This document shows, in pieces, positions 1-64,000 of a DNA stretch of 64,000 nucleotides. The stretch lies in contig NC_016488.1 in assembly GCF_000227115.2 (NCBI RefSeq), positions 1-64,000 of the forward strand, given 5' to 3'. The DNA comes from Naumovozyma dairenensis CBS 421 (taxonomy: Eukaryota; Ascomycota; Saccharomycetes; Saccharomycetales; Saccharomycetaceae). The notes beneath the pieces are model-generated. The model saw only the letters and a program-made list of their open reading frames with translations, was not told the origin of the DNA and ran no database searches. Numbering within the stretch: the stretch's first letter is position 1; every line of letters starts with the position of its first letter. Position numbers and translations under genes: made by a program.

Positions 1-344
1 GTCACAGAAGAGGAACGTCAGACTTATCAAGCATACTTTATGCTGAAAATGAAATACATGTTGGGTGATAAATTGAAATATTTAACGTTTTCTTGAACTA
101 CTTGAGAATACAAATCATGCTTATTGTGAAAGTGTATATCTAGAGGAGTCCAATCATTTCGAGTCCCAAGTCTGACCTTTATGTGATGAAACACAAAACC
201 TAACATTTTTGCATTACTACATCATTCCTTTTAATGAAACCACCGCTGCTCAGGAACAGTAACCATTTCTGAATTTTTCTAGTGACGGAGATTATATGCA
301 AGAAACTGATGGTTTATTCTTTGAAATTATAAGTATGTTTTAGC
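1..344 (+). pseudogene. Decayed reading frame, product not recognised
   Basis: From base 1 the frame is open for 31 codons (it begins VTEEERQTYQAYF) and stops at about 94-96. Skipping one T in the T-run just before this lets the frame continue as FLELLENTNHAYC and on to a stop at about 171. Staying in that second frame, protein-like sequence continues through stops near 171 and 268 to about 344 (for example DGDYMQETDGLFFEI). One frameshift plus several stops in an otherwise coherent translation is what an eroded gene looks like. The 5' end lies outside the window. I cannot name the family; loss of subtelomeric genes is the likely context. Confidence 0.4.
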
Positions 345-349
345 AAGCA

Positions 350-592
350 TCAACGGCCAGGCGTTAGTGTGGTACTTTCATCTGATGATAGGTATGTAAC
401 AACTTTATCGTTAAAATTGGTTAGGAAACTATCAATAATGGTGAACTGGCCTTTCGGTACCATAACATTCGGAGCTCTCTGGTTAGCAATGTGCCTATCT
501 AAATCCAAATTAGTTACAAAAATACAGTTACTTGGTTTTATAAAGACGAGAGAATAACACTGGTAAATCTCTGCTAAAGTTATTTTCTTCAA
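350..592 (-). pseudogene. Unassigned protein-like open frame, possible gene fragment
   Basis: An 80-codon minus-strand frame with ordinary amino-acid composition (it contains KPSNCIFVTNLDLD and LSSDESTTLTPGR). It overlaps a 62-codon plus-strand frame, so which strand was coding, if either, is uncertain. It is isolated among decayed sequences at the window's left end. No domain was recognised. Confidence 0.2.
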
Positions 593-1076
593 AAATTTAT
601 ATTATTACGCAAGACGGGCATCTGTCCCATGGTAGGGCCAGATATTTGTTCTGGACTGCTTATCGGTGTTGTTTCTGTTGAAAGAAGAAATAATTAAGAC
701 TTAGTATCTGTATATATACTAACTAGTAGTAAGATAATATATCCAATATGTACATTTACTATTATGTGACTACGCGAAGAAAATAGAATTTAGTGAAACT
801 TATGAAACCAGAAAAATAAGAATGATAGACTACTTTAATGTACACTTCATATGTTATAATACATTTATATATAGTTTATAGAATAATATAGAAAAGAAAT
901 AAGCAATAACAACTTAAACTTATTTTTCTAAATCTATTACAACTTTAACTAATAGTTTCTCTTAATTATGTCTGCTCCATTCAATGTTTTACAATATATT
1001 AATAACCTGCGTCAACAAATTATTAATTTACATTGAATTTTAATAAGTAGAAAGTAAAAAATAAATAAAATATTAT
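593..1076. other. AT-rich non-coding stretch
   Basis: No reading frame of note. The sequence is strongly AT-rich and ends at the left half of the LTR. Nothing recognisable was seen. Confidence 0.5.
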
Positions 1077-1185
1077 TGTAAGGTTGATTTAGTTGCTCTA
1101 AACCATACCTAAGTTAACAGACTTAACGGTGGGGTAGTATAAGCTGAATACTAGTTATACTCTGATCAAGTATAAAGAGGATCAT
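1077..1185 (+). repeat. 5' half of a degenerate Ty1/copia-type LTR
   Basis: Begins TGTAAGG and aligns along its whole length with the first third of the solo LTR at 17191-17525. Shared landmarks are TCTAAACCATAC, AAGCTGAATACTAGTTATA and TCAAGTATAA followed by GAGGATCA. The AAGCTGAA...AGGATCA layout also resembles S. cerevisiae delta LTRs (from memory). It runs into an assembly gap. The matching 3' half appears only at 2540-2747, beyond a gene-family relic. Confidence 0.7.
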
Positions 1186-1205
1186 NNNNNNNNNNNNNNN
1201 NNNNN
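1186..1205. other. Assembly gap (20 N)
   Basis: Twenty Ns; such a round number usually marks a contig join of unknown size. It falls exactly where the LTR is interrupted, so the adjacency of the two sides is not proven. Confidence 0.95.
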
Positions 1206-1230
1206 AACCGCAGTGCCTTACGCGGATATT

Positions 1231-1446
1231 CTACAGTTCTTCCGCGTTTTCTATTCCCACAGCCGATGAACGATGGATGTTCCAGTATTTCACATAGATA
1301 GATAAAACTTTCATCACATGGACGTCGTCTACCATCAACAATGGAACAGAACCGAGGTTGGCATCCATAACTAGCACCATTACTAAGATTCTTTCAAGCT
1401 GATATATGTCCCAATCAGAAGCTGATACAAGAACAAATGCAAACAA
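1231..1446 (-). pseudogene. Unassigned protein-like fragment
   Basis: A 71-codon minus-strand frame with a hydrophobic, protein-like character (LERILVMVLVMDANLGSVP, VMKVLSIYVKYWNIHRSS). It lies between the gap and the start of the orphan-family relic, and a second overlapping minus frame (1383-1604) shows no continuity with it. I do not recognise it. It could be the tail of a lost gene or chance. Confidence 0.2.
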
Positions 1447-1458
1447 AATCCCTTTACC

Positions 1459-2232
1459 ATGGAATTTGTCACTGTCAATGGATTGAAGTTAAGAAGACCA
1501 TTTTCGGAGTCAAGAATAGAAAAGAAAATTTGGGGGTTCCTTTCAAACTGTTTCTCTATTAGCAGTGCACCGGTTACAAACACAGGTTCCAGAAAACAAG
1601 ACAATTGGATTATATGAACCTACTACTTTTGCTCTGGATGACGACGGTTCGTCAAATTGGATTTTTGAAAAGTATATCATGAAATATTTCTTAATTGATA
1701 AAGGACGTAGCTTCCCTGACACTGTTTTATAGGCACCGTTTTACAAATTAATGTTAAGAGGCGATAACCCCACACTATTTGTCTTAGGTCCAAACCTATT
1801 TAAGGAAAAAGGTTTTTATTCTTGTGATATCGAAGAAGCAGGTAAAGAATTAATGAACAGTAGATACGTGGTTTTAGGTACTGCCCTCAGGCGCTTCCTC
1901 CGCTATGTGCATGAACTCGCTGATGTTCAATATCAAGGCTATTGTTATAAAGGATCCTATAAGATATCTAGCGCCCCAGCAAACCAAATAAGATATTGTA
2001 TTTCACACTCTCTCAATATTCCGACATTCCTCTCCAAGCTATATTTTATGGGTTTTCTAAGGAGGATGCAATAATATACAGGGATTTGTTGATTGTTTAC
2101 AGAATTCGAGCAGTCCGGCGCGGTTATAAACCAACAATGACTAACGTCTTGAATGTGTTTTTCGATCCACCATATGAAATATATGTCATCCCTTCCATGC
2201 ATGGGAGCGATTCCAAGGAAGAATATATCGAA
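1459..2232 (+). pseudogene. Relic of the orphan gene family also found at 32505-33509
   Basis: Translating in three pieces gives a near-continuous match to the intact gene at 32505-33509. The first piece begins at ATG 1459 and has the same M-x6-GL-x-LR opening (MEFVTVNGLKLR against MNSNTSQGLVLR). The frame shifts near 1545. The second piece covers YEPTTF (against DEPNSF) and FVLGPN (against MLVGPD) and has an in-frame TAG at 1730-1732. It shifts again around 1972-1996. The third piece carries the most conserved part, DAIIYRDLLIVYR and FFDPPYEIYV (against DAIIYRDLFVVYR and FLDPPYEIFI). The relic then enters a 126-N gap. A short frame after the gap (about 2360-2410) may be its C-terminus. At least two frameshifts and one stop make it non-functional. 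It sits between two halves of one LTR. Confidence 0.8.
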
Positions 2233-2358
2233 NNNNNNNNNNNNNNNNNNNNNNNNNNNNNNNNNNNNNNNNNNNNNNNNNNNNNNNNNNNNNNNNNNNN
2301 NNNNNNNNNNNNNNNNNNNNNNNNNNNNNNNNNNNNNNNNNNNNNNNNNNNNNNNNNN
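2233..2358. other. Assembly gap (126 N)
   Basis: A run of Ns inside the C-terminal third of the orphan-family relic. The non-round size suggests an estimated gap. Confidence 0.95.
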
Positions 2359-2539
2359 TCCAAATAGAGAAATTATATAAAGGACATGAATGCAAGAATG
2401 TTAGGTATTAGTTTAAATACACTTTAATTATATAATATATAAAAACCACGAAGAAACATTGTATATTATTAATAAATGATTGAAACATATAAATCTGATA
2501 TTGCTCCACAAGATAAGATCCCAAAATCTCATCAAATAT

Positions 2540-2747
2540 ATATGTGACACGTCGAGCGCGACGATCCTTTCAAAAACTACTAATGATAGCTTTGCAACCG
2601 AAGATATTTAAGAGAACAGCACCAATCTCTGGACCCTTAGGTATTCACCTTATTATCTTCTATCTTGTTTATTACAAAAAATAAGTAATTGAAACTAACC
2701 TATATACTACACCTGAACAATCAGTAAGAAGTAAATTACATCTAACA
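2540..2747 (+). repeat. 3' half of the split LTR
   Basis: Aligns with 17318-17525 of the solo LTR. Shared landmarks are TATGTGACA, CTAATGATA(G/A)CTTTGCAAC, TCT(C/T)TGGACC and a terminal AAATTACATCTAACA against GAATTACGTTTAACA. The two halves here together account for the whole element except about 23 bases around the gap and insertion point. Confidence 0.7.
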
Positions 2748-3223
2748 GCATATTGCGCTCTTAGCAGGTTGTCAACAACTCTATAGACATAGAAGAAACA
2801 GGACGTTCACTCGACGTTACACAATATCATCTTTTTCCTTTATTTCTTTCTTTCTAACTAAAATTGGTATAATATGCAAGTAATATCCGTGGTTAGCTAT
2901 CTGTCCTTTCAGAAAACGGAGGCCTTAAAATTTGAAACAATTTTTGGACTTAAACATACATATAGTATTTCTATCCAACTAATAAGAATAAATATTTAAA
3001 CTATAATTTTTATCTCCTCGTATTGATTAAAAAAGTAGTAGTTGAAAACGTTTTTAATATATCAGTATACCTTTGAATTTATAAAAACATAGAAGTTATT
3101 AATAATGTATACAGATGACGGGTATCTTTGATTGACGAACATGAAGTTCATTTAGTTGAACAAATTTTATAAACCATTTCCTTCAGGGTCTATTTATACT
3201 TAAAAGATATTTCAAAGTATAAA
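2748..3223. other. AT-rich non-coding stretch
   Basis: Region between the LTR end and the PLB stop codon. No reading frame or structure was recognised; it should contain the PLB 3' end signals. Confidence 0.4.
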
Positions 3224-5227
3224 CTAAAGGAGGGGGAAAACAATGCTAAATAACGTAATCATGAAGGCAACTGGTTTGGAGTTCTGAATATTACTTATAG
3301 CAGCATTGCTTGAAGCTGAAGTACTGGAAGTTGCTGTTTGAGAGACATTATTAGCTACCACACTGGTTGATGAAGGAGCAATTACACTTGAAGTGCTATT
3401 TCTATTGATCAAAGCTAGTGAAGTATTGGAGGAAAGTGTAGCATTTGTAGTACCAGTAGTATTTGTCACACCTGAGTTTGCAACCTTATAATCCCAACAA
3501 TAGTCAGCGAAACATTGGTTACATTCAGATGGTAAAGTCTCATTGAGGCTTTCTTGTTTACGTCTCATGATAGCACAGCCGACACAACCTAAGAAGTTTT
3601 CATCATCAGTAAAATTACCTCTTGTAGTGGATTCGAAACCGTTTTGGATCTTAGATAAACGTTGAGCTGGAGTATATGATAATTGAAGAGTGCTTGTGTT
3701 AGCATTGAATGAATGTCTGGCACTAGGAATATAAATAACTAAAGGTGGGATATATTCCAAATCAGTTAAATTAGCAGCATCACAACCGAAAAATGTTGGT
3801 CTCATATTTAAACCTTCACTGATGAAAGTATCTTGGTCTGGGACGTATGGGAATGCCATTCCTTCCCCTTGACTAGTAAATTGACGATCATATGTTTTTG
3901 TTAAACTAGTACCATCTGGCCAATTTGAATTAGTATCAGATGAACTATCTAAGGCAAAAACAACGTCTAAACCACGGTTTTGCTTTAATAGGGGAACTAA
4001 AGGAACACCTTGTCCATCTTCACCACCATCAACTAAGAATAAATCAGGGGAATTTACAATACTTTTTGAATGGTTTCCTTTGATAAAAGCTGCATCTTTA
4101 AATGGATTTGGAGAATAAAGAGCAATATCGTTATAGGTATCTGTTACATCGGATAAGAAATCAACACCTAATGTACTCAATGACTGTGGTAATATACTAC
4201 TACTTAATGTCTCCAATGGTAAACCAGTAACTGAAGGCCAATGTATCGCTGGTTTTGATAACGCCGGTTTTGTTATTGGGACCTCTGCTACTCTTTTCAA
4301 CGCAATCCCATTACCTTTCGTTCCCAAATATTTAACGTCTGTGAAAGTATTCAAGGTTGGATCCCATGAACCCATTTCAAAGGGATTGAATTCAAATACA
4401 GTTGCATTTAAATTGATAACAGTGGTTCCTGGGTATCTACCATCTGCAACGGAAATAGGGAAAGGCATTCCACCATTTTTGAAGACGTCAGAATCCCTTA
4501 AAGTTGACCAGGTATAAGCATCACCACCATGGTGAAGATCTGGGAAGAAATTATATGCTAGTGCTCTACCCCAAATATCTGCTAATGAAATATTGAAACC
4601 AGCATCTTGTTTTGCCTTAACGTCTTCTGCAATTTGATCCCATACACTTCCATCACTTGAATTTTGCATACTAGTTGTACTAAATATGGAATTGGTAATA
4701 TCCCAAATAGAATTATTTACTGTCATGTTGTTGATTATATCTTGAACAGAAGTCCAATTATTCCATGCAAGAGTACCAGTCAACCAATTACCACCAGATA
4801 ACCCTGATAAATATGTAGAACTTTGTAAGATACCACCCAACCCATATTCATTGGCGCCATCGGTTCTATTATCCATAGCAGCTAACATACCTGCACCACT
4901 TAACATGGCTCTATAACCACCACCTGAACATGCGATACCGATTTTTGGAACATTTGTACTATTATCTCCGAATAATTGATTCAAGAGAGATGTATCTGAA
5001 AAATTCCTAGTGGATTTTTCTAAAAAGGCCTTCAAAGATTCTGTTGTTATAGAATCTCTTTTCTTTAACCAGTCTTTTTCATCTTGTGATAAATCGGATG
5101 CTTCTCTAAGTAAGTTAATATCATCTGAACAAGTAACATTTGCTGGAGCATAGCTGTTTGAAGGCGACCACGCTTCGACATTCCTCGAGGCAATGACAAC
5201 AGCCAATAATAGATTTTGCAATTGCAT
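3224..5227 (-). CDS. PLB: Secreted/GPI-anchored phospholipase B (lysophospholipase)
   Basis: A 667-residue member of the fungal PLB1/2/3 family, which deacylates phospholipids and lysophospholipids at the cell surface or periplasm. It has an N-terminal signal peptide (about residues 1-19, hydrophobic LLLAVVIA). The oxyanion/Arg motif SGGGYRAM is at about 101-108, the nucleophile motif GLSGGNW has Ser near 144, and the catalytic-Asp motif DGGEDGQG is near 400. There are many N-x-S/T sites, a Ser/Thr/Asn-rich C-terminal stretch, and a final hydrophobic tail ([13 protein letters not shown]) typical of a GPI signal. The ATG is the first in frame. It is not at this position in S. cerevisiae chromosome XVI, so its placement next to QCR2 is lineage-specific or ancestral. 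Which of PLB1, PLB2 or PLB3 it corresponds to cannot be decided by eye. Confidence 0.93.
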
Positions 5228-6438
5228 CTTTTTAGGAATAGTGCACTAGTTTCTATTTTTCTTGTGACAACTAAAGCAAGAACAGTATTTTCTCAAAGAA
5301 TGGTCTACGAAAGAGGTGACGATGATGCAAGATGTTCTTATATGAAGCTAAATATTTCAGAAAAAAATTGGAGTGAATATTCCTAAGAACATACGATAAC
5401 ATTACTCCAACAACGGTGCTCCAAAAATTCTTCTAAAGATCTTCTTATGAATATAAGCTAGGCATCAGGTCGTAAGGAAACGTTAACAAGAACCTTCGTA
5501 GGAAAAGGCACTTCAAAGAAAACCTTTGAAGGAATTTTCCACACTTTTTTTTCCTCGATTCGTTCAGGCAACATTATGTACACATTTCCCCATAGGGTAA
5601 GAAGCGCGTTAACAACCCGCGTTTCTGTTGTTGACGCTCAGAAAAAATCAACATTTTTTGTTGTCCGGTTTTGTTGACAAATATTTGTCATGAAGAACTG
5701 CCTGTACTGTATCATCTTGTAGTGTTAACAATACATATATCTTCGATCGTTCTTGGCATAAAAACTGCTACTCCAATTCCTTGTGTATACGTACCTTTAC
5801 GTATTTGTCTTTCATTACTCAGGCCAGAACCGTCACTGCTCAAACGCATATAATCCACTCGAGCAATCAGTACACATTGTCCAAAAAGGGACCGCATTTA
5901 GTGAAATACTCTTAGGTATGTTCAGATTATTACGTAAACATTGAGAAATTATGTACATCTCAATTAATCTTATTGTGTATCGGTTTTGATTTTAGTGTGT
6001 CGCAGTTACCAGTGTTTCCTCATACTTTTTTATTACTTGGAGCGAGTGGGTGAAAGGTGGTCATCGATTTGTTTTCCCCAGCGTCGAATAATAGAGCACA
6101 TCGAATCTATATTTTCGACCAAGTTTCGTTCAATGGAAATAACATATATGTACTTGTACCTTTTAAATAAATATTTTTGAGTAGATGTATTTAATCTAAT
6201 TAAATAAAGAAGGAAAAATACTTTTTCATCCGTGGTTTGTTATATATGACTTTTTGAATGGATGAATATAAAAAATTGAGTTGTTTGTTTGTAATGTAAT
6301 TTTCTTATCAGAAGATGGAAACCTCAGAAGAATTTGTAATTTTGTGAATGTTATTTTAAAAAATTTCGTTCCCTATATACAATTAATAGTGTGTTTGTTA
6401 TTTTTCATTTGCATTTTCATTTTCATGTCCTATCTTTT
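5228..6438. other. Intergenic: PLB promoter and QCR2 3' side
   Basis: About 1.2 kb with only short chance frames. The part nearest PLB contains GAAGGAA/CTTTGAAGG-type repeats around 5480-5545 and a few GC-richer patches. No RNA gene or mobile element was seen. Confidence 0.4.
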
Positions 6439-7575
6439 TCAATACAAATCATCCAAGAATGGTAATTTCGATACATCACCCACAGCAGCGTAGTTGAACT
6501 TGTCCAATTTGAAGTTTTTAACCTTTCCGAAATCGATTTCCAATGGTTTCAATTTAAATTGATTTTCTAATTCTAATTCTAATCGAGCGTATTCTTTTGT
6601 CACTGAAAGATCAATATTTTTCTTCAATTCGGTAACAAGTTTCCTGACGCTATTATTAACTATTTCTGGATTACTGCCAATGACATTCAATATGAACAAC
6701 CCGTTCTTATTATTATAGAAATCAACTTTGGATGAAGATACCAAGTTAGATAATGGGGTGCTCTTAGCGGTTAAATATTTGGATAAAGCATAATATTTAC
6801 CAAAATCCTCAGCGCTATCAATTGGAATACCGATAGTTACTACGGATGGACCTACATTTCTTAATCTTGCTTCTTTACCTACGAAAGATTTAGTTGCGCT
6901 TGATCCAACTAAAGATTTACCAACTGGTAATGAATTAAATAAAGAATCATTAACGAACCTTTCAAGATCGTTAGCGTTAACACCGGAACCAATTATATCA
7001 ATATTGTCTTTCGTATAAACATCATCAGCAAAACTTTGAATTTCCTCCAATGCGATAGGTTCTACACCATCATAAAGAATTGGATTACCTAATCCAGATC
7101 TATAAGTAATATTGTATAATAATTCATGAGCTACATTAATAGGATTTTGGTCATAACGTGCCAGGTCGTAGTTTGCAGCAGGAAGAACAGACTCAGGTAA
7201 TTCATGAGGTCTAAAAGATGTCTTATATAGAGCATTTGCTAAGACATTAACATAATATGGTAAATGTTCCTTTAAAAAGGTAGCTTTCAAAGTAATATAT
7301 TCTCTATCAACAGTGGAAGCTAGTTCACCACTTAACAATTCAGTTTCTCTAACTAATCGTAAAGCAGATTTATCATTTGTATTTTGGAAATTGAAGCGAG
7401 ATAATAGATGAGATAGACCATCTTTATTCGCATATCTGGACCCTGCATGGACTTTCACTGCTAATGTGGAAACTTTACTTGGGCTATCCACAGCTAAGAC
7501 ATTGTAATGGGCTTTAGAAGAGACTCTAAGCAAATTTTTGACGACAGTATTTCTTGTAGAAGCAATTGACAACAT
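6439..7575 (-). CDS. QCR2: Ubiquinol-cytochrome c reductase core protein 2 (complex III)
   Basis: A 378-residue homologue of S. cerevisiae Qcr2 (368 residues, YPR191W), matching from end to end. Landmarks are STLAVKVHAGSRYA, LSRFNFQNTN, TLKATFLKEHLPYYVN and the C-terminal LDKFNYAAVGDVSKLP. It is an M16-peptidase-like core subunit of the bc1 complex in the mitochondrial inner membrane. The HxxEH zinc motif of active processing peptidases is absent, as expected for core 2. The first about 15 residues, rich in Ser/Thr/Arg and Val/Leu, look like a mitochondrial presequence. Divergent from RPC82 as in S. cerevisiae. A HAP-type CCAAT box lies upstream. Confidence 0.96.
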   Translation of the reverse strand: MLSIASTRNTVVKNLLRVSSKAHYNVLAVDSPSKVSTLAVKVHAGSRYANKDGLSHLLSRFNFQNTNDKSALRLVRETELLSGELASTVDREYITLKATFLKEHLPYYVNVLANALYKTSFRPHELPESVLPAANYDLARYDQNPINVAHELLYNITYRSGLGNPILYDGVEPIALEEIQSFADDVYTKDNIDIIGSGVNANDLERFVNDSLFNSLPVGKSLVGSSATKSFVGKEARLRNVGPSVVTIGIPIDSAEDFGKYYALSKYLTAKSTPLSNLVSSSKVDFYNNKNGLFILNVIGSNPEIVNNSVRKLVTELKKNIDLSVTKEYARLELELENQFKLKPLEIDFGKVKNFKLDKFNYAAVGDVSKLPFLDDLY

Positions 7576-7923
7576 CTTTTAGTTTACTCTGGATCGGTAT
7601 ATATATATATATATGAAGGTGTGTTATTCGCAATTGAATATCTGATCAATCAAAACAATTAAATTTTCTCGAACAATTTTGATGACGGCTACTACCTCGT
7701 AAAAACCAAAAGGAAAACTATATTATAAATAAAGTATTGCTTACTTACCTATTTTACATACAAAAGGTTCTCTTCCTATACCTTTCCTCTGCATTTTTAC
7801 CTCCCTCCCTTATTATATTTCTCAACCTAACAGAATCAATATATATGTTTATAGAGGTGGAATCCCACTGCGCGTTTTCACTGCTTAGTGTAGTTGTAAA
7901 AACCGAAAAGATCCGTCCGAATC

Positions 7924-7931
7924 TTATTGGT
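7924..7931 (-). promoter_or_regulatory. Hap2/3/4/5 CCAAT box upstream of QCR2
   Basis: TTATTGGT matches the TNATTGGT HAP consensus about 350 bp upstream of the QCR2 start. HAP control of respiratory genes is established in S. cerevisiae; function here is inferred. Confidence 0.55.
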
Positions 7932-8032
7932 TGCGTGTCAAGTGATCATATTTGTGTCAGTAATTCAGTTTTTTTAGTTTACTGGCATTTTTACAATTTG
8001 TGACACTTCTGAAATGTAAACATTGGACAAAC

Positions 8033-8042
8033 TGAAAAATTT
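8033..8042 (+). promoter_or_regulatory. RRPE element upstream of RPC82
   Basis: TGAAAAATTT, the core of the ribosomal-RNA-processing element, about 165 bp upstream of the RPC82 ATG and paired with a PAC motif 45 bp downstream. Confidence 0.55.
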
Positions 8043-8086
8043 CCAGAAAAATGTACTTGGCAGGATCTAATTTTTATTACAAGTAA

Positions 8087-8095
8087 GCTCATCGC
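8087..8095 (-). promoter_or_regulatory. PAC motif upstream of RPC82
   Basis: GCTCATCGC is the reverse complement of GCGATGAGC, the polymerase A and C box bound by Dot6/Tod6, about 110 bp upstream of RPC82, a polymerase III gene, which is the class the motif is named after. Confidence 0.6.
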
Positions 8096-8205
8096 ATAGC
8101 ATTAATATTATAACAACTTCCTATTTTTCATCTTTAAAAGGCTCTATTCTGTCACTACTGTATTCTATACTCTATATCATCAAAAAAAATATACGCCCCT
8201 TTGCC

Positions 8206-10227
8206 ATGGATTCCATCTTGAATTCAACAGTGGATGCCTTAACCAGTCAAGGACAAGCCAATGGTAACAACAATACGACTACACCATCAATTGCAAACGG
8301 TTCCAACACTAATAATCCTCAGGATTCTGATCCAAATACTACTATTAGTGTTTCTTCTTTGGAACAAAGAACGTTGGCTCCAGAAAGATTTTTATATGTG
8401 GAATTGGTAAAATCTCACTTGGGTGAACGTGCTTCTAAAATGGTAGAGCTATTATTGTCATTAGGAAGGTTAAGCGTTCATGATATGGTTGACAAATTAA
8501 CAAACTTCACTTATGAATCTGCTAAGGCAACCTTGGTCTCTTTAATTCAATTGCGTTGCGTACGTTATTTGGAGGAAACTTCATTCTCAGGGAAAAAAAC
8601 TACTTATTATTACTATAATGAAGATGGGTTTTTATTATTTTTATATTCAGGTTCCATTATTGAAGAAATGCACAATTATTTCCCACAACGTGCCAAAAGT
8701 CAAGATTCAAAATTATCATTAGCTGCACATATTATTCAAAACATTTTATCCCTAGGTTCTGTCACTCTGAAAGATTATTTACAAAGTGCATCCTCAGATA
8801 TATCTACGCATGAATTAACAGCCATGTTTGTTCAATTAGTTGAATCAGAATTTTTGATACCAATAACAAAGTTAAATTATACACCAATCAATGACCTTTG
8901 GAATCTTTTGTTTGAAAAAGAATATAAATTAATTCCAAGAACTTCAACTCTATCAGATTTGAAGAAAAGAACTGAAGCAAAAGCAAAGGCAAAGGAACAA
9001 TTTGAAAATCTATTAAACGTATCAAATAATACTTCAAAAATAATAACAACAGATCCAAGAACATCTTTGAAAACTGTCATTAAAACTATCCCATTGACTT
9101 TCAATTTAGATAGATTTTTGAAAATAAGAAGAACTAAACAACTGACTCATTTCGCCAAATCAAGAATTAGTTCTGCATCTTCTCAAGTATACAAAATTGC
9201 CTTAAAATTAACAGAACAAAAATCACCTAATCTGTATAATCCATTAATAAAGACAGGTTTATTACAAGATTTGGACGAGGCTATAGGTATTAAAGAAGAA
9301 TTAGAATTGAAAGAGGAAAAAACTCCTGGAGTCACATTTAATGCTATTGACGTTTCTAAACATATGACTCCATATATTAACTTGACTGGTACATTGACAT
9401 CATTTGTAAAAAAAAATAGTAATAATAAACGTTCCAATGATGAATCTAACGATGCTAACAATAAAAGATTGAAAACGGAGGATGGGTTTACAATCCCCTC
9501 TTTACCAGCAGGATTAGAAAGTATACAAGAAGATGACAATGAAGATCAAAACCAAAATCAAAATCAAGATGATATGGAGTTTGATGAAAATGATACTGAT
9601 CCACATTCAATAACTTTGATTAACAATCATTTGAAATTACTTGCGTCTTCAAAAATCCCATTTTTACAAGAAACGAGACCAGGTGTCTTCTATGTCCCAT
9701 ATAGTAAATTAATTCCTATGTTAAAATCATCAATGTACGATTATATCTTAGTGTCTACACTCGGTCCATCAGCAATGAGAATTCGTCGCTGTATAACTGT
9801 CAATGGGTTAGTTTCTGAAAAAGTTATTACACAAACAGCATTGATGAAAGAAAAGGATATCAGATCAACAATATCTTCTTTAATCAAATACAACGTGGTT
9901 GAAATTCAAGAGGTTCCAAGAACAGCAGATAGAGCCGCATCAAGAGCTGTATTTCTTTTCAGATGTAATGAAAAGCAATCCTATAATTTCATGAAACAAA
10001 ACTTAACATGGAATATTGCAAATCTATTATATAAAAAGGAAATCTTGAGAAACGAAAATTCAACACTACTAACAAAAGCTAATAGAGATGATGTGAAGGG
10101 TAGAGAAGCTGAATTATTATTACCAAGTGAATTAAATCAACTAAAGATGGTAAATGAACGTGAATTGAATACTTTCGGGCGTATATCCAGAGTTTTATCG
10201 CTATGGGAAGTGTTCAGTTTGTGTTAA
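8206..10227 (+). CDS. RPC82: RNA polymerase III subunit C82
   Basis: A 673-residue homologue of S. cerevisiae Rpc82 (YPR190C, about 654 residues). With Rpc34 and Rpc31 it forms the Pol III initiation trimer. The N-terminal winged-helix part runs from [21 protein letters not shown] (about residues 63-83), with further winged-helix segments through the middle. A low-complexity Asn/Gln/Asp insert lies at about 445-465. The strongly conserved C-terminus contains [20 protein letters not shown] and ends in a SLWEVF motif. The ATG at 8206 is the first in frame. PAC and RRPE motifs upstream fit Pol III regulon control. Convergent with SKI3. Confidence 0.96.
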
Positions 10228-10431
10228 TATATATTATATTTATGTTATTCTGTCTACTAGACACCTATAAAAATAATTTGCATGTATTGAAGGAGATAAG
10301 AACGAACCTTACAAATATTATACAACTGAGTTTTATATATATATGTATTTTTTTAATCACGATACAGATTAATATTATTGATTCTGCCACTTTATATAAC
10401 GGGATTGATTACATTGTCTGTATATACAATA

Positions 10432-13400
10432 TCAAAAGCAACCGCTGAACGCAGCAATGGTATTGGTGTTCCAGGGACATAAAAATAACCCTCTTTGAAT
10501 ATTTCTCAAGTTCTTCGAATTTGCATAAACTTCACTCATTTGTGCCGCTGACAACTTATTTTCAAAATTTGTTGCTACTCTTCTTTCAGTGGTTTTATCT
10601 ATTTCGGTCCAGGCTTTGTAGTCATTGGGGAATAAAAATGCCGTAGTTTGCCAGGCACGGTTTTTTGAAACTTCATCAATATCATCATTATAAACCTTCT
10701 CTGTAATTTTTTCAATTAATAATGTAGTATCCTTATGCTTATCATTAACAATATCTGGAAGATCCAGACTCTTCAATTCTTGAAGAATTATTTTTAAATC
10801 ATCTTTCTTGTTGTCGATTATGGTCATAGCAGCAATTGTTATAGTTACCAATAAATCAGACCTATGTTCAGAGATGTAATCAGTTAGTTCTTGCATGGCA
10901 GTAGATTTAGTTTCTTCGGTTCCAACGTCAAATAAGACTTTAGCGATTAAAGCAACAAGACTTTGTGACTCTTTAGAGATGTTTAGCAATTCTTGGAAAT
11001 GCACTAAAGTTGAATCAAAATCGTACCATAAAAAAAACGCTAAACCGAGAGAAATATGGTTGGATATTTTTGTTGATAATATATCTTTATTAGTGAAGTC
11101 ATCCATAATACCTTGTGATAATTCAGCGTTCTCAATTGCACTTTCAAAATTTCCTAAACCCAATTGAATACGTGCGAATTGAGCCCTCACTATACCAAAA
11201 TTAAATAGTTCTTGGTCATCCTGGTTTTTCTCAAATCTCTTTTCAAGTAAAGCTGTCAAATTCTGTGTCATTTGCGCAGCTAGCTTGTAATTCTGTAATC
11301 TTTCTAGAGCCAACAACCCGCATTCTATAGCAAATGCGTTATCTGGTGATTTCTTGTAATATTGATCTAATCCATTTATCACGGCAGTTAATTCCGCTAC
11401 GGCTTCTAAATCTCGTTCATCATTTCCTTGGCCAACATGATTCTGTAAAACACTCTTTGCATAAAGGATTTGTGCCATTTTTGACTTACCATTTGATAGT
11501 ACAAATGCATGAGCAAATAACCTCGAACTTTCTTGCTTATCGCCTTTCAATTCAGATACCAATGCCATACCTAACCAAGGCACAGAATCTTGAGGGGCAA
11601 CACTTTGTGATCTATTCAAAACTTCCTTAGCGAATGTTATATCGTCATGTCTTAACCCTAACATAGCAAGATTAAACCAAATTTCCGTATTTTTTGGGTC
11701 TAATGCAACTGCTTTAATGAAACAGTGCTGTGCTACACGATAATTTAAGTCCATTGTAGAAATTCCCAGTCCAATCCATGCTTCTGCTGTGTTTGATTGG
11801 TATTTTATAGAATTTTTAAAGCAGAAAATTGCGGCATCCCTATATTTATCTTGTTTTAAAATCAAAAAGGCATTTAATTCGGCTATACCAATGTTATACC
11901 AGATAGCAGAACGAATAGTGGATGATAATCCTTTTAATGAGTCGGAGGGAACACTGTATTTAGCCGCCAAAATTAAGAATTGGCACCCGATTGATATATT
12001 ATCCGAATCAGACTTCGATAGGAGTATATCCAAAGTTGTTTGATCTATATCATCAACTTCTTTCGTTCCTACCATGTCTTTTGAGCTGAATATATCGACT
12101 AAAGCTTCGACCGGTAATGAATCGATTTTTGATTCCACGGAAATGAATAACTTTAGTACCTTAGATAAATTGGTCCACAAAACTTGAGAAAAACATTGTA
12201 ATTCTGTTGTAATATACTTGATAACATTAATGCTTTCGATGACAATGGAGATCCCTTTGATAAGATAACCCTCAAAGTACAAATCATAAGCATAATTAAC
12301 TAAAGTGGTTGCTAATGAAATGTGGAAGGATTCCTCCGTAGGGTTTAATTCCGTTACACTTGTTAGAAGATCAATACTTGCGCTAAATTCCCCCATATCA
12401 GCGAGGGCTAAGGCTTTGAAGTATTGCGCATGTAGATGTGAGCCATCTAATTCCATTGCCTTTTCGAAAACTTTCATAGATGCTTCTATCCTACCACATG
12501 CTAAGTATGCCTGTCCCAATCCCACCCACGATTCTATATCATTCGGATCAACACGAATGGCTGATTGAAACCATTCAATTGAACTACTTTCCTGTTGATT
12601 TTGCAGATAAGCAATACCTAAAACTCTGTATGGCCAACTTGTTGATTGTAAAATTCTCTTCGCTTTTTCTGCTTTAACGAGTCTTTCACTAATTTGGACA
12701 GCAGCTTCCCAATTTGCATTATTTGTATACATTTCTGTGATATATTTGGCGGCAACGATATCTCCCGCATTCAGGTCAAACGCTTTATAGTAACATTTGA
12801 ATGCTCTTGATTTATCGTTATAATAGAGGGAATAAATGTCACCCAGTGTGGAATAAGCTGGTGCAAACGTATCCAATAATTTAATTAGCTGAACTAATAT
12901 TTTGAATGATTCCTTAATATATTCCATTGATGAAGATGGAAATTGCATTTCTTTGAAAATATAAGTTTTAGCTTTTCTCCACATAGTCAATGCTCTGAAT
13001 TCGGCAGTTCTTAAATCATTACCCTCGATTTTATGCAATGTATCGTTTAAGATCTTTAAACCCTCATCTACTTCACCAAGATTACTTTTGGTCCAACCAT
13101 ATTCAGAGACAACTTCTAAATTATTAGGAAATTGATTGATAACTTGTTCTAAGAGTTCATTTGCTTCTTTCCAATTTTCTCTTTCAATGAAAATAATACC
13201 TTTCCCCATCTTAGCTCTGGAATTGTCTGGTGATTCGAGTAAAATTTTATCAAATAATGTAAGAGCAGCTTTATGATATTGAGGTGCATCGACATAGGTG
13301 TAACACGTAGCTAACGTCAATGAGAATTCTCTTTTAGTATTGAATAGCTGGCAACCCAAATCTCTTATTTTATATGCTACTAAAGATATACCTTGTTTGA

Positions 13401-14643
13401 TATATGGGAGTGCCTCCTCGTATTCTTTTGTAAAAATGTAATACTGGGAAATAATTCTATGGGCTAATGCGCTATTTTGTGTTTTAGTAATATTATCATT
13501 TAAAGCAATTAGGACATCTTCTTCGAAAATTCCCATAGTCTCTTCTTCAGTTTCCTCCATTTCTTTCAAGTCCTGCTCTATTGTTTCATCAATTGGTTCA
13601 TCTTCGTCTTGTTCATCAACTTCAAGGTGAGATTCTTTTTGCTTACTATCATTATCAAATTCATCAATGTCGTATTTGGAGAAACTTGAACAAATCCAAG
13701 CATATAACATAATTGCGAGCGGTTCTTTTGGGAATTTTTTAAAAAATTTCAAAATAACTGATTTATCCATTTTATCCAAATCTTCATAATCTTGCCATTC
13801 GAAAAATAACTTCCAAGCTGTTAAAGAATTATGGTTGACTAAAACCATATCTTCTACCATATTCTTAACTCTCACAAAATAGTTAAGTTTAATATCTTTA
13901 GGCATTGACTTTAACACTTTAATTCGATATTCTAACGAGGCAGATTCGTATTTAGATCTTTTGTCGTCATCATCTAGTATATTTATCAATTGATTATAAA
14001 GTTCATCTAACTCGGAATGTTCATAAATTTTCCATGCCAATTCATTCATTTTAATTTGGTAGTCAGGATCACTTGCTCTTAGTTGTAACCTTTCACGACT
14101 TACTACTTGCGATATTTCTTTCAGTTCTTTTTTAGAGACAATATCAATCAAGTTCTCAAGAGCTTCGACTGGCTTCATCAAATGTCTCCCTAACGTTTCA
14201 GCCATTGGAGTTCCTGGTCTCATATGTCTATAGAAAGATTCATGTGATTCAGGGAACTTTTTTTTAATGAGTCTAATTTCATGTATCAATTCCACTTGTG
14301 GTAATTCATTTCTGCTCAAGACCTGAGCATAACTTGTACAAAGGTCGAAGTAAGAGTCAAAAGTTACAATGTTTGGAATGACTTCTGGCATACCTAAAAC
14401 TATGAAAAGACCTTTCCATGCCAAAGCATTATCGGGTAATAGCTTTGTAGCAATAGTATAATGCTCAATTGATTTTGATAACTCACCTTGTATGCATGAA
14501 TAAGCCTTCCCTAGGAAGACGTGGGCGAAATAATTATCAGGATCTTGAAATAAAATGTCTTTTGAAATTTTTACAGCTTCTTCGTAGTCAGCTCTCGCTA
14601 ACTCTGCCTTCGCCTCTTTTAATAGTTCTTTGAGTGAAGGCAT
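10432..14643 (-). CDS. SKI3: Superkiller complex TPR subunit Ski3
   Basis: A 1403-residue homologue of S. cerevisiae Ski3 (YPR189W, 1432 residues), the scaffold of the cytoplasmic Ski2-Ski3-Ski8 complex that feeds mRNA into the exosome for 3'-5' decay. The sequence is tetratricopeptide repeats almost throughout. An N-terminal pair (EEAVKISKDILFQDPDNYFA) is followed by an acidic linker near 325-365 and long TPR arrays. Good repeat examples are AWKGLFIVLG, NDIESWVGLGQAYLACG and TAEAWIGLGISTMDLNY. The C-terminus, with LFPNDYKAW and LFLCPWN, resembles the conserved end that contacts Ski8 and Ski2. One uninterrupted frame; the ATG lies 9 bp after an AT-rich leader. Confidence 0.95.
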   Translation of the reverse strand: MPSLKELLKEAKAELARADYEEAVKISKDILFQDPDNYFAHVFLGKAYSCIQGELSKSIEHYTIATKLLPDNALAWKGLFIVLGMPEVIPNIVTFDSYFDLCTSYAQVLSRNELPQVELIHEIRLIKKKFPESHESFYRHMRPGTPMAETLGRHLMKPVEALENLIDIVSKKELKEISQVVSRERLQLRASDPDYQIKMNELAWKIYEHSELDELYNQLINILDDDDKRSKYESASLEYRIKVLKSMPKDIKLNYFVRVKNMVEDMVLVNHNSLTAWKLFFEWQDYEDLDKMDKSVILKFFKKFPKEPLAIMLYAWICSSFSKYDIDEFDNDSKQKESHLEVDEQDEDEPIDETIEQDLKEMEETEEETMGIFEEDVLIALNDNITKTQNSALAHRIISQYYIFTKEYEEALPYIKQGISLVAYKIRDLGCQLFNTKREFSLTLATCYTYVDAPQYHKAALTLFDKILLESPDNSRAKMGKGIIFIERENWKEANELLEQVINQFPNNLEVVSEYGWTKSNLGEVDEGLKILNDTLHKIEGNDLRTAEFRALTMWRKAKTYIFKEMQFPSSSMEYIKESFKILVQLIKLLDTFAPAYSTLGDIYSLYYNDKSRAFKCYYKAFDLNAGDIVAAKYITEMYTNNANWEAAVQISERLVKAEKAKRILQSTSWPYRVLGIAYLQNQQESSSIEWFQSAIRVDPNDIESWVGLGQAYLACGRIEASMKVFEKAMELDGSHLHAQYFKALALADMGEFSASIDLLTSVTELNPTEESFHISLATTLVNYAYDLYFEGYLIKGISIVIESINVIKYITTELQCFSQVLWTNLSKVLKLFISVESKIDSLPVEALVDIFSSKDMVGTKEVDDIDQTTLDILLSKSDSDNISIGCQFLILAAKYSVPSDSLKGLSSTIRSAIWYNIGIAELNAFLILKQDKYRDAAIFCFKNSIKYQSNTAEAWIGLGISTMDLNYRVAQHCFIKAVALDPKNTEIWFNLAMLGLRHDDITFAKEVLNRSQSVAPQDSVPWLGMALVSELKGDKQESSRLFAHAFVLSNGKSKMAQILYAKSVLQNHVGQGNDERDLEAVAELTAVINGLDQYYKKSPDNAFAIECGLLALERLQNYKLAAQMTQNLTALLEKRFEKNQDDQELFNFGIVRAQFARIQLGLGNFESAIENAELSQGIMDDFTNKDILSTKISNHISLGLAFFLWYDFDSTLVHFQELLNISKESQSLVALIAKVLFDVGTEETKSTAMQELTDYISEHRSDLLVTITIAAMTIIDNKKDDLKIILQELKSLDLPDIVNDKHKDTTLLIEKITEKVYNDDIDEVSKNRAWQTTAFLFPNDYKAWTEIDKTTERRVATNFENKLSAAQMSEVYANSKNLRNIQRGLFLCPWNTNTIAAFSGCF

Positions 14644-15936
14644 ATCTTTGGTGTTTATATGTAAGGTAAAAGTTGTTAGGAGTTCTGATATGCTAGTCTG
14701 GAATAGAAGCTAACTTCTGTTATCATTTGCCTGCTAATAAATGTCGTTGTTTGCTGATTGAACTTACTTCAATGTGAATTTTTCACCTGTGAAATTTTCT
14801 AAGGTACTGCGGAAATTTTAACGTTAGATGAGAATATATTATAATGACACCTATTAGATATGATGAGACCGAAGACATACTTCGAACAGGCAATTGCCAC
14901 AGCTAGCAGGATATATCCTTTATGTGTCTTTTTAGTATACTCTGGTTATTGTAGGAAATTGCATATCCTAAAAATATAAAAGACTTTAATGACTAACTAC
15001 GGTAAGGGAAAGTTATATCTGATGAAATCACTAAATGTGAAACAACATACATTCAGCTCAAGTATTAAACTATTCTGCGATTAATTTAGAACGAAGAACT
15101 TGGCGCAATCAATTTTTGTTGTACCCTCTTTATCTAAAAGGTGGAAGTTCAAAGCCGAAGAACTAGTAAAGTATGTAGCGTTTTAATCCATTAATTTTAA
15201 AGGTTACATTCTGAGAAGGGTATCAATCTAGCATTCATCAGTTTCCATATGGTTAGTCTTATAATTTAGTTTGTACTGTGCAAACAGGTTTTTAATGTAT
15301 AATAAACCGTTTTGCTTTGTTTGGCTGGTGTATCAAGATATTTCTGTTCGATTACAATATTCTTTGCTTAGAATTGGATATACCATAGGAGTTTGAAACG
15401 AAAAAATCCTTAAAATTCAGAAGTAAGTATATAACTGTCAGATTTATTTAGATATTAGAAAATGCTATTCACAAATTCTGCAATTTATCGTTCCAAAAAT
15501 CCTGAAAATACTTTTGTACCTCTTAACAATTCAGTGTGGATTCTTAGTGCAGGTGTTTAATCTCTGTACCTTCTCCCAGGGGGAGCTCGGCATAAAGTTC
15601 AACATTTTGCTACTTTCATGTAACTTGGAAGTGGTTTATTCACTAGTAAATAAGTGATTTTACCGATATCGACCTCCTCAGTCTTAGTCGTGTTATCCTG
15701 GGCCCATTAAGCGTATCACTTTTGGGGCATTGGAAAGGAAATCCATTATAGCTCTATCTGGGATTGGATTTATCGCAAAAAATTTCAGTATGGATCATTA
15801 CAATTTCGCTTGCGGTAATACTTCGGAGAAAAGGCCTTTCACCAGTGGACTAAATGCAAATTGAGTGTGCTAGAGCTTTTCTCATTCCCATTATTTTGAT
15901 CAAGTCGTTATATTTTGAGTACTAGCTGTGATTGCA
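14644..15936. other. Gene-poor island, left part
   Basis: First 1.3 kb upstream of SKI3, including its promoter. No frame of usable length. A membrane-protein-like translation (frame from about 15668, with VWIITISLAVILRRKG) is broken by stops and could be a relic; this is weak. No tRNA signature was found. Confidence 0.35.
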
Positions 15937-15965
15937 TTATGGTCCCGACAAGCAATAGTTGCACA

Positions 15966-16067
15966 ATTTTTCTGATAGAATACGAGCAGCGAAATTACAC
16001 ACTTCTTCTGATTTAATACGAGCAGCGAAATTACACACTTCTTCTGATTTAATACGAGCAGCGAAAC
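15966..16067 (-). repeat. 36-bp minisatellite, three units, open on the minus strand
   Basis: Three tandem units with an exact 36-bp spacing: TACGAGCAGCGAAA starts at 15981, 16017 and 16053. The central unit is nearly identical to the flanking ones and the outer edges diverge. On the minus strand it encodes a 12-residue repeat, FAARIKSEEVCN twice and FAARILSEKLCN once, inside a 66-codon frame (15937-16137). Confidence 0.85.
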
Positions 16068-16367
16068 CATCGCCCCTAGATATATCGCATAGTTGAATTA
16101 AATATTTTAGGTACATGTAACAGATCTTTAACCTCAAAAATTTGTTATTAAAATGATAATTACTAAGATCTATAAAGTGTCACTCCCTGATGTTATTTTG
16201 TATGTCGCTACATATATATAAGAATTTGCAACCAAGAACGATAATACAAAGTTATTTTCTCTACGTTTCCACTGCTTTATATTTATGATTGTAATAGCTT
16301 ATTTGAAAAGGCAGCCGATGTCCCCCTTATGACATGGGTTGATCAGATAATCGACTTGTTTTGATTT

Positions 16368-16467
16368 GATCTGTGATCTGTTTTTATTTATTGTCCGTAC
16401 AACTGAAGATCTGAAAGGATCTGTCGAATCCCTGACAAATCCCCTTACAAGTCTTCGAGTTGATCTG
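16368..16467 (+). promoter_or_regulatory. Cluster of GATCTG hexamers in a promoter-like stretch
   Basis: GATCTG occurs at 16368, 16375, 16408, 16418 and 16462, mostly as GATCTGT, in a GC-richer segment upstream of a TATA box. It may be a binding-site cluster. No known yeast factor with this site comes to mind. Confidence 0.3.
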
Positions 16468-16573
16468 TACGGATTCTCTCCAGACCATTGACCGATCCCA
16501 GACGATCCCCTGTACAAGTCGCAAAGACGGACTTTACGCCCGTCGTTTTGTCGCATTTTCAAAAGAAAGAAGG

Positions 16574-16624
16574 GCGGGGCAGAAACACTTGTCGCTATTT
16601 GTAACAAAGATCTATGTATAAATA
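16574..16624 (+). promoter_or_regulatory. Promoter-like region: Mig1-type GCGGGG and TATA box
   Basis: GCGGGG at 16574-16579 (the core of Mig1-like sites) followed by TATAAATA at 16617-16624. This spacing is plausible for a regulated promoter, but no recognised gene follows. It may drive the short frame at 16758 or be the promoter left by a lost gene. Confidence 0.3.
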
Positions 16625-16757
16625 GATATACGAATCGGAACTTCCGATGCATACATTTTGCCCTTCCTTTTTTTTGTTTGGTTTCTACAAAAAACAGATT
16701 TTAGAAGACCCGTCATTCATTGGTTTGCCTGGACAAGCCCCCTTTTTCAAGCTTACA

Positions 16758-16853
16758 ATGTCAACAACCCGTAACGCCAAAAGTTTTCTGTTAGTCTACT
16801 TATTGGTTTGCTTATTTATGGCTACATATAAATGCGTTCTCTACTTTGAATAG
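16758..16853 (+). CDS. Possible small membrane protein, 31 residues
   Basis: The first ATG likely to fall inside a transcript from the TATA box at 16617. It encodes a short polar N-terminus (MSTTRNAKS) followed by one hydrophobic segment (FLLVYLLVCLFMATY). Not recognised. It could be a species-specific microprotein, part of a longer frame beginning at 16647, or chance. Confidence 0.2.
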   Translation: MSTTRNAKSFLLVYLLVCLFMATYKCVLYFE

Positions 16854-17190
16854 TATCAGCTATATTTGAGAGATTGTATCACCAAGTCTCATTGACACTC
16901 ACAGATTGCTATTCCACCTTCTCTCTCTCTTCCATGAATCTACACCGCTTATTTCGGATGACCATTCTGTATACCAAATGAACACCGGGACCTAACCAAT
17001 AACTTTACCGTCTTAGAAGAGGGCAATCTTCCAGATAATCCCTCTGCTTTATAGCTTCTACGTAGTCTAAAGTTAAATGATGGTTCTCAATTTCAAATAT
17101 ATATGTAGATATATATGCATTTATTTAAATGATTATCTAACTCTGAGAAACCTTAGAATAAGGAATTTTTTGGGTAGATGAGGAGAATAA

Positions 17191-17525
17191 TGTAAGTTTA
17201 AATTAATCGGTCTAAACCATACATAATTTATGCGACTTAAGGATGGAGTAGTAGAAGCTGAATACTAGTTATACCCTGGTCAAGTATAACGAGGATCACT
17301 GATGAAGTGTTTTACCTACTATGTGACATGTGTACAACTTGACGATCATCATTTCAAGAACTTCTAATGATAACTTTGCAACCGAAGTTACTTCAGAGAA
17401 TGTTACCAGTCTTTGGACCTTTTAAGTATCCACCTTACTATATAAATAAGTAACCAATTTACTCCATCTGACTGTGGTTAATAGAGAACGCTGAACTGCA
17501 GATAAAAAGTGAATTACGTTTAACA
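17191..17525 (+). mobile_element. Solo LTR of a Ty1/copia-type retrotransposon
   Basis: About 335 bp, running from TGTAAG to TTTAACA, so it has TG...CA ends and a length like S. cerevisiae delta (about 334 bp). It contains GTAGAAGCTGAA and GAGGATCACTGATGAAG, which echo delta (from memory). It aligns with both LTR halves near the left end of the window. No internal Ty coding sequence and no clear target-site duplication was seen, so it is a decayed solo LTR. Confidence 0.7.
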
Positions 17526-17898
17526 ATTTTTTTTGGACAGACAAATAAAAGATCGATTCAGCTGGTTTACTTGGTTACGTGAATAAATGTTTCCAATTCA
17601 TATTTTTTTTTTTTTTACCATAGATACTTATGGCCAGGGAATATCTGAATTTAATTGTTTACGTACCTAAATTATTTTGATTGTTAGTCCATTCCAATCA
17701 CGTGAAAAAACATCTACATTTCCAGTCGCGTGCAATTAATTCTTCTGGAATCTGGGCTGCTGTTTACGGATGCACATAGGATGACAACAAATGATCAAAA
17801 AAGACCAATTCTATAATATTAACAGTTGTCAAAAGAGTTGATATAGCAAACTTTGCTTTTGTCCGATCCGTAGCATTTGCCAATTATTATTATTCAAC
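17526..17898. other. MLC2 promoter region
   Basis: AT-rich, with T tracts at about 17526-17534 and 17604-17617 and one TCACGTGA at 17699-17706. No gene. Confidence 0.4.
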
Positions 17899-18423
17899 AT
17901 GGAACACAGTACATCTCTTACATTCAATCAATTGAGTCAAGATCATATTACCAAATTGAAAGATGCATTCCAGATGATAGATGAAGATGGTAATGGAGAA
18001 ATATCCTTCAATGATTTACTAAAGACATTTCAAACGATAGGTAAACCTATGACAGAACATGACTTGAAAGATATGCTTCGATCAGGTTCTGATAATAATA
18101 ATGCTACTGGTAATGATGACGATGACAATACCACAATAAAATTCCCAAAATTCTTGTCATTGATTACTGAGAATATTAATGAATATCCTGAAGAATCAGA
18201 ATTGTTAAAATGCTTCCGTGACTTAAATGGAGATCATACAACTGAAGGCGATAAAGACCTTACTGTTAGTACTAATGAGATGATTAAATTATTAAAAGAA
18301 GCAGGATTCGAAGATCCTGAAAAAGAATTTGAAAAAATCTTCAAGACATACAACACCAACCAGCAAACAACTGGTGAAAAACTATTTAAAGGTAGACAGT
18401 TTCTAAATACAATTTTGGATTAA
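17899..18423 (+). CDS. MLC2: Myosin II regulatory light chain
   Basis: A 174-residue homologue of S. cerevisiae Mlc2 (YPR188C, 163 residues), the regulatory light chain that binds the second IQ motif of Myo1 and works in actomyosin-ring disassembly. A well-formed first EF-hand loop is visible at about residues 28-39 (D-E-D-G-N-G-E-I-S). The later EF-hands are degenerate (about 118-129, LNGDHTTEGDKDL, is interrupted) as is common in light chains. The opening (HSTSLTFNQLSQD) matches the family. Position between SKI3 and RPO26 confirms the identity by synteny. Confidence 0.92.
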   Translation: MEHSTSLTFNQLSQDHITKLKDAFQMIDEDGNGEISFNDLLKTFQTIGKPMTEHDLKDMLRSGSDNNNATGNDDDDNTTIKFPKFLSLITENINEYPEESELLKCFRDLNGDHTTEGDKDLTVSTNEMIKLLKEAGFEDPEKEFEKIFKTYNTNQQTTGEKLFKGRQFLNTILD

Positions 18424-18734
18424 ATATCTATATGGAGAGAGATCTAAATATATAAATATATGTCGTCTATAAAAGCACTGGATATATGTGACTTGTTCAT
18501 TCAAACTTTTTACACAATAAGTTAATAGAATGACGCTTCCTCTTTTTGAATCGTTACTTTGTTCTTTCTGAAATAAAACAGTAAATTCGTGCATAAATGA
18601 ATAAGAAAACATTCTGTTGCTATTATTATTATACACCTATATTTACCTTGCCTTTTTTTAATTATTTTTTTTATGTGTTTATAGTGATGCAATTGAGGCT
18701 TGATAGGGAAAGGGGACATATAAACAGGATCTTA
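18424..18734. other. Convergent intergenic MLC2/RPO26
   Basis: 311 bp of AT-rich 3' flanks. Short frames only; no RNA gene recognised. Confidence 0.4.
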
Positions 18735-19223
18735 TTATAAATCCACGATTAATTCTTCAACACTCCAATCTTCAAATGAACCGTCAGGTAAATATCTTCT
18801 AATGACTAATGGAATCTTTTTTTCAGCTAATTCCTTCATGGCTATTCTTAGAGGGTCAGTTTCACCTTCTAAATCGACAAACACCGGAGCGTTCATGGAG
18901 ATTTGCAAAGCTCTAGTACCTAGAATTCTCGCACGTTCGTATTTAGTCATATATGGAGTGGTAGTTCTTTCCTCTTTAGCAATAGCTTTTTCTTTCAAAG
19001 TCTTTCTTCTTTGTAATTGTTCATCCTTGTGAGAATCAGGTCCTAGTCCGCCTGTAATAATTGTATTTCCATTTTCATCTTTACTCACACCATCAACAAA
19101 ATTCTTTCCCTCACCATTCTGCGTGGTACCGTTATCAAAGTTTTCTTCATCGGAGAAGTATTCATTGTCAAAGTTTTCAAAGTTTTCGTTACCGTCATTG
19201 AAGGCATCTTCTTGGTCAGACAT
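18735..19223 (-). CDS. RPO26: RNA polymerase subunit ABC23 (Rpb6), shared by Pol I, II and III
   Basis: A 162-residue homologue of S. cerevisiae Rpo26 (YPR187W, 155 residues). The acidic N-terminal tail ([19 protein letters not shown]) is followed by the invariant omega-like core: [20 protein letters not shown], then [20 protein letters not shown] and the C-terminal [12 protein letters not shown]. The reading frame is uninterrupted from ATG 19223. The S. cerevisiae gene has a small intron just after its first few codons (from memory), which is absent here. Shares a divergent promoter with PZF1. Confidence 0.97.
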
Positions 19224-19455
19224 TTCGCCAGAAAATATTTATGTGTATGTATCGGAGGGAGTATTAATAACCAATGACTATTCCCTTGTTAGATACAATA
19301 AACAAATGACACGACGTACGCTTCTTCTTCATCTTCTTCTTGTTATCCTAACGGGTCAGTTCTTTTCAAAATGGTTTACTTTGAATTTTCCAAAATTTTC
19401 CAAGTTTTTTATTTTTTTTACAAAAATTGAAGATTCCGGGTAACCTCTGGAAAAG

Positions 19456-19465
19456 TGAAAAATTT
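19456..19465 (+). promoter_or_regulatory. RRPE element in the RPO26/PZF1 divergent promoter
   Basis: TGAAAAATTT about 235 bp from both start codons, 27 bp from a GATGAG cluster. Confidence 0.5.
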
Positions 19466-19490
19466 CCAAAAAAAACAAACGAACATGAAC

Positions 19491-19507
19491 CGATGAGATG
19501 AGATGAG
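19491..19507 (+). promoter_or_regulatory. Overlapping PAC-type GATGAG motifs
   Basis: CGATGAG then two further overlapping GATGAG units (19492, 19497, 19502), the core of the PAC box. Placed between RPO26 and PZF1, both needed for Pol III transcription. Confidence 0.5.
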
Positions 19508-19694
19508 AAGACTCATAGATGATTGATTATGAAATGAGAGAGGATCGGATTGTGGACAGTTTTACTACCTGATCAAATTAATATTGTAAGACTTTGAACC
19601 TACCTTTTTTTTGGTTTTTACTGCTCTCGCCTGTCATTTCGTGCTATTTTCTTTATCAGGTATCAAGTAAAAAGAAGGGGAGAACACATAAAAT

Positions 19695-21068
19695 ATGGTT
19701 GCTGATATAAATCTTCGAAGGGAAGATGATGTCCAAGGCGATGATGGTCTAGGATCTTGGAAGGATCATTTAGATTTTGAGAATATCCCTATGTCAAGGT
19801 GCAGTTCTACTACTAGTATCACTTCTTTGACTAGTATGCAATCAAACGGGAGTTCGGTATCTACTGCGTCTTCCTCTAGACCCAAAAAATACCTTTGTGA
19901 ATATGATAATTGTAATAAAGCATTTACTAGACCTTCATTACTATCAGAACATCAAATCACTTTCCATCAAGGTATTAAACCGTTCAAATGTGATCAGTGT
20001 GCTAAGTCATATGCTAGGAAAACTCATTTAGAAAGACATATAATATCTAATCACTCCCTGGAGAAACCTTTCCATTGCCAGCATTGTGGTAAAGGTGTGA
20101 CAACGAGGCAACAATTAAAACGTCATGAAATTACACATACGAAATCTTTCCATTGCCCTTATGAAAATTGTCAAGAAAGTTTTTATAAACATCCTCAGTT
20201 AAGATCACATATCTTAAGTTTTCATTTAGAGAAATTGAAATGTAAATATTGTAATAAAAATTTCCAAAGACCCTATAGATTAGCTAATCATATTAAGAAA
20301 CATCATAATCCAGATACAGAAAATCCATACCAATGTTCAGTTTCTATTGATTGTAATTTAACTTTTAAAACTTGGACCAAATATCAATTACATATTAAAA
20401 ATGATCATCCAAAATTACGATGTTCCATTTGTAATAAATCCTGTGTGGGTGAAAATGGGTTGAAAATGCATATGAATATTCATAATGAAAGTTTAGTCAT
20501 TAAAAATTGGAAATGTCAATTTTGTCCCATCGATAAATTTATTTCATTCTCAAAGAAAACTGATTTATTGTCACATTATCAAAGTTGCCATAAGGATGAA
20601 CAAATCCCAATAGAGTTGTTACAAAATAAAGTACCTATAATGGCCGATAGTTCCACAGTTGAAGATATTACAATAAAGAAAGAACATGATGCTGTGACGA
20701 CGAAAGAACAAAACAAAAATGAAGAAACAATAGCTGTGAGAAGAATAACGAGAGCAATGAGAAGGAAACAAAATAATCCAATAGAATCCATAAGATCAGA
20801 AATTAATTTAGATAAATATATTGAAAATAACAAAGAGAGAGGTTCAAGTATGAACTTGTTATTGAACACTGTTGGTAGGAAGTATAAATGTACATTTTAC
20901 AAATGTTATAGAACTTTTAAAACAGAAGATAAATTCAAAAAACACATTGAGAAACATAAAATACATCAACTGAAATTAAAAATTTTAGAAGAGAAACAAG
21001 AGGAAGAATCAAAGAAATTGGAAGAGCCCATTGATCTTCCAGTTAAGACAGCCAATACTATTGAATGA
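19695..21068 (+). CDS. PZF1: Transcription factor IIIA, nine C2H2 zinc fingers
   Basis: A 457-residue homologue of S. cerevisiae TFIIIA (YPR186C, 429 residues), which binds the 5S rRNA gene internal control region and 5S RNA. Eight consecutive C2H2 fingers run from about residues 67 to 300 (first YLCEYDNCNKAF...H-x-H, then FKCDQCAKSYARKTH, FHCQHCGKG, FHCPYENCQESF and so on). A charged spacer of roughly 85 residues follows, then a ninth finger near residues 395-417 (YKCTFYKCYRTF). The 8+1 layout with a long spacer is the hallmark of yeast TFIIIA. A Ser/Thr-rich N-terminus precedes finger 1. Confidence 0.95.
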   Translation: MVADINLRREDDVQGDDGLGSWKDHLDFENIPMSRCSSTTSITSLTSMQSNGSSVSTASSSRPKKYLCEYDNCNKAFTRPSLLSEHQITFHQGIKPFKCDQCAKSYARKTHLERHIISNHSLEKPFHCQHCGKGVTTRQQLKRHEITHTKSFHCPYENCQESFYKHPQLRSHILSFHLEKLKCKYCNKNFQRPYRLANHIKKHHNPDTENPYQCSVSIDCNLTFKTWTKYQLHIKNDHPKLRCSICNKSCVGENGLKMHMNIHNESLVIKNWKCQFCPIDKFISFSKKTDLLSHYQSCHKDEQIPIELLQNKVPIMADSSTVEDITIKKEHDAVTTKEQNKNEETIAVRRITRAMRRKQNNPIESIRSEINLDKYIENNKERGSSMNLLLNTVGRKYKCTFYKCYRTFKTEDKFKKHIEKHKIHQLKLKILEEKQEEESKKLEEPIDLPVKTANTIE

Positions 21069-21399
21069 AGATATCCAAACGCAAAGCTCTACAAAACTAT
21101 CTACATGAAAAAATTTAAATATATATATATATATTCAAAACCCTTTATGACATTATATTAGTACAGAAATCACCTGTTGTATGGAGATATAATCCTTACA
21201 TATATACCTCATACTATTATTGCACATTTTCCAATTCTTTTTTTTAGATGCATTATCCTTTCATTACGTAGGATGATTATAATTGAATATAGTTGAAATT
21301 ATATAAAACTTTCTTTTTGACTTTATATAGATATATATTACGTTATCTTCTTTCTTTTCTTTTTTAGAAGTAGTCTATAGACTACTGTTATTAGTTTTT
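21069..21399. other. Convergent intergenic PZF1/ATG13
   Basis: 331 bp, AT-rich, with a (TA) run at about 21119-21135. No gene. Confidence 0.4.
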
Positions 21400-23649
21400 C
21401 TAGCTGCCAGCTAAGTTCATGTCACTCATGAAAAATAACAAATCATCATCTTCTTCCTGCCCATCATCCTTACTATTACTTGTGCTATCATTATTATTAT
21501 TATTACTATGATTACGATTATTATTTGTAATATTATTAGGAGTACTACTGTCATGATTAATGTTATCGCCATCATCTTCTTCTTCTAACAGGTCTTCTAT
21601 TTTTTTATTAGTATGAGTGGAGAGAATTTCCGTTGAGCGAATATTTGGTTTATGCATAATAGCTTGAACAGAGTTTTTATCAATGGTAGGTTGAGAGTAA
21701 TTATTTTGTTGTTGTTTCCCAAATGACATTCTATTGCTAGAATATAATTCTGGTATGCTATCGATAGATCTTGGTGGTAAGAATGATTTATAGTATTTAG
21801 TATTATTATTATTATTATTATTCCCTTCTATCATGAATTTTTCAACATCATTATCATCGTTATCTTGTATAGTCATAATTTGTTCATTCGGTGGTAATGA
21901 TGATGATCGTAAATCTCCAACCATACTTTCTTCCCCATATATTGGTGGTAAAATTGTTGCAGTAGGTTGTTGTTGCTGCTGCTGTTGTTGTTGCTTCCGC
22001 TCATATGAGCTCGCTCTACTATTAAATACATTAGAATTGCTTCTAATAAAGAGATGGCTTGGAGATGAACCTTTGTTGATATTATTATTGATCTTGTTGT
22101 ACAATCCTTGGAATGTCAATGAGGGGTTTGGTGAATTCGATTGTGAATTCAGCCTAGATTGTGAATGGGTGCCAGATATACGTCTTCTTTCTGGATCCAT
22201 TGATACACTGGCAGATAAATCTTCAGTTAATAGATCATTATTTGGTTTTAAATTTTGAAATCTTATTAATGAATTAGAAATATCTTCATTTTTAATCATT
22301 TTGTTTTTAATTTTATAAACATTCAATTTAGGTTTTTCTTCAAGTAATTTGACAAATTCTAATAAATCATCTGATGAGTTTAAGTTTTTTTGAGAATTGT
22401 CACTAGTCCCAATGGCTGGTGAAGATTCATCTCGTTTCAAAATGCTATTTTCCAATGATTTTTTCAGACTTGAATGTCTACGTATTTTACCAAAGGAAGA
22501 TGAATATTTTGAAGTGCTGTCAACACTTGTTCCTTCGAAATGTGATGTTGGTAAAGGTAGAGGCAAAGCTTGCTGCTGCTGCTGCTGCTGTTGCTGTTGT
22601 TGTATATAATGTGGGCCAGCAGCAGCAGCAGGGCTTATACTTGTACGACGAAGTAAAACAGAAGAATGGGAAGGGTTCCTACTTGTTGCATTACTCAATG
22701 ATCCTACTTTAAATGGTTGTATAATTGGTTTTGATCCAGAGAATGTTCTCTTTCTTTGAGAAAGTGATGATAAATTACTATCGGGTGATATTCCTAAATG
22801 GGTCTTAGTACGTGGTGATAAAGATAAAGATCTCTTTGCATTTATATCAAAAGTTTCTTTATTCAATATTTTCTCCTGTGAATCTTGAACAATGAAATGA
22901 CAATCTTTCCTATATGATACTGAAACACGTAATAAACCAAATTTAGTCCATACGGGAGTTATTTTCTTTTGTTGTAGATGTATTGGAATATTTGATTCGT
23001 TAATGACGTTAGAATATGAAGTAATAATAGGTTTGCTTAACCCAATACGACCCTTTGATAAAATTGGTTTGGAACCGTCTACAATTCTAGTCTTGACGCC
23101 AACCAGTGACTTCGTTGCATTTACTTGTTTCGAAAGATTATCTCGTAGATCATGTACTGGTAGCAATTGTAATAAAGTATATAAATATCGTAGTAATAAA
23201 ACTAATTGTTTAGCACTATCCGAAACTTCTTCTTCTGATGCCTTGTATGATTTAAATGTTGGAGAAGTATCATCTAGTTCTAATAACCAACGTTCTAAGA
23301 CTATTTCAGTTTTTCTATTACCTTTAGTGACATTCCACAAATTAGCATCATTATCTTTCAATTTAATAGAGTATGAATGAGGCAATTGACGAAGGTCCAA
23401 ATAAGTTTCAATAATCAATGGTGGCAAAGTCTTGTCATTTTCCGGTGTATACCATTGGTTAATTATAGATGGCAAAGGAGTTGGTGACACATCAGCAGAG
23501 TTAAACCAGTCGTCATTGAATTTCGTATTGTTATCATTGTTTGATATCTGTTGGTTATGTATATCTTCTGAACAAATCAGCAGGCTACCCTTGACAAAAA
23601 AAGATTTGATTAATTGTGTTGTTTCTTGGTCAGATGGAGTAGAGACCAT
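21400..23649 (-). CDS. ATG13: Autophagy regulator Atg13
   Basis: A 749-residue homologue of S. cerevisiae Atg13 (YPR185W, 738 residues), the TORC1-regulated subunit of the Atg1 kinase complex at the phagophore assembly site. The N-terminal about 240 residues form the HORMA-type domain (opening with LIKSFFVKGSLLICSEDIHN and including LPPLIIETYLDLRQLPHSY, LERWLLELDD). The rest is a long disordered, Ser/Thr/Asn-rich tail containing Atg17- and Atg1-binding regions in the family (here RNPSHSSVLLRRTSISP and nearby). Two polyglutamine tracts (near residues 350 and 556) and poly-Asn runs are expansions typical of this lineage. It ends in DDDLLFFMSDM. Confidence 0.93.
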   Translation of the reverse strand: MVSTPSDQETTQLIKSFFVKGSLLICSEDIHNQQISNNDNNTKFNDDWFNSADVSPTPLPSIINQWYTPENDKTLPPLIIETYLDLRQLPHSYSIKLKDNDANLWNVTKGNRKTEIVLERWLLELDDTSPTFKSYKASEEEVSDSAKQLVLLLRYLYTLLQLLPVHDLRDNLSKQVNATKSLVGVKTRIVDGSKPILSKGRIGLSKPIITSYSNVINESNIPIHLQQKKITPVWTKFGLLRVSVSYRKDCHFIVQDSQEKILNKETFDINAKRSLSLSPRTKTHLGISPDSNLSSLSQRKRTFSGSKPIIQPFKVGSLSNATSRNPSHSSVLLRRTSISPAAAAGPHYIQQQQQQQQQQQALPLPLPTSHFEGTSVDSTSKYSSSFGKIRRHSSLKKSLENSILKRDESSPAIGTSDNSQKNLNSSDDLLEFVKLLEEKPKLNVYKIKNKMIKNEDISNSLIRFQNLKPNNDLLTEDLSASVSMDPERRRISGTHSQSRLNSQSNSPNPSLTFQGLYNKINNNINKGSSPSHLFIRSNSNVFNSRASSYERKQQQQQQQQQPTATILPPIYGEESMVGDLRSSSLPPNEQIMTIQDNDDNDVEKFMIEGNNNNNNNTKYYKSFLPPRSIDSIPELYSSNRMSFGKQQQNNYSQPTIDKNSVQAIMHKPNIRSTEILSTHTNKKIEDLLEEEDDGDNINHDSSTPNNITNNNRNHSNNNNNDSTSNSKDDGQEEDDDLLFFMSDMNLAGS

Positions 23650-24355
23650 TCTATATGTGACTCATGAATGTGTTTATATTAATTGTTGTTGTTTTGTATT
23701 GTTCAGAACTGGAGACAAGTGTGCAAATAAAAGTTCACAGTGCCGTGTTTGTGTTTTCTATAGTTGGGAGCAATATGCGTTGTTAGAAAGCTATCCCTTA
23801 GTTTTGTTTTATAATGGATTAACACTGTGAAGTGGTTAAAGTGGTGACTAATAAATAGCTGGTTATCAGGTGTGTGTTATGAAGGCGCCGTTACTGAACA
23901 CGTTAGAACTTCTTGAATTTAAGTAATTCGAGAGATATAGGACGTCCCCAAATGATAAAAGGATAGAAAACTCGTACTGTTGTTCCTCTTCCTCTTTCTT
24001 AGGTGTTTCTCCTCTTATAACAACAACTTGTGTCTCTCTTTACCTTAATTTATATCTTATAGACCACATTGTTTTTTCTTTTAACTTTAAAAATTAAGGT
24101 TCCCCGGACGCTTAGAAAAGGGCGCACAATCCCCATTTCTTAAGTAAGAGGAGACATAATGGAATTGACAGGATCTTCAAAATGGATCTCAATCAGTTTG
24201 GGATCTCCTCACAGATGGACCTCCTCACAGGTGGATCTTTGTATAGAAAGAAGAATGTGAGGCGATAATTAAATGCTATTCATATATTATGTATATTTAT
24301 ATTACGTATTTTTAATTTGTTGTACAGTATTTGTTTGTTTCTGAGAAAGGTGCGT
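23650..24355. other. ATG13 promoter and GDB1 terminator region
   Basis: 706 bp. Contains a 16-bp-period imperfect duplication of CTCCTCACAG (24205 and 24221) flanked by GGATCT copies. No gene. Confidence 0.4.
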
Positions 24356-27300
24356 CTATTCATAGGCACTCCATAGATCATAAAAGACATCCAATAAACA
24401 TCCAGAACTCCATGCTTGTGTTGGACTGGAATCATTACAAATTTCACCGTCTTTGTTAGTCAACTCTGTTAACCCTGCCCATGGACTTTGTGCTAACCAA
24501 TCTCTATGACCTTGCAATCTATTGTACAATTGTTGGTATAAGTAGGATGATGGTTTACTCTTTGGCTCGTTTTGACAACGTCTTGATGTATTGAAATAGA
24601 AGTAATGGAAAGCTCTTAAGAAATAACCGTAGCACCATACCCATTCAGGTCCTTGATGATAGTTTCTACCCTTAGATGTAGCAAAATCTTCTGAATCTTC
24701 TGAATTAATATAATATGGACGATAATTATAATCACTTGGATCTAATGTACGCATACCAACTGGTCCTCTTAAATATTTATCTGCCAACTCTATAGCTGAA
24801 ATGGCAAAACCAGGTGTAAATAATTCTGGAGCAACAGTCATCGCAATGGCAAAATTAGGTCTTAATTGATAGTCTTCATATGGCTTACCAGATCGATACA
24901 AATCTTTGTAAATACCTCTCCTGTTCACAATGTTAACATCCACATCAAATAATTTATCATCAGCTGCATCTTTTGGAATCCAGTAACATTTTTCAAAGTT
25001 ATCTTGTAACAACTTATCCCATTCAACAAAGGAAATCTTAGTACCATCTGATTTAGTAACTTCGGAATATTGGAAATTGTTTTTCTTGTTCATATCAATG
25101 ACAAATCTTAAACAACTCTTTAATAATCCGTTAATTTCTATTGCCGCACCGTCCCTTGGTGTTCCTGGTATACCAACTGATTTTGCCTTAGCACTTTCAC
25201 CCATCTTATCCATCCATGTACCACAGTTATATTGTGACCCACCGAAGATTAAACCATTAGACCAATCAACATGAACCTCGACATCAAAACCTTTATCTGT
25301 CATAACTCTATCTAAATTTGGACCAGCATTAGCTTCTCTATATTTGATGCCAGCTGCATGCCTACTTAAAATCTCATAGACAATTTCTTCAATGGTACTC
25401 GAATAACTGAAGGCAATAGGATCGTTATATTTAATATAGGTATCATCCTTGGGGAATCTCCTAGTAACCTTTTCCTTTAAGATCGATTCACCTCCAGGAA
25501 CGATACTAACATAATCTTGAACAGATTGAACAAAGAACCAAGCAGCATCTCTGGCATTATACCTTGGATTCCTGCCAGCATCCAATAAATTTGGAATTAA
25601 ACCATGCTTTAATGTTTTAGCAAATGCAAGAATATGAGCTTTAGCTTGCTCAAATCTTCCAGTAGTTAATAACAACCCTCTTAAGGATATGAAAACATCT
25701 CTACCCCAACATCTCATATATTCAGTACTGAAATGGGGAAGACCAGCTGCCATAGCAGGAATATTTTCGTGTGGCAATAAAGATGTAGATTCCATCTTGG
25801 AAACCATTTGAATGGAAGTCATCGCCAAACTTTGAACAAATTCAGTGGATTTACCAATATTTCCAGACATTAATTGCATAGCACGTAAACGACAACAACC
25901 ATATAAGACACCAATAATTAAGCAGAAATAACTTGGAACCAAATAATTTGGTAATTTCTTTACTCTATCTAATCTACTACGTAACCATCTTTGGACATCT
26001 TCAATACCTGCTTCATCATTATAAAGGTCTAATCTATCAATGACATAGTCTAAAGCCCAATGGCCCCCACGTAAATTGGCACTTAATGGATGAGCTAAAT
26101 CGTTATTAAACATGATTTTTCTTAGCACGGATACCCAACCTTGCAAACCACAGTACACTAACTTACCATAATTAGGAATATCATAAGCACCTCTTCTACC
26201 AGCACTAGCATCCATTTCTTCAGGTTCCGCGCGATACAAGATTGCATTCAACGATTCTAAGTTCAAATTGGTTGTAGCTCTAATAGCACCAGATCTAATG
26301 AAATGATCTAACCACATATCAACACCATTTTGTTGAGTTTCAAAAATTGCGATCGAACCCTGTGGGAAATCGTCAGGTAATAAAATTGTAGAATTTCTTG
26401 TCTTTTCATCGTAAGACACGTTAAAACCTTTCAATTCCCTCAGATTAGTTGGAATACCTTTAATTAATGTCTTCGATTCTTGTACATCACCAGTTTTTTC
26501 CAAAGTATAAGCTAATTTTAATTTACAAATGGAATCACTCAATATTACAGGTGGTAACTTTTGTTCACCCCCATCATAAAATTTAGTTCTTGCAATTAAA
26601 TAATAACCTGAACCACTCTTGGCATCTGTTCTATGAAATGTGATATATTGACCCTCATGATGGACATGCATTTCAGAATCTTCAATATCTTTACTTTTCA
26701 TACCAATATCATCTCTTATTTCATTTAGCATGGCTCTAATTTTGCCAATACCATCACAAGATTCTGTATCATAGGTTCTCGATTCAGTAACTAATTCTAA
26801 TAAATATGGATAAATTTCATCGTAACCATAAACGGAACCAATAGCAGAGGAACATAAAGCTACTAATGCAGCATTAGGTAAAGTGTCTTCAACTGTCCTT
26901 TTCTGATAGGGTGTTTGATTATCATGTGTGCAGTCCATGAATAAGGCATGTGGAGGAGTAGCGGTTAAAATTTTGGGGATCATGATTTCAGAAACACATC
27001 TTAAAGCGTTATCTTCTGGATTAACAGCGCAATATTCTTCATCTAACTGAATATCGGCTGGATATGGGAAATCATCCATAGGAACGAATTTGTATGAACC
27101 AATTGGTCTACCACCATGTTTATGGACTAATCTTGAAAGTTCTTCCTCAGACCATGCTTGCATAGCTTCTCTTATTAAAGATGAAATACCTAATCTCTCA
27201 ACGAATAAACAATCCATTGTTTCTGAACCCGAAAATAATTCGGCAACGACATATAAGTTTGGATTGACTCTTCTTGCAAGATCTAAAAAATATTCACCAA

Positions 27301-28927
27301 CGTGTAAGGGAGTAGAATGACAATTATCAATTCTGAACCCATCGAAGATATCTGCATTCATTTCTATGTATTTACCCATTCTATCCCATAAATACTGAGA
27401 ATCTTGTGGACCTGAACCATATCTTAATTTAACACAATCACCCCAAACAATTACTTCTCTGCGCAAGTAAGCTTTTGATTTGGAAGAGGCAAAATCGACT
27501 AATGGGTTACCATTCCATATCCAGCCATTATTTGCTAATGCATATTTATTACCATCTGTACCTGTAAAACGAGTGAAATAAGGTTCTGTCAATGGTTGTT
27601 TATCAGTAATAGGACCTTGTTTTGGACCATTCTCATCAATTCTCAAATATTTGATACGGTTGAACAATTGTTCTAGGATTTCACTATTATCATCATCATA
27701 TTCTTTGTATAATGGTAAGTTAACTTGATCTAATATCTTATGGGCCTTTGTAATAATTGTATCATTTAATTCATCACCATATAAGGATTTTAATATACTT
27801 GAGAATTTTTCCACATCAATTTTATTTGAACCTTTTTCGGCCAAGGTTCCGAAATTTTCAAGAACAGCGTTATCGCGAGTAAATTGGCCCATTTTAATCA
27901 AGTTATCTTCTAAATCTTGTAGTGAAGATTCATTTTCATTCCATTTGGAAGTTTCATTCCAAACCCTTTTGATACCTTCGAGTGTGGATTCAATATCAAC
28001 GACATAATATTCCCATAATTTTATGGAACCAAGAACATGAACTTTAATACCATCCATAATTTTGAACAAGTCGTCGATATTCTTCAGATCTGTTGGATAA
28101 CCTCTATTGGATAGGTTTTGGCTAAATTCCAACAATTTGGCATCTAGTTCAATAGCTGGGATCAAATGGGGAGCGGTGATATAATTATACCCAGCTTCTG
28201 GATGATCCAATAGCCAAGGAGAATTGTTAGCAGTATGGTTAAAGACGATATCAGTCAGTGATAACATTCCATAATCCTTTTGTAGATGCTGCACCATTTT
28301 CTTGACGTCATCAGGAGATTGGAAAAAATCAGGATCAAATTTCAAATGATCACATAAAGAATATGGAGAATTTGATTCACCTCTGATTTGTAAAGGAGTG
28401 AAATGAATCATATTATATTTCTTATCAGCTATCTTGGCAAAGATTTTATCCCAATCTTTACCCATCCATTTGGATACGACACTTTGCATAGCGATTGAAT
28501 TTAATTGCAAGAATTGACCATTTATCTTTAAATTGGGCAATACCATGAAATAAAATTTCCTTGTAGTTTCTAATTGTTCTTTTTCATTTCTGAAGGATAG
28601 ATAGAAACAATATGAACCTGGTCTATAGATATCTAGATCTACACTATCATCTTGATGGAAGCTTGCGTTTAAGACTTTTTTATAGAATTTATCCCTTTGG
28701 AAAGGGATGGTATGTTCTGGGGGACAATTTGTCCAAATTAACCCATTTCTTGAGATGGGGGAACCAGCAGAGATGAACAATTTTACTGTATAGAATGGTG
28801 TTCCCTCTTTAGCATCATCTGGGAGTGGCAAAGATGGTAATGTTAATACACCTTGACCATAGGAACAACTCGTAATTGGTTCACCTGTATCCGATAATCT
28901 AAGTAATACACTTCTTTTCAAACTCAT
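24356..28927 (-). CDS. GDB1: Glycogen debranching enzyme (4-alpha-glucanotransferase / amylo-1,6-glucosidase)
   Basis: A 1523-residue homologue of S. cerevisiae Gdb1 (YPR184W, 1536 residues), a bifunctional enzyme that removes glycogen branch points. The N-terminal half is the GH13-type glucanotransferase: catalytic Asp in GFRIDNCHSTP (about residue 533), Glu in VVAELFSGSE (about 565), and the transition-state Asp in FMDCTHDNQTP (about 665). The C-terminal third is the GH133-type alpha-1,6-glucosidase, with EYMRCWGRDVFISLRG, DWSNGLIFGGSQYNCGTWMD and GPEWVWCYGYFLRA. One continuous frame. A stress-response-type AGGGG (29410-29414) lies upstream, plausible for a reserve-carbohydrate gene. Confidence 0.97.
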   Translation of the reverse strand: MSLKRSVLLRLSDTGEPITSCSYGQGVLTLPSLPLPDDAKEGTPFYTVKLFISAGSPISRNGLIWTNCPPEHTIPFQRDKFYKKVLNASFHQDDSVDLDIYRPGSYCFYLSFRNEKEQLETTRKFYFMVLPNLKINGQFLQLNSIAMQSVVSKWMGKDWDKIFAKIADKKYNMIHFTPLQIRGESNSPYSLCDHLKFDPDFFQSPDDVKKMVQHLQKDYGMLSLTDIVFNHTANNSPWLLDHPEAGYNYITAPHLIPAIELDAKLLEFSQNLSNRGYPTDLKNIDDLFKIMDGIKVHVLGSIKLWEYYVVDIESTLEGIKRVWNETSKWNENESSLQDLEDNLIKMGQFTRDNAVLENFGTLAEKGSNKIDVEKFSSILKSLYGDELNDTIITKAHKILDQVNLPLYKEYDDDNSEILEQLFNRIKYLRIDENGPKQGPITDKQPLTEPYFTRFTGTDGNKYALANNGWIWNGNPLVDFASSKSKAYLRREVIVWGDCVKLRYGSGPQDSQYLWDRMGKYIEMNADIFDGFRIDNCHSTPLHVGEYFLDLARRVNPNLYVVAELFSGSETMDCLFVERLGISSLIREAMQAWSEEELSRLVHKHGGRPIGSYKFVPMDDFPYPADIQLDEEYCAVNPEDNALRCVSEIMIPKILTATPPHALFMDCTHDNQTPYQKRTVEDTLPNAALVALCSSAIGSVYGYDEIYPYLLELVTESRTYDTESCDGIGKIRAMLNEIRDDIGMKSKDIEDSEMHVHHEGQYITFHRTDAKSGSGYYLIARTKFYDGGEQKLPPVILSDSICKLKLAYTLEKTGDVQESKTLIKGIPTNLRELKGFNVSYDEKTRNSTILLPDDFPQGSIAIFETQQNGVDMWLDHFIRSGAIRATTNLNLESLNAILYRAEPEEMDASAGRRGAYDIPNYGKLVYCGLQGWVSVLRKIMFNNDLAHPLSANLRGGHWALDYVIDRLDLYNDEAGIEDVQRWLRSRLDRVKKLPNYLVPSYFCLIIGVLYGCCRLRAMQLMSGNIGKSTEFVQSLAMTSIQMVSKMESTSLLPHENIPAMAAGLPHFSTEYMRCWGRDVFISLRGLLLTTGRFEQAKAHILAFAKTLKHGLIPNLLDAGRNPRYNARDAAWFFVQSVQDYVSIVPGGESILKEKVTRRFPKDDTYIKYNDPIAFSYSSTIEEIVYEILSRHAAGIKYREANAGPNLDRVMTDKGFDVEVHVDWSNGLIFGGSQYNCGTWMDKMGESAKAKSVGIPGTPRDGAAIEINGLLKSCLRFVIDMNKKNNFQYSEVTKSDGTKISFVEWDKLLQDNFEKCYWIPKDAADDKLFDVDVNIVNRRGIYKDLYRSGKPYEDYQLRPNFAIAMTVAPELFTPGFAISAIELADKYLRGPVGMRTLDPSDYNYRPYYINSEDSEDFATSKGRNYHQGPEWVWCYGYFLRAFHYFYFNTSRRCQNEPKSKPSSYLYQQLYNRLQGHRDWLAQSPWAGLTELTNKDGEICNDSSPTQAWSSGCLLDVFYDLWSAYE

Positions 28928-30051
28928 ATTTTTTTACTTTCTTTTGTTTTCTTAATTCAATAGGTTTTTAAATAGTCTTATTTGTAGCGAATTGTATTGT
29001 AATGTAGTGTAGTATGTCTTTTGTATTTTTGAAAGGTAATTTTAAATTGAACGTCTTTTTGTGATGTTTTGACTTTACCTATTCCTTAAGTTGCTTTTTA
29101 CTTAGTTTTTTTGTGTTTAAGGTTCCTTTATATTTGCCTGCGAATAAGAAGAAGCCGTTAAGTGGTCGAGAATACTAAGGCGGGTGGTAGTGTCAAAGTA
29201 TGTGTATCTTACAAATTATTCTATACGTATATATACAAAGAGAACGAGAGAGGGTATATAAAATATATTACGTATATTCAAGGAGTTTATAGAGGATCTT
29301 CCCTAGCTTCTCCGTGCTTCTCTCTCGATGGTTTGCATCTCCAGCTGTTTCGACTGTTCAAGACTCTGTAAGTATATATTACATTACCATACTGTACGTT
29401 TTATATTTTAGGGGGCAGTTTCGCTATTTTAGCCGAATATCTTATGGGGATTGGTGAGGTGTTTGGGTGGTGTACTCGATGCTGCTAATAAGAAGGAATA
29501 ATAATGATAATATGTTTGTCTGACGCTCACTGTAAATAAATATGATGATTACTCTGTTTATATGTTGCAAACAAAACTAGGTTGAACATATAAATAAAAC
29601 TGCATGCAATTTATAGTGTTTTTTAGGGTCCATTCAAAAGTATTTTATGTCCACTTTTTCCTCTAGAAAGGCTACTCAAAGAATTATGTTTTTTATTTTT
29701 AAATTGATACATTTTATACATGAAAAATAAATAATATATATATGTATTATAAGAAAACAAAAGCTGTTTAAAAAAATTTGCTAGCCATTCTATGTTAACA
29801 GTCTATTTATTTAAATAGTTAAACAACATCTCTCAATGAAAAATCGCCTCTCCATGCCACTGCAAACGGAAAAAGTAATTCGTTCTCACGTATACGCCGC
29901 CAGTACTTCTTATCAGACATCAGTCAGTAACACACGTATCTTGTACTTATTAAGAGCCTCTGGCTATTACCTTCCTTGGCATGGTAATTAAACCGTTCTG
30001 ATTTATATTAGGCCATAGATGATCTGTGCATGGTTTTCCATGGTTCCGTAT
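28928..30051. other. Intergenic GDB1/MED11, about 1.1 kb
   Basis: GDB1 promoter and MED11 3' flank. Near 29160-29180 the text TGGTCGAG...TAAGGCG recalls a tRNA A box, but no B box or cloverleaf follows. A short TATATATG run lies near 29737. Otherwise AT-rich, without recognised genes. Confidence 0.4.
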
Positions 30052-30438
30052 TTACTCTTTACTAGCATCCATATCCACATCTATATCTATATTTTCATCA
30101 ACATTCAAAACATTCTTCAATAATTCTATTTGTTCCAATAATTTATCGTCATCTAATCCAATAGCCTTTTTATTTACGTTATTAATAGGTAATAATCTAG
30201 TTCCAATATTTTCATCTAAATGTTTAATCTCATTCCTTAAATTTTCATTAACACTATCCAAATCAGAATAAAAAGTTTGTATATGTGCTTGGAATTGTGG
30301 TTTTAATTGATAATTACCTCTTTTCAATTCACTAAATGTGAAAACCACTTGTGATGCCTCTTGTAACATCTTACATAATGTCAAATCAATAGATTCTAAT
30401 TGTTGTAATCTTTCTTGGATATATTCTGGTTGTGGCAT
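30052..30438 (-). CDS. MED11: Mediator head subunit 11
   Basis: A 128-residue homologue of S. cerevisiae Med11 (YMR112C, 115 residues, from memory). Matching landmarks are the opening YIQERLQQLESID, CKMLQEASQVVFTF, ELKRGN, LKPQFQAH and the signature DENIGTRLLPINN-VNKKA. Two helices forming a bundle with Med22 in the Mediator head are predicted. The short acidic tail (DENIDIDVDMDASKE) is extra. In S. cerevisiae this gene is on chromosome XIII, so its location between GDB1 and DPM1 is a synteny difference. Confidence 0.93.
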   Translation of the reverse strand: MPQPEYIQERLQQLESIDLTLCKMLQEASQVVFTFSELKRGNYQLKPQFQAHIQTFYSDLDSVNENLRNEIKHLDENIGTRLLPINNVNKKAIGLDDDKLLEQIELLKNVLNVDENIDIDVDMDASKE

Positions 30439-31006
30439 CTTCTATTGGGAAGGGTAATACAAAATGTTATGGTGCTATGATGTTCTTATGGAGCTCTACA
30501 GGATCGTGCCTTGAAGTAAATAGTTTTTCTTCATTGAACTTTTCGAAATAAATATATTTCAGTATATTTCAATATTGTCTTGTCGCCTGTAAGAAGAGAC
30601 CGCGAGGCCGCCGCATTTTCCCTTTGTAATCTTAATATACGTACGTAGCTACGTATAATATTGATGATTTGTATTAAGAAACCGAAGGCGTTGTTGATGC
30701 TTTCACAGTTTTCGCATTGCATTTCTCAAAAAGTAATATATTTTTGTTGAGTAAAAAGGTACTTCCATCTCCAAGAGTTATTTTTTACGAAAAGCCATCA
30801 AAACACTATTGCTTTGGCATTCTAGAAAGTGAAACAGTATGAATGTGATATTCAATTGCATTATAAGTTTCACGTGAATAATAAAGATTATATTTAAATT
30901 TATATTATTATAATTAAGAGAGATATAAAATATATCATTAGATTATATATTATGGGTCAATAATATTCGACATTTCATTTTTCATTTCATTTTCAGGTTT
31001 CCCACT
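30439..31006. other. Intergenic MED11/DPM1
   Basis: 568 bp. A 14-bp perfect palindrome TACGTAGCTACGTA lies at 30642-30655, beside a GC-rich patch at about 30598-30615 (ACCGCGAGGCCGCCGC). The rest is AT-rich. No gene. S. cerevisiae has SMX3 beside DPM1 (on its other side); no Sm-F frame is present on either side here. Confidence 0.4.
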
Positions 31007-31804
31007 TTAAAAGATCAAAGAAAATAATTTGGCCAAAAAATACAAAGCCAAAATAATCCAAAAGACTAAGAAAATGATTAAATTGTTAGCACCGAATTTG
31101 AAAACATACAATTCTTTCAATTGTAACAAATATTGAACGATAACTTTACCAGACAATTTAGACTCACCCTCGGTTCTAACACCAAACGAAAATGGGACTT
31201 CACCAATTGGTTCATTAGCTGGTAATGGTAATTTAGCCAATAAATCCAAAGCAATCTTAAAACCTTCAGGATTAATATCCTTTGCGGCAGGATCCAACAA
31301 ATATTTCTTTTGTAACCCAAAGAACCCACTCATAGGATCAGAAGCAGTAGTCAAAGGTCTAGCCATCAATCTAGCAGTAGAAGAGATAACTCTACGGTAT
31401 AATGGCCAATCTTTATCGATACCTACACCTGGAGCGTATCTTGTACCAAGAACGAATGGATGAGTTTTCAAATTATCGAACATGGCAGGGACACTCTCAG
31501 GAGGATGTTGTAAATCAGCATCCATACAAAGTAAATAATCACCTTCAGCGTCATGGAACCCTCTCATGACAGCAGATGATAGACCACGTTCTTCTGTTCT
31601 GACAATTATTTTGACGTTGTAACCTTGTTTCTGTAGAGTTTCGACTTCTTCAACGGATCCATCTTGAGAGTTGTCATCGACAAAGATCAATTCAGTACTC
31701 TTGGAGGCATCATTGCCTAAGGCTGCGAATAACCTGGTGGTTAAAGGTTTGATGTTTAATTTTTCCTTATAAGCTGGAACAATAACCGAATTAACGATGG
31801 CCAT
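31007..31804 (-). CDS. DPM1: Dolichol-phosphate mannosyltransferase
   Basis: A 265-residue homologue of S. cerevisiae Dpm1 (YPR183W, 267 residues). It makes Dol-P-Man from GDP-Man at the ER membrane for N- and O-glycosylation and GPI anchors. GT2 family with a GT-A fold: N-terminal VIVPAYKEKLNI, FVDDNSQDGS, and the metal-binding DAD motif in LLCMDADLQHPPES (about residue 92). MSGFFGLQKKYL and GVRTEGESKLSGK are also conserved. A C-terminal membrane segment (LIIFLVFWIILALYFLA, about 242-258) makes it the S. cerevisiae type, not the short human type. Last gene of the left syntenic block. Confidence 0.97.
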   Translation of the reverse strand: MAIVNSVIVPAYKEKLNIKPLTTRLFAALGNDASKSTELIFVDDNSQDGSVEEVETLQKQGYNVKIIVRTEERGLSSAVMRGFHDAEGDYLLCMDADLQHPPESVPAMFDNLKTHPFVLGTRYAPGVGIDKDWPLYRRVISSTARLMARPLTTASDPMSGFFGLQKKYLLDPAAKDINPEGFKIALDLLAKLPLPANEPIGEVPFSFGVRTEGESKLSGKVIVQYLLQLKELYVFKFGANNLIIFLVFWIILALYFLAKLFSLIF

Positions 31805-32474
31805 TTCTTCCTTCTTTGTTATTTTAGTATGTTGTTATTTTAAATGGGAATGGTGTCAGAGATCTACGTAGGAACCAGGAAAAATAAACACAAGCATTAA
31901 TATTATTTAAAAGTTGAGAATGTAATTAAATTGTTTCTTTTCATTGTCATTGTTGTTTATTCATTATTCTTGTTCAAACAAAAGCATCTTGAGAGTGAAA
32001 AGATTACGTGTTTTCTTTCCAAGACCCGTGGCCAATATCAAGGGTATATATAAGAACTGCGGCGCGGACACGACCTTGGCACGGATATATGTAATATTCT
32101 TTCCTTTAAACGTGACAGAAATAGAGACTCTTCTTCTTCTGTCGTTGGTCAACGACACATAATCTCATCCCATGCCTATTTTAGGTTTTGCATCAATACA
32201 TCCATCCTATTTTGAGAAGTATGGGTTAACTTTCCAAGTAAGAAGATACTTTCGAGTGAAAGCCACACCCAGGAGTATTAGAGTCAATCGATTGAGAGGT
32301 GTATTGTGTGCTTCAGAGCAGTGCATTACTGATGATTGCTCAAATTAATATATTCGTGTAATCATATTGTTTTTCAATCCACATATTAGATGCTGAATAT
32401 GGGAGAGAGTGGTGTCAGGTCAATTACTGTATTAGCAATATTTTGGATACAGCTTCAACAAAAGCGAACAAGCA
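31805..32474. other. Synteny-breakpoint interval, left side
   Basis: 670 bp between DPM1 and the orphan gene. No conserved gene. AGATGCTGAATA at about 32388-32399 weakly recalls the LTR core (AGAAGCTGAATA) and GGTCAA follows, but the match is too short to call an LTR. Confidence 0.4.
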
Positions 32475-32504
32475 ATGAAAAATAACTACAACTATCAGGA
32501 AAAA

Positions 32505-33509
32505 ATGAACTCAAATACTTCTCAGGGGTTGGTGTTACGTGAAAAGGCAGCTAAGAATATGGTGCTACGCATATATACCCAGTTGAAACGGAAGATACCA
32601 TTTTGCAAAAAACCAGTCAAGTACTGGATTCTTGATGAGCCTAACTCCTTTAAAGTTTGTCCTTACGAGCTAGGTTTCATATTTAAATACGATGTTGTTC
32701 GACACTATTTGAAGTCAAATACTCCGTTTTACAGTAGTGTTTCCAATACAGAATATAAACCACGATTCCCATTTCACAGAAAAAGGTCAAAAATGTATGA
32801 TCCCCAATACTTCCTCAAGAATGGAATTTCTTACAACTGCTACATGCTGGTAGGGCCTGACATGGGCAACAGAACGATTTATTTCTCTACTGCTATTAGT
32901 GAAGATGGAATGCTGGAGTTGAACATATCACTATCCCTCTATAAAATTCCTACCAGTAATTCGGACATCTTCGCCAATTTAAATATACATAATGGAGATT
33001 GGGAACGGTGTAATGATATGCCGCGTTTGGCAGATCTGTTAAACGAGAATGAGGTAGGATTTTTACCACCTTCTGATTTTGCTCCTGTACCTTGCCAAGT
33101 TCTCTTTTATCATTTCCAAGAATCAGACGCCATTATATATCGTGATCTGTTTGTTGTCTACAGAAATAGAGCAATTAAGCGTGGATATATGCCTAATTTT
33201 CCCTCGATATTGGAGGTTTTTCTTGATCCACCATATGAAATATTTATCATGAATGTTGATGACAATGGTAACATTCTACAAGATAAGAAGGAAGAATATA
33301 ACGAAGTTTATCATGACTGTGATGTTACGTGGGCAGAGAGACATTGTTATCAAAAATATTTTGTCTGTAAGGTTAATCAGATGATAGAGGGATCCAGTCG
33401 TTATTTCACTTTGTCCTATTTACAAGATCATTTGGAAAGGAACCCTGTGTTTCATAGAAAGGGTAAGACTGGGTATAAAATTACCACACCATTTCCCGAG
33501 TTTACATAA
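32505..33509 (+). CDS. Intact member of an unrecognised gene family (orphan)
   Basis: An uninterrupted frame, 334 residues from ATG 32505 (344 if ATG 32475 is used). I chose 32505 because the broken paralogue at 1459-2232 begins at the equivalent Met with identical spacing (M-x6-GL-x-LR). No signal peptide, membrane segment or familiar catalytic motif was recognised. It is rich in aromatic and basic residues (YWILDEP, FKYDVVRHYL, RFPFHRKRSK). The best-conserved block between the two copies is DAIIYRDL-(F/L)-VVYR followed by DPPYEI, near residues 210-255. It has no counterpart in the S. cerevisiae YPR region. It lies alone at the point where the two syntenic blocks are joined in inverted order. 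It could be a lineage-specific subtelomeric family, a capsid- or nuclease-derived mobile gene, or something new; function unknown. Confidence 0.8.
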   Translation: MNSNTSQGLVLREKAAKNMVLRIYTQLKRKIPFCKKPVKYWILDEPNSFKVCPYELGFIFKYDVVRHYLKSNTPFYSSVSNTEYKPRFPFHRKRSKMYDPQYFLKNGISYNCYMLVGPDMGNRTIYFSTAISEDGMLELNISLSLYKIPTSNSDIFANLNIHNGDWERCNDMPRLADLLNENEVGFLPPSDFAPVPCQVLFYHFQESDAIIYRDLFVVYRNRAIKRGYMPNFPSILEVFLDPPYEIFIMNVDDNGNILQDKKEEYNEVYHDCDVTWAERHCYQKYFVCKVNQMIEGSSRYFTLSYLQDHLERNPVFHRKGKTGYKITTPFPEFT

Positions 33510-34031
33510 TAGTGGCATATTACTTATATTTATATCTGATAAAAGAAGGTGAATAAAATCCATTTTGGATTTAGAATTGTTCAGACGGGATAAAAATTCA
33601 TTGAGCATATATACGTACATGGTAGATTATATACAGTATGTTCAGTTTGCTATGTATAATGGAAACTTGGATAAGCGTAGTTTGTATACATCTGGATTCA
33701 ACATCTGTCCCACTCGGGTACATTGCAGCAAATTAGGTCACTGGCCTTACTTTAGGGCTAAAAATCTTTAAATGCGCGAACAAGCAAGATGCTAGCGCCG
33801 CCAGAAACATCTGTCATAATGTTGAAAATGAAAAATCATATAGAAGTTGAAATAATCTATTGATTGATATACCTAGAGGTTATCTAAGAATACCATTGTA
33901 GTTAAAGTTGGTTAAGTACGGGAAATAACTCGAACAGCCTCCTGTGCTAATTGGGACTCAATTATTAGTGTCAAGATAGAAACCAATTTGCTAAACATTA
34001 TATCTAATAGAACGATATCTGCTGTCAGATA
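33510..34031. other. Synteny-breakpoint interval, right side
   Basis: 522 bp between the orphan gene and MMS1. Short frames only; no LTR, tRNA or repeat was recognised. Confidence 0.4.
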
Positions 34032-37000
34032 ATGGATGGCTTTCTTGCTGGATCAAACTATGCCATCGAATCGGATGACATATTTACAGAAGCACATATA
34101 AGAAGGAAAAACCATCAATTAAAAATAAAGGAAACTACTGCTCAGTTTGGGGTTGGAACAGAAAACAAGGAGTTGAAGTATTTTGGCATCAATGCAGTTA
34201 ATTTCAAGAAAAATTTATTGGCTTTCAAATATGATCAATCCATTGTGGGTGCTATGCCTAAATATTGCTTCAAATATACTTATGCTGAGCATGGTCATGA
34301 CCCGGACTACTATAGAACCTTGAAAAGGAAGTTAGCTGAAATGCAAAATGGAATTGATTTCGAAGAGGAATTGTATTCTATACTATCAAATAAAGAACTA
34401 AAAGAATTGAATCATGAGGAGAAGGATCCTGAAACCTTAGATGATTCAGATCTGGAAGAATTTGCTAACTCAATGATGCAAGAGGAAGCCTCTCTACGGC
34501 AAGAAAATACTCCAAGGGCAGAAGTACAGGAAAGACCGAAAAATCTAAACCTAAATCTAAAACAAAGCTATATCACTGTTACAGAGAATTCAATTCAAAA
34601 AACCGGGTCATCAAGTTTAATCACTTTCCCATATAGTATTTCAGATTGTCAACCCATCGTACTGAATGAAACTAGTGAAACCTTATTACTAGTTGTGTTA
34701 TCGAATGGTATAATGTATTCGATACTACCAGGTGGACCAGGACAACAAGGTTGTACCATACAATATTGGGTCCTGGAATCAGCATCCAAGAAATGGTCTA
34801 TCATGGTTCATCCAAAAAATGAAAATTTCGTATTGATCGATAAACAAAATGGGAAAAAAGATGGCCTGTGTAAATTTTTTAAATTGAAACCACATAGTAA
34901 ACTTTTTGGTCTAGTTAGTAATTTGTACTTACCTGATTCAGACATTATAGATGCCAATTTCTTCCCGAATGAGTCGAAAAACCATTTCCTGTTATTCATT
35001 GCGCTTGTAAGATACCAAAGGAAGGTACATCTTTGTATTGAATGGACAGACAACGGTGATGTTGATAGGAGAGAAGAAGAGAATAAAAAAAATGTGCATC
35101 AATTGATTTATTTAAATGGAGATATCATTAATGGGTCAATACCAATATCCCATAATAAATGTTTAGCGTATACTTCATCTACTATGTCAATCATCTCTGC
35201 TAACCAAATTATGTCCGGTGAAACATTTTCACAAACTTTAAAGATAAACTGTCTGAGAAATATTAAATCATCATTTTATGCTCCTGAATTATTAACAAAA
35301 TTGCAAACGTTAAACAAACATACTTTTGGCAAATTCCAATTCTGTAGCGTCATCGCCACATCTACGGGAAATATAAGCTTCATGCTTTCCAATGATGCGG
35401 AAGATATTGAATTTTATTCATTGACAAGATTCAAAGGTTTGAAATGGATATGCTCATCAATTGATCAACCCACATCTGAATTGAATTATAACCTTATTAT
35501 TATTAGTTTTGGTAGAACTTTGAAAATAACAGTAAATCTAAATGATATAAAACTTCTACATGAGAAAGCCCCATCAAATATTTCATCGTTATCAGGATTG
35601 GTTACAAAGACAACATTAGCTAGCTCCACCGAGCAAAACACAGGTATCATATCAATTAACCCATCCAAGAATTACAGAAGTGATACATCTGAACTTTGGT
35701 TGACTTCACCTTCCACATTAACTCAACTGAATAATAATTACCCAGCGGCCAAGACTCATTTGTTATGTACCTTATCGATTTTCCAAGAATTTAGTAAGAT
35801 TATACTAGTTGATTTCTCTGAACTGGAACAATCTATTAGATCAAGGATTCTTCTGCGCGATGAGGACGAGGACGATGATGAGAATGCAGATTTTGCGAAT
35901 CATTATTTAATCATTGGTACAAATTATCCATCCATTTCCAAAGCATATGTTTTAAATTTAAGTGCGTCTAAAGTTCCAAAATTGTTTGAATTAGATGATA
36001 TCCTTTGTTGCACAACAGATGAAACGTTACATTTATATTTCACTGAAAATTCAATGGTTCAAATAACACGACACTCTGTGTTTGTGCTACCGTTGTTGTC
36101 TTTCAAGAGCAGTATCGGCGATGACGTTGACGCAAACACTTCAATTAAAGAGTACAAGACCTCATATCTTATTGAGGGCGCCGCATATTGCTCTAACAAA
36201 GTTATCTTATGGTCAGTTAAAAAAAATCGTGTCGAGGTTATTGATGACATTGATAATTTGTGCAATGGAGATAAATATACTGTAAAAAATGAACCTAACA
36301 TGGAACTGCTTTTGAAACAATTGCGTAATGAATTTGTAAATATTCACCTATTCAATGGCTTACCAAACGATATTAATGGAGGTTCTTGTAATGGTGGATT
36401 TTATGTTCTTTTCTTTTATGGGAAGATCGTAAAGGTGTTTAAATGGGATGTCTTCAATACAATATTTCAAGAATTTGAATTACCTTGTAAAATGGTAGTT
36501 GCTAGCGATTGTATTAAGTTCGAACAATATTTCGTTTCACTTTTAAATGGTTCTGAAATGATTAACCCTTGTTCCCAATCAAAACATGTCTTACCATTAT
36601 TATCATGTAATTTCAATACAGACGTTGAATTAAGGAAGATATCAGACAAGTATAAATTTCTCATATTTTCCACGAACGAGATACATTTATGTGATCTTAA
36701 ATCTCCAACACCCCATAGTGAGTTGAAAATTCCAATGACGAATGGTAATAGTACTATTACTAATAATAAGTGCAATCCAATATTAGACGTTCAGACTATA
36801 ATAAACGACAATAACAGCCCTTTTTTCATTTTAAGATCTGATGGGTTACAAATTGTTAAATTATCATACAACACATGGAATTATTCCAATTATTTACTAA
36901 AATCTACTAGAAATGTGAATAAGACATTTTTTTTCTTGGATAAAATTAACAGAATGTTAGTTATTAATCGAGATTCATACGAATGGGATTGTATTAAATT

Positions 37001-38300
37001 GACGAATGGTAAGATATTAAGTTTGAACTCTTCCATTTTACGAGATGTTGACAATGAATCTGCATTGTTGGGTGCTACTGAAGTACGAACAGCGAGGAAA
37101 GATGAAGTACTTATATTGCTAAATTATGATTCGATGATAAAATTGATTAAATTATTACCGCAGAAGGGGAATTTATTAACGAAGGAGGTTTGCATTTACA
37201 AATTTCAAAATAGAATTCTCGGCCAAGTTTTGGTTAATAATGAAAAGGGAGAATGTTATGTTTTATCAATTGGTGATACTGGGAATAACTCATCTAATTC
37301 ATCCAATTCTGATTCTGATTCTTACCGTGATTCACGGAAGTTAGATGCATTTATAAAATTGAAAATATCTGATGATAAAATCATACCTTTGAGTGAATTA
37401 CGTTTTAATGGTAAGGGTCAAATAATTCAGTTTGAAGTTTGTGATGATAATATAATTATGAGTACTACCAAAGCTGAGGATGTTTACGTTCTCAAAGATT
37501 ATTCAAAACAAGCGCTGGATGGTGAACCAAAATTATTGAAATTGAATACTGGATCTGGTAAAATTGGACGTATAAAAGTTCTTGATGATCATTGTTTTCT
37601 TGTTATTGTCCATAAAGAAGGTGAAACCAATTGTATATCATCCATGTTGTTTTATAAGAAGGATTCTATACAGCCGTGTGTTGTTGAAAACGAGGAATCA
37701 TATATTGAAGGCCGGTTATTAGGTAATGATGATGATGATGACGATATGCATATTTCTATTTTCGATAAGGCTTCTACATTGGCTACAGGTAAAGAATTAG
37801 AAAATAGAATCTTTTCAAGTATTGATGCTATAATACATACTATTGAATATAATGTAGAAGGTCTACGGGGATTCTGGAATTCTAGAGCGGAAATAGAGAA
37901 GGATGATGAATTAGGAAATTATAAGAATGATGGAGAAGAGGAAGAAAAAGAAGTGGACGAATATAGGCAGCATAAGAAGGAAGTGGAATTAGAATTACCA
38001 AAACTTCGATCGCCATACCAGACTATACGGCTTGATAAAATTCCAGTAGATATTACATATAATCGGGAGACTGGTGTATTATACTGTCTTTGTTCAGACC
38101 AAACTGTTCTAAAGTTTGTTCCTCCTTCTTTAGAAGGTTATAAATCAAGAACTAAATTACGAAGCTTTTCAGATATGAATAATTTTGGTTATAAACTTAC
38201 AGAAACCGGAATATGGGAAGCAGAGGAAACCTTTGGATCTCCCATTACGGGAATTGTGAAGTCAGATTTCCAAGAAAGCAGCAAAGAGTGTATACACTGA
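34032..38300 (+). CDS. MMS1: DDB1-like subunit of the Rtt101 ubiquitin ligase
   Basis: A 1422-residue homologue of S. cerevisiae Mms1 (YPR164W, 1407 residues), the Rtt101 cullin adaptor that acts in replication-fork repair and histone H3K56ac handling. The protein is divergent, so the call rests on N-terminal landmarks (SIVGAMPKYCF, DPETLDDSDLEE), length, beta-propeller-like character throughout (repeated short beta-rich blocks, for example LLLVVLSNGIMYSI), a C-terminal tail after an acidic linker (GEEEEKEVDEYR) and, decisively, position directly upstream of RHO1 in the same orientation as in S. cerevisiae. First gene of the right block. Confidence 0.88.
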   Translation: MDGFLAGSNYAIESDDIFTEAHIRRKNHQLKIKETTAQFGVGTENKELKYFGINAVNFKKNLLAFKYDQSIVGAMPKYCFKYTYAEHGHDPDYYRTLKRKLAEMQNGIDFEEELYSILSNKELKELNHEEKDPETLDDSDLEEFANSMMQEEASLRQENTPRAEVQERPKNLNLNLKQSYITVTENSIQKTGSSSLITFPYSISDCQPIVLNETSETLLLVVLSNGIMYSILPGGPGQQGCTIQYWVLESASKKWSIMVHPKNENFVLIDKQNGKKDGLCKFFKLKPHSKLFGLVSNLYLPDSDIIDANFFPNESKNHFLLFIALVRYQRKVHLCIEWTDNGDVDRREEENKKNVHQLIYLNGDIINGSIPISHNKCLAYTSSTMSIISANQIMSGETFSQTLKINCLRNIKSSFYAPELLTKLQTLNKHTFGKFQFCSVIATSTGNISFMLSNDAEDIEFYSLTRFKGLKWICSSIDQPTSELNYNLIIISFGRTLKITVNLNDIKLLHEKAPSNISSLSGLVTKTTLASSTEQNTGIISINPSKNYRSDTSELWLTSPSTLTQLNNNYPAAKTHLLCTLSIFQEFSKIILVDFSELEQSIRSRILLRDEDEDDDENADFANHYLIIGTNYPSISKAYVLNLSASKVPKLFELDDILCCTTDETLHLYFTENSMVQITRHSVFVLPLLSFKSSIGDDVDANTSIKEYKTSYLIEGAAYCSNKVILWSVKKNRVEVIDDIDNLCNGDKYTVKNEPNMELLLKQLRNEFVNIHLFNGLPNDINGGSCNGGFYVLFFYGKIVKVFKWDVFNTIFQEFELPCKMVVASDCIKFEQYFVSLLNGSEMINPCSQSKHVLPLLSCNFNTDVELRKISDKYKFLIFSTNEIHLCDLKSPTPHSELKIPMTNGNSTITNNKCNPILDVQTIINDNNSPFFILRSDGLQIVKLSYNTWNYSNYLLKSTRNVNKTFFFLDKINRMLVINRDSYEWDCIKLTNGKILSLNSSILRDVDNESALLGATEVRTARKDEVLILLNYDSMIKLIKLLPQKGNLLTKEVCIYKFQNRILGQVLVNNEKGECYVLSIGDTGNNSSNSSNSDSDSYRDSRKLDAFIKLKISDDKIIPLSELRFNGKGQIIQFEVCDDNIIMSTTKAEDVYVLKDYSKQALDGEPKLLKLNTGSGKIGRIKVLDDHCFLVIVHKEGETNCISSMLFYKKDSIQPCVVENEESYIEGRLLGNDDDDDDMHISIFDKASTLATGKELENRIFSSIDAIIHTIEYNVEGLRGFWNSRAEIEKDDELGNYKNDGEEEEKEVDEYRQHKKEVELELPKLRSPYQTIRLDKIPVDITYNRETGVLYCLCSDQTVLKFVPPSLEGYKSRTKLRSFSDMNNFGYKLTETGIWEAEETFGSPITGIVKSDFQESSKECIH

Positions 38301-38759
38301 GCTGGAACGTATCTATTATTACATAAGTACGTAGAATATATAAAGAACTGATAGACTAGCATATAACATCATCCATCTATCATTCATTCATCCACCATCA
38401 GAATGAATATGATCCTTTGGCACCAGAACAACAATTTGTGTCACTTCCCAATGTTTATACGTGCGTGCTTGAGCATCATCCTTGCACCACAGCCAAAGTT
38501 CAAAATATGTGAAACAAAAACAAAAACAAAAAAAACCCGAAAGATGAAATTTGGAAAATTGGATCAAAAAGAGGAAAGAAACATCAGACAGACAAGATAT
38601 TTGGTTGTTTGTATTATTTATTATTAGAAGCAAATACAAATTTCATTGAAGATCGTAATAACGATACATTCAAATAAGAAATATACTTTTTTTCTATTTC
38701 CCTTTTGCGAGTGGTATAATAGCATATAAAATAAAAGTAATAACATAACTTAACAAATC
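38301..38759. other. MMS1/RHO1 intergenic, RHO1 promoter
   Basis: 459 bp containing overlapping short frames on both strands, none credible. AT-rich leader directly before RHO1. Confidence 0.4.
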
Positions 38760-39396
38760 ATGTCACATAGAGTAGATGATCATGTCCGTCGTAAATTGAC
38801 AGTTGTCGGTGATGGTAGTTGTGGTAAGACATGTCTTTTAATTGTTTTTTCGAAGGGTCAATTCCCAGAAGTTTATGTTCCAACAGTTTTTGAAAATTAT
38901 GTTGCAGATGTTGAAGTAGAAAATCATCGTGTTGAGTTGGCACTTTGGGATACTGCAGGTCAAGAAGATTATGATAGATTAAGACCTTTATCTTATCCTG
39001 ATTCTAACGTTATTCTAATTTGTTTCTCTGTCGATATACCTGATTCTTTGGAAAATGTCCAAGAAAAATGGATTGCAGAGGTCTTACATTTCTGCCAAGG
39101 GGTCCCAATTATCTTGGCAGGTTGTAAAGTGGATTTAAGAAATGATCCACAAACGATTGAAAATTTAAGAGCTGAAGGTCAACAACCTGTCTCTACTGCG
39201 GAAGGTCAAGAAGTCGCTGATCAAATTGGTGCTGTTGGTTATTATGAATGTTCTGCAAAGACTGGATACGGTGTTAGAGAAGTCTTTGAAGCTGCCACTT
39301 TGGCTGCATTGAAGGGTAAATCTAAGACTAATGGTAAGACAAAGAAAAATAAGAATAAGGGTGAAAAGAAGAAGAGAAAGTGTAGTATTATTGTAA
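38760..39396 (+). CDS. RHO1: Rho1 GTPase (3' end frameshifted by a probable sequence error)
   Basis: Homologue of S. cerevisiae Rho1 (YPR165W, 209 residues), the geranylgeranylated GTPase that activates Pkc1, glucan synthase and formins. Visible: P-loop GDGSCGKTC (17-25), effector loop [26 protein letters not shown], and [13 protein letters not shown]. As written, the frame runs on to 39515 (251 residues) with an implausible hydrophobic Ile-rich tail. One extra A at 39384 is the cause: without it the sequence reads AAG TGT GTA TTA TTG TAA, giving the prenylation box CVLL and a stop at 39394-39396 (211 residues). The repeated copy of this tail after the gap (39573 onward) has exactly the CVLL-stop version. 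The true product ends at CVLL. Confidence 0.95.
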
Positions 39397-39552
39397 GTAG
39401 TTTACAGTATATTCTTATTATTATTCTTATTATTATCATTATTACTTATTCTATACAAAAAGAAAAAAAATATACAAAAAGAAAAAAGGTATCGCTGTCA
39501 AGAAGAAGCGGATGAATCGATCATTCAAATACAAATAAAGTCTTTTTTTTTA
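39371..39552 (+). repeat. RHO1 3' end, first copy of a duplicated contig end
   Basis: Near-identical to 39573-39750. It differs by small insertions only (TGTAGTATT against TGTGTATT; CTATACAAAAAG against CTATCAAAAG), the pattern of low-quality read ends rather than a biological duplication. Confidence 0.85.
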
Positions 39553-39572
39553 NNNNNNNNNNNNNNNNNNNN
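39553..39572. other. Assembly gap (20 N)
   Basis: Joins two contig ends that carry the same sequence, so the gap is probably negative in size (an undetected overlap). Confidence 0.95.
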
Positions 39573-39750
39573 GAGAGAAGTGTGTATTATTGTAAGAAGT
39601 TTTCAGATATTCTTATTATTATTCTTATTATTATCATTATTACTTATTCTATCAAAAGAAAAAAAATATCAAAAGAAAAAAGGTATCGCTGTCAAGAAGA
39701 AGCGGATGAATCGATCATTCAAATACAAATAAAGCTTTTTTTTATTTAAA
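39573..39750 (+). repeat. RHO1 3' end, second copy with intact CVLL stop
   Basis: Begins within the basic stretch and reads AAG TGT GTA TTA TTG TAA, then follows the first copy through TCGCTGTCAAGAAGAAGCGG and AATAAAG. Probably the accurate version of the RHO1 terminus. Confidence 0.85.
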
Positions 39751-39860
39751 AATAAAACAGCTTAGTACTAGTCTTAATAAACAACTGATATATAAATAAA
39801 TCTATTTTCGTCCTAGATGGACAGTTTGCTATATAGATATATATCTCGAGGTTCTGAAAC

Positions 39861-39913
39861 CATATATATATATATATATACTATTCTTTTGTATAGAATA
39901 GTACATATATATG
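39861..39913. repeat. AT-rich inverted repeat between RHO1 and MRP2
   Basis: ATATATACTATTC and GAATAGTACATATATATG pair around a nine-base loop (TTTTGTATA), giving a stem of about 17 bp with one mismatch. It lies in a convergent 3' region; it may assist termination or be a chance AT hairpin. Confidence 0.5.
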
Positions 39914-40038
39914 AAATTATTTACAGTGACAAATATGGAACACTTTCGTTCCATGGTCTTTCATATATTTTTGAATATTAAAAAAGTATTCCTGCAAAGA
40001 TAGTTAGGATAGGATAGAATAATAATAGAAATTACCAA

Positions 40039-40386
40039 TTACCAAACACCCTTCTTGACACCAGGTAAATCACCTTGTAATGCCTTTTCTCTAAATTGAG
40101 TTCTGCATAATCTAAAATCACTCAATACAAATCTAGCATGACCAGATTCAACACATCTATTTTTAACTTGAGTCAATCTTGTATAATTTGGTAATGTACT
40201 CAATTGTAATTGAGCTTCTAATCTTGCTCTTGGTGGTAATAATGTATTTCTTGCTATGAATTTTAATGCCTTTCTAGTAATCTCGAATTCAGATACTTGT
40301 TGTCTTTTAAAATTATCCCTTAGGATTCTAGCATTGATGAATCCAGGTGGGAGTTTCGTCTTGATTGGGAATCGAAAGTTACCCAT
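40039..40386 (-). CDS. MRP2: Mitochondrial small-subunit ribosomal protein uS14m
   Basis: A 115-residue homologue of S. cerevisiae Mrp2 (YPR166C, also 115 residues), matching at both ends and through the S14 signature: [48 protein letters not shown] and LPGVKKGVW. It is a component of the mitochondrial 37S subunit near the decoding region. No bacterial-type zinc ribbon pattern is complete. Convergent with RHO1 and in tandem with MET16, as in S. cerevisiae. Confidence 0.97.
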
Positions 40387-40781
40387 AATTAATGTTATTA
40401 GTGTATATTTACTTTAATGTAATAATAACACAACTAGACACAGTCGCATGTACTCATTGACCTGAATCATTTTGATATATAGCTTCAAGCTTTAAGTATA
40501 GGCGTTACTATAAATTGTAATTGGTAATTGGTATTGTAGATTTTTTGGTTTATCGGTAAAATAACGTAGAAAACTCCAGACACCGCACTCTTATGCATAA
40601 GGTATCAACCATCGAATTTATCATAAAAATGGCCCATAATTACTATTCACTAAACAAGGCCAGTTTGCTATAGAAATTACGGTGTAATATAATAATCATT
40701 CGTTTTAAGATATCTACAGTTCTATAAATTACTGTATAATGATTTTATTTATGTAGTCTTTTTTATTTTTTTTGTCGTTGC
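40387..40781. other. Intergenic MRP2/MET16
   Basis: 395 bp, promoter of MRP2 and 3' end of MET16. AT-rich; nothing else recognised. Confidence 0.4.
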
Positions 40782-41580
40782 TCATTGACTCTCTTTCAAG
40801 AATTGTGCAAATCTACTTGTTTCATGGATACCACATTCAGTTTTCGTCTTACCCTTCCATCTTCCAGCTCTTTCATCTTCACCTTCTTTTACAGGTTGAG
40901 TAGAATGATAATCACCTACAGATCTATACCCGAGATCTAACAATTCATTATAAGGCACATTATTTTCATCAATATAATTTTTAACTTGATTAAAATCCCA
41001 ATTTGCCAACGGATTAATCTTAATAATCCCATTCAATTCATCAATTTCCACAAATTGTAATTCAGAACGAGCAGCACCTTGAGATTTCCTACGTCCAGTG
41101 AAGACAGCAGTGACGCCCAATGAATTATATGCTCTATGAGCTGGTTCCACTTTCACTAAGAAATCATATTTATCCTCATCAGATTCCCAAAGGAAATCAC
41201 CGTATTTGTTGGCGAATTCAGTCTCTGTGGTGGCGTCTCTCGGTTGGAATACATTAATTTTTTGATCTCTTGGAGTATAATATTTTTCCTCGACACGTTT
41301 TAAAAGGTCTAATGTTTGTGGGAAATGATGTAAAGTGTCGATAAATATCAATGGTACTAGTTTGGCATTATCGTTTAATTTCGAGGAGATCTTAGATAAC
41401 ATGTCTATAGTGGCAAGACCTGTGAGACCGAATGCTGTGGTTTGGAATAAATGTGGGAATGTGATTATTGCCCATTGTAAGATTTCTTGTGGAGTTTCTA
41501 AGTGTGATAATTTAGAGTTCCAATGATTGAGTTGTTCTTGTGTGATTGTTATTCCATTGTTTAATTGGTATGCTTTCGAT
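40782..41580 (-). CDS. MET16: PAPS reductase with start codon broken by one inserted base
   Basis: Homologue of S. cerevisiae Met16 (YPR167C, 261 residues), 3'-phosphoadenylylsulfate reductase of sulfate assimilation. The conserved Cys lies in the C-terminal ECGIHETSRF motif; FIDTLHHFPQT, GRRKSQGAARSEL and LGYRSVGDYHSTQPVKEGED are also conserved. The longest ATG frame starts only at 41402 (206 residues), equivalent to Met60. Upstream, the same frame keeps matching the family without gaps (TQEQLNHW, ETPQEIL, TFPHLFQTTAFGLTGL) back to 41577, where TCG stands in place of the initiator. The sequence reads AT[C]GAAAGCATAC; removing base 41578 restores ATG AAA GCA TAC and a 265-residue protein. So either a one-base sequencing error or a real start-loss allele. 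Confidence 0.92.
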
Positions 41581-41617
41581 ACTGTCTATTTTTTTTTTTT
41601 TTTTGTTCGAAGTTGAC

Positions 41618-41624
41618 TGAGTCA
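41618..41624 (-). promoter_or_regulatory. Gcn4 site upstream of MET16
   Basis: TGAGTCA (TGACTCA on the gene strand), the Gcn4 consensus, 38 bp upstream of the restored start. Unusually close for an activator site. Gcn4 regulation of sulfur and amino-acid genes is established in S. cerevisiae. Confidence 0.45.
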
Positions 41625-41842
41625 AAGATAGTTTTACTAGATATAACAATAATTATATATACGCAAGTGTTCTTACAGAGGAGGGGATAGCAATACGAAG
41701 GGATTCAAAAAGATTAGCAGGCCCGCATTGTTCATCTATTCCATTCCATCATATCCTGGTCTTGCTTTTATATTATATATAAATTTCCAATTTTTTTTTT
41801 TGGTCAACGAAACGTTAAGCACAGCAGAGGGAGGGAAATCAA

Positions 41843-41917
41843 TATAACTATAACTATAACTATAACTATAACTGTACGTGACTATAACTAACTATAACTA
41901 CGGAAAAAGTAAGTTGC

Positions 41918-41957
<40 letters not shown>
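41843..41957. repeat. Two microsatellites: (TATAAC)5 and (CATA)9
   Basis: TATAAC repeats from 41843 to 41872, and CATA repeats from 41921 to 41957. Both lie in the MET16/JIP5 promoter region and are likely length-variable. Confidence 0.85.
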
Positions 41958-41983
41958 TTTTACTACAAGGTGTCACAGTTTTT

Positions 41984-42090
41984 CACGTGACTTATACAAT
42001 TTTTGGGAACCACAGCTTATTCTTATCACGTGCAATTAATGCAAGATTCTAAGTGCAAGGTCACGTGTATTCATTCATATGTGGCACGTG
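41984..42090. promoter_or_regulatory. Cluster of four CACGTG boxes (Cbf1-type) between MET16 and JIP5
   Basis: CACGTG at 41984, 42027, 42062 and 42085, three of them as TCACGTG. Cbf1 with Met28/Met4 drives MET16 through such boxes in S. cerevisiae. Here the cluster is about 400-510 bp from the restored MET16 start and 290-390 bp from JIP5. Confidence 0.7.
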
Positions 42091-42117
42091 ACTGGAATGT
42101 TTGTTGGAGTGTAAATA

Positions 42118-42127
42118 AAAAATTTTT
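42118..42127 (+). promoter_or_regulatory. RRPE-like AAAAATTTTT upstream of JIP5
   Basis: Palindromic AAAAATTTTT 250 bp upstream of JIP5 and 11 bp from a PAC box: the ribosome-biogenesis pair. Confidence 0.5.
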
Positions 42128-42138
42128 AGCAAGAAAAC

Positions 42139-42147
42139 GCGATGAGC
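42139..42147 (+). promoter_or_regulatory. PAC motif upstream of JIP5
   Basis: GCGATGAGC, a full PAC consensus, about 230 bp upstream of JIP5, which acts in 60S subunit production. Confidence 0.6.
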
Positions 42148-42195
42148 TTCTCAGATGTATTATATTGTATCTACGCAGTATGTATAATATGTATA

Positions 42196-42241
42196 TATTG
42201 TATGTATTGTATGTATTGTATGTATTGTATGTATTGTATGC
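42196..42241 (+). repeat. 9-bp tandem repeat TATTGTATG, about five copies
   Basis: Perfect 9-bp period in the JIP5 leader region; gives a Tyr-Val-Leu repeat in a chance frame. Confidence 0.85.
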
Positions 42242-42376
42242 ATGACAATAGTGAAAAATTATTCAGATCTAACTACAAGTGCGTGAGTTAGTGTCACATA
42301 CTTCCATTTTGAGTATACCACATCGAATTATTTTAGTATATAGCACAGAAAAAAAATTAATTAAAACAAACTGAAG

Positions 42377-43556
42377 ATGGCTAGGAAAAACAAATCCAAA
42401 AAGAAACAACAACAATCACAAGAGTCCCTGCAATCAGAAGCATTGCCAATCTTGGAATTAAAATTCTCTGAACCATTATTCCAATTCGTTTGTCATCCTG
42501 AAAAACCAATAATTATAAGCGGTCTCGCTAACGGATACATTTATTGTCATCGTTATGATCCAATTAAGTTACAATCTATATTGAATCGAAACAAACAAGA
42601 ATCCTTACGTAAAAAGAAAAATGAAACAAATCAAACTACCTCGAATGATGAAAAATTTTGGACTGTCATAGACGTCTTGAAAGAAGATAAAGAAACCGCT
42701 GATTCCTCGGATAATGGTATCGTGGAATTGTTATGGAAAACTAAAAGACATAAGGGAAGTGTAAGAGCCATTTGTGTAGATTCCAATGGCTCATATGTTT
42801 ATTCGATTGGTATCGATAACGTTTTAAAGAAAGCGGATTTTGAAACTGGGAAAGTTGTGAAAAAAACCACTCTTAAGAATCAAAAGGCTAAATTTACTAA
42901 GATTGTTAAATCAACTACTCATCCTTTCCTTTTACTTGGTGATGAAGATGGGAATGTGTTGATGTTGGATAGTAATGATCTAAGTTTGAAAAATAAAATA
43001 AAAAAAATTCATAATGGGGATGCTATTAATGATATTTTCCATTTTGAGAAAAAATCTATTTATAAATTTATATCATTGGGTCAAACTACATTGGCTTATT
43101 GGGATTGTAGAGTATCTAATGAAGATGATTTTAAAATTGCTCCAGATGATGATGAGACTAAGAGGAAAGTGTTATTAAGTGATGATCAAGAAGATGAAAT
43201 GTTATGTGGGACTTTTGTAGATCCACAAACAGCTGATATAATTGTTTGCGGTATGGGTGAAGGTATCCTAACTGTTTGGAAACCAGAAAAAAATGATCTA
43301 GAAGATCAATTATCAAGAATAAAAATTAGTAAAGGTGAAAGTATAGATTGCATAATTCCAACTTTACAAGACGATAACTGTATATGGTGTGGCTCGTCTG
43401 ATGGGAATATATATAAAGTGGATGTAAAGAGGGGTAAAATGATTGCAATGAGGAAACATAGTTCATTAGATGAAGTTACTTCCCTAGATTTGGATTATGA
43501 ATATAGAGTTATATCAGGTGGAATGGATAAATTAAAAATATGGGAGTTCAAAGGCA

Positions 43557-43593
<37 letters not shown>

Positions 43594-44026
43594 CAACGGA
43601 GACGAAGAAAATGAATCACAGAGTGACATATCTGACAGTGGTTCCTCAGTAGAAAGTGGAGACGACAATGATGATGAAGATGAAGATGAAGATGAAGATT
43701 CAGGTAAAGAAGCTGGAAGTTCTTCCGATAAAGACTCTGATGTATGGGACAAATTAAATGATGAAAATGATGAAAGCGGAAACGAAGATGGTTTTGATGA
43801 GGAAAGGTCAGATAATGAGAGCTCAGATGAAGGTACACTGATTGGACTATCTAGAGAAGAATTAATTGCTGAACTTGATAAGGATCAGATAAGTTCATCA
43901 GAAGAGGAAACTACCAAACCTAGCAAGAAAAGAAAGCTCTCAGCAAAAGCTAAGAAAGCAGCAGCTAAAGCAGCCAAGAAACAACAAAATTTCTCACATG
44001 GAATTATGAAATTTGAAGGGTTATAG
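42377..44026 (+). CDS. JIP5: WD40 ribosome-biogenesis protein Jip5
   Basis: A 549-residue homologue of S. cerevisiae Jip5 (YPR169W, 492 residues), a nucleolar WD-repeat protein needed for 60S subunit biogenesis. A Lys/Gln-rich start is followed by a beta-propeller of about 350 residues: LEFKFSE-type opening (LPILELKFSEPLFQFVCHP), HKGSVRAICVDSNGSYVYS, FLLLGDEDGNVLMLD, DEVTSLDLDYEYRVISGGMDKLKIWEF. Then comes an acidic region with an 11-Asp run from a GAT microsatellite (from 43559) and a basic C-terminus (KPSKKRKLSAKAKKAAAKAAKKQ) that fits nucleolar targeting. S. cerevisiae has NUT2 between MET16 and JIP5; it is absent here. Confidence 0.93.
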
Positions 44027-44465
44027 GATGTGTTGGCAAGCCAGATTAAACCTCTGTAATGAAGTCAATTAATTTGAAAGTGTTTTCATTTTATTAAGGG
44101 CTAAGTCGTCTAAACAAGCTTGAAAACCCAGGAGTGAACTAGATCTCCTCTGACATAATGGAATGCATTGCAATGTATATAGAAATATCTCAGTAATATA
44201 TAGACATACCCGGTTCATTTTGCATATAAACTTATCTTTATAGTAACTAATAGTTAAAGTTGTAATAGAAATGGCATTTTTAATGGAATTTCAGCAATTT
44301 TCGCAGTGTGACAAATTTTAAGTAAACAAGAAGTTTCTTGAAAGTTGGACAATTAATTTAATTTACAGCAAAAATAGTTCAGCAGTTATATAATGAGAAA
44401 TCTTCTGCTACACAATCAAATATTTAACTGCTTAGCATCCCCAGCAATACTTTAATCAATGAAAT
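44027..44465. other. JIP5/BSP1 intergenic
   Basis: 439 bp, AT-rich BSP1 promoter. No other feature was seen. Confidence 0.4.
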
Positions 44466-46556
44466 ATGACCACATCAAGGACATATGATCCTGAACTAGA
44501 AGGCTTTATAAAGAGGGTTGAAGAAAGAGATCGAGCAAGGCGACAAAAGCAGTCATCTAGAAGCCCCCCTCCAACTAACACTAAGCCAGTAAGCTTGAGA
44601 ATAAATAAGACTGAAGATCTGAATAAGAACTCATATGATGTTGATAACGAGTCTTTGATGTATAGTAATGAAAATTTAGCATATAAATCTGCATATAATT
44701 ATGAGAAAATGTTCTCCCCCAAGAGGTCACATTATTCATTAGAGGATTTGGATTTAGAAAGATCGCCAGTATCAAAATCTAAATCTAGATCAAATAGATC
44801 AGAAAAGTCTTTATCGAAAACGTTTGAAGTTTCTGAAGAGGATTATTATTTATTACAACAATTAAAATCTGGGGATGCATTGCCCGCAATAAAAAGAACC
44901 ATTGAAACAAAACCAGTTTCTCTACCCACTAGAGGACAACCTAGAGAGTATCGTAATACTCAAGGATATAATACCTATGTTGTGGAGGAGTCAGATTCCG
45001 ATGATATGCCTCCTTCTTTACCTCCCAGAAGGGCAAAGCAACAAGTTGATACATCTCCATTGAAAGACAATAAATCAAATAGAAGCCCATTGAGCATAAA
45101 TAGGGACATCACTAAACTGCAGGCGGATGGCAATATAAAGCAAACGATTAAGGTAAAAGAGGCTTTCATCAGTAATGAGTCACCTCTAACACCTGTTAGA
45201 TCAAAGGCTGAACCCACGACATTGACAAAGAAATCTAAAGGGCATGAACTACCTCCAAAGGCTTACACAGAAGCAATCATCAAGGACAGTAAACCCAAGC
45301 TCACTCCAGATTTAAAAGATATTCCCACTCCGGGAAAGAGTAACTTACAAGTGGGAGATTCTAAACCAACCGGTAAACCAGTTACATTCCTCAATTCTTT
45401 GGAAAATAATAAATTGACAGAATCAAATCCTAACACTCATAGTACAATTACTCCTTTCAAAATTGAATCTAGCCATATTAATTATCTCGACTCCAATCAT
45501 TTGAAGAAGAACTCACCTTCATTAATTCCATCGCGGACTACCAAACCAAGTTATTCTCCGGCATCATCCCCAACGAAGATACCAAGATCTGATAGTTTTA
45601 TTAACTCAGCATTGAAATCCATGGAACCTCTTCCAGAACAATCTAAAGTTCTAAAGAAACCATTATTACCTAAGAAACCAAAGGGATTACAACAAACGAG
45701 GAAGCTTTTTAACAATAGTCATGATGATGGGGACGAAGAAAAAAAAGAAGAAATACCTTTGAAAGAAGAGTTTAACAATTTAAAGTTAAAATCTGTGGAA
45801 AAGAGTAAGCCAAAAGTTCCATATAAAGATGAAAAGTTATCGATCCCTAAGTTACGTGAAGTCAAAACAATGAGTGTCCTTGATGATAAGATTAAGGACA
45901 AAAGATCAACTGACGATATATCGTCTAGTTCAGCAGTGTTACAATCTCGGACCAAGAAGAATATTCCACCGGTAGTACCCAAGAGGAAACCTTCATTACC
46001 AGAAGCATTGAAGAAAATGGAGATGTTAAATAAAGCAAAACTTGATGAAGGTGACAAAACCACTGAAAAGAGTAAGTTAGAAGAAATACCAGAAGCTTTA
46101 AGAAGACATCAGAATTTGCAAAACAAAAAGAGAGAGAAACCACCTGTACCGCAACGGAAAACTTCTTTACCAGAAGCTTTAAAGAAAGCCAAATTATTGA
46201 ATAAACGCATGCAAGCTCCAGTTGTGAAAGAAGATGATGATAAAAGTATTACAGATGAAATAGATGTTGCTAAATATCCAGATGAAGAAGATGCTGCTTC
46301 TAAACAAGAACCTCTTACTTTAAATAATAAACTAGAACAAGTCTTGATGAATCAAAAATTAAGGTCAAATTACAATAACACTTCATCGGGCGATAACTAT
46401 ACACGTTTTGGTACAAGAGGCTTGAATCATGCTTCTACAGCACCAGAATCAACTACTACTCACGATGGATTGAATACTCAAGCAAAGACCCTGACACATT
46501 TAAACAAGAAAAGAGCTCGTGGACCCAAGAGGAAACCACCCACTCATGTTTCTTGA
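44466..46556 (+). CDS. BSP1: Actin-patch adaptor Bsp1
   Basis: A 696-residue homologue of S. cerevisiae Bsp1 (YPR171W, 576 residues), which links synaptojanins to cortical actin and binds capping protein. The N-terminal signature YDPELEGFIKRVEERDRARR is clear. The rest is disordered and Pro/Lys/Ser-rich, with a repeated unit: P-x-V-P-(K/Q)-R-K-(P/T)-SLPEALKK occurs twice (about 498-515 and 560-580), with a partial EIPEALRRHQNL between. The C-terminus LTHLNKKRARGPKRKPP looks like a capping-protein-interaction motif (L-x-H-x-x-x-x-R...K-x-x-P), as in Bsp1 and Aim21. Longer than the S. cerevisiae protein by spacer expansion. Confidence 0.9.
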   Translation: MTTSRTYDPELEGFIKRVEERDRARRQKQSSRSPPPTNTKPVSLRINKTEDLNKNSYDVDNESLMYSNENLAYKSAYNYEKMFSPKRSHYSLEDLDLERSPVSKSKSRSNRSEKSLSKTFEVSEEDYYLLQQLKSGDALPAIKRTIETKPVSLPTRGQPREYRNTQGYNTYVVEESDSDDMPPSLPPRRAKQQVDTSPLKDNKSNRSPLSINRDITKLQADGNIKQTIKVKEAFISNESPLTPVRSKAEPTTLTKKSKGHELPPKAYTEAIIKDSKPKLTPDLKDIPTPGKSNLQVGDSKPTGKPVTFLNSLENNKLTESNPNTHSTITPFKIESSHINYLDSNHLKKNSPSLIPSRTTKPSYSPASSPTKIPRSDSFINSALKSMEPLPEQSKVLKKPLLPKKPKGLQQTRKLFNNSHDDGDEEKKEEIPLKEEFNNLKLKSVEKSKPKVPYKDEKLSIPKLREVKTMSVLDDKIKDKRSTDDISSSSAVLQSRTKKNIPPVVPKRKPSLPEALKKMEMLNKAKLDEGDKTTEKSKLEEIPEALRRHQNLQNKKREKPPVPQRKTSLPEALKKAKLLNKRMQAPVVKEDDDKSITDEIDVAKYPDEEDAASKQEPLTLNNKLEQVLMNQKLRSNYNNTSSGDNYTRFGTRGLNHASTAPESTTTHDGLNTQAKTLTHLNKKRARGPKRKPPTHVS

Positions 46557-46839
46557 GTAACTTTAACCGCTATAACTAATTTATATATGTCATACCGGAT
46601 AATGACTAGTAAATTCCATGCGTGATTTACTGTTTTATCTCTGTTTTTGTTATAAATTCATATATATATATATATATGTTATAGATGATGAATAGAAAAT
46701 TAACTCACTCCGCTGTGTAAAAACTATAAACTATAAAAAAGGAATATACGTTTATTAGATGACTGATCCCTTACATGTTCCAAGTTAATAAAGAATAACA
46801 ACAAAACTAACAAAACAGCAAGCTAATAATACCTTAACT
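46557..46839. other. BSP1/YPR172W intergenic
   Basis: 283 bp with a TATATATA run at about 46661-46677 and no gene. Confidence 0.4.
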
Positions 46840-47463
46840 ATGTCCTGTACAGAAGAATTTCCAGACCATTTATTATCCTTAATTAAGACTTCTAAATATG
46901 TACATGTTGCTACTAGTTCCAAAGACTGTGTTCCATCCGTATCCTTGATGAATTATACCTATATTCCCAAGGAGAAAAGTTATAAAGATGATAAAAGTGA
47001 AAATGCATATATTATTTTTGCCACATTAGACAACACAGAGAAATATGATAACATGTTGACCAATCCGACCGTCTCCCTATTATTCCATGATTGGATAACA
47101 GCAAATAGTATATCTGTAAGGAAGACAGAATTATCTCGTTCAGGTACTCCAACACAATCTGATGTTGCTACACCAAAGGAGGGACCGATAGTTAAAAGTA
47201 CTCCATCTCATCCAAGTAAATTGCTGAATTTATTACAGGAATTGAATCAATCTGAATTGAATCAAATGAGTGCCACTATAAGAGGTCATGCTACTACTAT
47301 TCAACCAAATTCTGATGAATCAAATTATTATAAGAGTCTACTTTTGAAAACTAATCCTGATGCTGGTGTATTTATCTTAGCTGAAAATACTGTCATTGTT
47401 AAAGTGAAAATTGAAAGTGCTAAAGTGACTGATAGTGAAAATCATACTGCCATTTATGATTAA
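46840..47463 (+). CDS. Pyridoxamine-phosphate-oxidase-like protein, YPR172W family
   Basis: A 207-residue homologue of the S. cerevisiae paralogues YPR172W and YLR456W. A split-barrel FMN-binding fold is predicted: EEFPDHLLSLIKTSKYVHVAT at the start, SLMNYTYIP, NAYIIFATLDNTEKYDNMLTNPTVSLLFHDW in the middle, and YYKSLLLKTNPDAGVFILAENTVIVKVKIE at the end. Function in yeast is poorly known; the family name rests on fold similarity. An insert of about 40 Ser/Thr/Pro-rich residues sits in the middle. Synteny between BSP1 and VPS4 supports YPR172W. Confidence 0.88.
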   Translation: MSCTEEFPDHLLSLIKTSKYVHVATSSKDCVPSVSLMNYTYIPKEKSYKDDKSENAYIIFATLDNTEKYDNMLTNPTVSLLFHDWITANSISVRKTELSRSGTPTQSDVATPKEGPIVKSTPSHPSKLLNLLQELNQSELNQMSATIRGHATTIQPNSDESNYYKSLLLKTNPDAGVFILAENTVIVKVKIESAKVTDSENHTAIYD

Positions 47464-47690
47464 TGCAACATCTGGTTAATCTATATCAAATATCTGACGA
47501 AGAAATATACCTACATATTTTATATTACATCTCATTAAATACGCATTAAAAACTTAAATATGAAGAAGAGAATAAAACAATTTGTAGTGCCTTGCAAGTT
47601 AGCTTTCAATTGGAAAAGACATTCGTTTCTTTATAAATATTATACAAACTATATTCATGTTTCGTATTGAGGTTTTCTTTCGTAGTTTTT

Positions 47691-49028
47691 TTAATTACCT
47701 TCTTGACCGAAATCTTTAGTAAATTTCTCTTGCTTCAACAAGTCTTCTTCATTGACCGTTGGCCTCGTTATCTTAATAGCTTTCAAGAAATCCTTGATAG
47801 TTAACTCAGGTTCTTTCAATTCCTTAGCTTCAATATCTGTCCAACTCATTTCAATGGCACCTTCATCACCGGGAGAACATGGTGTCAATAGCTTTGTATC
47901 TTCTTCAGTAGATATGTTCTTAAAATGTGTTGCACCTTGAATTTTCCTAATTGGTTGCATTAAAGCATCTTTCACAGCGACTGCAATATCACTTCCGGAA
48001 TAACCATCAGTCATTTGACCTAAAGTTCTATAATCCTCTTTAGTCAAAGCACATGGGGTATCGCCTACATTAATTTCAAACATCTTAGTTCTTGCTGCAA
48101 CATCAGGTAATGGTATATATATTCTTCTTTCAAATCTTCTTCTTATAGCACTATCTAATTGCCAAGGGATATTAGTGGCACCAAGCACAAGAACACCATG
48201 AGAATCGTTCCCGACACCGTTCATTTGTACTAATAATTCGGTTTTAATTCTTCTACTAGCTTCACTTTCACCTTCACCTCTTTGACCTGTTAAAGCGTCT
48301 ACTTCATCAATGAAAATGATTGAAGGACTATTTTCACGGGCCATTTGGAATAACTGTTTCACTAACTTTTCAGATTCACCCATCCATTTAGAGACTAAAT
48401 CACTGGAACTTACACTGAAAAAGGTAGAATTTGCCTCAGTAGCAACAGCTTTTGCTAAATATGATTTCCCCGTACCAGGAGGTCCATATAATAATATTCC
48501 TGATGTGGGTTTACGATTTCCCGTGAATAAATGAGGGAATTTGACAGGTAAAATGACAGCTTCCTTTAAAGCTTCTTTAGCACCCTCTAAACCTGCCACA
48601 TCTTCCCATTTAACATTTGGTTTCTCAGATAAGATTGCACTTGAAAGGGCACCTCTTAATTTCTTACTATCTTCTGAATCTTCATCATTCGATAACTTCT
48701 TTGCAGAACCGTCAGAACCCTTAGCGCTCTTATTCTTTGCTGTATTATTATTGCCACTTGTTGACGGAGAGGAGGAAGAGTCGTCTTCTTGTTTCTGTTC
48801 ATCTTCAAGATGTTTCTTCAATTGTTCAGCACGATTTAAATATTCAGTAAATTTAGCCCTGATTAATTCTTTTGATTTGGGATTTTTCTCATATTTCAAT
48901 GCAAGCATTAAATAATCTAATCCATTATAATATGCGGTATATGCTTCTTCATATTGAGTTGCTGTATCAAAATCTATGGCTTTTTGAACCAATTCGATAC
49001 CCTTTGATAAGAAATCTCCTGTACTCAT
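47691..49028 (-). CDS. VPS4: AAA ATPase Vps4 of the ESCRT pathway
   Basis: A 445-residue homologue of S. cerevisiae Vps4 (YPR173C, 437 residues), which disassembles ESCRT-III in multivesicular-body sorting. N-terminal MIT domain (about 4-78, three helices, from [20 protein letters not shown]), a flexible Ser/Asn/Lys linker, then the AAA core: [20 protein letters not shown], Walker A GPPGTGKS (about 181-188), [15 protein letters not shown], Walker [12 protein letters not shown] (about 236-246), and [14 protein letters not shown] with the arginine finger. The beta domain and C-terminal helix ([21 protein letters not shown]) are present. Confidence 0.97.
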
Positions 49029-49742
49029 GCTCTTGCGTTATGTTGTGTTGTGTGTTGTGTGCGTTTACAGTATGGATAAAAAGTCGATTAAGCAAAAAAT
49101 GGAGAAGTGAATGATATAGCTGAATAGCTTGGTGCTGGGTTGAACGACTGTATGATATTATTGTCTTGATTATCAGTATAGTATAAAAGTCTGACATATA
49201 ACTGTTTTGTTATAGTTATAGTTCCCACAGCAAAGGACCTCGGCTCTTCAAAAGAAAATGATGGAATTATCAATTTAATAACAACGGACATTACTTACTT
49301 TATTTGTGCAATTATGCAAGCTAATATGAGGGATATGAAAGGAAAAATCTGTTTTAGATTTATTTGGTATCGTAAGTTTCATCTGGCAAAATCTCAAATT
49401 CATTGGAGTTCATCTTGTAACATTTTTTACTGAATTTGTTTTAGATTTCTCCAGCTGAACAAAAATGATATCTAGACTTCCTATCTTTAACGAACGGACA
49501 CCTCTTAGTAGTATTTGATAAACTGCTAAGCTAAAGACCCTTGTTTTTCTACGTTACGATAATATCTTAAAGTTCCTGGTGCCAACGACGTCTATTGACT
49601 GATACTCCAATGTTGTATTTTAATTATATTACTATAAAGTCTAGCCTATGTATGTATTTATGTATAAATTGAGTGTTGATAATGAGCTCTGATATATAAT
49701 TGTGTGTGTCTATGTCATGATATTGTATTGTATTACATTACG
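49029..49742. other. VPS4 promoter and YPR174C-like gene 3' side
   Basis: 714 bp. GTTGTGTTGTGT repeats next to VPS4 (about 49037-49058). Otherwise AT-rich; no RNA gene or mobile element seen. Confidence 0.4.
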
Positions 49743-50720
49743 TTATAGGGAGGGTCTCGGTAACGTTTCTGTGGAGGGTATTTCCTTTGGAGGTGGTGGT
49801 GGGCAATTCGGTTGTTGACGGAGGGGACTAGAGGTCACTAATGGATTCAGAGCCCTTCTGGGTGATAATAGCAATTGTTGATCCTGCATTTGGGGCTTAA
49901 TATTGTCCTTTTCAATGTTCTTCATGTCTCGACGAGATTTCACATATCCACCGTCGATATTGGATTCATCAAGTAAAGTTTGATAAAGGGCGTTGCGTTC
50001 TTGAGCGAATTTCAAATCACGTACTAGACCATTAATTCTACTACCCATCTTCTCCACTTGTCTCTCAAGTCTTCGTAATTGTTCATCTTTATCATCGATA
50101 TTACGACGGTTGATGGGTGAGCTGGAGTACCGTTTGGACATGGCTCTAGATGCAGCAGCAGCACTGCTCATGCTATCATCGTCACCATTACTATTATTAT
50201 CAATATGATTAGTGTTCTGATCTATTTCAATACGTTCCATAGTAATATCTCCCACTTCTACCTCGTCATCTTCATTTGCCTTGTCACCTTCATCCGTGGG
50301 AGAAACCTTCACTTCTTCTTGATGATGAAGTCTTTCTCTTTTTAATGCTTCCTCTCTTAGGACCCGTTCCTTAAGCAATTGCCTCTTTCTTTTCAATTTT
50401 TCTCTTTTTCTTTCACGTTTCGCACTATTCAAGAGATCCCTTCTAGTGAATGGTCGTTGTGTATGAGTATCTGTTCTTGTCTTGACATCATTCACGAAAA
50501 ATGATTTCATGTAATCAAACACTGTACCATGATGGTGGTTATCGGTTCCTCGTGTATGTCTTTTATGGTTACCTCTATACCCCTTTTGTCTCTTACCGTC
50601 CCTTGTCCTAGTCTTCTTCCTTCTCAATGTTGTAACAGCATTCTCTGCTTGTAAATCTTGACTTCCCTTACCAGACCTTATATCAAAACCCAGATATTGT
50701 TTGATTGAATTGAACACCAT
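49743..50720 (-). CDS. NBP1 / YPR174C-family nuclear-envelope and spindle-pole protein
   Basis: A 325-residue protein in the position of YPR174C (221 residues), which is the ohnologue of NBP1/YLR457C (319 residues), a protein needed for spindle-pole-body duplication. Features: a possibly amphipathic N-terminus (SIKQYLGFDIR), a long Arg/Lys-rich region with GKRQKGYRGNHKRH and KREREKLKRKRQLLKERV, an acidic stretch, a coiled coil (LRRLERQVEKMGSRINGLVRDLKFAQERNALYQTLL, about 213-250), and a Pro-rich end. Its length is nearer NBP1, so it may represent that copy or the unsplit ancestor. Divergent from DPB2. Confidence 0.82.
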   Translation of the reverse strand: MVFNSIKQYLGFDIRSGKGSQDLQAENAVTTLRRKKTRTRDGKRQKGYRGNHKRHTRGTDNHHHGTVFDYMKSFFVNDVKTRTDTHTQRPFTRRDLLNSAKRERKREKLKRKRQLLKERVLREEALKRERLHHQEEVKVSPTDEGDKANEDDEVEVGDITMERIEIDQNTNHIDNNSNGDDDSMSSAAAASRAMSKRYSSSPINRRNIDDKDEQLRRLERQVEKMGSRINGLVRDLKFAQERNALYQTLLDESNIDGGYVKSRRDMKNIEKDNIKPQMQDQQLLLSPRRALNPLVTSSPLRQQPNCPPPPPKEIPSTETLPRPSL

Positions 50721-51130
50721 ATTTAAAGCACTTCAGCAGCTGATCTTGCACTATGCTAACAACTGACCAATCTACAAAACAATAGGAAAGAATTCAATTG
50801 AATTGAAGAACAGATCAACAACAATTTTGTTCCAACAACTTTGTTTCAACAACTTTATTTTACTTGATTGCAATTGAGAAATGTTTCCCAAACGCGCCTC
50901 TTTGTTTACATTACTAAAAACGCGTCAACTGAAGAATATAAACTATTTCATCTCGAAGAATTATTATCATATCAATTTTGCATCTAGTTCGTTCTTCTTT
51001 CCATTACAATAGATTAGAATAAGCAGGCCCAGTATCCAGAGCATTCACCCATTTTCAAGATCACAGCTCAGTTTATCTGCTATTGAAAAGACTTCGAGTG
51101 AGTGAAAGCGACAGACAAAGAAAACAACCG
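50721..51130. other. Divergent promoter: NBP1-like gene / DPB2
   Basis: 410 bp with an MCB element (listed separately) and a GTTTCAACAACTTT/GTTCCAACAACTTT near-duplicate at about 50829-50858. Confidence 0.5.
50892..50925. promoter_or_regulatory. MCB (MluI cell-cycle box) upstream of DPB2
   Basis: ACGCGT at 50920-50925, with a second ACGCG at 50892-50896, about 210 bp upstream of the DPB2 ATG. MBF control of DNA polymerase subunit genes is known in S. cerevisiae. Confidence 0.65.
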
Positions 51131-53245
51131 ATGACAGGAACAACAACTTTATTTGCAACGGGGAACGTCCTTCCAGTAAAGATTCAACCTCCATTGCTAA
51201 GACCCATGGCATACAGAATATTATCCAAGAAATTTGGTCTCAGTATCAAATCAGATGGTCTTGCGTCATTAGCTGAATTCATTGGATTGACATTTGGTAG
51301 TAATTGGAAGAAAAGTAGTGATACTTTAAAGTTTTTGGAAAATTTTGCCACTATTTGGAAACAACAAGAAAGAGGACTGTTTGTGGATCAAATTGGTGTT
51401 AATGAAGTTATTTTGGAAATGAAAGAAAGAGAAAAGACTGAATTACAAGAACTTTCTCAATCGCATGCACATGGAAAGATGCAAAAAAGCCTTGCAAGGA
51501 AACATAGCAATATTATTGATAATTTCGTTGGAAATCATAACACTAACATCGATGATCATGATATTCCAATGGATATTGATGATATAAACGATCTCGAACC
51601 TTCGAATGATAAAAAGGAACAATTAAATTGGAAAGATTATTTCAAAGTTATTAATGCACATGATCAACAAAGATTTATTTATAATTCCATGAAAATGCAA
51701 TTCCAATTCCAACCAAATAAAAAGAAAAAACAAGGCATTAATTCCAACTTATTACATCTCAAACTACCCAATATTCTATCAAATATATCGCTTTTCCAAA
51801 CAAGATATTATCTAAATAAAGAGAGAATAATGAGAAATGAAAATTTCCAAAATACTGATTCATTCAATCCCTTATCTTCCATGATCCACATGAAAAATGA
51901 TCTTACAACAACTACTACCACTACTACTACGAATCAAACTGAAAATATATCATCATACATGTCAATAACTCCAATTAAAAATTTATTAGGACGTGATGGT
52001 AAAAATTTCTTAATCTTGGGGTTATTAAAGAAAAACTCAAAGGGAAATTGGTCCATTGAAGATCCTTCATCATCTATTGAAATTGAAATATCTCAAACCA
52101 CTCCAACTCCTGGCGTATATTACGTCCCAGGTTGTATTGTATTAGCTGAAGGTATATATTTCTCCGTGGGTAATAAATTCCATGTCATTTCAATGACATT
52201 ACCACCTGCTGAAAGAAGAGAAATTACTTTGGATGCCATTGGCAATCTAGATTTATTAGGAATGCATAATATATCAAATGAAAACTATATAGCAAGATTA
52301 GATTCAGATTTGAAAATAAGATTACATTTCTTAGAAAAGGAATTAGAAGATCATAGATTCATAATATTGGGTGGTGATCTTTTCCTTGATGAACTAACCA
52401 CATTGGAAGCTCTACGGAAAGTTTTTGATAAAATAAATGATGATCCACCAACTATAATCATTTTCCAAGGTTCATTCACATCAATACCAATTCATGCATC
52501 CATGACAAGTAGAAATATAAGTTCCACAACACAATATAAAAATAATTTCGATTTGTTGGCTAATTTATTGTCTAACTATGAAAATATTATCAATGAATGC
52601 ACATTAATTTTCATTCCAGGGGTTAATGATCCATGGGGGTCAATGGTCTCTCTAGGTGCTACAGGTCCAATACCACAAAATAAAATCCCATCATATTTCA
52701 TTAATAGAATGAATAGAATTTGTAAAAATATCATTTGGGGATCAAATCCTACTCGTATCTTATATTTATCTCAAGAAATTGTCATAATGAGAGATGATAT
52801 GGCTGATAGATTTAAAAGAAATAGTATCACTTTCCCCATGCAAGAAGAAATGAAACAACAACATATATTAGAATTACAAGAACAATTAAATAAATTATCA
52901 GTAGATGATACAATATCTATTAATCAATTAATTAATAACGAGGGTCAATTAAATTCAAAAGTGAAAGAATCAAGAAGATTGGTGAAAACAATTTTAGATC
53001 AGGGTCATTTATCGCCATTCATTACAAATATACGTCCAGTCATTTGGGATTTAGAACATTCTTTAACATTATATCCAATACCTTCCACTATGATCATTTG
53101 TGATTTATCTAGTCCACAATTCGATTTGACTTACAACGGTTGTAAATCAATAAATCCAGGTAGATTCATGCATAAGAGAAGAGCAAGATACGTCGAATAT
53201 AAACCTTCTTTGAAGAAAATTACTCAAGAAGAAGTATATTTTTAA
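51131..53245 (+). CDS. DPB2: DNA polymerase epsilon subunit B
   Basis: A 704-residue homologue of S. cerevisiae Dpb2 (YPR175W, 689 residues), the essential second subunit of the leading-strand polymerase that ties it to CMG/GINS. The start is ATG 51131 (TGTTTL...); the frame is open 16 codons further upstream but with no ATG. N-terminal ATGNVLPVKIQPPLLRPMAYRI, then SIKSDGLASLAEFIGL, KQQERGLFVDQIGV. Central OB-type region with MSITPIKNLLGRD and YYVPGCIVLAEGIYFSVGN. C-terminal inactive phosphoesterase-like domain with HFIILGGDLF-type strand (HRFIILGGDLFLDEL), FIPGVNDPWGS, QFDLTYNGCKSINPG. Convergent with BET2. Confidence 0.96.
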   Translation: MTGTTTLFATGNVLPVKIQPPLLRPMAYRILSKKFGLSIKSDGLASLAEFIGLTFGSNWKKSSDTLKFLENFATIWKQQERGLFVDQIGVNEVILEMKEREKTELQELSQSHAHGKMQKSLARKHSNIIDNFVGNHNTNIDDHDIPMDIDDINDLEPSNDKKEQLNWKDYFKVINAHDQQRFIYNSMKMQFQFQPNKKKKQGINSNLLHLKLPNILSNISLFQTRYYLNKERIMRNENFQNTDSFNPLSSMIHMKNDLTTTTTTTTTNQTENISSYMSITPIKNLLGRDGKNFLILGLLKKNSKGNWSIEDPSSSIEIEISQTTPTPGVYYVPGCIVLAEGIYFSVGNKFHVISMTLPPAERREITLDAIGNLDLLGMHNISNENYIARLDSDLKIRLHFLEKELEDHRFIILGGDLFLDELTTLEALRKVFDKINDDPPTIIIFQGSFTSIPIHASMTSRNISSTTQYKNNFDLLANLLSNYENIINECTLIFIPGVNDPWGSMVSLGATGPIPQNKIPSYFINRMNRICKNIIWGSNPTRILYLSQEIVIMRDDMADRFKRNSITFPMQEEMKQQHILELQEQLNKLSVDDTISINQLINNEGQLNSKVKESRRLVKTILDQGHLSPFITNIRPVIWDLEHSLTLYPIPSTMIICDLSSPQFDLTYNGCKSINPGRFMHKRRARYVEYKPSLKKITQEEVYF

Positions 53246-53391
53246 ACAAAATTACGTACATACATGCATTATAGGTACTTTGTTTACCAATGAGATATAT
53301 ATAACAGCCTCGTTTTATAGATAAAACAATGTCATCTCTAATCCTTTTTTTTTTTCCTTGAGAAATGTGGGTATGTGTGGTTTGGTTCACC

Positions 53392-54366
53392 TTAATATGG
53401 ATATTTTTTAAACTTACTTGTAATATCACTTGGCATACAATATTTAGGATCAATTGGTTTCAATTCTTCAAACCCCATTAAACTTAACCCTGTAAGACCG
53501 AACAAAGTATGAAATACATCAACTTCATTATCAGGTCTATCACTTATACCACCTTGTGTTTCATCTTGACATTTTAAAATGAATTCTCTCAATTTTTTAA
53601 AATTTATCCAATTTAATCGATCAATAATAGACAATGAAGATAATACCCACCAACTATAGCATACATCTGGTAATTTACTTGGTCTTCCATTTAACCCACC
53701 TTCTGGTAATTGTCTTTCACATAACCACCATCCAATTTTTTGTATTTGTTTTGATGTTAACCTATCCAATGAATTAGTAATAGCCAATGTAGCCAAACAA
53801 GTAAATGATTGAGCTGCATGACTTTCTGCTCCTGGACATAGACCAAACCCACCATCAAAATTATAACATTTCAATATAAAATTAACAGCAGGTTCTACCA
53901 CTTCAGGTGTCAATTTACCCAATATGGATAAGGCACTCAATGCCGTATATACAAATCTTGTATCAACTTCACCAAATCTATCCCCTTGAAAAGAACCATC
54001 TTCCAATTGATTACTTGTAATAAACGCCACACATTTCTCAAATTGTTCATCAGACAATCTATGAAGGGACTCATATGTAGCTAATATTTGGATCCCAGAT
54101 AGCGTCGATAAAAGATGAGCATCATGACGATGGAAGGGACCAAAGCCACCAGTTTTATCATCCCAACAAGATAAGACAAATTTAATCACTTGTTCTTTAT
54201 CAAATTTATCTTGAGCATCAAGGATGTAGAGTGCTGTAAGTCCCCAATAGACACCATTTAATCGTAAATGTTCAGAAAGCCAGTATTCTAGATCATTCTG
54301 CTTTTTATCTAAGGATTCTATATATGCAATATGTTTCTCTTTGAGCAATTGCAATGGTTGGGACAT
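53392..54366 (-). CDS. BET2: Rab geranylgeranyltransferase (GGTase II) beta subunit
   Basis: A 324-residue homologue of S. cerevisiae Bet2 (YPR176C, 325 residues). With Bet4 and Mrs6 it geranylgeranylates Ypt1/Sec4. Prenyltransferase alpha-alpha barrel with repeated internal units: DDKTGGFGPFHRHDAHLLST, LEDGSFQGDRFGEVDTRFVY, NFDGGFGLCPGAESHAAQSF and CQDETQGGISDRPDNEVDVF. Zinc ligands are visible as Asp and Cys in LPDVCYSWW (about 240-246) and His in VFHTLFGLTGL (about 292). Confidence 0.96.
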   Translation of the reverse strand: MSQPLQLLKEKHIAYIESLDKKQNDLEYWLSEHLRLNGVYWGLTALYILDAQDKFDKEQVIKFVLSCWDDKTGGFGPFHRHDAHLLSTLSGIQILATYESLHRLSDEQFEKCVAFITSNQLEDGSFQGDRFGEVDTRFVYTALSALSILGKLTPEVVEPAVNFILKCYNFDGGFGLCPGAESHAAQSFTCLATLAITNSLDRLTSKQIQKIGWWLCERQLPEGGLNGRPSKLPDVCYSWWVLSSLSIIDRLNWINFKKLREFILKCQDETQGGISDRPDNEVDVFHTLFGLTGLSLMGFEELKPIDPKYCMPSDITSKFKKYPY

Positions 54367-54579
54367 TTGTATTTCCTTCGTTATTATTCCTTCTTTTCCT
54401 GGTGTCTTGTTTCATTTAATGCTGTCAAGTTGTTAATATTAACATTCTTGTCCATTATTATTTTATTAATGTTAATTAACTGAAAAATAAAAAGATCATC
54501 TCAAAAAGATCAAGAAACAAAAGCCTTTCAAAATGGCAAACCCATAGAAACCAATATAGATCTACAAATTGAAGCTATT

Positions 54580-55998
54580 ATGTCGAAGGATAAAGGAGTT
54601 TCTTTAACAGATTTGAAGGTTGATATCGATTATAAGCAAACCGGGCAAGAAGAAAGTGTAGGAGATGCCTTAAGAAGACTGGAATTCCAAAGGCAAGAAA
54701 AATTACATATTGTCCCTGTTGATGATACAGAGGTTCGTCAAGTGCTTCGATTCCTTGGTGAACAAGAGGAGAAGACTAATCAGGAAGACAATTTCAGCAG
54801 AAGGGAAAGATTAGCTGAGTTATTCTTTCTTAACAAGGATTATCTAACGAAATATAAGAATTCTAATCTTTTCAAAGGTACTATTGATTTGAATGAGGAG
54901 AAGAAAGATAATGACTTCGACGATGATGATGAGGAGTTCTATACACCAGCTAATGAATCACTGATCGAGGCAAGGAAATATATTCTTCGATATAGTATTG
55001 ATAAATCAAGAGATAAGTTACGAGAACAAAAAGAAAAGGCAATTAATTTTAATATAGTTACAGAATTAAAATCAAGAAGAGGGTTGTATGAAAAAATCAA
55101 ACAAATCGAACTGGTTGGATCTGAAGTTGTATCTACCAGACCTGTGTCAAAAATAAGAATAAATTCAGATGGTTCTTCAAGTGTATGTGGGACTTGGGCA
55201 GGTGATGTAAAAATACTGGAGCCCAAATCATTGAAAACTATTGCAAGTCTTCCGAGCGTCCACGATGGTAAAATAGGTGGGCTAGACTGGAACACTTCGT
55301 ATGATTTGATAGTGAGTGGAGCAGAAGATGCATTAGTTAAACTTCATACTTACAAGGAGGGTCGCCTGGAGACAGCTGCTGTACTTCAAGGCCATGAAGG
55401 TCGTGTAGTAAATGTAAAATTCCATCCCTCGAACAAATTCATTGCAAGTGCATCCTTTGATCAAACATGGCGGTTATGGGATGTCGAAACTGGAGCAGAA
55501 ATACAGCTGCAAGAGGGACATGCCAAAGAAGTTTACGCTTTGGGATTTCAACAAGACGGTGCATTACTTTGTTCTGGTGGTCTAGATAATACTGCTATAA
55601 TATGGGATCTTAGATCTGGTAAATCAATTATGACGCTGAATGGGCATGCTAAACCGATTTATTGTTTAGATTGGTCCCCTAATGGGCACGAAGTTGCAAC
55701 AGGTGGTGGAGATGGTTTAATAAATATATGGGATTTAAGAAAAGCACAAACTCCTCCAAATATATTACCTGCTCATAGTAATATTGTCAGTGATTTACAT
55801 TATGAAAGGTCACAAGGGAGATACCTTGTTTCGTGTGGGTATGATAGATGTATCAATTTTTTCAGCTCTGACAGCTGGAGAAAAATCTGTAGTAAAGAGG
55901 GACATACGGATAAGATACTTAGCGTTGACTCATCTGACAATGCAGACTATATGCTAAGTTCCGGTTGGAACAGATCAATCAAATTATGGCAAAGATAA
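54580..55998 (+). CDS. PRP4: U4/U6 snRNP WD40 protein Prp4
   Basis: A 472-residue homologue of S. cerevisiae Prp4 (YPR178W, 465 residues), a splicing factor of the U4/U6 and tri-snRNP. N-terminal SFM-like helical domain, with DDTEVRQVLRFLGEQEE and RRERLAELFF, followed by an acidic patch and a linker. Then come seven WD repeats: VCGTWAGDVKI, LDWNTSYDLIVSGAEDALVKL, HPSNKFIASASFDQTWRLWD, FQQDGALLCSGGLDNTAIIWD, WSPNGHEVATGGGDGLINIWD, GYDRCINFF, and the end SSGWNRSIKLWQR. ATG 54580 directly begins MSKDKGVSL. Confidence 0.95.
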   Translation: MSKDKGVSLTDLKVDIDYKQTGQEESVGDALRRLEFQRQEKLHIVPVDDTEVRQVLRFLGEQEEKTNQEDNFSRRERLAELFFLNKDYLTKYKNSNLFKGTIDLNEEKKDNDFDDDDEEFYTPANESLIEARKYILRYSIDKSRDKLREQKEKAINFNIVTELKSRRGLYEKIKQIELVGSEVVSTRPVSKIRINSDGSSSVCGTWAGDVKILEPKSLKTIASLPSVHDGKIGGLDWNTSYDLIVSGAEDALVKLHTYKEGRLETAAVLQGHEGRVVNVKFHPSNKFIASASFDQTWRLWDVETGAEIQLQEGHAKEVYALGFQQDGALLCSGGLDNTAIIWDLRSGKSIMTLNGHAKPIYCLDWSPNGHEVATGGGDGLINIWDLRKAQTPPNILPAHSNIVSDLHYERSQGRYLVSCGYDRCINFFSSDSWRKICSKEGHTDKILSVDSSDNADYMLSSGWNRSIKLWQR

Positions 55999-56119
55999 AT
56001 TATACCTACCAACTTAATGCATTGTATATATTATATTTATAGAAATATGCTTTATAGAATTTTCTTCGAAAAACAAATTCATGTTTTCCAATATATATAT
56101 TTCATTATTTATTTTCTAA

Positions 56120-58030
56120 TTAGCGTTTATTTCCTGTGGGACGTATTCTTGGGGTTGGAATATTGCTTAGTCTTTCTTGCACCGAGGACATATCATTTTT
56201 CAAATTCAAATATTCAGACTTTTCTATTCGTAATACATTTTGCATTTCATCAATTTTTTGAAGTAAACCATCCTTCTCCATCGCATTTTTATCAATTGTT
56301 TCCTTTATTGAAATTTCCGAAGTAGTAATTTCATGTACAGTTGACTCTGTCTCCTTTTGTAGATCAGCTATTGACTTTTCTGCTCTTTCAATCTCCTTTT
56401 GCATATATTCATTTTCTGACTCCCTAAATTTATTAACATCTTCTGATTTCTCAATTGCGTCACACACTTCTAGTTTAGACACATATAATTCCCTGAGTTT
56501 ATTATAGTCCCCACCTTTTTCTCCCAAATCTTGTAAATGCTTTTCAAACTGTCTTTCTAACTTGCTAATGATTTCCTTATAATTCGATATCTCTTTTTCC
56601 ATTTTATTTACAGAATCCGTATTAACTCTCAGTTTCGTCATGGAATTTGAGTATTTTGCATTGATTTTGGACCTTTCATCATTATAAAGATCAATATGGC
56701 TATTCTGTATAGGATTTAAAGATTTATAGTCATTCAGTTCTTGTCTTTGAAGTTCGATTGCCTTATATTTATCGCCTATTGATTGGAGAAGTTTGTGTGT
56801 GATGATTCCGCTTGATAAATGATAGTCTACATCAGAGGAATCATCCCCTGTGCTGATACCAGTCAACTGTGACATATCCTGTTTCAGTGGGTTTGTTGAA
56901 TATTGATTTTTGACTCTTTTGGTATTATAAAATGGTATTTTTTTAGTAGTAGTTTGAATGTTCCCTTTATCCTGTTTTTGGCGACCTCTCTTTTTAGTAG
57001 CAAACGCTTCCTCCAAGTCGTCTTCGACTTGTGTATAATGGACTTCAGTGAGTAAGGATCTCTCAACATCCATCGAAGTATAATCCTTTATAGGGTACAT
57101 GTCAGGTAATGGCCATGGGATACTTGGATCTTCCAACCAATCCAGTAGATAATTAAGATTTTGTGCATATATGGGTCTTAAATCAGGAGGCAACGTTCCT
57201 ACTCGATCTCTCAATATCACTACTGCTGCAGTAACTTTCTCCAAATATTTCTCACTTGATTTACCATATTTTTTACCAAAATAGGCGCTACAATGATCTA
57301 TTGAATTTATCGTGATTAATCTTACAATAGGAGCCTTTGCAGTTTTCCCCCTACCATTTCTTAAATGTTTTAAAATCTGTTGAATATCAGCATCATTGGT
57401 AGCTACAGTGTTGTCAAGTGCAATTAACATATCAAATTGATTGGGATCCTTAATGGGGAATTTAGATTTGTCCCAATTCTTAGAGGGGAAGATGTGACAA
57501 ATACACGAATGAGATTTTGGTTTTTGTTTAGACTTGATTGAGTTACCGTCATATCTCTTGATATTTACTTTATTACCCAGAAGTAAAGCCTCTAGTAAAT
57601 CCATTGTTCTACCTGGTCTACATACAATAGCAGTATTAGTTTCATATTCTTGTACTAAATTGATCAAATCTCTTAATGCAGCAAATTTACCACTTGTTTC
57701 GACCATATGTAATGGTACATCCTTGGTAATCAATGATTTTGGTAGAAAATGGTCTATTAGTAGGAATGGATGCGTTGATACCAACTCACTATTTGTACAC
57801 ATTGTTCTCATTGATTCGAGGACTACATCTTCTTTATAATCTTCCGTTTCGAAATATCTAAGAATATCAGAATAATGTAAAGATACAATTTGATCAGTGA
57901 GTTCTTTTTGATAAAGAGACATGGTCGTGGGTAGCCAATAGTCTCCAGATGTGTTCCCTGACACACCTAACGTTCTTGCATCTGCGATGGATGGGATAGG
58001 TTTGGTATCCAATATTTTTAGTAAATCCAT
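56120..58030 (-). CDS. HDA3: Hda1 histone deacetylase complex subunit Hda3
   Basis: A 636-residue homologue of S. cerevisiae Hda3 (YPR179C, 655 residues), which with Hda2 forms the DNA-binding arm of the Hda1 complex. The start is ATG 58030 (MDLLKILDTKPIPS), which matches the family start exactly; the frame is open eleven codons further but lacks an ATG. The conserved N-terminal helicase-like DUF domain contains GNTSGDYWLPTTMSLYQKEL, LVQEYETNTAIVCRPGRTMD, DMLIALDN, and AAVVILRDRVGTLPPDLRP. A linker leads to TNPLKQDMSQLTGI and LSSGIITHKL, then a long coiled coil (about 430-610). Confidence 0.95.
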   Translation of the reverse strand: MDLLKILDTKPIPSIADARTLGVSGNTSGDYWLPTTMSLYQKELTDQIVSLHYSDILRYFETEDYKEDVVLESMRTMCTNSELVSTHPFLLIDHFLPKSLITKDVPLHMVETSGKFAALRDLINLVQEYETNTAIVCRPGRTMDLLEALLLGNKVNIKRYDGNSIKSKQKPKSHSCICHIFPSKNWDKSKFPIKDPNQFDMLIALDNTVATNDADIQQILKHLRNGRGKTAKAPIVRLITINSIDHCSAYFGKKYGKSSEKYLEKVTAAVVILRDRVGTLPPDLRPIYAQNLNYLLDWLEDPSIPWPLPDMYPIKDYTSMDVERSLLTEVHYTQVEDDLEEAFATKKRGRQKQDKGNIQTTTKKIPFYNTKRVKNQYSTNPLKQDMSQLTGISTGDDSSDVDYHLSSGIITHKLLQSIGDKYKAIELQRQELNDYKSLNPIQNSHIDLYNDERSKINAKYSNSMTKLRVNTDSVNKMEKEISNYKEIISKLERQFEKHLQDLGEKGGDYNKLRELYVSKLEVCDAIEKSEDVNKFRESENEYMQKEIERAEKSIADLQKETESTVHEITTSEISIKETIDKNAMEKDGLLQKIDEMQNVLRIEKSEYLNLKNDMSSVQERLSNIPTPRIRPTGNKR

Positions 58031-58348
58031 ACTCAATCGTATAGTCCCGGGTGTAAAGAACAATTATTATCTAAGTGAATGGTTTTAGAATATTGAAAAG
58101 AATACTTTGATGAGTAGCAAATTGTATATTAACCTCTTATGTTGCACTTTGCAAGTCATTAAACTGTAGTTATATCCCAACTGCGAAATAAAACTTTTTC
58201 TCGACATATGTATATTACATAAATTAATTTAGAAGGTTTTATAGATAAATGTACGAAAGGATGATGAAACAAAAAGATCACCCACGAAAGGGCAAAGGCC
58301 ATTGAGAAAGAAGCAGTTTGCAAAATCAAAGCAATCAGGAAAAGGGAT
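58031..58348. other. Divergent promoter HDA3/AOS1
   Basis: 318 bp, AT-rich. No motif stood out and no gene is present. Confidence 0.4.
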
Positions 58349-59413
58349 ATGTCGATGACTCAACCACAGAAGGCCACAACTGGTGAACTTAATAAGTTAA
58401 GCGAAGATGAAATCGCTCTTTATGATAGACAGATCAGATTATGGGGGATGGCAGCTCAAGCCAATATGAGATCAGCTAAAGTTTTACTTGTCAATTTAGG
58501 TTCCCTTGGTACAGAGATCACTAAGAATATTGTTCTGAGCGGTATTGGCCATTTGACTATCTTAGACTCTCATATTGTCACTGAAGAAGATTTGGGTTCT
58601 CAATTCTTTCTGTCGAAGGATGATGTGGGAAAGAGTCGATTGGATGCTGTTGGCTCTAAAATTAAGGATTTAAATCCAAAGGTTACTTTAGAATTTGATA
58701 ATGGTGTTGTTGAGTGCAAGAACAAAGAATATTTTAGCCAATTTGACTTGATCATTGGGACCGAATTAAATAAAACCCGATCTACTGAACTTAATAAGAT
58801 TACAAGAAGCTTGAAAACCCCATTATATTTAGCAGCATCTAATGGATTGTTTTCATATATATTTGTTGATTTAATTCAATTTGATGCAGTTGATGAGAAA
58901 ATACAAAGTATGAAACCTACCACGATTGGAAAAGTATCATCTAATAGAGAAATCATTGATGTACAGACATATAAAGCCGAAGATGATGAGAAAATTGTTC
59001 ATGAAAAGATAACAACAAGAAACTATTATAAATCATTCGAAGATATGTTACAAACAGCTACATTAGAGGGTAAATTAAACAAGAGACAATTGAAAAAAGT
59101 TTCTAGTCTGCTACCTTTGACATTTACATCTCTTGTATCTGACATACCAATTGAAACTTTAAGTCAAGAGAAACTACAAGAACTTGTTATCCAAGTATGT
59201 GAGAAATTGGGTCTAGCGACATCTAATATTTCGAATGAATATGTAGAACAATTCCAAAGACAAACTAATACGGAGTTTGCCCCTGTATCTGCAATCATTG
59301 GTGGGGCACTCTCACAAGATGTCATCAATATCCTTGGGAAAAAACAAGCACCATTAAATAATTTTATTATTTTTGATGGGATTACATTAGAAATGAGAAT
59401 CTTCGAACTATGA
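58349..59413 (+). CDS. AOS1: SUMO E1 subunit Aos1
   Basis: A 354-residue homologue of S. cerevisiae Aos1 (YPR180W, 347 residues). With Uba2 it adenylates and activates Smt3. Rossmann/ThiF fold: EDEIALYDRQIRLWGMAAQ, LLVNLGSLGTEITKNIVLSG, LTILDSHIVTEEDLGSQFFL, GKSRLDAVGSKIKDLNP. A central insert of about 80 residues carries no catalytic Cys, as expected for the Aos1 half (this is on Uba2). The end PVSAIIGGALSQDVINILGKK and FIIFDGITLEM closes the fold. Confidence 0.96.
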   Translation: MSMTQPQKATTGELNKLSEDEIALYDRQIRLWGMAAQANMRSAKVLLVNLGSLGTEITKNIVLSGIGHLTILDSHIVTEEDLGSQFFLSKDDVGKSRLDAVGSKIKDLNPKVTLEFDNGVVECKNKEYFSQFDLIIGTELNKTRSTELNKITRSLKTPLYLAASNGLFSYIFVDLIQFDAVDEKIQSMKPTTIGKVSSNREIIDVQTYKAEDDEKIVHEKITTRNYYKSFEDMLQTATLEGKLNKRQLKKVSSLLPLTFTSLVSDIPIETLSQEKLQELVIQVCEKLGLATSNISNEYVEQFQRQTNTEFAPVSAIIGGALSQDVINILGKKQAPLNNFIIFDGITLEMRIFEL

Positions 59414-59758
59414 TCATGTTTTAAGCGTACTCGGAAGTCCAAGGATACATCTACAAAATACATTCCTGTGTAATATTAAACAATTCTTAAAATCATCATA
59501 AAAACTATTTTATATTGTTGATATTTATCTTTAAATAGATTTAGGTTTTTATAGTATACAGATGATACAAATGTATAGTATTTTCAAAGTATGGTTAACG
59601 TATAAATATAATATCACCGTTTCTTCATTGATGAATCACAACAATTGAGCTCGTCTTTTTTCATTCTCTTTCCTTTGAATTGATTGTCTCTTTGACTTTC
59701 GTCGCTTGTTATGCAAACGATATCGTTTTTTTTCTTGTTCTACATTACATTACCTTTA
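59414..59758. other. Convergent intergenic AOS1/SEC23
   Basis: 345 bp of 3' flanks, AT-rich. No gene. Confidence 0.4.
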
Positions 59759-62035
59759 TTAAGTTTGTCCATTAACAGTGACAGATTGTAGATGTTGCAT
59801 GAAACTTTGTAATGAGACGTCATCAGTTAAGACAATGGCACCACCACCTGCTGCCATATTTTGATAATTATCAGATGGATTCAATTTAGATAATAAAAAT
59901 CTTGCTTGAGATCCACCAGCTTCAGTGTCAATGAATCTTGGTAATGGGAATCTATCAACCAATAAAGAGGCAGCATCTAATTTCGGTTCTTCCAATAATG
60001 ATTTGAAATCAGCATATTGTGGATCATCTTGATAACCAGCTTTCCTCCATTGGGCAATTTGTTCACCATGATATATTAAGATGAAAAAGAATGTATCTAA
60101 TAATAAAATAGTATTTGGTCTTACAGAGACAGAATCTAGTAAAACAGGTTGTGGTTCATCTTCCATTGAATATGATGTTAAAGTTGGTTGGATCATGATT
60201 AATGAATTTGTAGTATCTTCTCTTGTGAATATATGTCTATAAAATGCGGTTTCATCGGGTGAATTATTAAACACACTTAAGAATTGTGATCTTCTTAAAT
60301 AATATGTGAATTGAGGGTATAATGAGAAAAATGGTGGTAACATGAAAGATGATGGATCATCTTTATTATATGTAGCATAACGTTGACATAATTTAATTAA
60401 TGATCTATCAACCCATCTAATGACATCTGCATCATCATCAGCTTCTGCTCTGAAAACAGCAATTCTTGCCATTAATACTGCAGCAGCTTCTTGATCAAAA
60501 GATATTGGCATAGCCTCTGCACCGAATTCAACCATTTGGTTTGCTACAGTGGTAACTCTACAACGGTAGCCACCAGAAGAATGCTGATAATTGGTAATAA
60601 ATTGAGTATAAGCTAAATGAGGTTTACCGTCAGGGGCTGGAGGTGGAACATTAGCATTAGGAATTTCAAAAAAAATAGCGTACGAGTGATGTGGTGATAA
60701 AGAACACATAGTCCAAGTGGAAGTACCACCTATACCTATTTCAGAATCACTGACGTTAGTAGTATCTGGATTTTTCTTCATTGGAGAAGCGTGACCTATT
60801 AAACCCTGTACTTTTAAATCTCTACTTGTCTTCACTGACATTGTACCATTGAATGCCATTGTTAGATAACCTTCTTCATCTTTGGAGAATAATCTTAAAT
60901 ATGATTGTTTGAAAATTGCGGTAGAGAATGCATCTGTTAATAATAAGACACCACCAGTTGCATCAGTTAATTGTTTCATTTCGGACATACCGATTTGATC
61001 ATAACAACCAGCAAATATATCAACAGTATGACTATTAGTGGCAACTCTTTCGGCCAATTGATTATAAAATTTACATGATTTTTTATAATGAGAAGCTCTA
61101 CCTGAATCAATATCATGATGTGATCTTAATGGATCTTTCAATTCTGGATTAACGATTAAACCTGGACCTATAGTACCTGGACCTGCTGAGAATAAGATAA
61201 TTCTTGCAGCAGAAGTGTTATAAGCACCTTGTAACAATAAACTTGCAATGTTTAATGCAGAACCAGTGGCTCTTAACGGTCTATTGTTTGCTGGAATGCC
61301 CCATTGGTCTGGAGATAAATTTTCCAAGAATTGGTTTAATTTAAATTCTATGGATTCTAACGGTAAGAAAAACCTGTTCATAGAAAATGGAGTCACGGAA
61401 GCATTAGGTGCCACACCTACTTTACTGGTTGCTTTTTGACCAGTTAACATTTCTGTTAGTTGACCAATTTCATATTCTCTATCACCTCTAAAGACATTAC
61501 ATTTATTAATAGTTTCATTGTAGAAATCGTGTAATTGAACTACGTTCCCGTAAGTGATAATACCAATGAGAGCGTTTGGTGGTAAAAGAGATAATGAAGT
61601 CATTATAGATTCTTTCAAAGCATCCAAATTTTCTTTTTCTGCCGTAATATCGATGACGAAGAAGAAGATTGGAGGGATTGGTACAGTTTTTTGAGTAATA
61701 TATTCGATGGTAGTGTTTTGCAATTCCATTGGCATACTTTCTTGAGTCATATTACTATAAAGACCAGGTAGTTGATTTCTTACATTACAAATTGGACAAG
61801 TCCAAGAGTTTCCCCTTGGATCAATAGCACAATAAGGGTTTAAAACTGCTTTACATTGAGGACCACCACAAAGGATAGGAGCATGAGAAGCTATTGGTAA
61901 ATCTTCTCTTTCTTTCAATGGAGTGTATAAACAACCTACAGGGACGACGTTTTTGGTTGCATCTGCCTTGTTGTTAGGGAAGACGTTCCATGAGAAACGA
62001 ATCCCATTTATATCTTCATTGGTTTCAAAATCCAT
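59759..62035 (-). CDS. SEC23: COPII coat GTPase-activating subunit Sec23
   Basis: A 758-residue homologue of S. cerevisiae Sec23 (YPR181C, 768 residues), the inner COPII layer that stimulates Sar1 GTP hydrolysis at ER exit sites. Zinc finger with paired Cys ([24 protein letters not shown], about 55-85), trunk ([35 protein letters not shown] segment), beta-sandwich, helical region ([16 protein letters not shown]) and a C-terminal gelsolin-like domain with the Sar1 arginine finger expected in the strand near [11 protein letters not shown]. Confidence 0.97.
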
Positions 62036-62556
62036 AGCTTATTATTTTTAGTTATATATTATATTTTTCTCTATGCAAAATCGTTGAGAGAATAGTCGTG
62101 TTAAAGGGGAAATAGTGCTATCTAAACTATAATGTTTGAGTCCTTTATTTTCCTTCGATTGATCAACGAGAACACTTACCGGGCGATTGGACGTGACAAT
62201 GGTGGCAGAATTGAGTGTCACGAGAGCAAATTTCCTGGCTTGAATTGGCAATTTGAAGGGTACCTTTTGCTCTTGTTCCACTTATTCTTCACTTGTTTTA
62301 CTGTTGTTTTGTTTTGTTTTGTTTTGTTTTGTTGTTGTTTGCCACCGTGGACAAAGGACATATTTCTTTGCTGGAACGAAAGCCGGGTGATACTTCGAAG
62401 TTGAAATGGATATATCAACAACAACAACCACAACAACCAGGAAGATGAAAAGGAAGTGCAAGGACAAGTGCAAGATAATCAATTGAAGAGCTTTACTACT
62501 GCTGGTTGTCGGTTACACTCACTTCATATATATTTTATATATTCCAGGAATCAATC
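62036..62556. other. SEC23/GAB1 divergent region
   Basis: About 520 bp. Contains a (GTTTT)5 pentanucleotide repeat at 62306-62330 and short frames on both strands that I consider chance. No SMX3-like Sm frame was found here. Confidence 0.45.
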
Positions 62557-63741
62557 ATGGTAATGCCCGTTAAGGAAAGTCATATAGTGCTTGGCTGCTT
62601 TGTGAGCCGGTTGTTAGTCTCATTCGTATTCCCATCATTACAACATCAATTGGATCAATCTGTGGAATTCTCCACTCCAATGACATCTTTTAAATCTATC
62701 CAAGAGGGTATATACATGTTTACAAAGGGACTGCCGACTTATAATGGCGGTGTGGTGCATCATTCACCAATATTAATATGGATGTTGTCCATATTACCAT
62801 CTCAACTGTTTATCACCGTATTATATGCGGCAATAGACGCATATATTGCATTCCAAATACTACAAATCTCTAAACACTTGAAATATTGCAATTTACCAAA
62901 TTACATCTTCGGTATTTTGTACGTTTTGAATCCACTCGTATTATTATCATGTGTGAGTAAATCATCTATTATCTTCACAAATGTACTCATAACAACCGCT
63001 CTATTACATGTTCTACAAGGAAATATCGTCTTCGCTTCGATGGCCATTGCAGCAGCCGGTTATTTGTCATTATATCCCATCTTATTGTTAGTACCATTAT
63101 TAGGAATGATTGCTTCATGGAAACGGAAAATACTATCAATAATTACCACCATAATAACTTTACAAATCTTATTGTTCATTAGTTATGAAATCAATGGTAG
63201 TTCATGGGACTTTATAGACTCTACATATGGGAAAATTTTGACATTTAGTAAAGTATTCCCCAATATTGGATTATGGTGGTATTTCTTCGTCGAAATGTTT
63301 GATGAATTTATCCCATTTTTCAAAAGTGTGTTCAATTTAATCGTATTGGTTTTCATTGTCCCATTTACAATAAGATTCAACCAACAACCATTATTTGCAT
63401 TCATTCTATGTCTCGGTTGGATTATCTTAACTAAGCCATATCCAACTCTAGGTGATGCTGGATTTTTCTTGAGTTTATTACCATTTTTCAATTCAATTTT
63501 TGGTTACTTGAGATATCCACTCTTGTCTACATTATTAATTCTTCATGCAGTTATATTATCACCAATTTTCTATCATTTATGGATAGATCTAGGTTCAGGG
63601 AACAGTAATTTCTTTTATGCTATAACATTGGTGTATGCTTTGGGTATCGCCTCCATTATCGCAGATTTAACTTGGGCAATGTTAAGAAATGAATATGATG
63701 AGGGAAAACCAAATTATAACGTTAAAGTGACTCAAATATAG
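62557..63741 (+). CDS. GAB1: GPI transamidase subunit Gab1 (PIG-U)
   Basis: A 394-residue homologue of S. cerevisiae Gab1 (YLR459W, 394 residues), a multi-spanning ER membrane subunit of the transamidase that attaches GPI anchors. ATG 62557 is used (MVMPVKESH); the frame is open 17 codons further upstream without an ATG. About eight hydrophobic segments, with conserved VEFSTPMTSFKSIQEGIYM, YNGGVVHHSPILIWM, YVLNPLVLLSC and SLYPILLLVPLLGM. In S. cerevisiae it lies beside NBP1 on chromosome XII, the WGD partner of the region here, so its position beside SEC23 is consistent with an ancestral arrangement. Confidence 0.93.
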   Translation: MVMPVKESHIVLGCFVSRLLVSFVFPSLQHQLDQSVEFSTPMTSFKSIQEGIYMFTKGLPTYNGGVVHHSPILIWMLSILPSQLFITVLYAAIDAYIAFQILQISKHLKYCNLPNYIFGILYVLNPLVLLSCVSKSSIIFTNVLITTALLHVLQGNIVFASMAIAAAGYLSLYPILLLVPLLGMIASWKRKILSIITTIITLQILLFISYEINGSSWDFIDSTYGKILTFSKVFPNIGLWWYFFVEMFDEFIPFFKSVFNLIVLVFIVPFTIRFNQQPLFAFILCLGWIILTKPYPTLGDAGFFLSLLPFFNSIFGYLRYPLLSTLLILHAVILSPIFYHLWIDLGSGNSNFFYAITLVYALGIASIIADLTWAMLRNEYDEGKPNYNVKVTQI

Positions 63742-63829
63742 CTACATAATATGTATAAAAGAATGAGAAAAGATTTAGATTAGTTTTGAATAAAAATAAA
63801 GTCCGCAAGCATTACGTATTAGCATTCTA

Positions 63830-64000
63830 TTAAAATATCGAGATTCTCAATGTGGAAGCCTTAATCAACTCTTTCTTGTCCGTTTTATTCTCAAAGAAGA
63901 TTGTGTCGTTGTTGTTGTTATTGTTTTTGAAAAATGTCTTCATAGAAGATTCGAACAGAACATTAGTTACTGTAATGAAAAATTCAGCTAAAAAAACAAG
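63830..64000 (-). CDS. 3' end of an unidentified gene, continues beyond the window
   Basis: On the minus strand the frame is open from the window edge for 56 codons to TAA at 63830-63832. It contains LAEFFITVTNVLFESS, a poly-Asn run (six Asn) and KKELIKASTLRISIF at the end. Real coding is likely given the composition and convergence with GAB1. Not recognised; it shows no resemblance to Smx3. The N-terminal part is needed to identify it. Confidence 0.5.
   Translation of the reverse strand, partial: LVFLAEFFITVTNVLFESSMKTFFKNNNNNNDTIFFENKTDKKELIKASTLRISIF

Follow-up and report, generated by a model that had tools for sequence, protein, structure and literature searches.

An orphan gene of Naumovozyma dairenensis lies in closely similar, mirror-image copies at the two ends of an inversion, judged against the Saccharomyces cerevisiae gene order taken as reference. 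One copy (A) is in the window, which covers the initial 64 kb of contig C10; its counterpart (C) lies just beyond the window. A third copy (B), elsewhere on the contig, sits in a circularly permuted version of the sequence around C. We consider it probable that recombination at the family gene made the inversion, that gene conversion kept A, B and C alike, and that B arose later through a circle derived from the SMX3–ORC4 interval. The comparison base was one genome of one strain (CBS 421).

Copy A and the inversion between DPM1 and ORC4

Copy A is an open, clean frame at 32505–33509; the single opposite-strand frame that we read contained many stops. Both of the closest copies have ACG in place of the ATG at 32505, and keep an upstream ATG at 32475. 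We therefore prefer the model 32475–33509 (+), and the product is probably 344 aa long. The preliminary description gave a clean gene of 334 codons starting at 32505; the clean frame stands, and the start and length change to 32475 and 344 codons.

The product had no significant Pfam or PDB match, and the other members had none in Pfam, in agreement with the preliminary statement that no domain is recognisable. A fold search with two predicted structures of moderate confidence only (pTM 0.74 and 0.67; mean pLDDT 65 and 60) returned no fold match. Searching protein databases with the 334-aa form gave nine hits by single sequence and the same nine by profile, eight named as N. dairenensis and one being the window's own. 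As this search admits only proteins of 0.55–1.75 times the query length and has word limits too, it is within these limits that no significant match outside N. dairenensis was found. The PSI-BLAST, AlphaFold and Foldseek type of check proposed earlier led to no known family. Pattern searches for viral or prokaryotic relatives gave 70 and 16 matches, none of which was confirmed. Among the papers covered, none contains any of the six NDAI names searched or NDAI_0J00140 (our guess at the name of copy A), and the available parts of PMC3141009 and PMC7028367 contain nothing on the copy A locus.

Upstream of copy A, at 32265–32271 of the window, lies ACACCCA, which we take to be a Rap1-like site; B has it in the same place. 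Among 14 upstream regions the motif occurred in two, where 0.4 would be expected; as the sequence around it is near-identical in A and B, the two count as a single observation.

The preliminary description placed copy A alone between DPM1 and MMS1, and this holds. To its left is DPM1 (31007–31804, −), whose product matches dolichol-phosphate mannose synthase and which is the last gene before the inverted block. To its right is a large gene (34032–38300, +) that we take to be MMS1; it had no Pfam or PDB hit. From this first gene the block (+) fills the window from 34032 to 64000. Near its far end lies GAB1 (PIG-U; 62557–63741, +), and SMX3, identified by an LSM match, follows past the window end (C10:64252–64446, +). 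The order from the contig end is QCR2..GDB1(−), DPM1(−), A(+), MMS1(+), RHO1(+) ... SEC23(−), GAB1(+), SMX3(+), C(−), ORC4(+). Family-level Pfam/PDB support was obtained for RHO1, VPS4, DPB2, BET2, PRP4, AOS1, SEC23, GAB1, GDB1, SMX3, ORC4 and DPM1; the other gene names in this stretch of C10, MMS1 included, were assigned from the translations and are putative.

We take SMX3 (YPR182W) to lie beside DPM1 (YPR183W) in S. cerevisiae, and MMS1 (YPR164W) to lie two genes from ORC4 (YPR162C). Against this reference order, MMS1..SMX3 is one inversion of ~30 kb and 17 genes, and the outer genes keep their orientation. The synteny breakpoint noted at copy A is accordingly real, and is one end of the inversion. 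The second end is at C10:64.5–71.1 kb, just beyond the window. Here, between SMX3 and ORC4, copy C (C10:68.7–69.6 kb, −) forms a mirror image of A, with 97% DNA identity to it over 460 and 744 bp in opposite orientation. This counterpart had been missed in the preliminary description. In principle, the flip could have occurred in the S. cerevisiae lineage instead.

The gene content also differs somewhat from the reference. The ORFs listed for this part of C10 did not include TIF3 or NUT2 (presumably YPR163C and YPR168W), and GAB1 (presumably YLR459W in S. cerevisiae) is extra between SEC23 and SMX3. Both features may reflect sorting after genome duplication.

Sequence exchange and the permuted copy B

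A, C (in opposite orientation) and B have in common a 1.36-kb segment at 32187–33544 (+) of the window. Identity is 95.6–97% over 32251–33544, and 32187–32250 aligns with several gaps. The 3′ homology end of A is sharp, and A's flanks outside 32187–33544 gave no other match. Across the three copies, 69 informative sites fell into 25 runs, compared with 38.6 in shuffles, and none of 20,000 shuffles gave so low a count. Because the differences clump into fewer runs than in shuffles, tracts have been exchanged among A, B and C, which indicates gene conversion. B and C are about 95% identical as far as C10:168.6 kb and about 75% identical past it; the drop occurs from one 100-base window to the next, immediately ahead of the partner gene described below. 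Copy C contains a 20-N run (C10:69420–69439) that is an assembly gap. As its frameshifts adjoin this gap, calling C broken would be unsafe, and the A/B/C comparison rests partly on weak sequence at C.

The 97% identity suggested a recent inversion, a reading we rejected on the evidence of conversion. Outside the converted tracts (the first 100 bp of the piece called up, the SMX3 piece and the piece called down), B and C differ by ~12–16%, and dS between their partner genes is 0.84.

The genes on either side of copy B are CDC37 and TAF10, which we take to be neighbours in S. cerevisiae. Read in gene direction, the order at C is up, gene, partner, down, R1, 964 bp and SMX3, whereas the order at B is R1, a piece of SMX3 exon 2, up, gene, partner and down. 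B is thus a circular permutation of the SMX3–ORC4 interval at C. At C its two ends meet, 12 bp having been lost where the interval was opened, and the junction from SMX3 to up, found in B only, is sharp, with ~2 bp of common sequence by eye. The 964 bp, bounded by GCTATA at C, are absent from B. The insert in B is flanked by TATCAAACAGTACATGC and TATCAAAAACTACATGC, a direct repeat matching at 15 of 17 positions. When 20,000 random pairs were drawn from the two loci and those near-overlapping or bearing N were dropped, one of the remaining 19,648 scored as high. Dispersed repeats would have made the permutation meaningless, and we rejected R1 and R2 as such: R1 was found at the B and C loci only, and R2 is SMX3.

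At C, SMX3 looks whole, with a short first exon, an intron and a second exon, and adjoins GAB1 and SEC23. The piece in B (C10:165731–166030) carries stops and lacks exon 1; this pseudogene begins almost exactly at the intron 3′ splice site. As SMX3 is whole at C and stop-bearing without exon 1 in B, the transfer ran from C to B. B holds both the ORC4 side and the SMX3 side of C, and so it should post-date the inversion. Identity between B and C varies by piece: 98% for R1, 97% for up, 95% for the gene and spacer, 85% for SMX3, 84% for down and 73% for the partner. Since the pieces differ in divergence, either multiple events or extensive conversion must be assumed. The permuted order, the SMX3 fragment, the sharp junctions and the flanking direct repeat are together what insertion by way of a circle would leave, the circle itself being what we infer. 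B was the one insertion that could be reconstructed.

The family across the genome and its partner gene

Instead of the two family copies of the preliminary picture, the genome holds about 26 loci (30 matches in a search of the genome, merged by hand). Codon analysis used 13 of them, 12 with an open frame of 315–377 aa and one of 241 aa. The other 13 are copy C with its assembly gap, a locus at C3:593 kb whose open C-terminal part of 257 aa adjoins a long N stretch, and fragments or stop-bearing copies. In a tree of 14 rows, A, B, D and E grouped with support of 100/100, seven copies formed a mainly subtelomeric branch (87/90), and three outliers sat on long branches. An intact member of 329 codons at C4:872107–872829 (L025 4509–5498) was absent among the database proteins found and is possibly unannotated.

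The family is concentrated near contig ends. Ten of the 26 loci lie within 20 kb of an end against 0.85 expected, with neighbouring and terminal copies not independent of one another, and 19 lie within 125 kb against 5.3 expected, again with copies that are not independent events. The family is fast-evolving and mostly subtelomeric, and is so far found in N. dairenensis alone. The suggestion of a fast-evolving subtelomeric family is therefore borne out. It resembles the yeast subtelomeric families COS and MAL, named in PMC9731477, in being multi-copy and near chromosome ends; no match to any named family was significant by sequence. The broken paralogue reported near the contig end is also real. 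The genome match covers C10:1984–2232 at 48% identity, and an overlapping ORF of 107 aa at 1751–2074 reads like the family, so that the feature spans 1751–2232 (+). Subtelomere-type copies at C2:101732, 115897 and 121876 and at C4:94–96 kb have kilobases of flank in common. They lie ~95–120 kb inside their contigs, perhaps at former chromosome ends or within large terminal additions.

Pairwise dN/dS was 0.46 for A–B, 0.22 for A–D and 0.20 for A–E, and 0.21–0.42 among the seven mainly subtelomeric copies; for many pairs further apart, dS was saturated and no ratio could be taken. With values below 1 wherever a ratio was obtained, family members look like constrained proteins; this is the outcome, for intact copies, of the dN/dS comparison proposed at the outset. 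The DAIIYRDL and DPPYEI blocks, said earlier to be kept, are largely so: A209, I210, Y212, R213, D214 and D241–I246 are invariant in an alignment of 10 rows (nine distinct proteins). The blocks have drifted in two outlying copies, to ETYRELL/NPPYEI and ILIRNLF/NPPFDI.

At B, C and D, a partner gene lies downstream of the family gene in the same direction, broken at D. At B it is NDAI_0J00780 (C10:168679–169740; L010 6179–7243; 354 aa), and at C it is NDAI_0J00390 (C10:67072–68049, −; L011 2766–3752; 328 aa). The product has two hydrophobic segments by eye. A database search gave two significant hits, both from N. dairenensis, and the other eight matches listed had E values of at least 0.2. The partner family has 11 matches in its own genome, including matches near two more family loci, C3:1463 kb (opposite direction) and C3:10.6 kb, and remnants at C10:81–82 kb and C7:1515 kb. 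No partner match was found beside A, and likewise none at most other family loci. Between B and C, partner dN is 0.24 and dS is 0.84, a divergence far above that of the sequence just before the gene (~5%).

Our best but doubtful guess is that the family protein is a rapidly evolving factor without enzymatic activity, of cell-surface or sporulation type, which in some copies would act next to a partner with two transmembrane segments. The mid-sporulation element CRCAAAW occurred in five of 14 upstream regions (12 family, two partner) against 3.6 expected, and a stricter form of the element in two of 14 against 2.9. As the element is not in excess, a sporulation role lacks promoter support.

Seven loci lie more than 125 kb from a contig end, and five of these are between genes that, in the reference order, are neighbours or near-neighbours in S. 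cerevisiae: CDC37/TAF10, HOC1/CDC11, DAK1/COG8, SGD1/VRP1 (separated by an ERV1-like ORF) and PIB2/PGD1 (separated by another gene). The other two of the seven are at C11:554 kb and C6:749 kb. Because five of the seven sit between such near-neighbours, the family reaches ordinary intergenic DNA and has no general tie to breakpoints, the inversion being a special case.

Origin of the rearrangements and known parallels

In the explanation that we favour, the inversion would have come about through recombination at the family gene, either by a crossover between two inverted copies or by a staggered break that duplicated one copy. A simple crossover between two complete units would not predict that A lacks the partner and that its homology with C is short, only 1.36 kb. 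Staggered breaks are the explanation given for inverted duplications at Drosophila inversion breakpoints. Here, a single unit (gene plus partner) between DPM1 and SMX3 would have been cut by offset single-strand breaks on the two sides of the gene, which duplicated the gene alone to both ends as the block flipped, a form of the favoured explanation that needs no prior second copy. A holds the gene with about 290 bp before it and 35 bp after it while C holds gene plus partner, and both the sharp 3′ end of A's homology and the lack of any other match to A's upstream sequence agree with such breaks. However, the 5′ homology end (32187–32250) is gapped rather than sharp, and unequal loss after a crossover yields the same picture; we regard the staggered form as possible but on balance unlikely. 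It would be more improbable still that the inversion arose first by another route and that family copies later landed in, or were copied to, both broken intergenic regions. The family does reach ordinary intergenic sites without rearrangement, on the reference order, but two independent, near-identical arrivals in opposite orientation at the same inversion would be a coincidence.

If the family were a selfish gene pair, or an element mobile by itself, that settles in intergenic DNA and causes breaks, the inversion would be a side effect. This would account for the number of loci, many of them broken, for the interior copies between conserved neighbours, for B as an insertion with a 17-bp flanking repeat, and for the partner membrane-protein gene beside B, C and D with matches near two more loci. 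Yet the homology ends vary from copy to copy: those of A lie at 32187/33544, those of B at R1 and on the distal side of the partner gene, and the B ends fall in sequence that is contiguous at C. The B insertion stops at a site with no relation to the gene and carries part of SMX3, and the circle reconstructed for it looks accidental. In this end-to-end comparison, which covers A, B and C only, neither the terminal repeats nor the constant ends of a transposable element were seen. Pfam revealed no recombinase, transposase or reverse transcriptase domain, and models of moderate confidence gave no fold match. In addition, A and most loci have no partner match, and dN/dS is below 1 in the pairs giving a ratio. 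We therefore see little chance that the element is self-mobile. Of the mobile or break-associated element proposed in the preliminary description, the position exactly at a rearrangement junction stands, and self-mobility with fixed ends is not supported. The family looks lineage-restricted, with copies that acted as recombination substrates rather than as a transposon with fixed ends.

For the later steps of the favoured explanation, gene conversion after the inversion would have kept A, C and B alike. The SMX3–ORC4 interval would have been copied into a circle after the inversion. A single event, in which this circle was opened inside the 12 bp and joined into a staggered cut between CDC37 and TAF10, would explain the order, junctions and flanking repeat of B. 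Later loss of the 964 bp plus conversion would account for the remainder, including the uneven identity. Alternatively, the interval might briefly have been duplicated in tandem and part of the array copied to CDC37–TAF10. Such an array, read from a different start, should give the identical permuted order; but C retains no tandem remnant and an extra step is required, and we think this route unlikely.

The inversion closely parallels the flip/flop of S. cerevisiae chromosome XIV, by analogy with what the available part of PMC9731477 describes. There, a 24-kb block of 15 genes near the centromere lies between 4.2-kb inverted repeats, each holding the fast-evolving, domainless Centroid gene plus a gene for a two-transmembrane protein. 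The repeats are homogenised by conversion, and occasional crossovers invert the block, recurrently and polymorphically (PMC9731477). Centroid is restricted to Saccharomycetaceae, and a test of meiotic drive gave no support (PMC9731477). The N. dairenensis block is likewise bounded by inverted, fast-evolving, domainless genes under conversion, with a neighbour gene of two-transmembrane type. It differs in spanning 30 kb between 1.36-kb repeats, in having the partner at one end only, in belonging to a family mostly near chromosome ends rather than near a centromere, and in being known from one strain, whereas flip/flop is polymorphic (PMC9731477). The likeness is one of anatomy, with a protein of 612 aa in Centroid (PMC9731477) and of 344 aa in the N. 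dairenensis family. Membership of Centroid would further call for a place within about 60 kb of a centromere and for sporulation-specific expression. No hit outside N. dairenensis was seen, but Centroid (YNL018C/YNL034W), at 612 aa, falls outside the length range of the search with a 334-aa query. A term search of the main text of PMC9731477, as available, found neither 'dairenensis' nor 'Naumovozyma'. We consider it very improbable that gene and partner are a selfish or drive-like pair spreading by circles while conversion keeps flipping the block, making this a second, independent and polymorphic flip/flop.

For B, the closest likeness is the 17-kb region B of Zygosaccharomyces bailii, which spread in wine yeasts by extrachromosomal circles, according to the accessible part of PMC3053389. 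Its copies are circularly permuted, with 2–3 bases of microhomology at four of six insertions, and the segment is foreign, has a functional replication origin and occurs in up to four copies per strain (PMC3053389). Copy B has a circularly permuted order and a junction with ~2 bp of homology, as in region B; unlike region B (PMC3053389), the permuted interval is native, has one such copy and is flanked by an imperfect 17-bp repeat. The sequence in opposite orientation at both inversion ends resembles the inverted duplications of Drosophila, as far as the parts available of PMC7584159 and PMC5080602 describe them.

If these readings are correct, yeasts would have bracketed a conserved block at least twice by a mirror-image, fast-evolving, domainless, lineage-restricted gene homogenised by conversion, and what was a curiosity of Saccharomyces chromosome XIV would become a pattern. 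One could then ask if genes of this kind draw inversions to them or just persist where inversions have occurred. In copy B one would have a naturally occurring case of circle-borne transfer of a native interval in which the donor, the insertion site and the junctions can all be seen. The orphan family appears to be a source of chromosome rearrangement.
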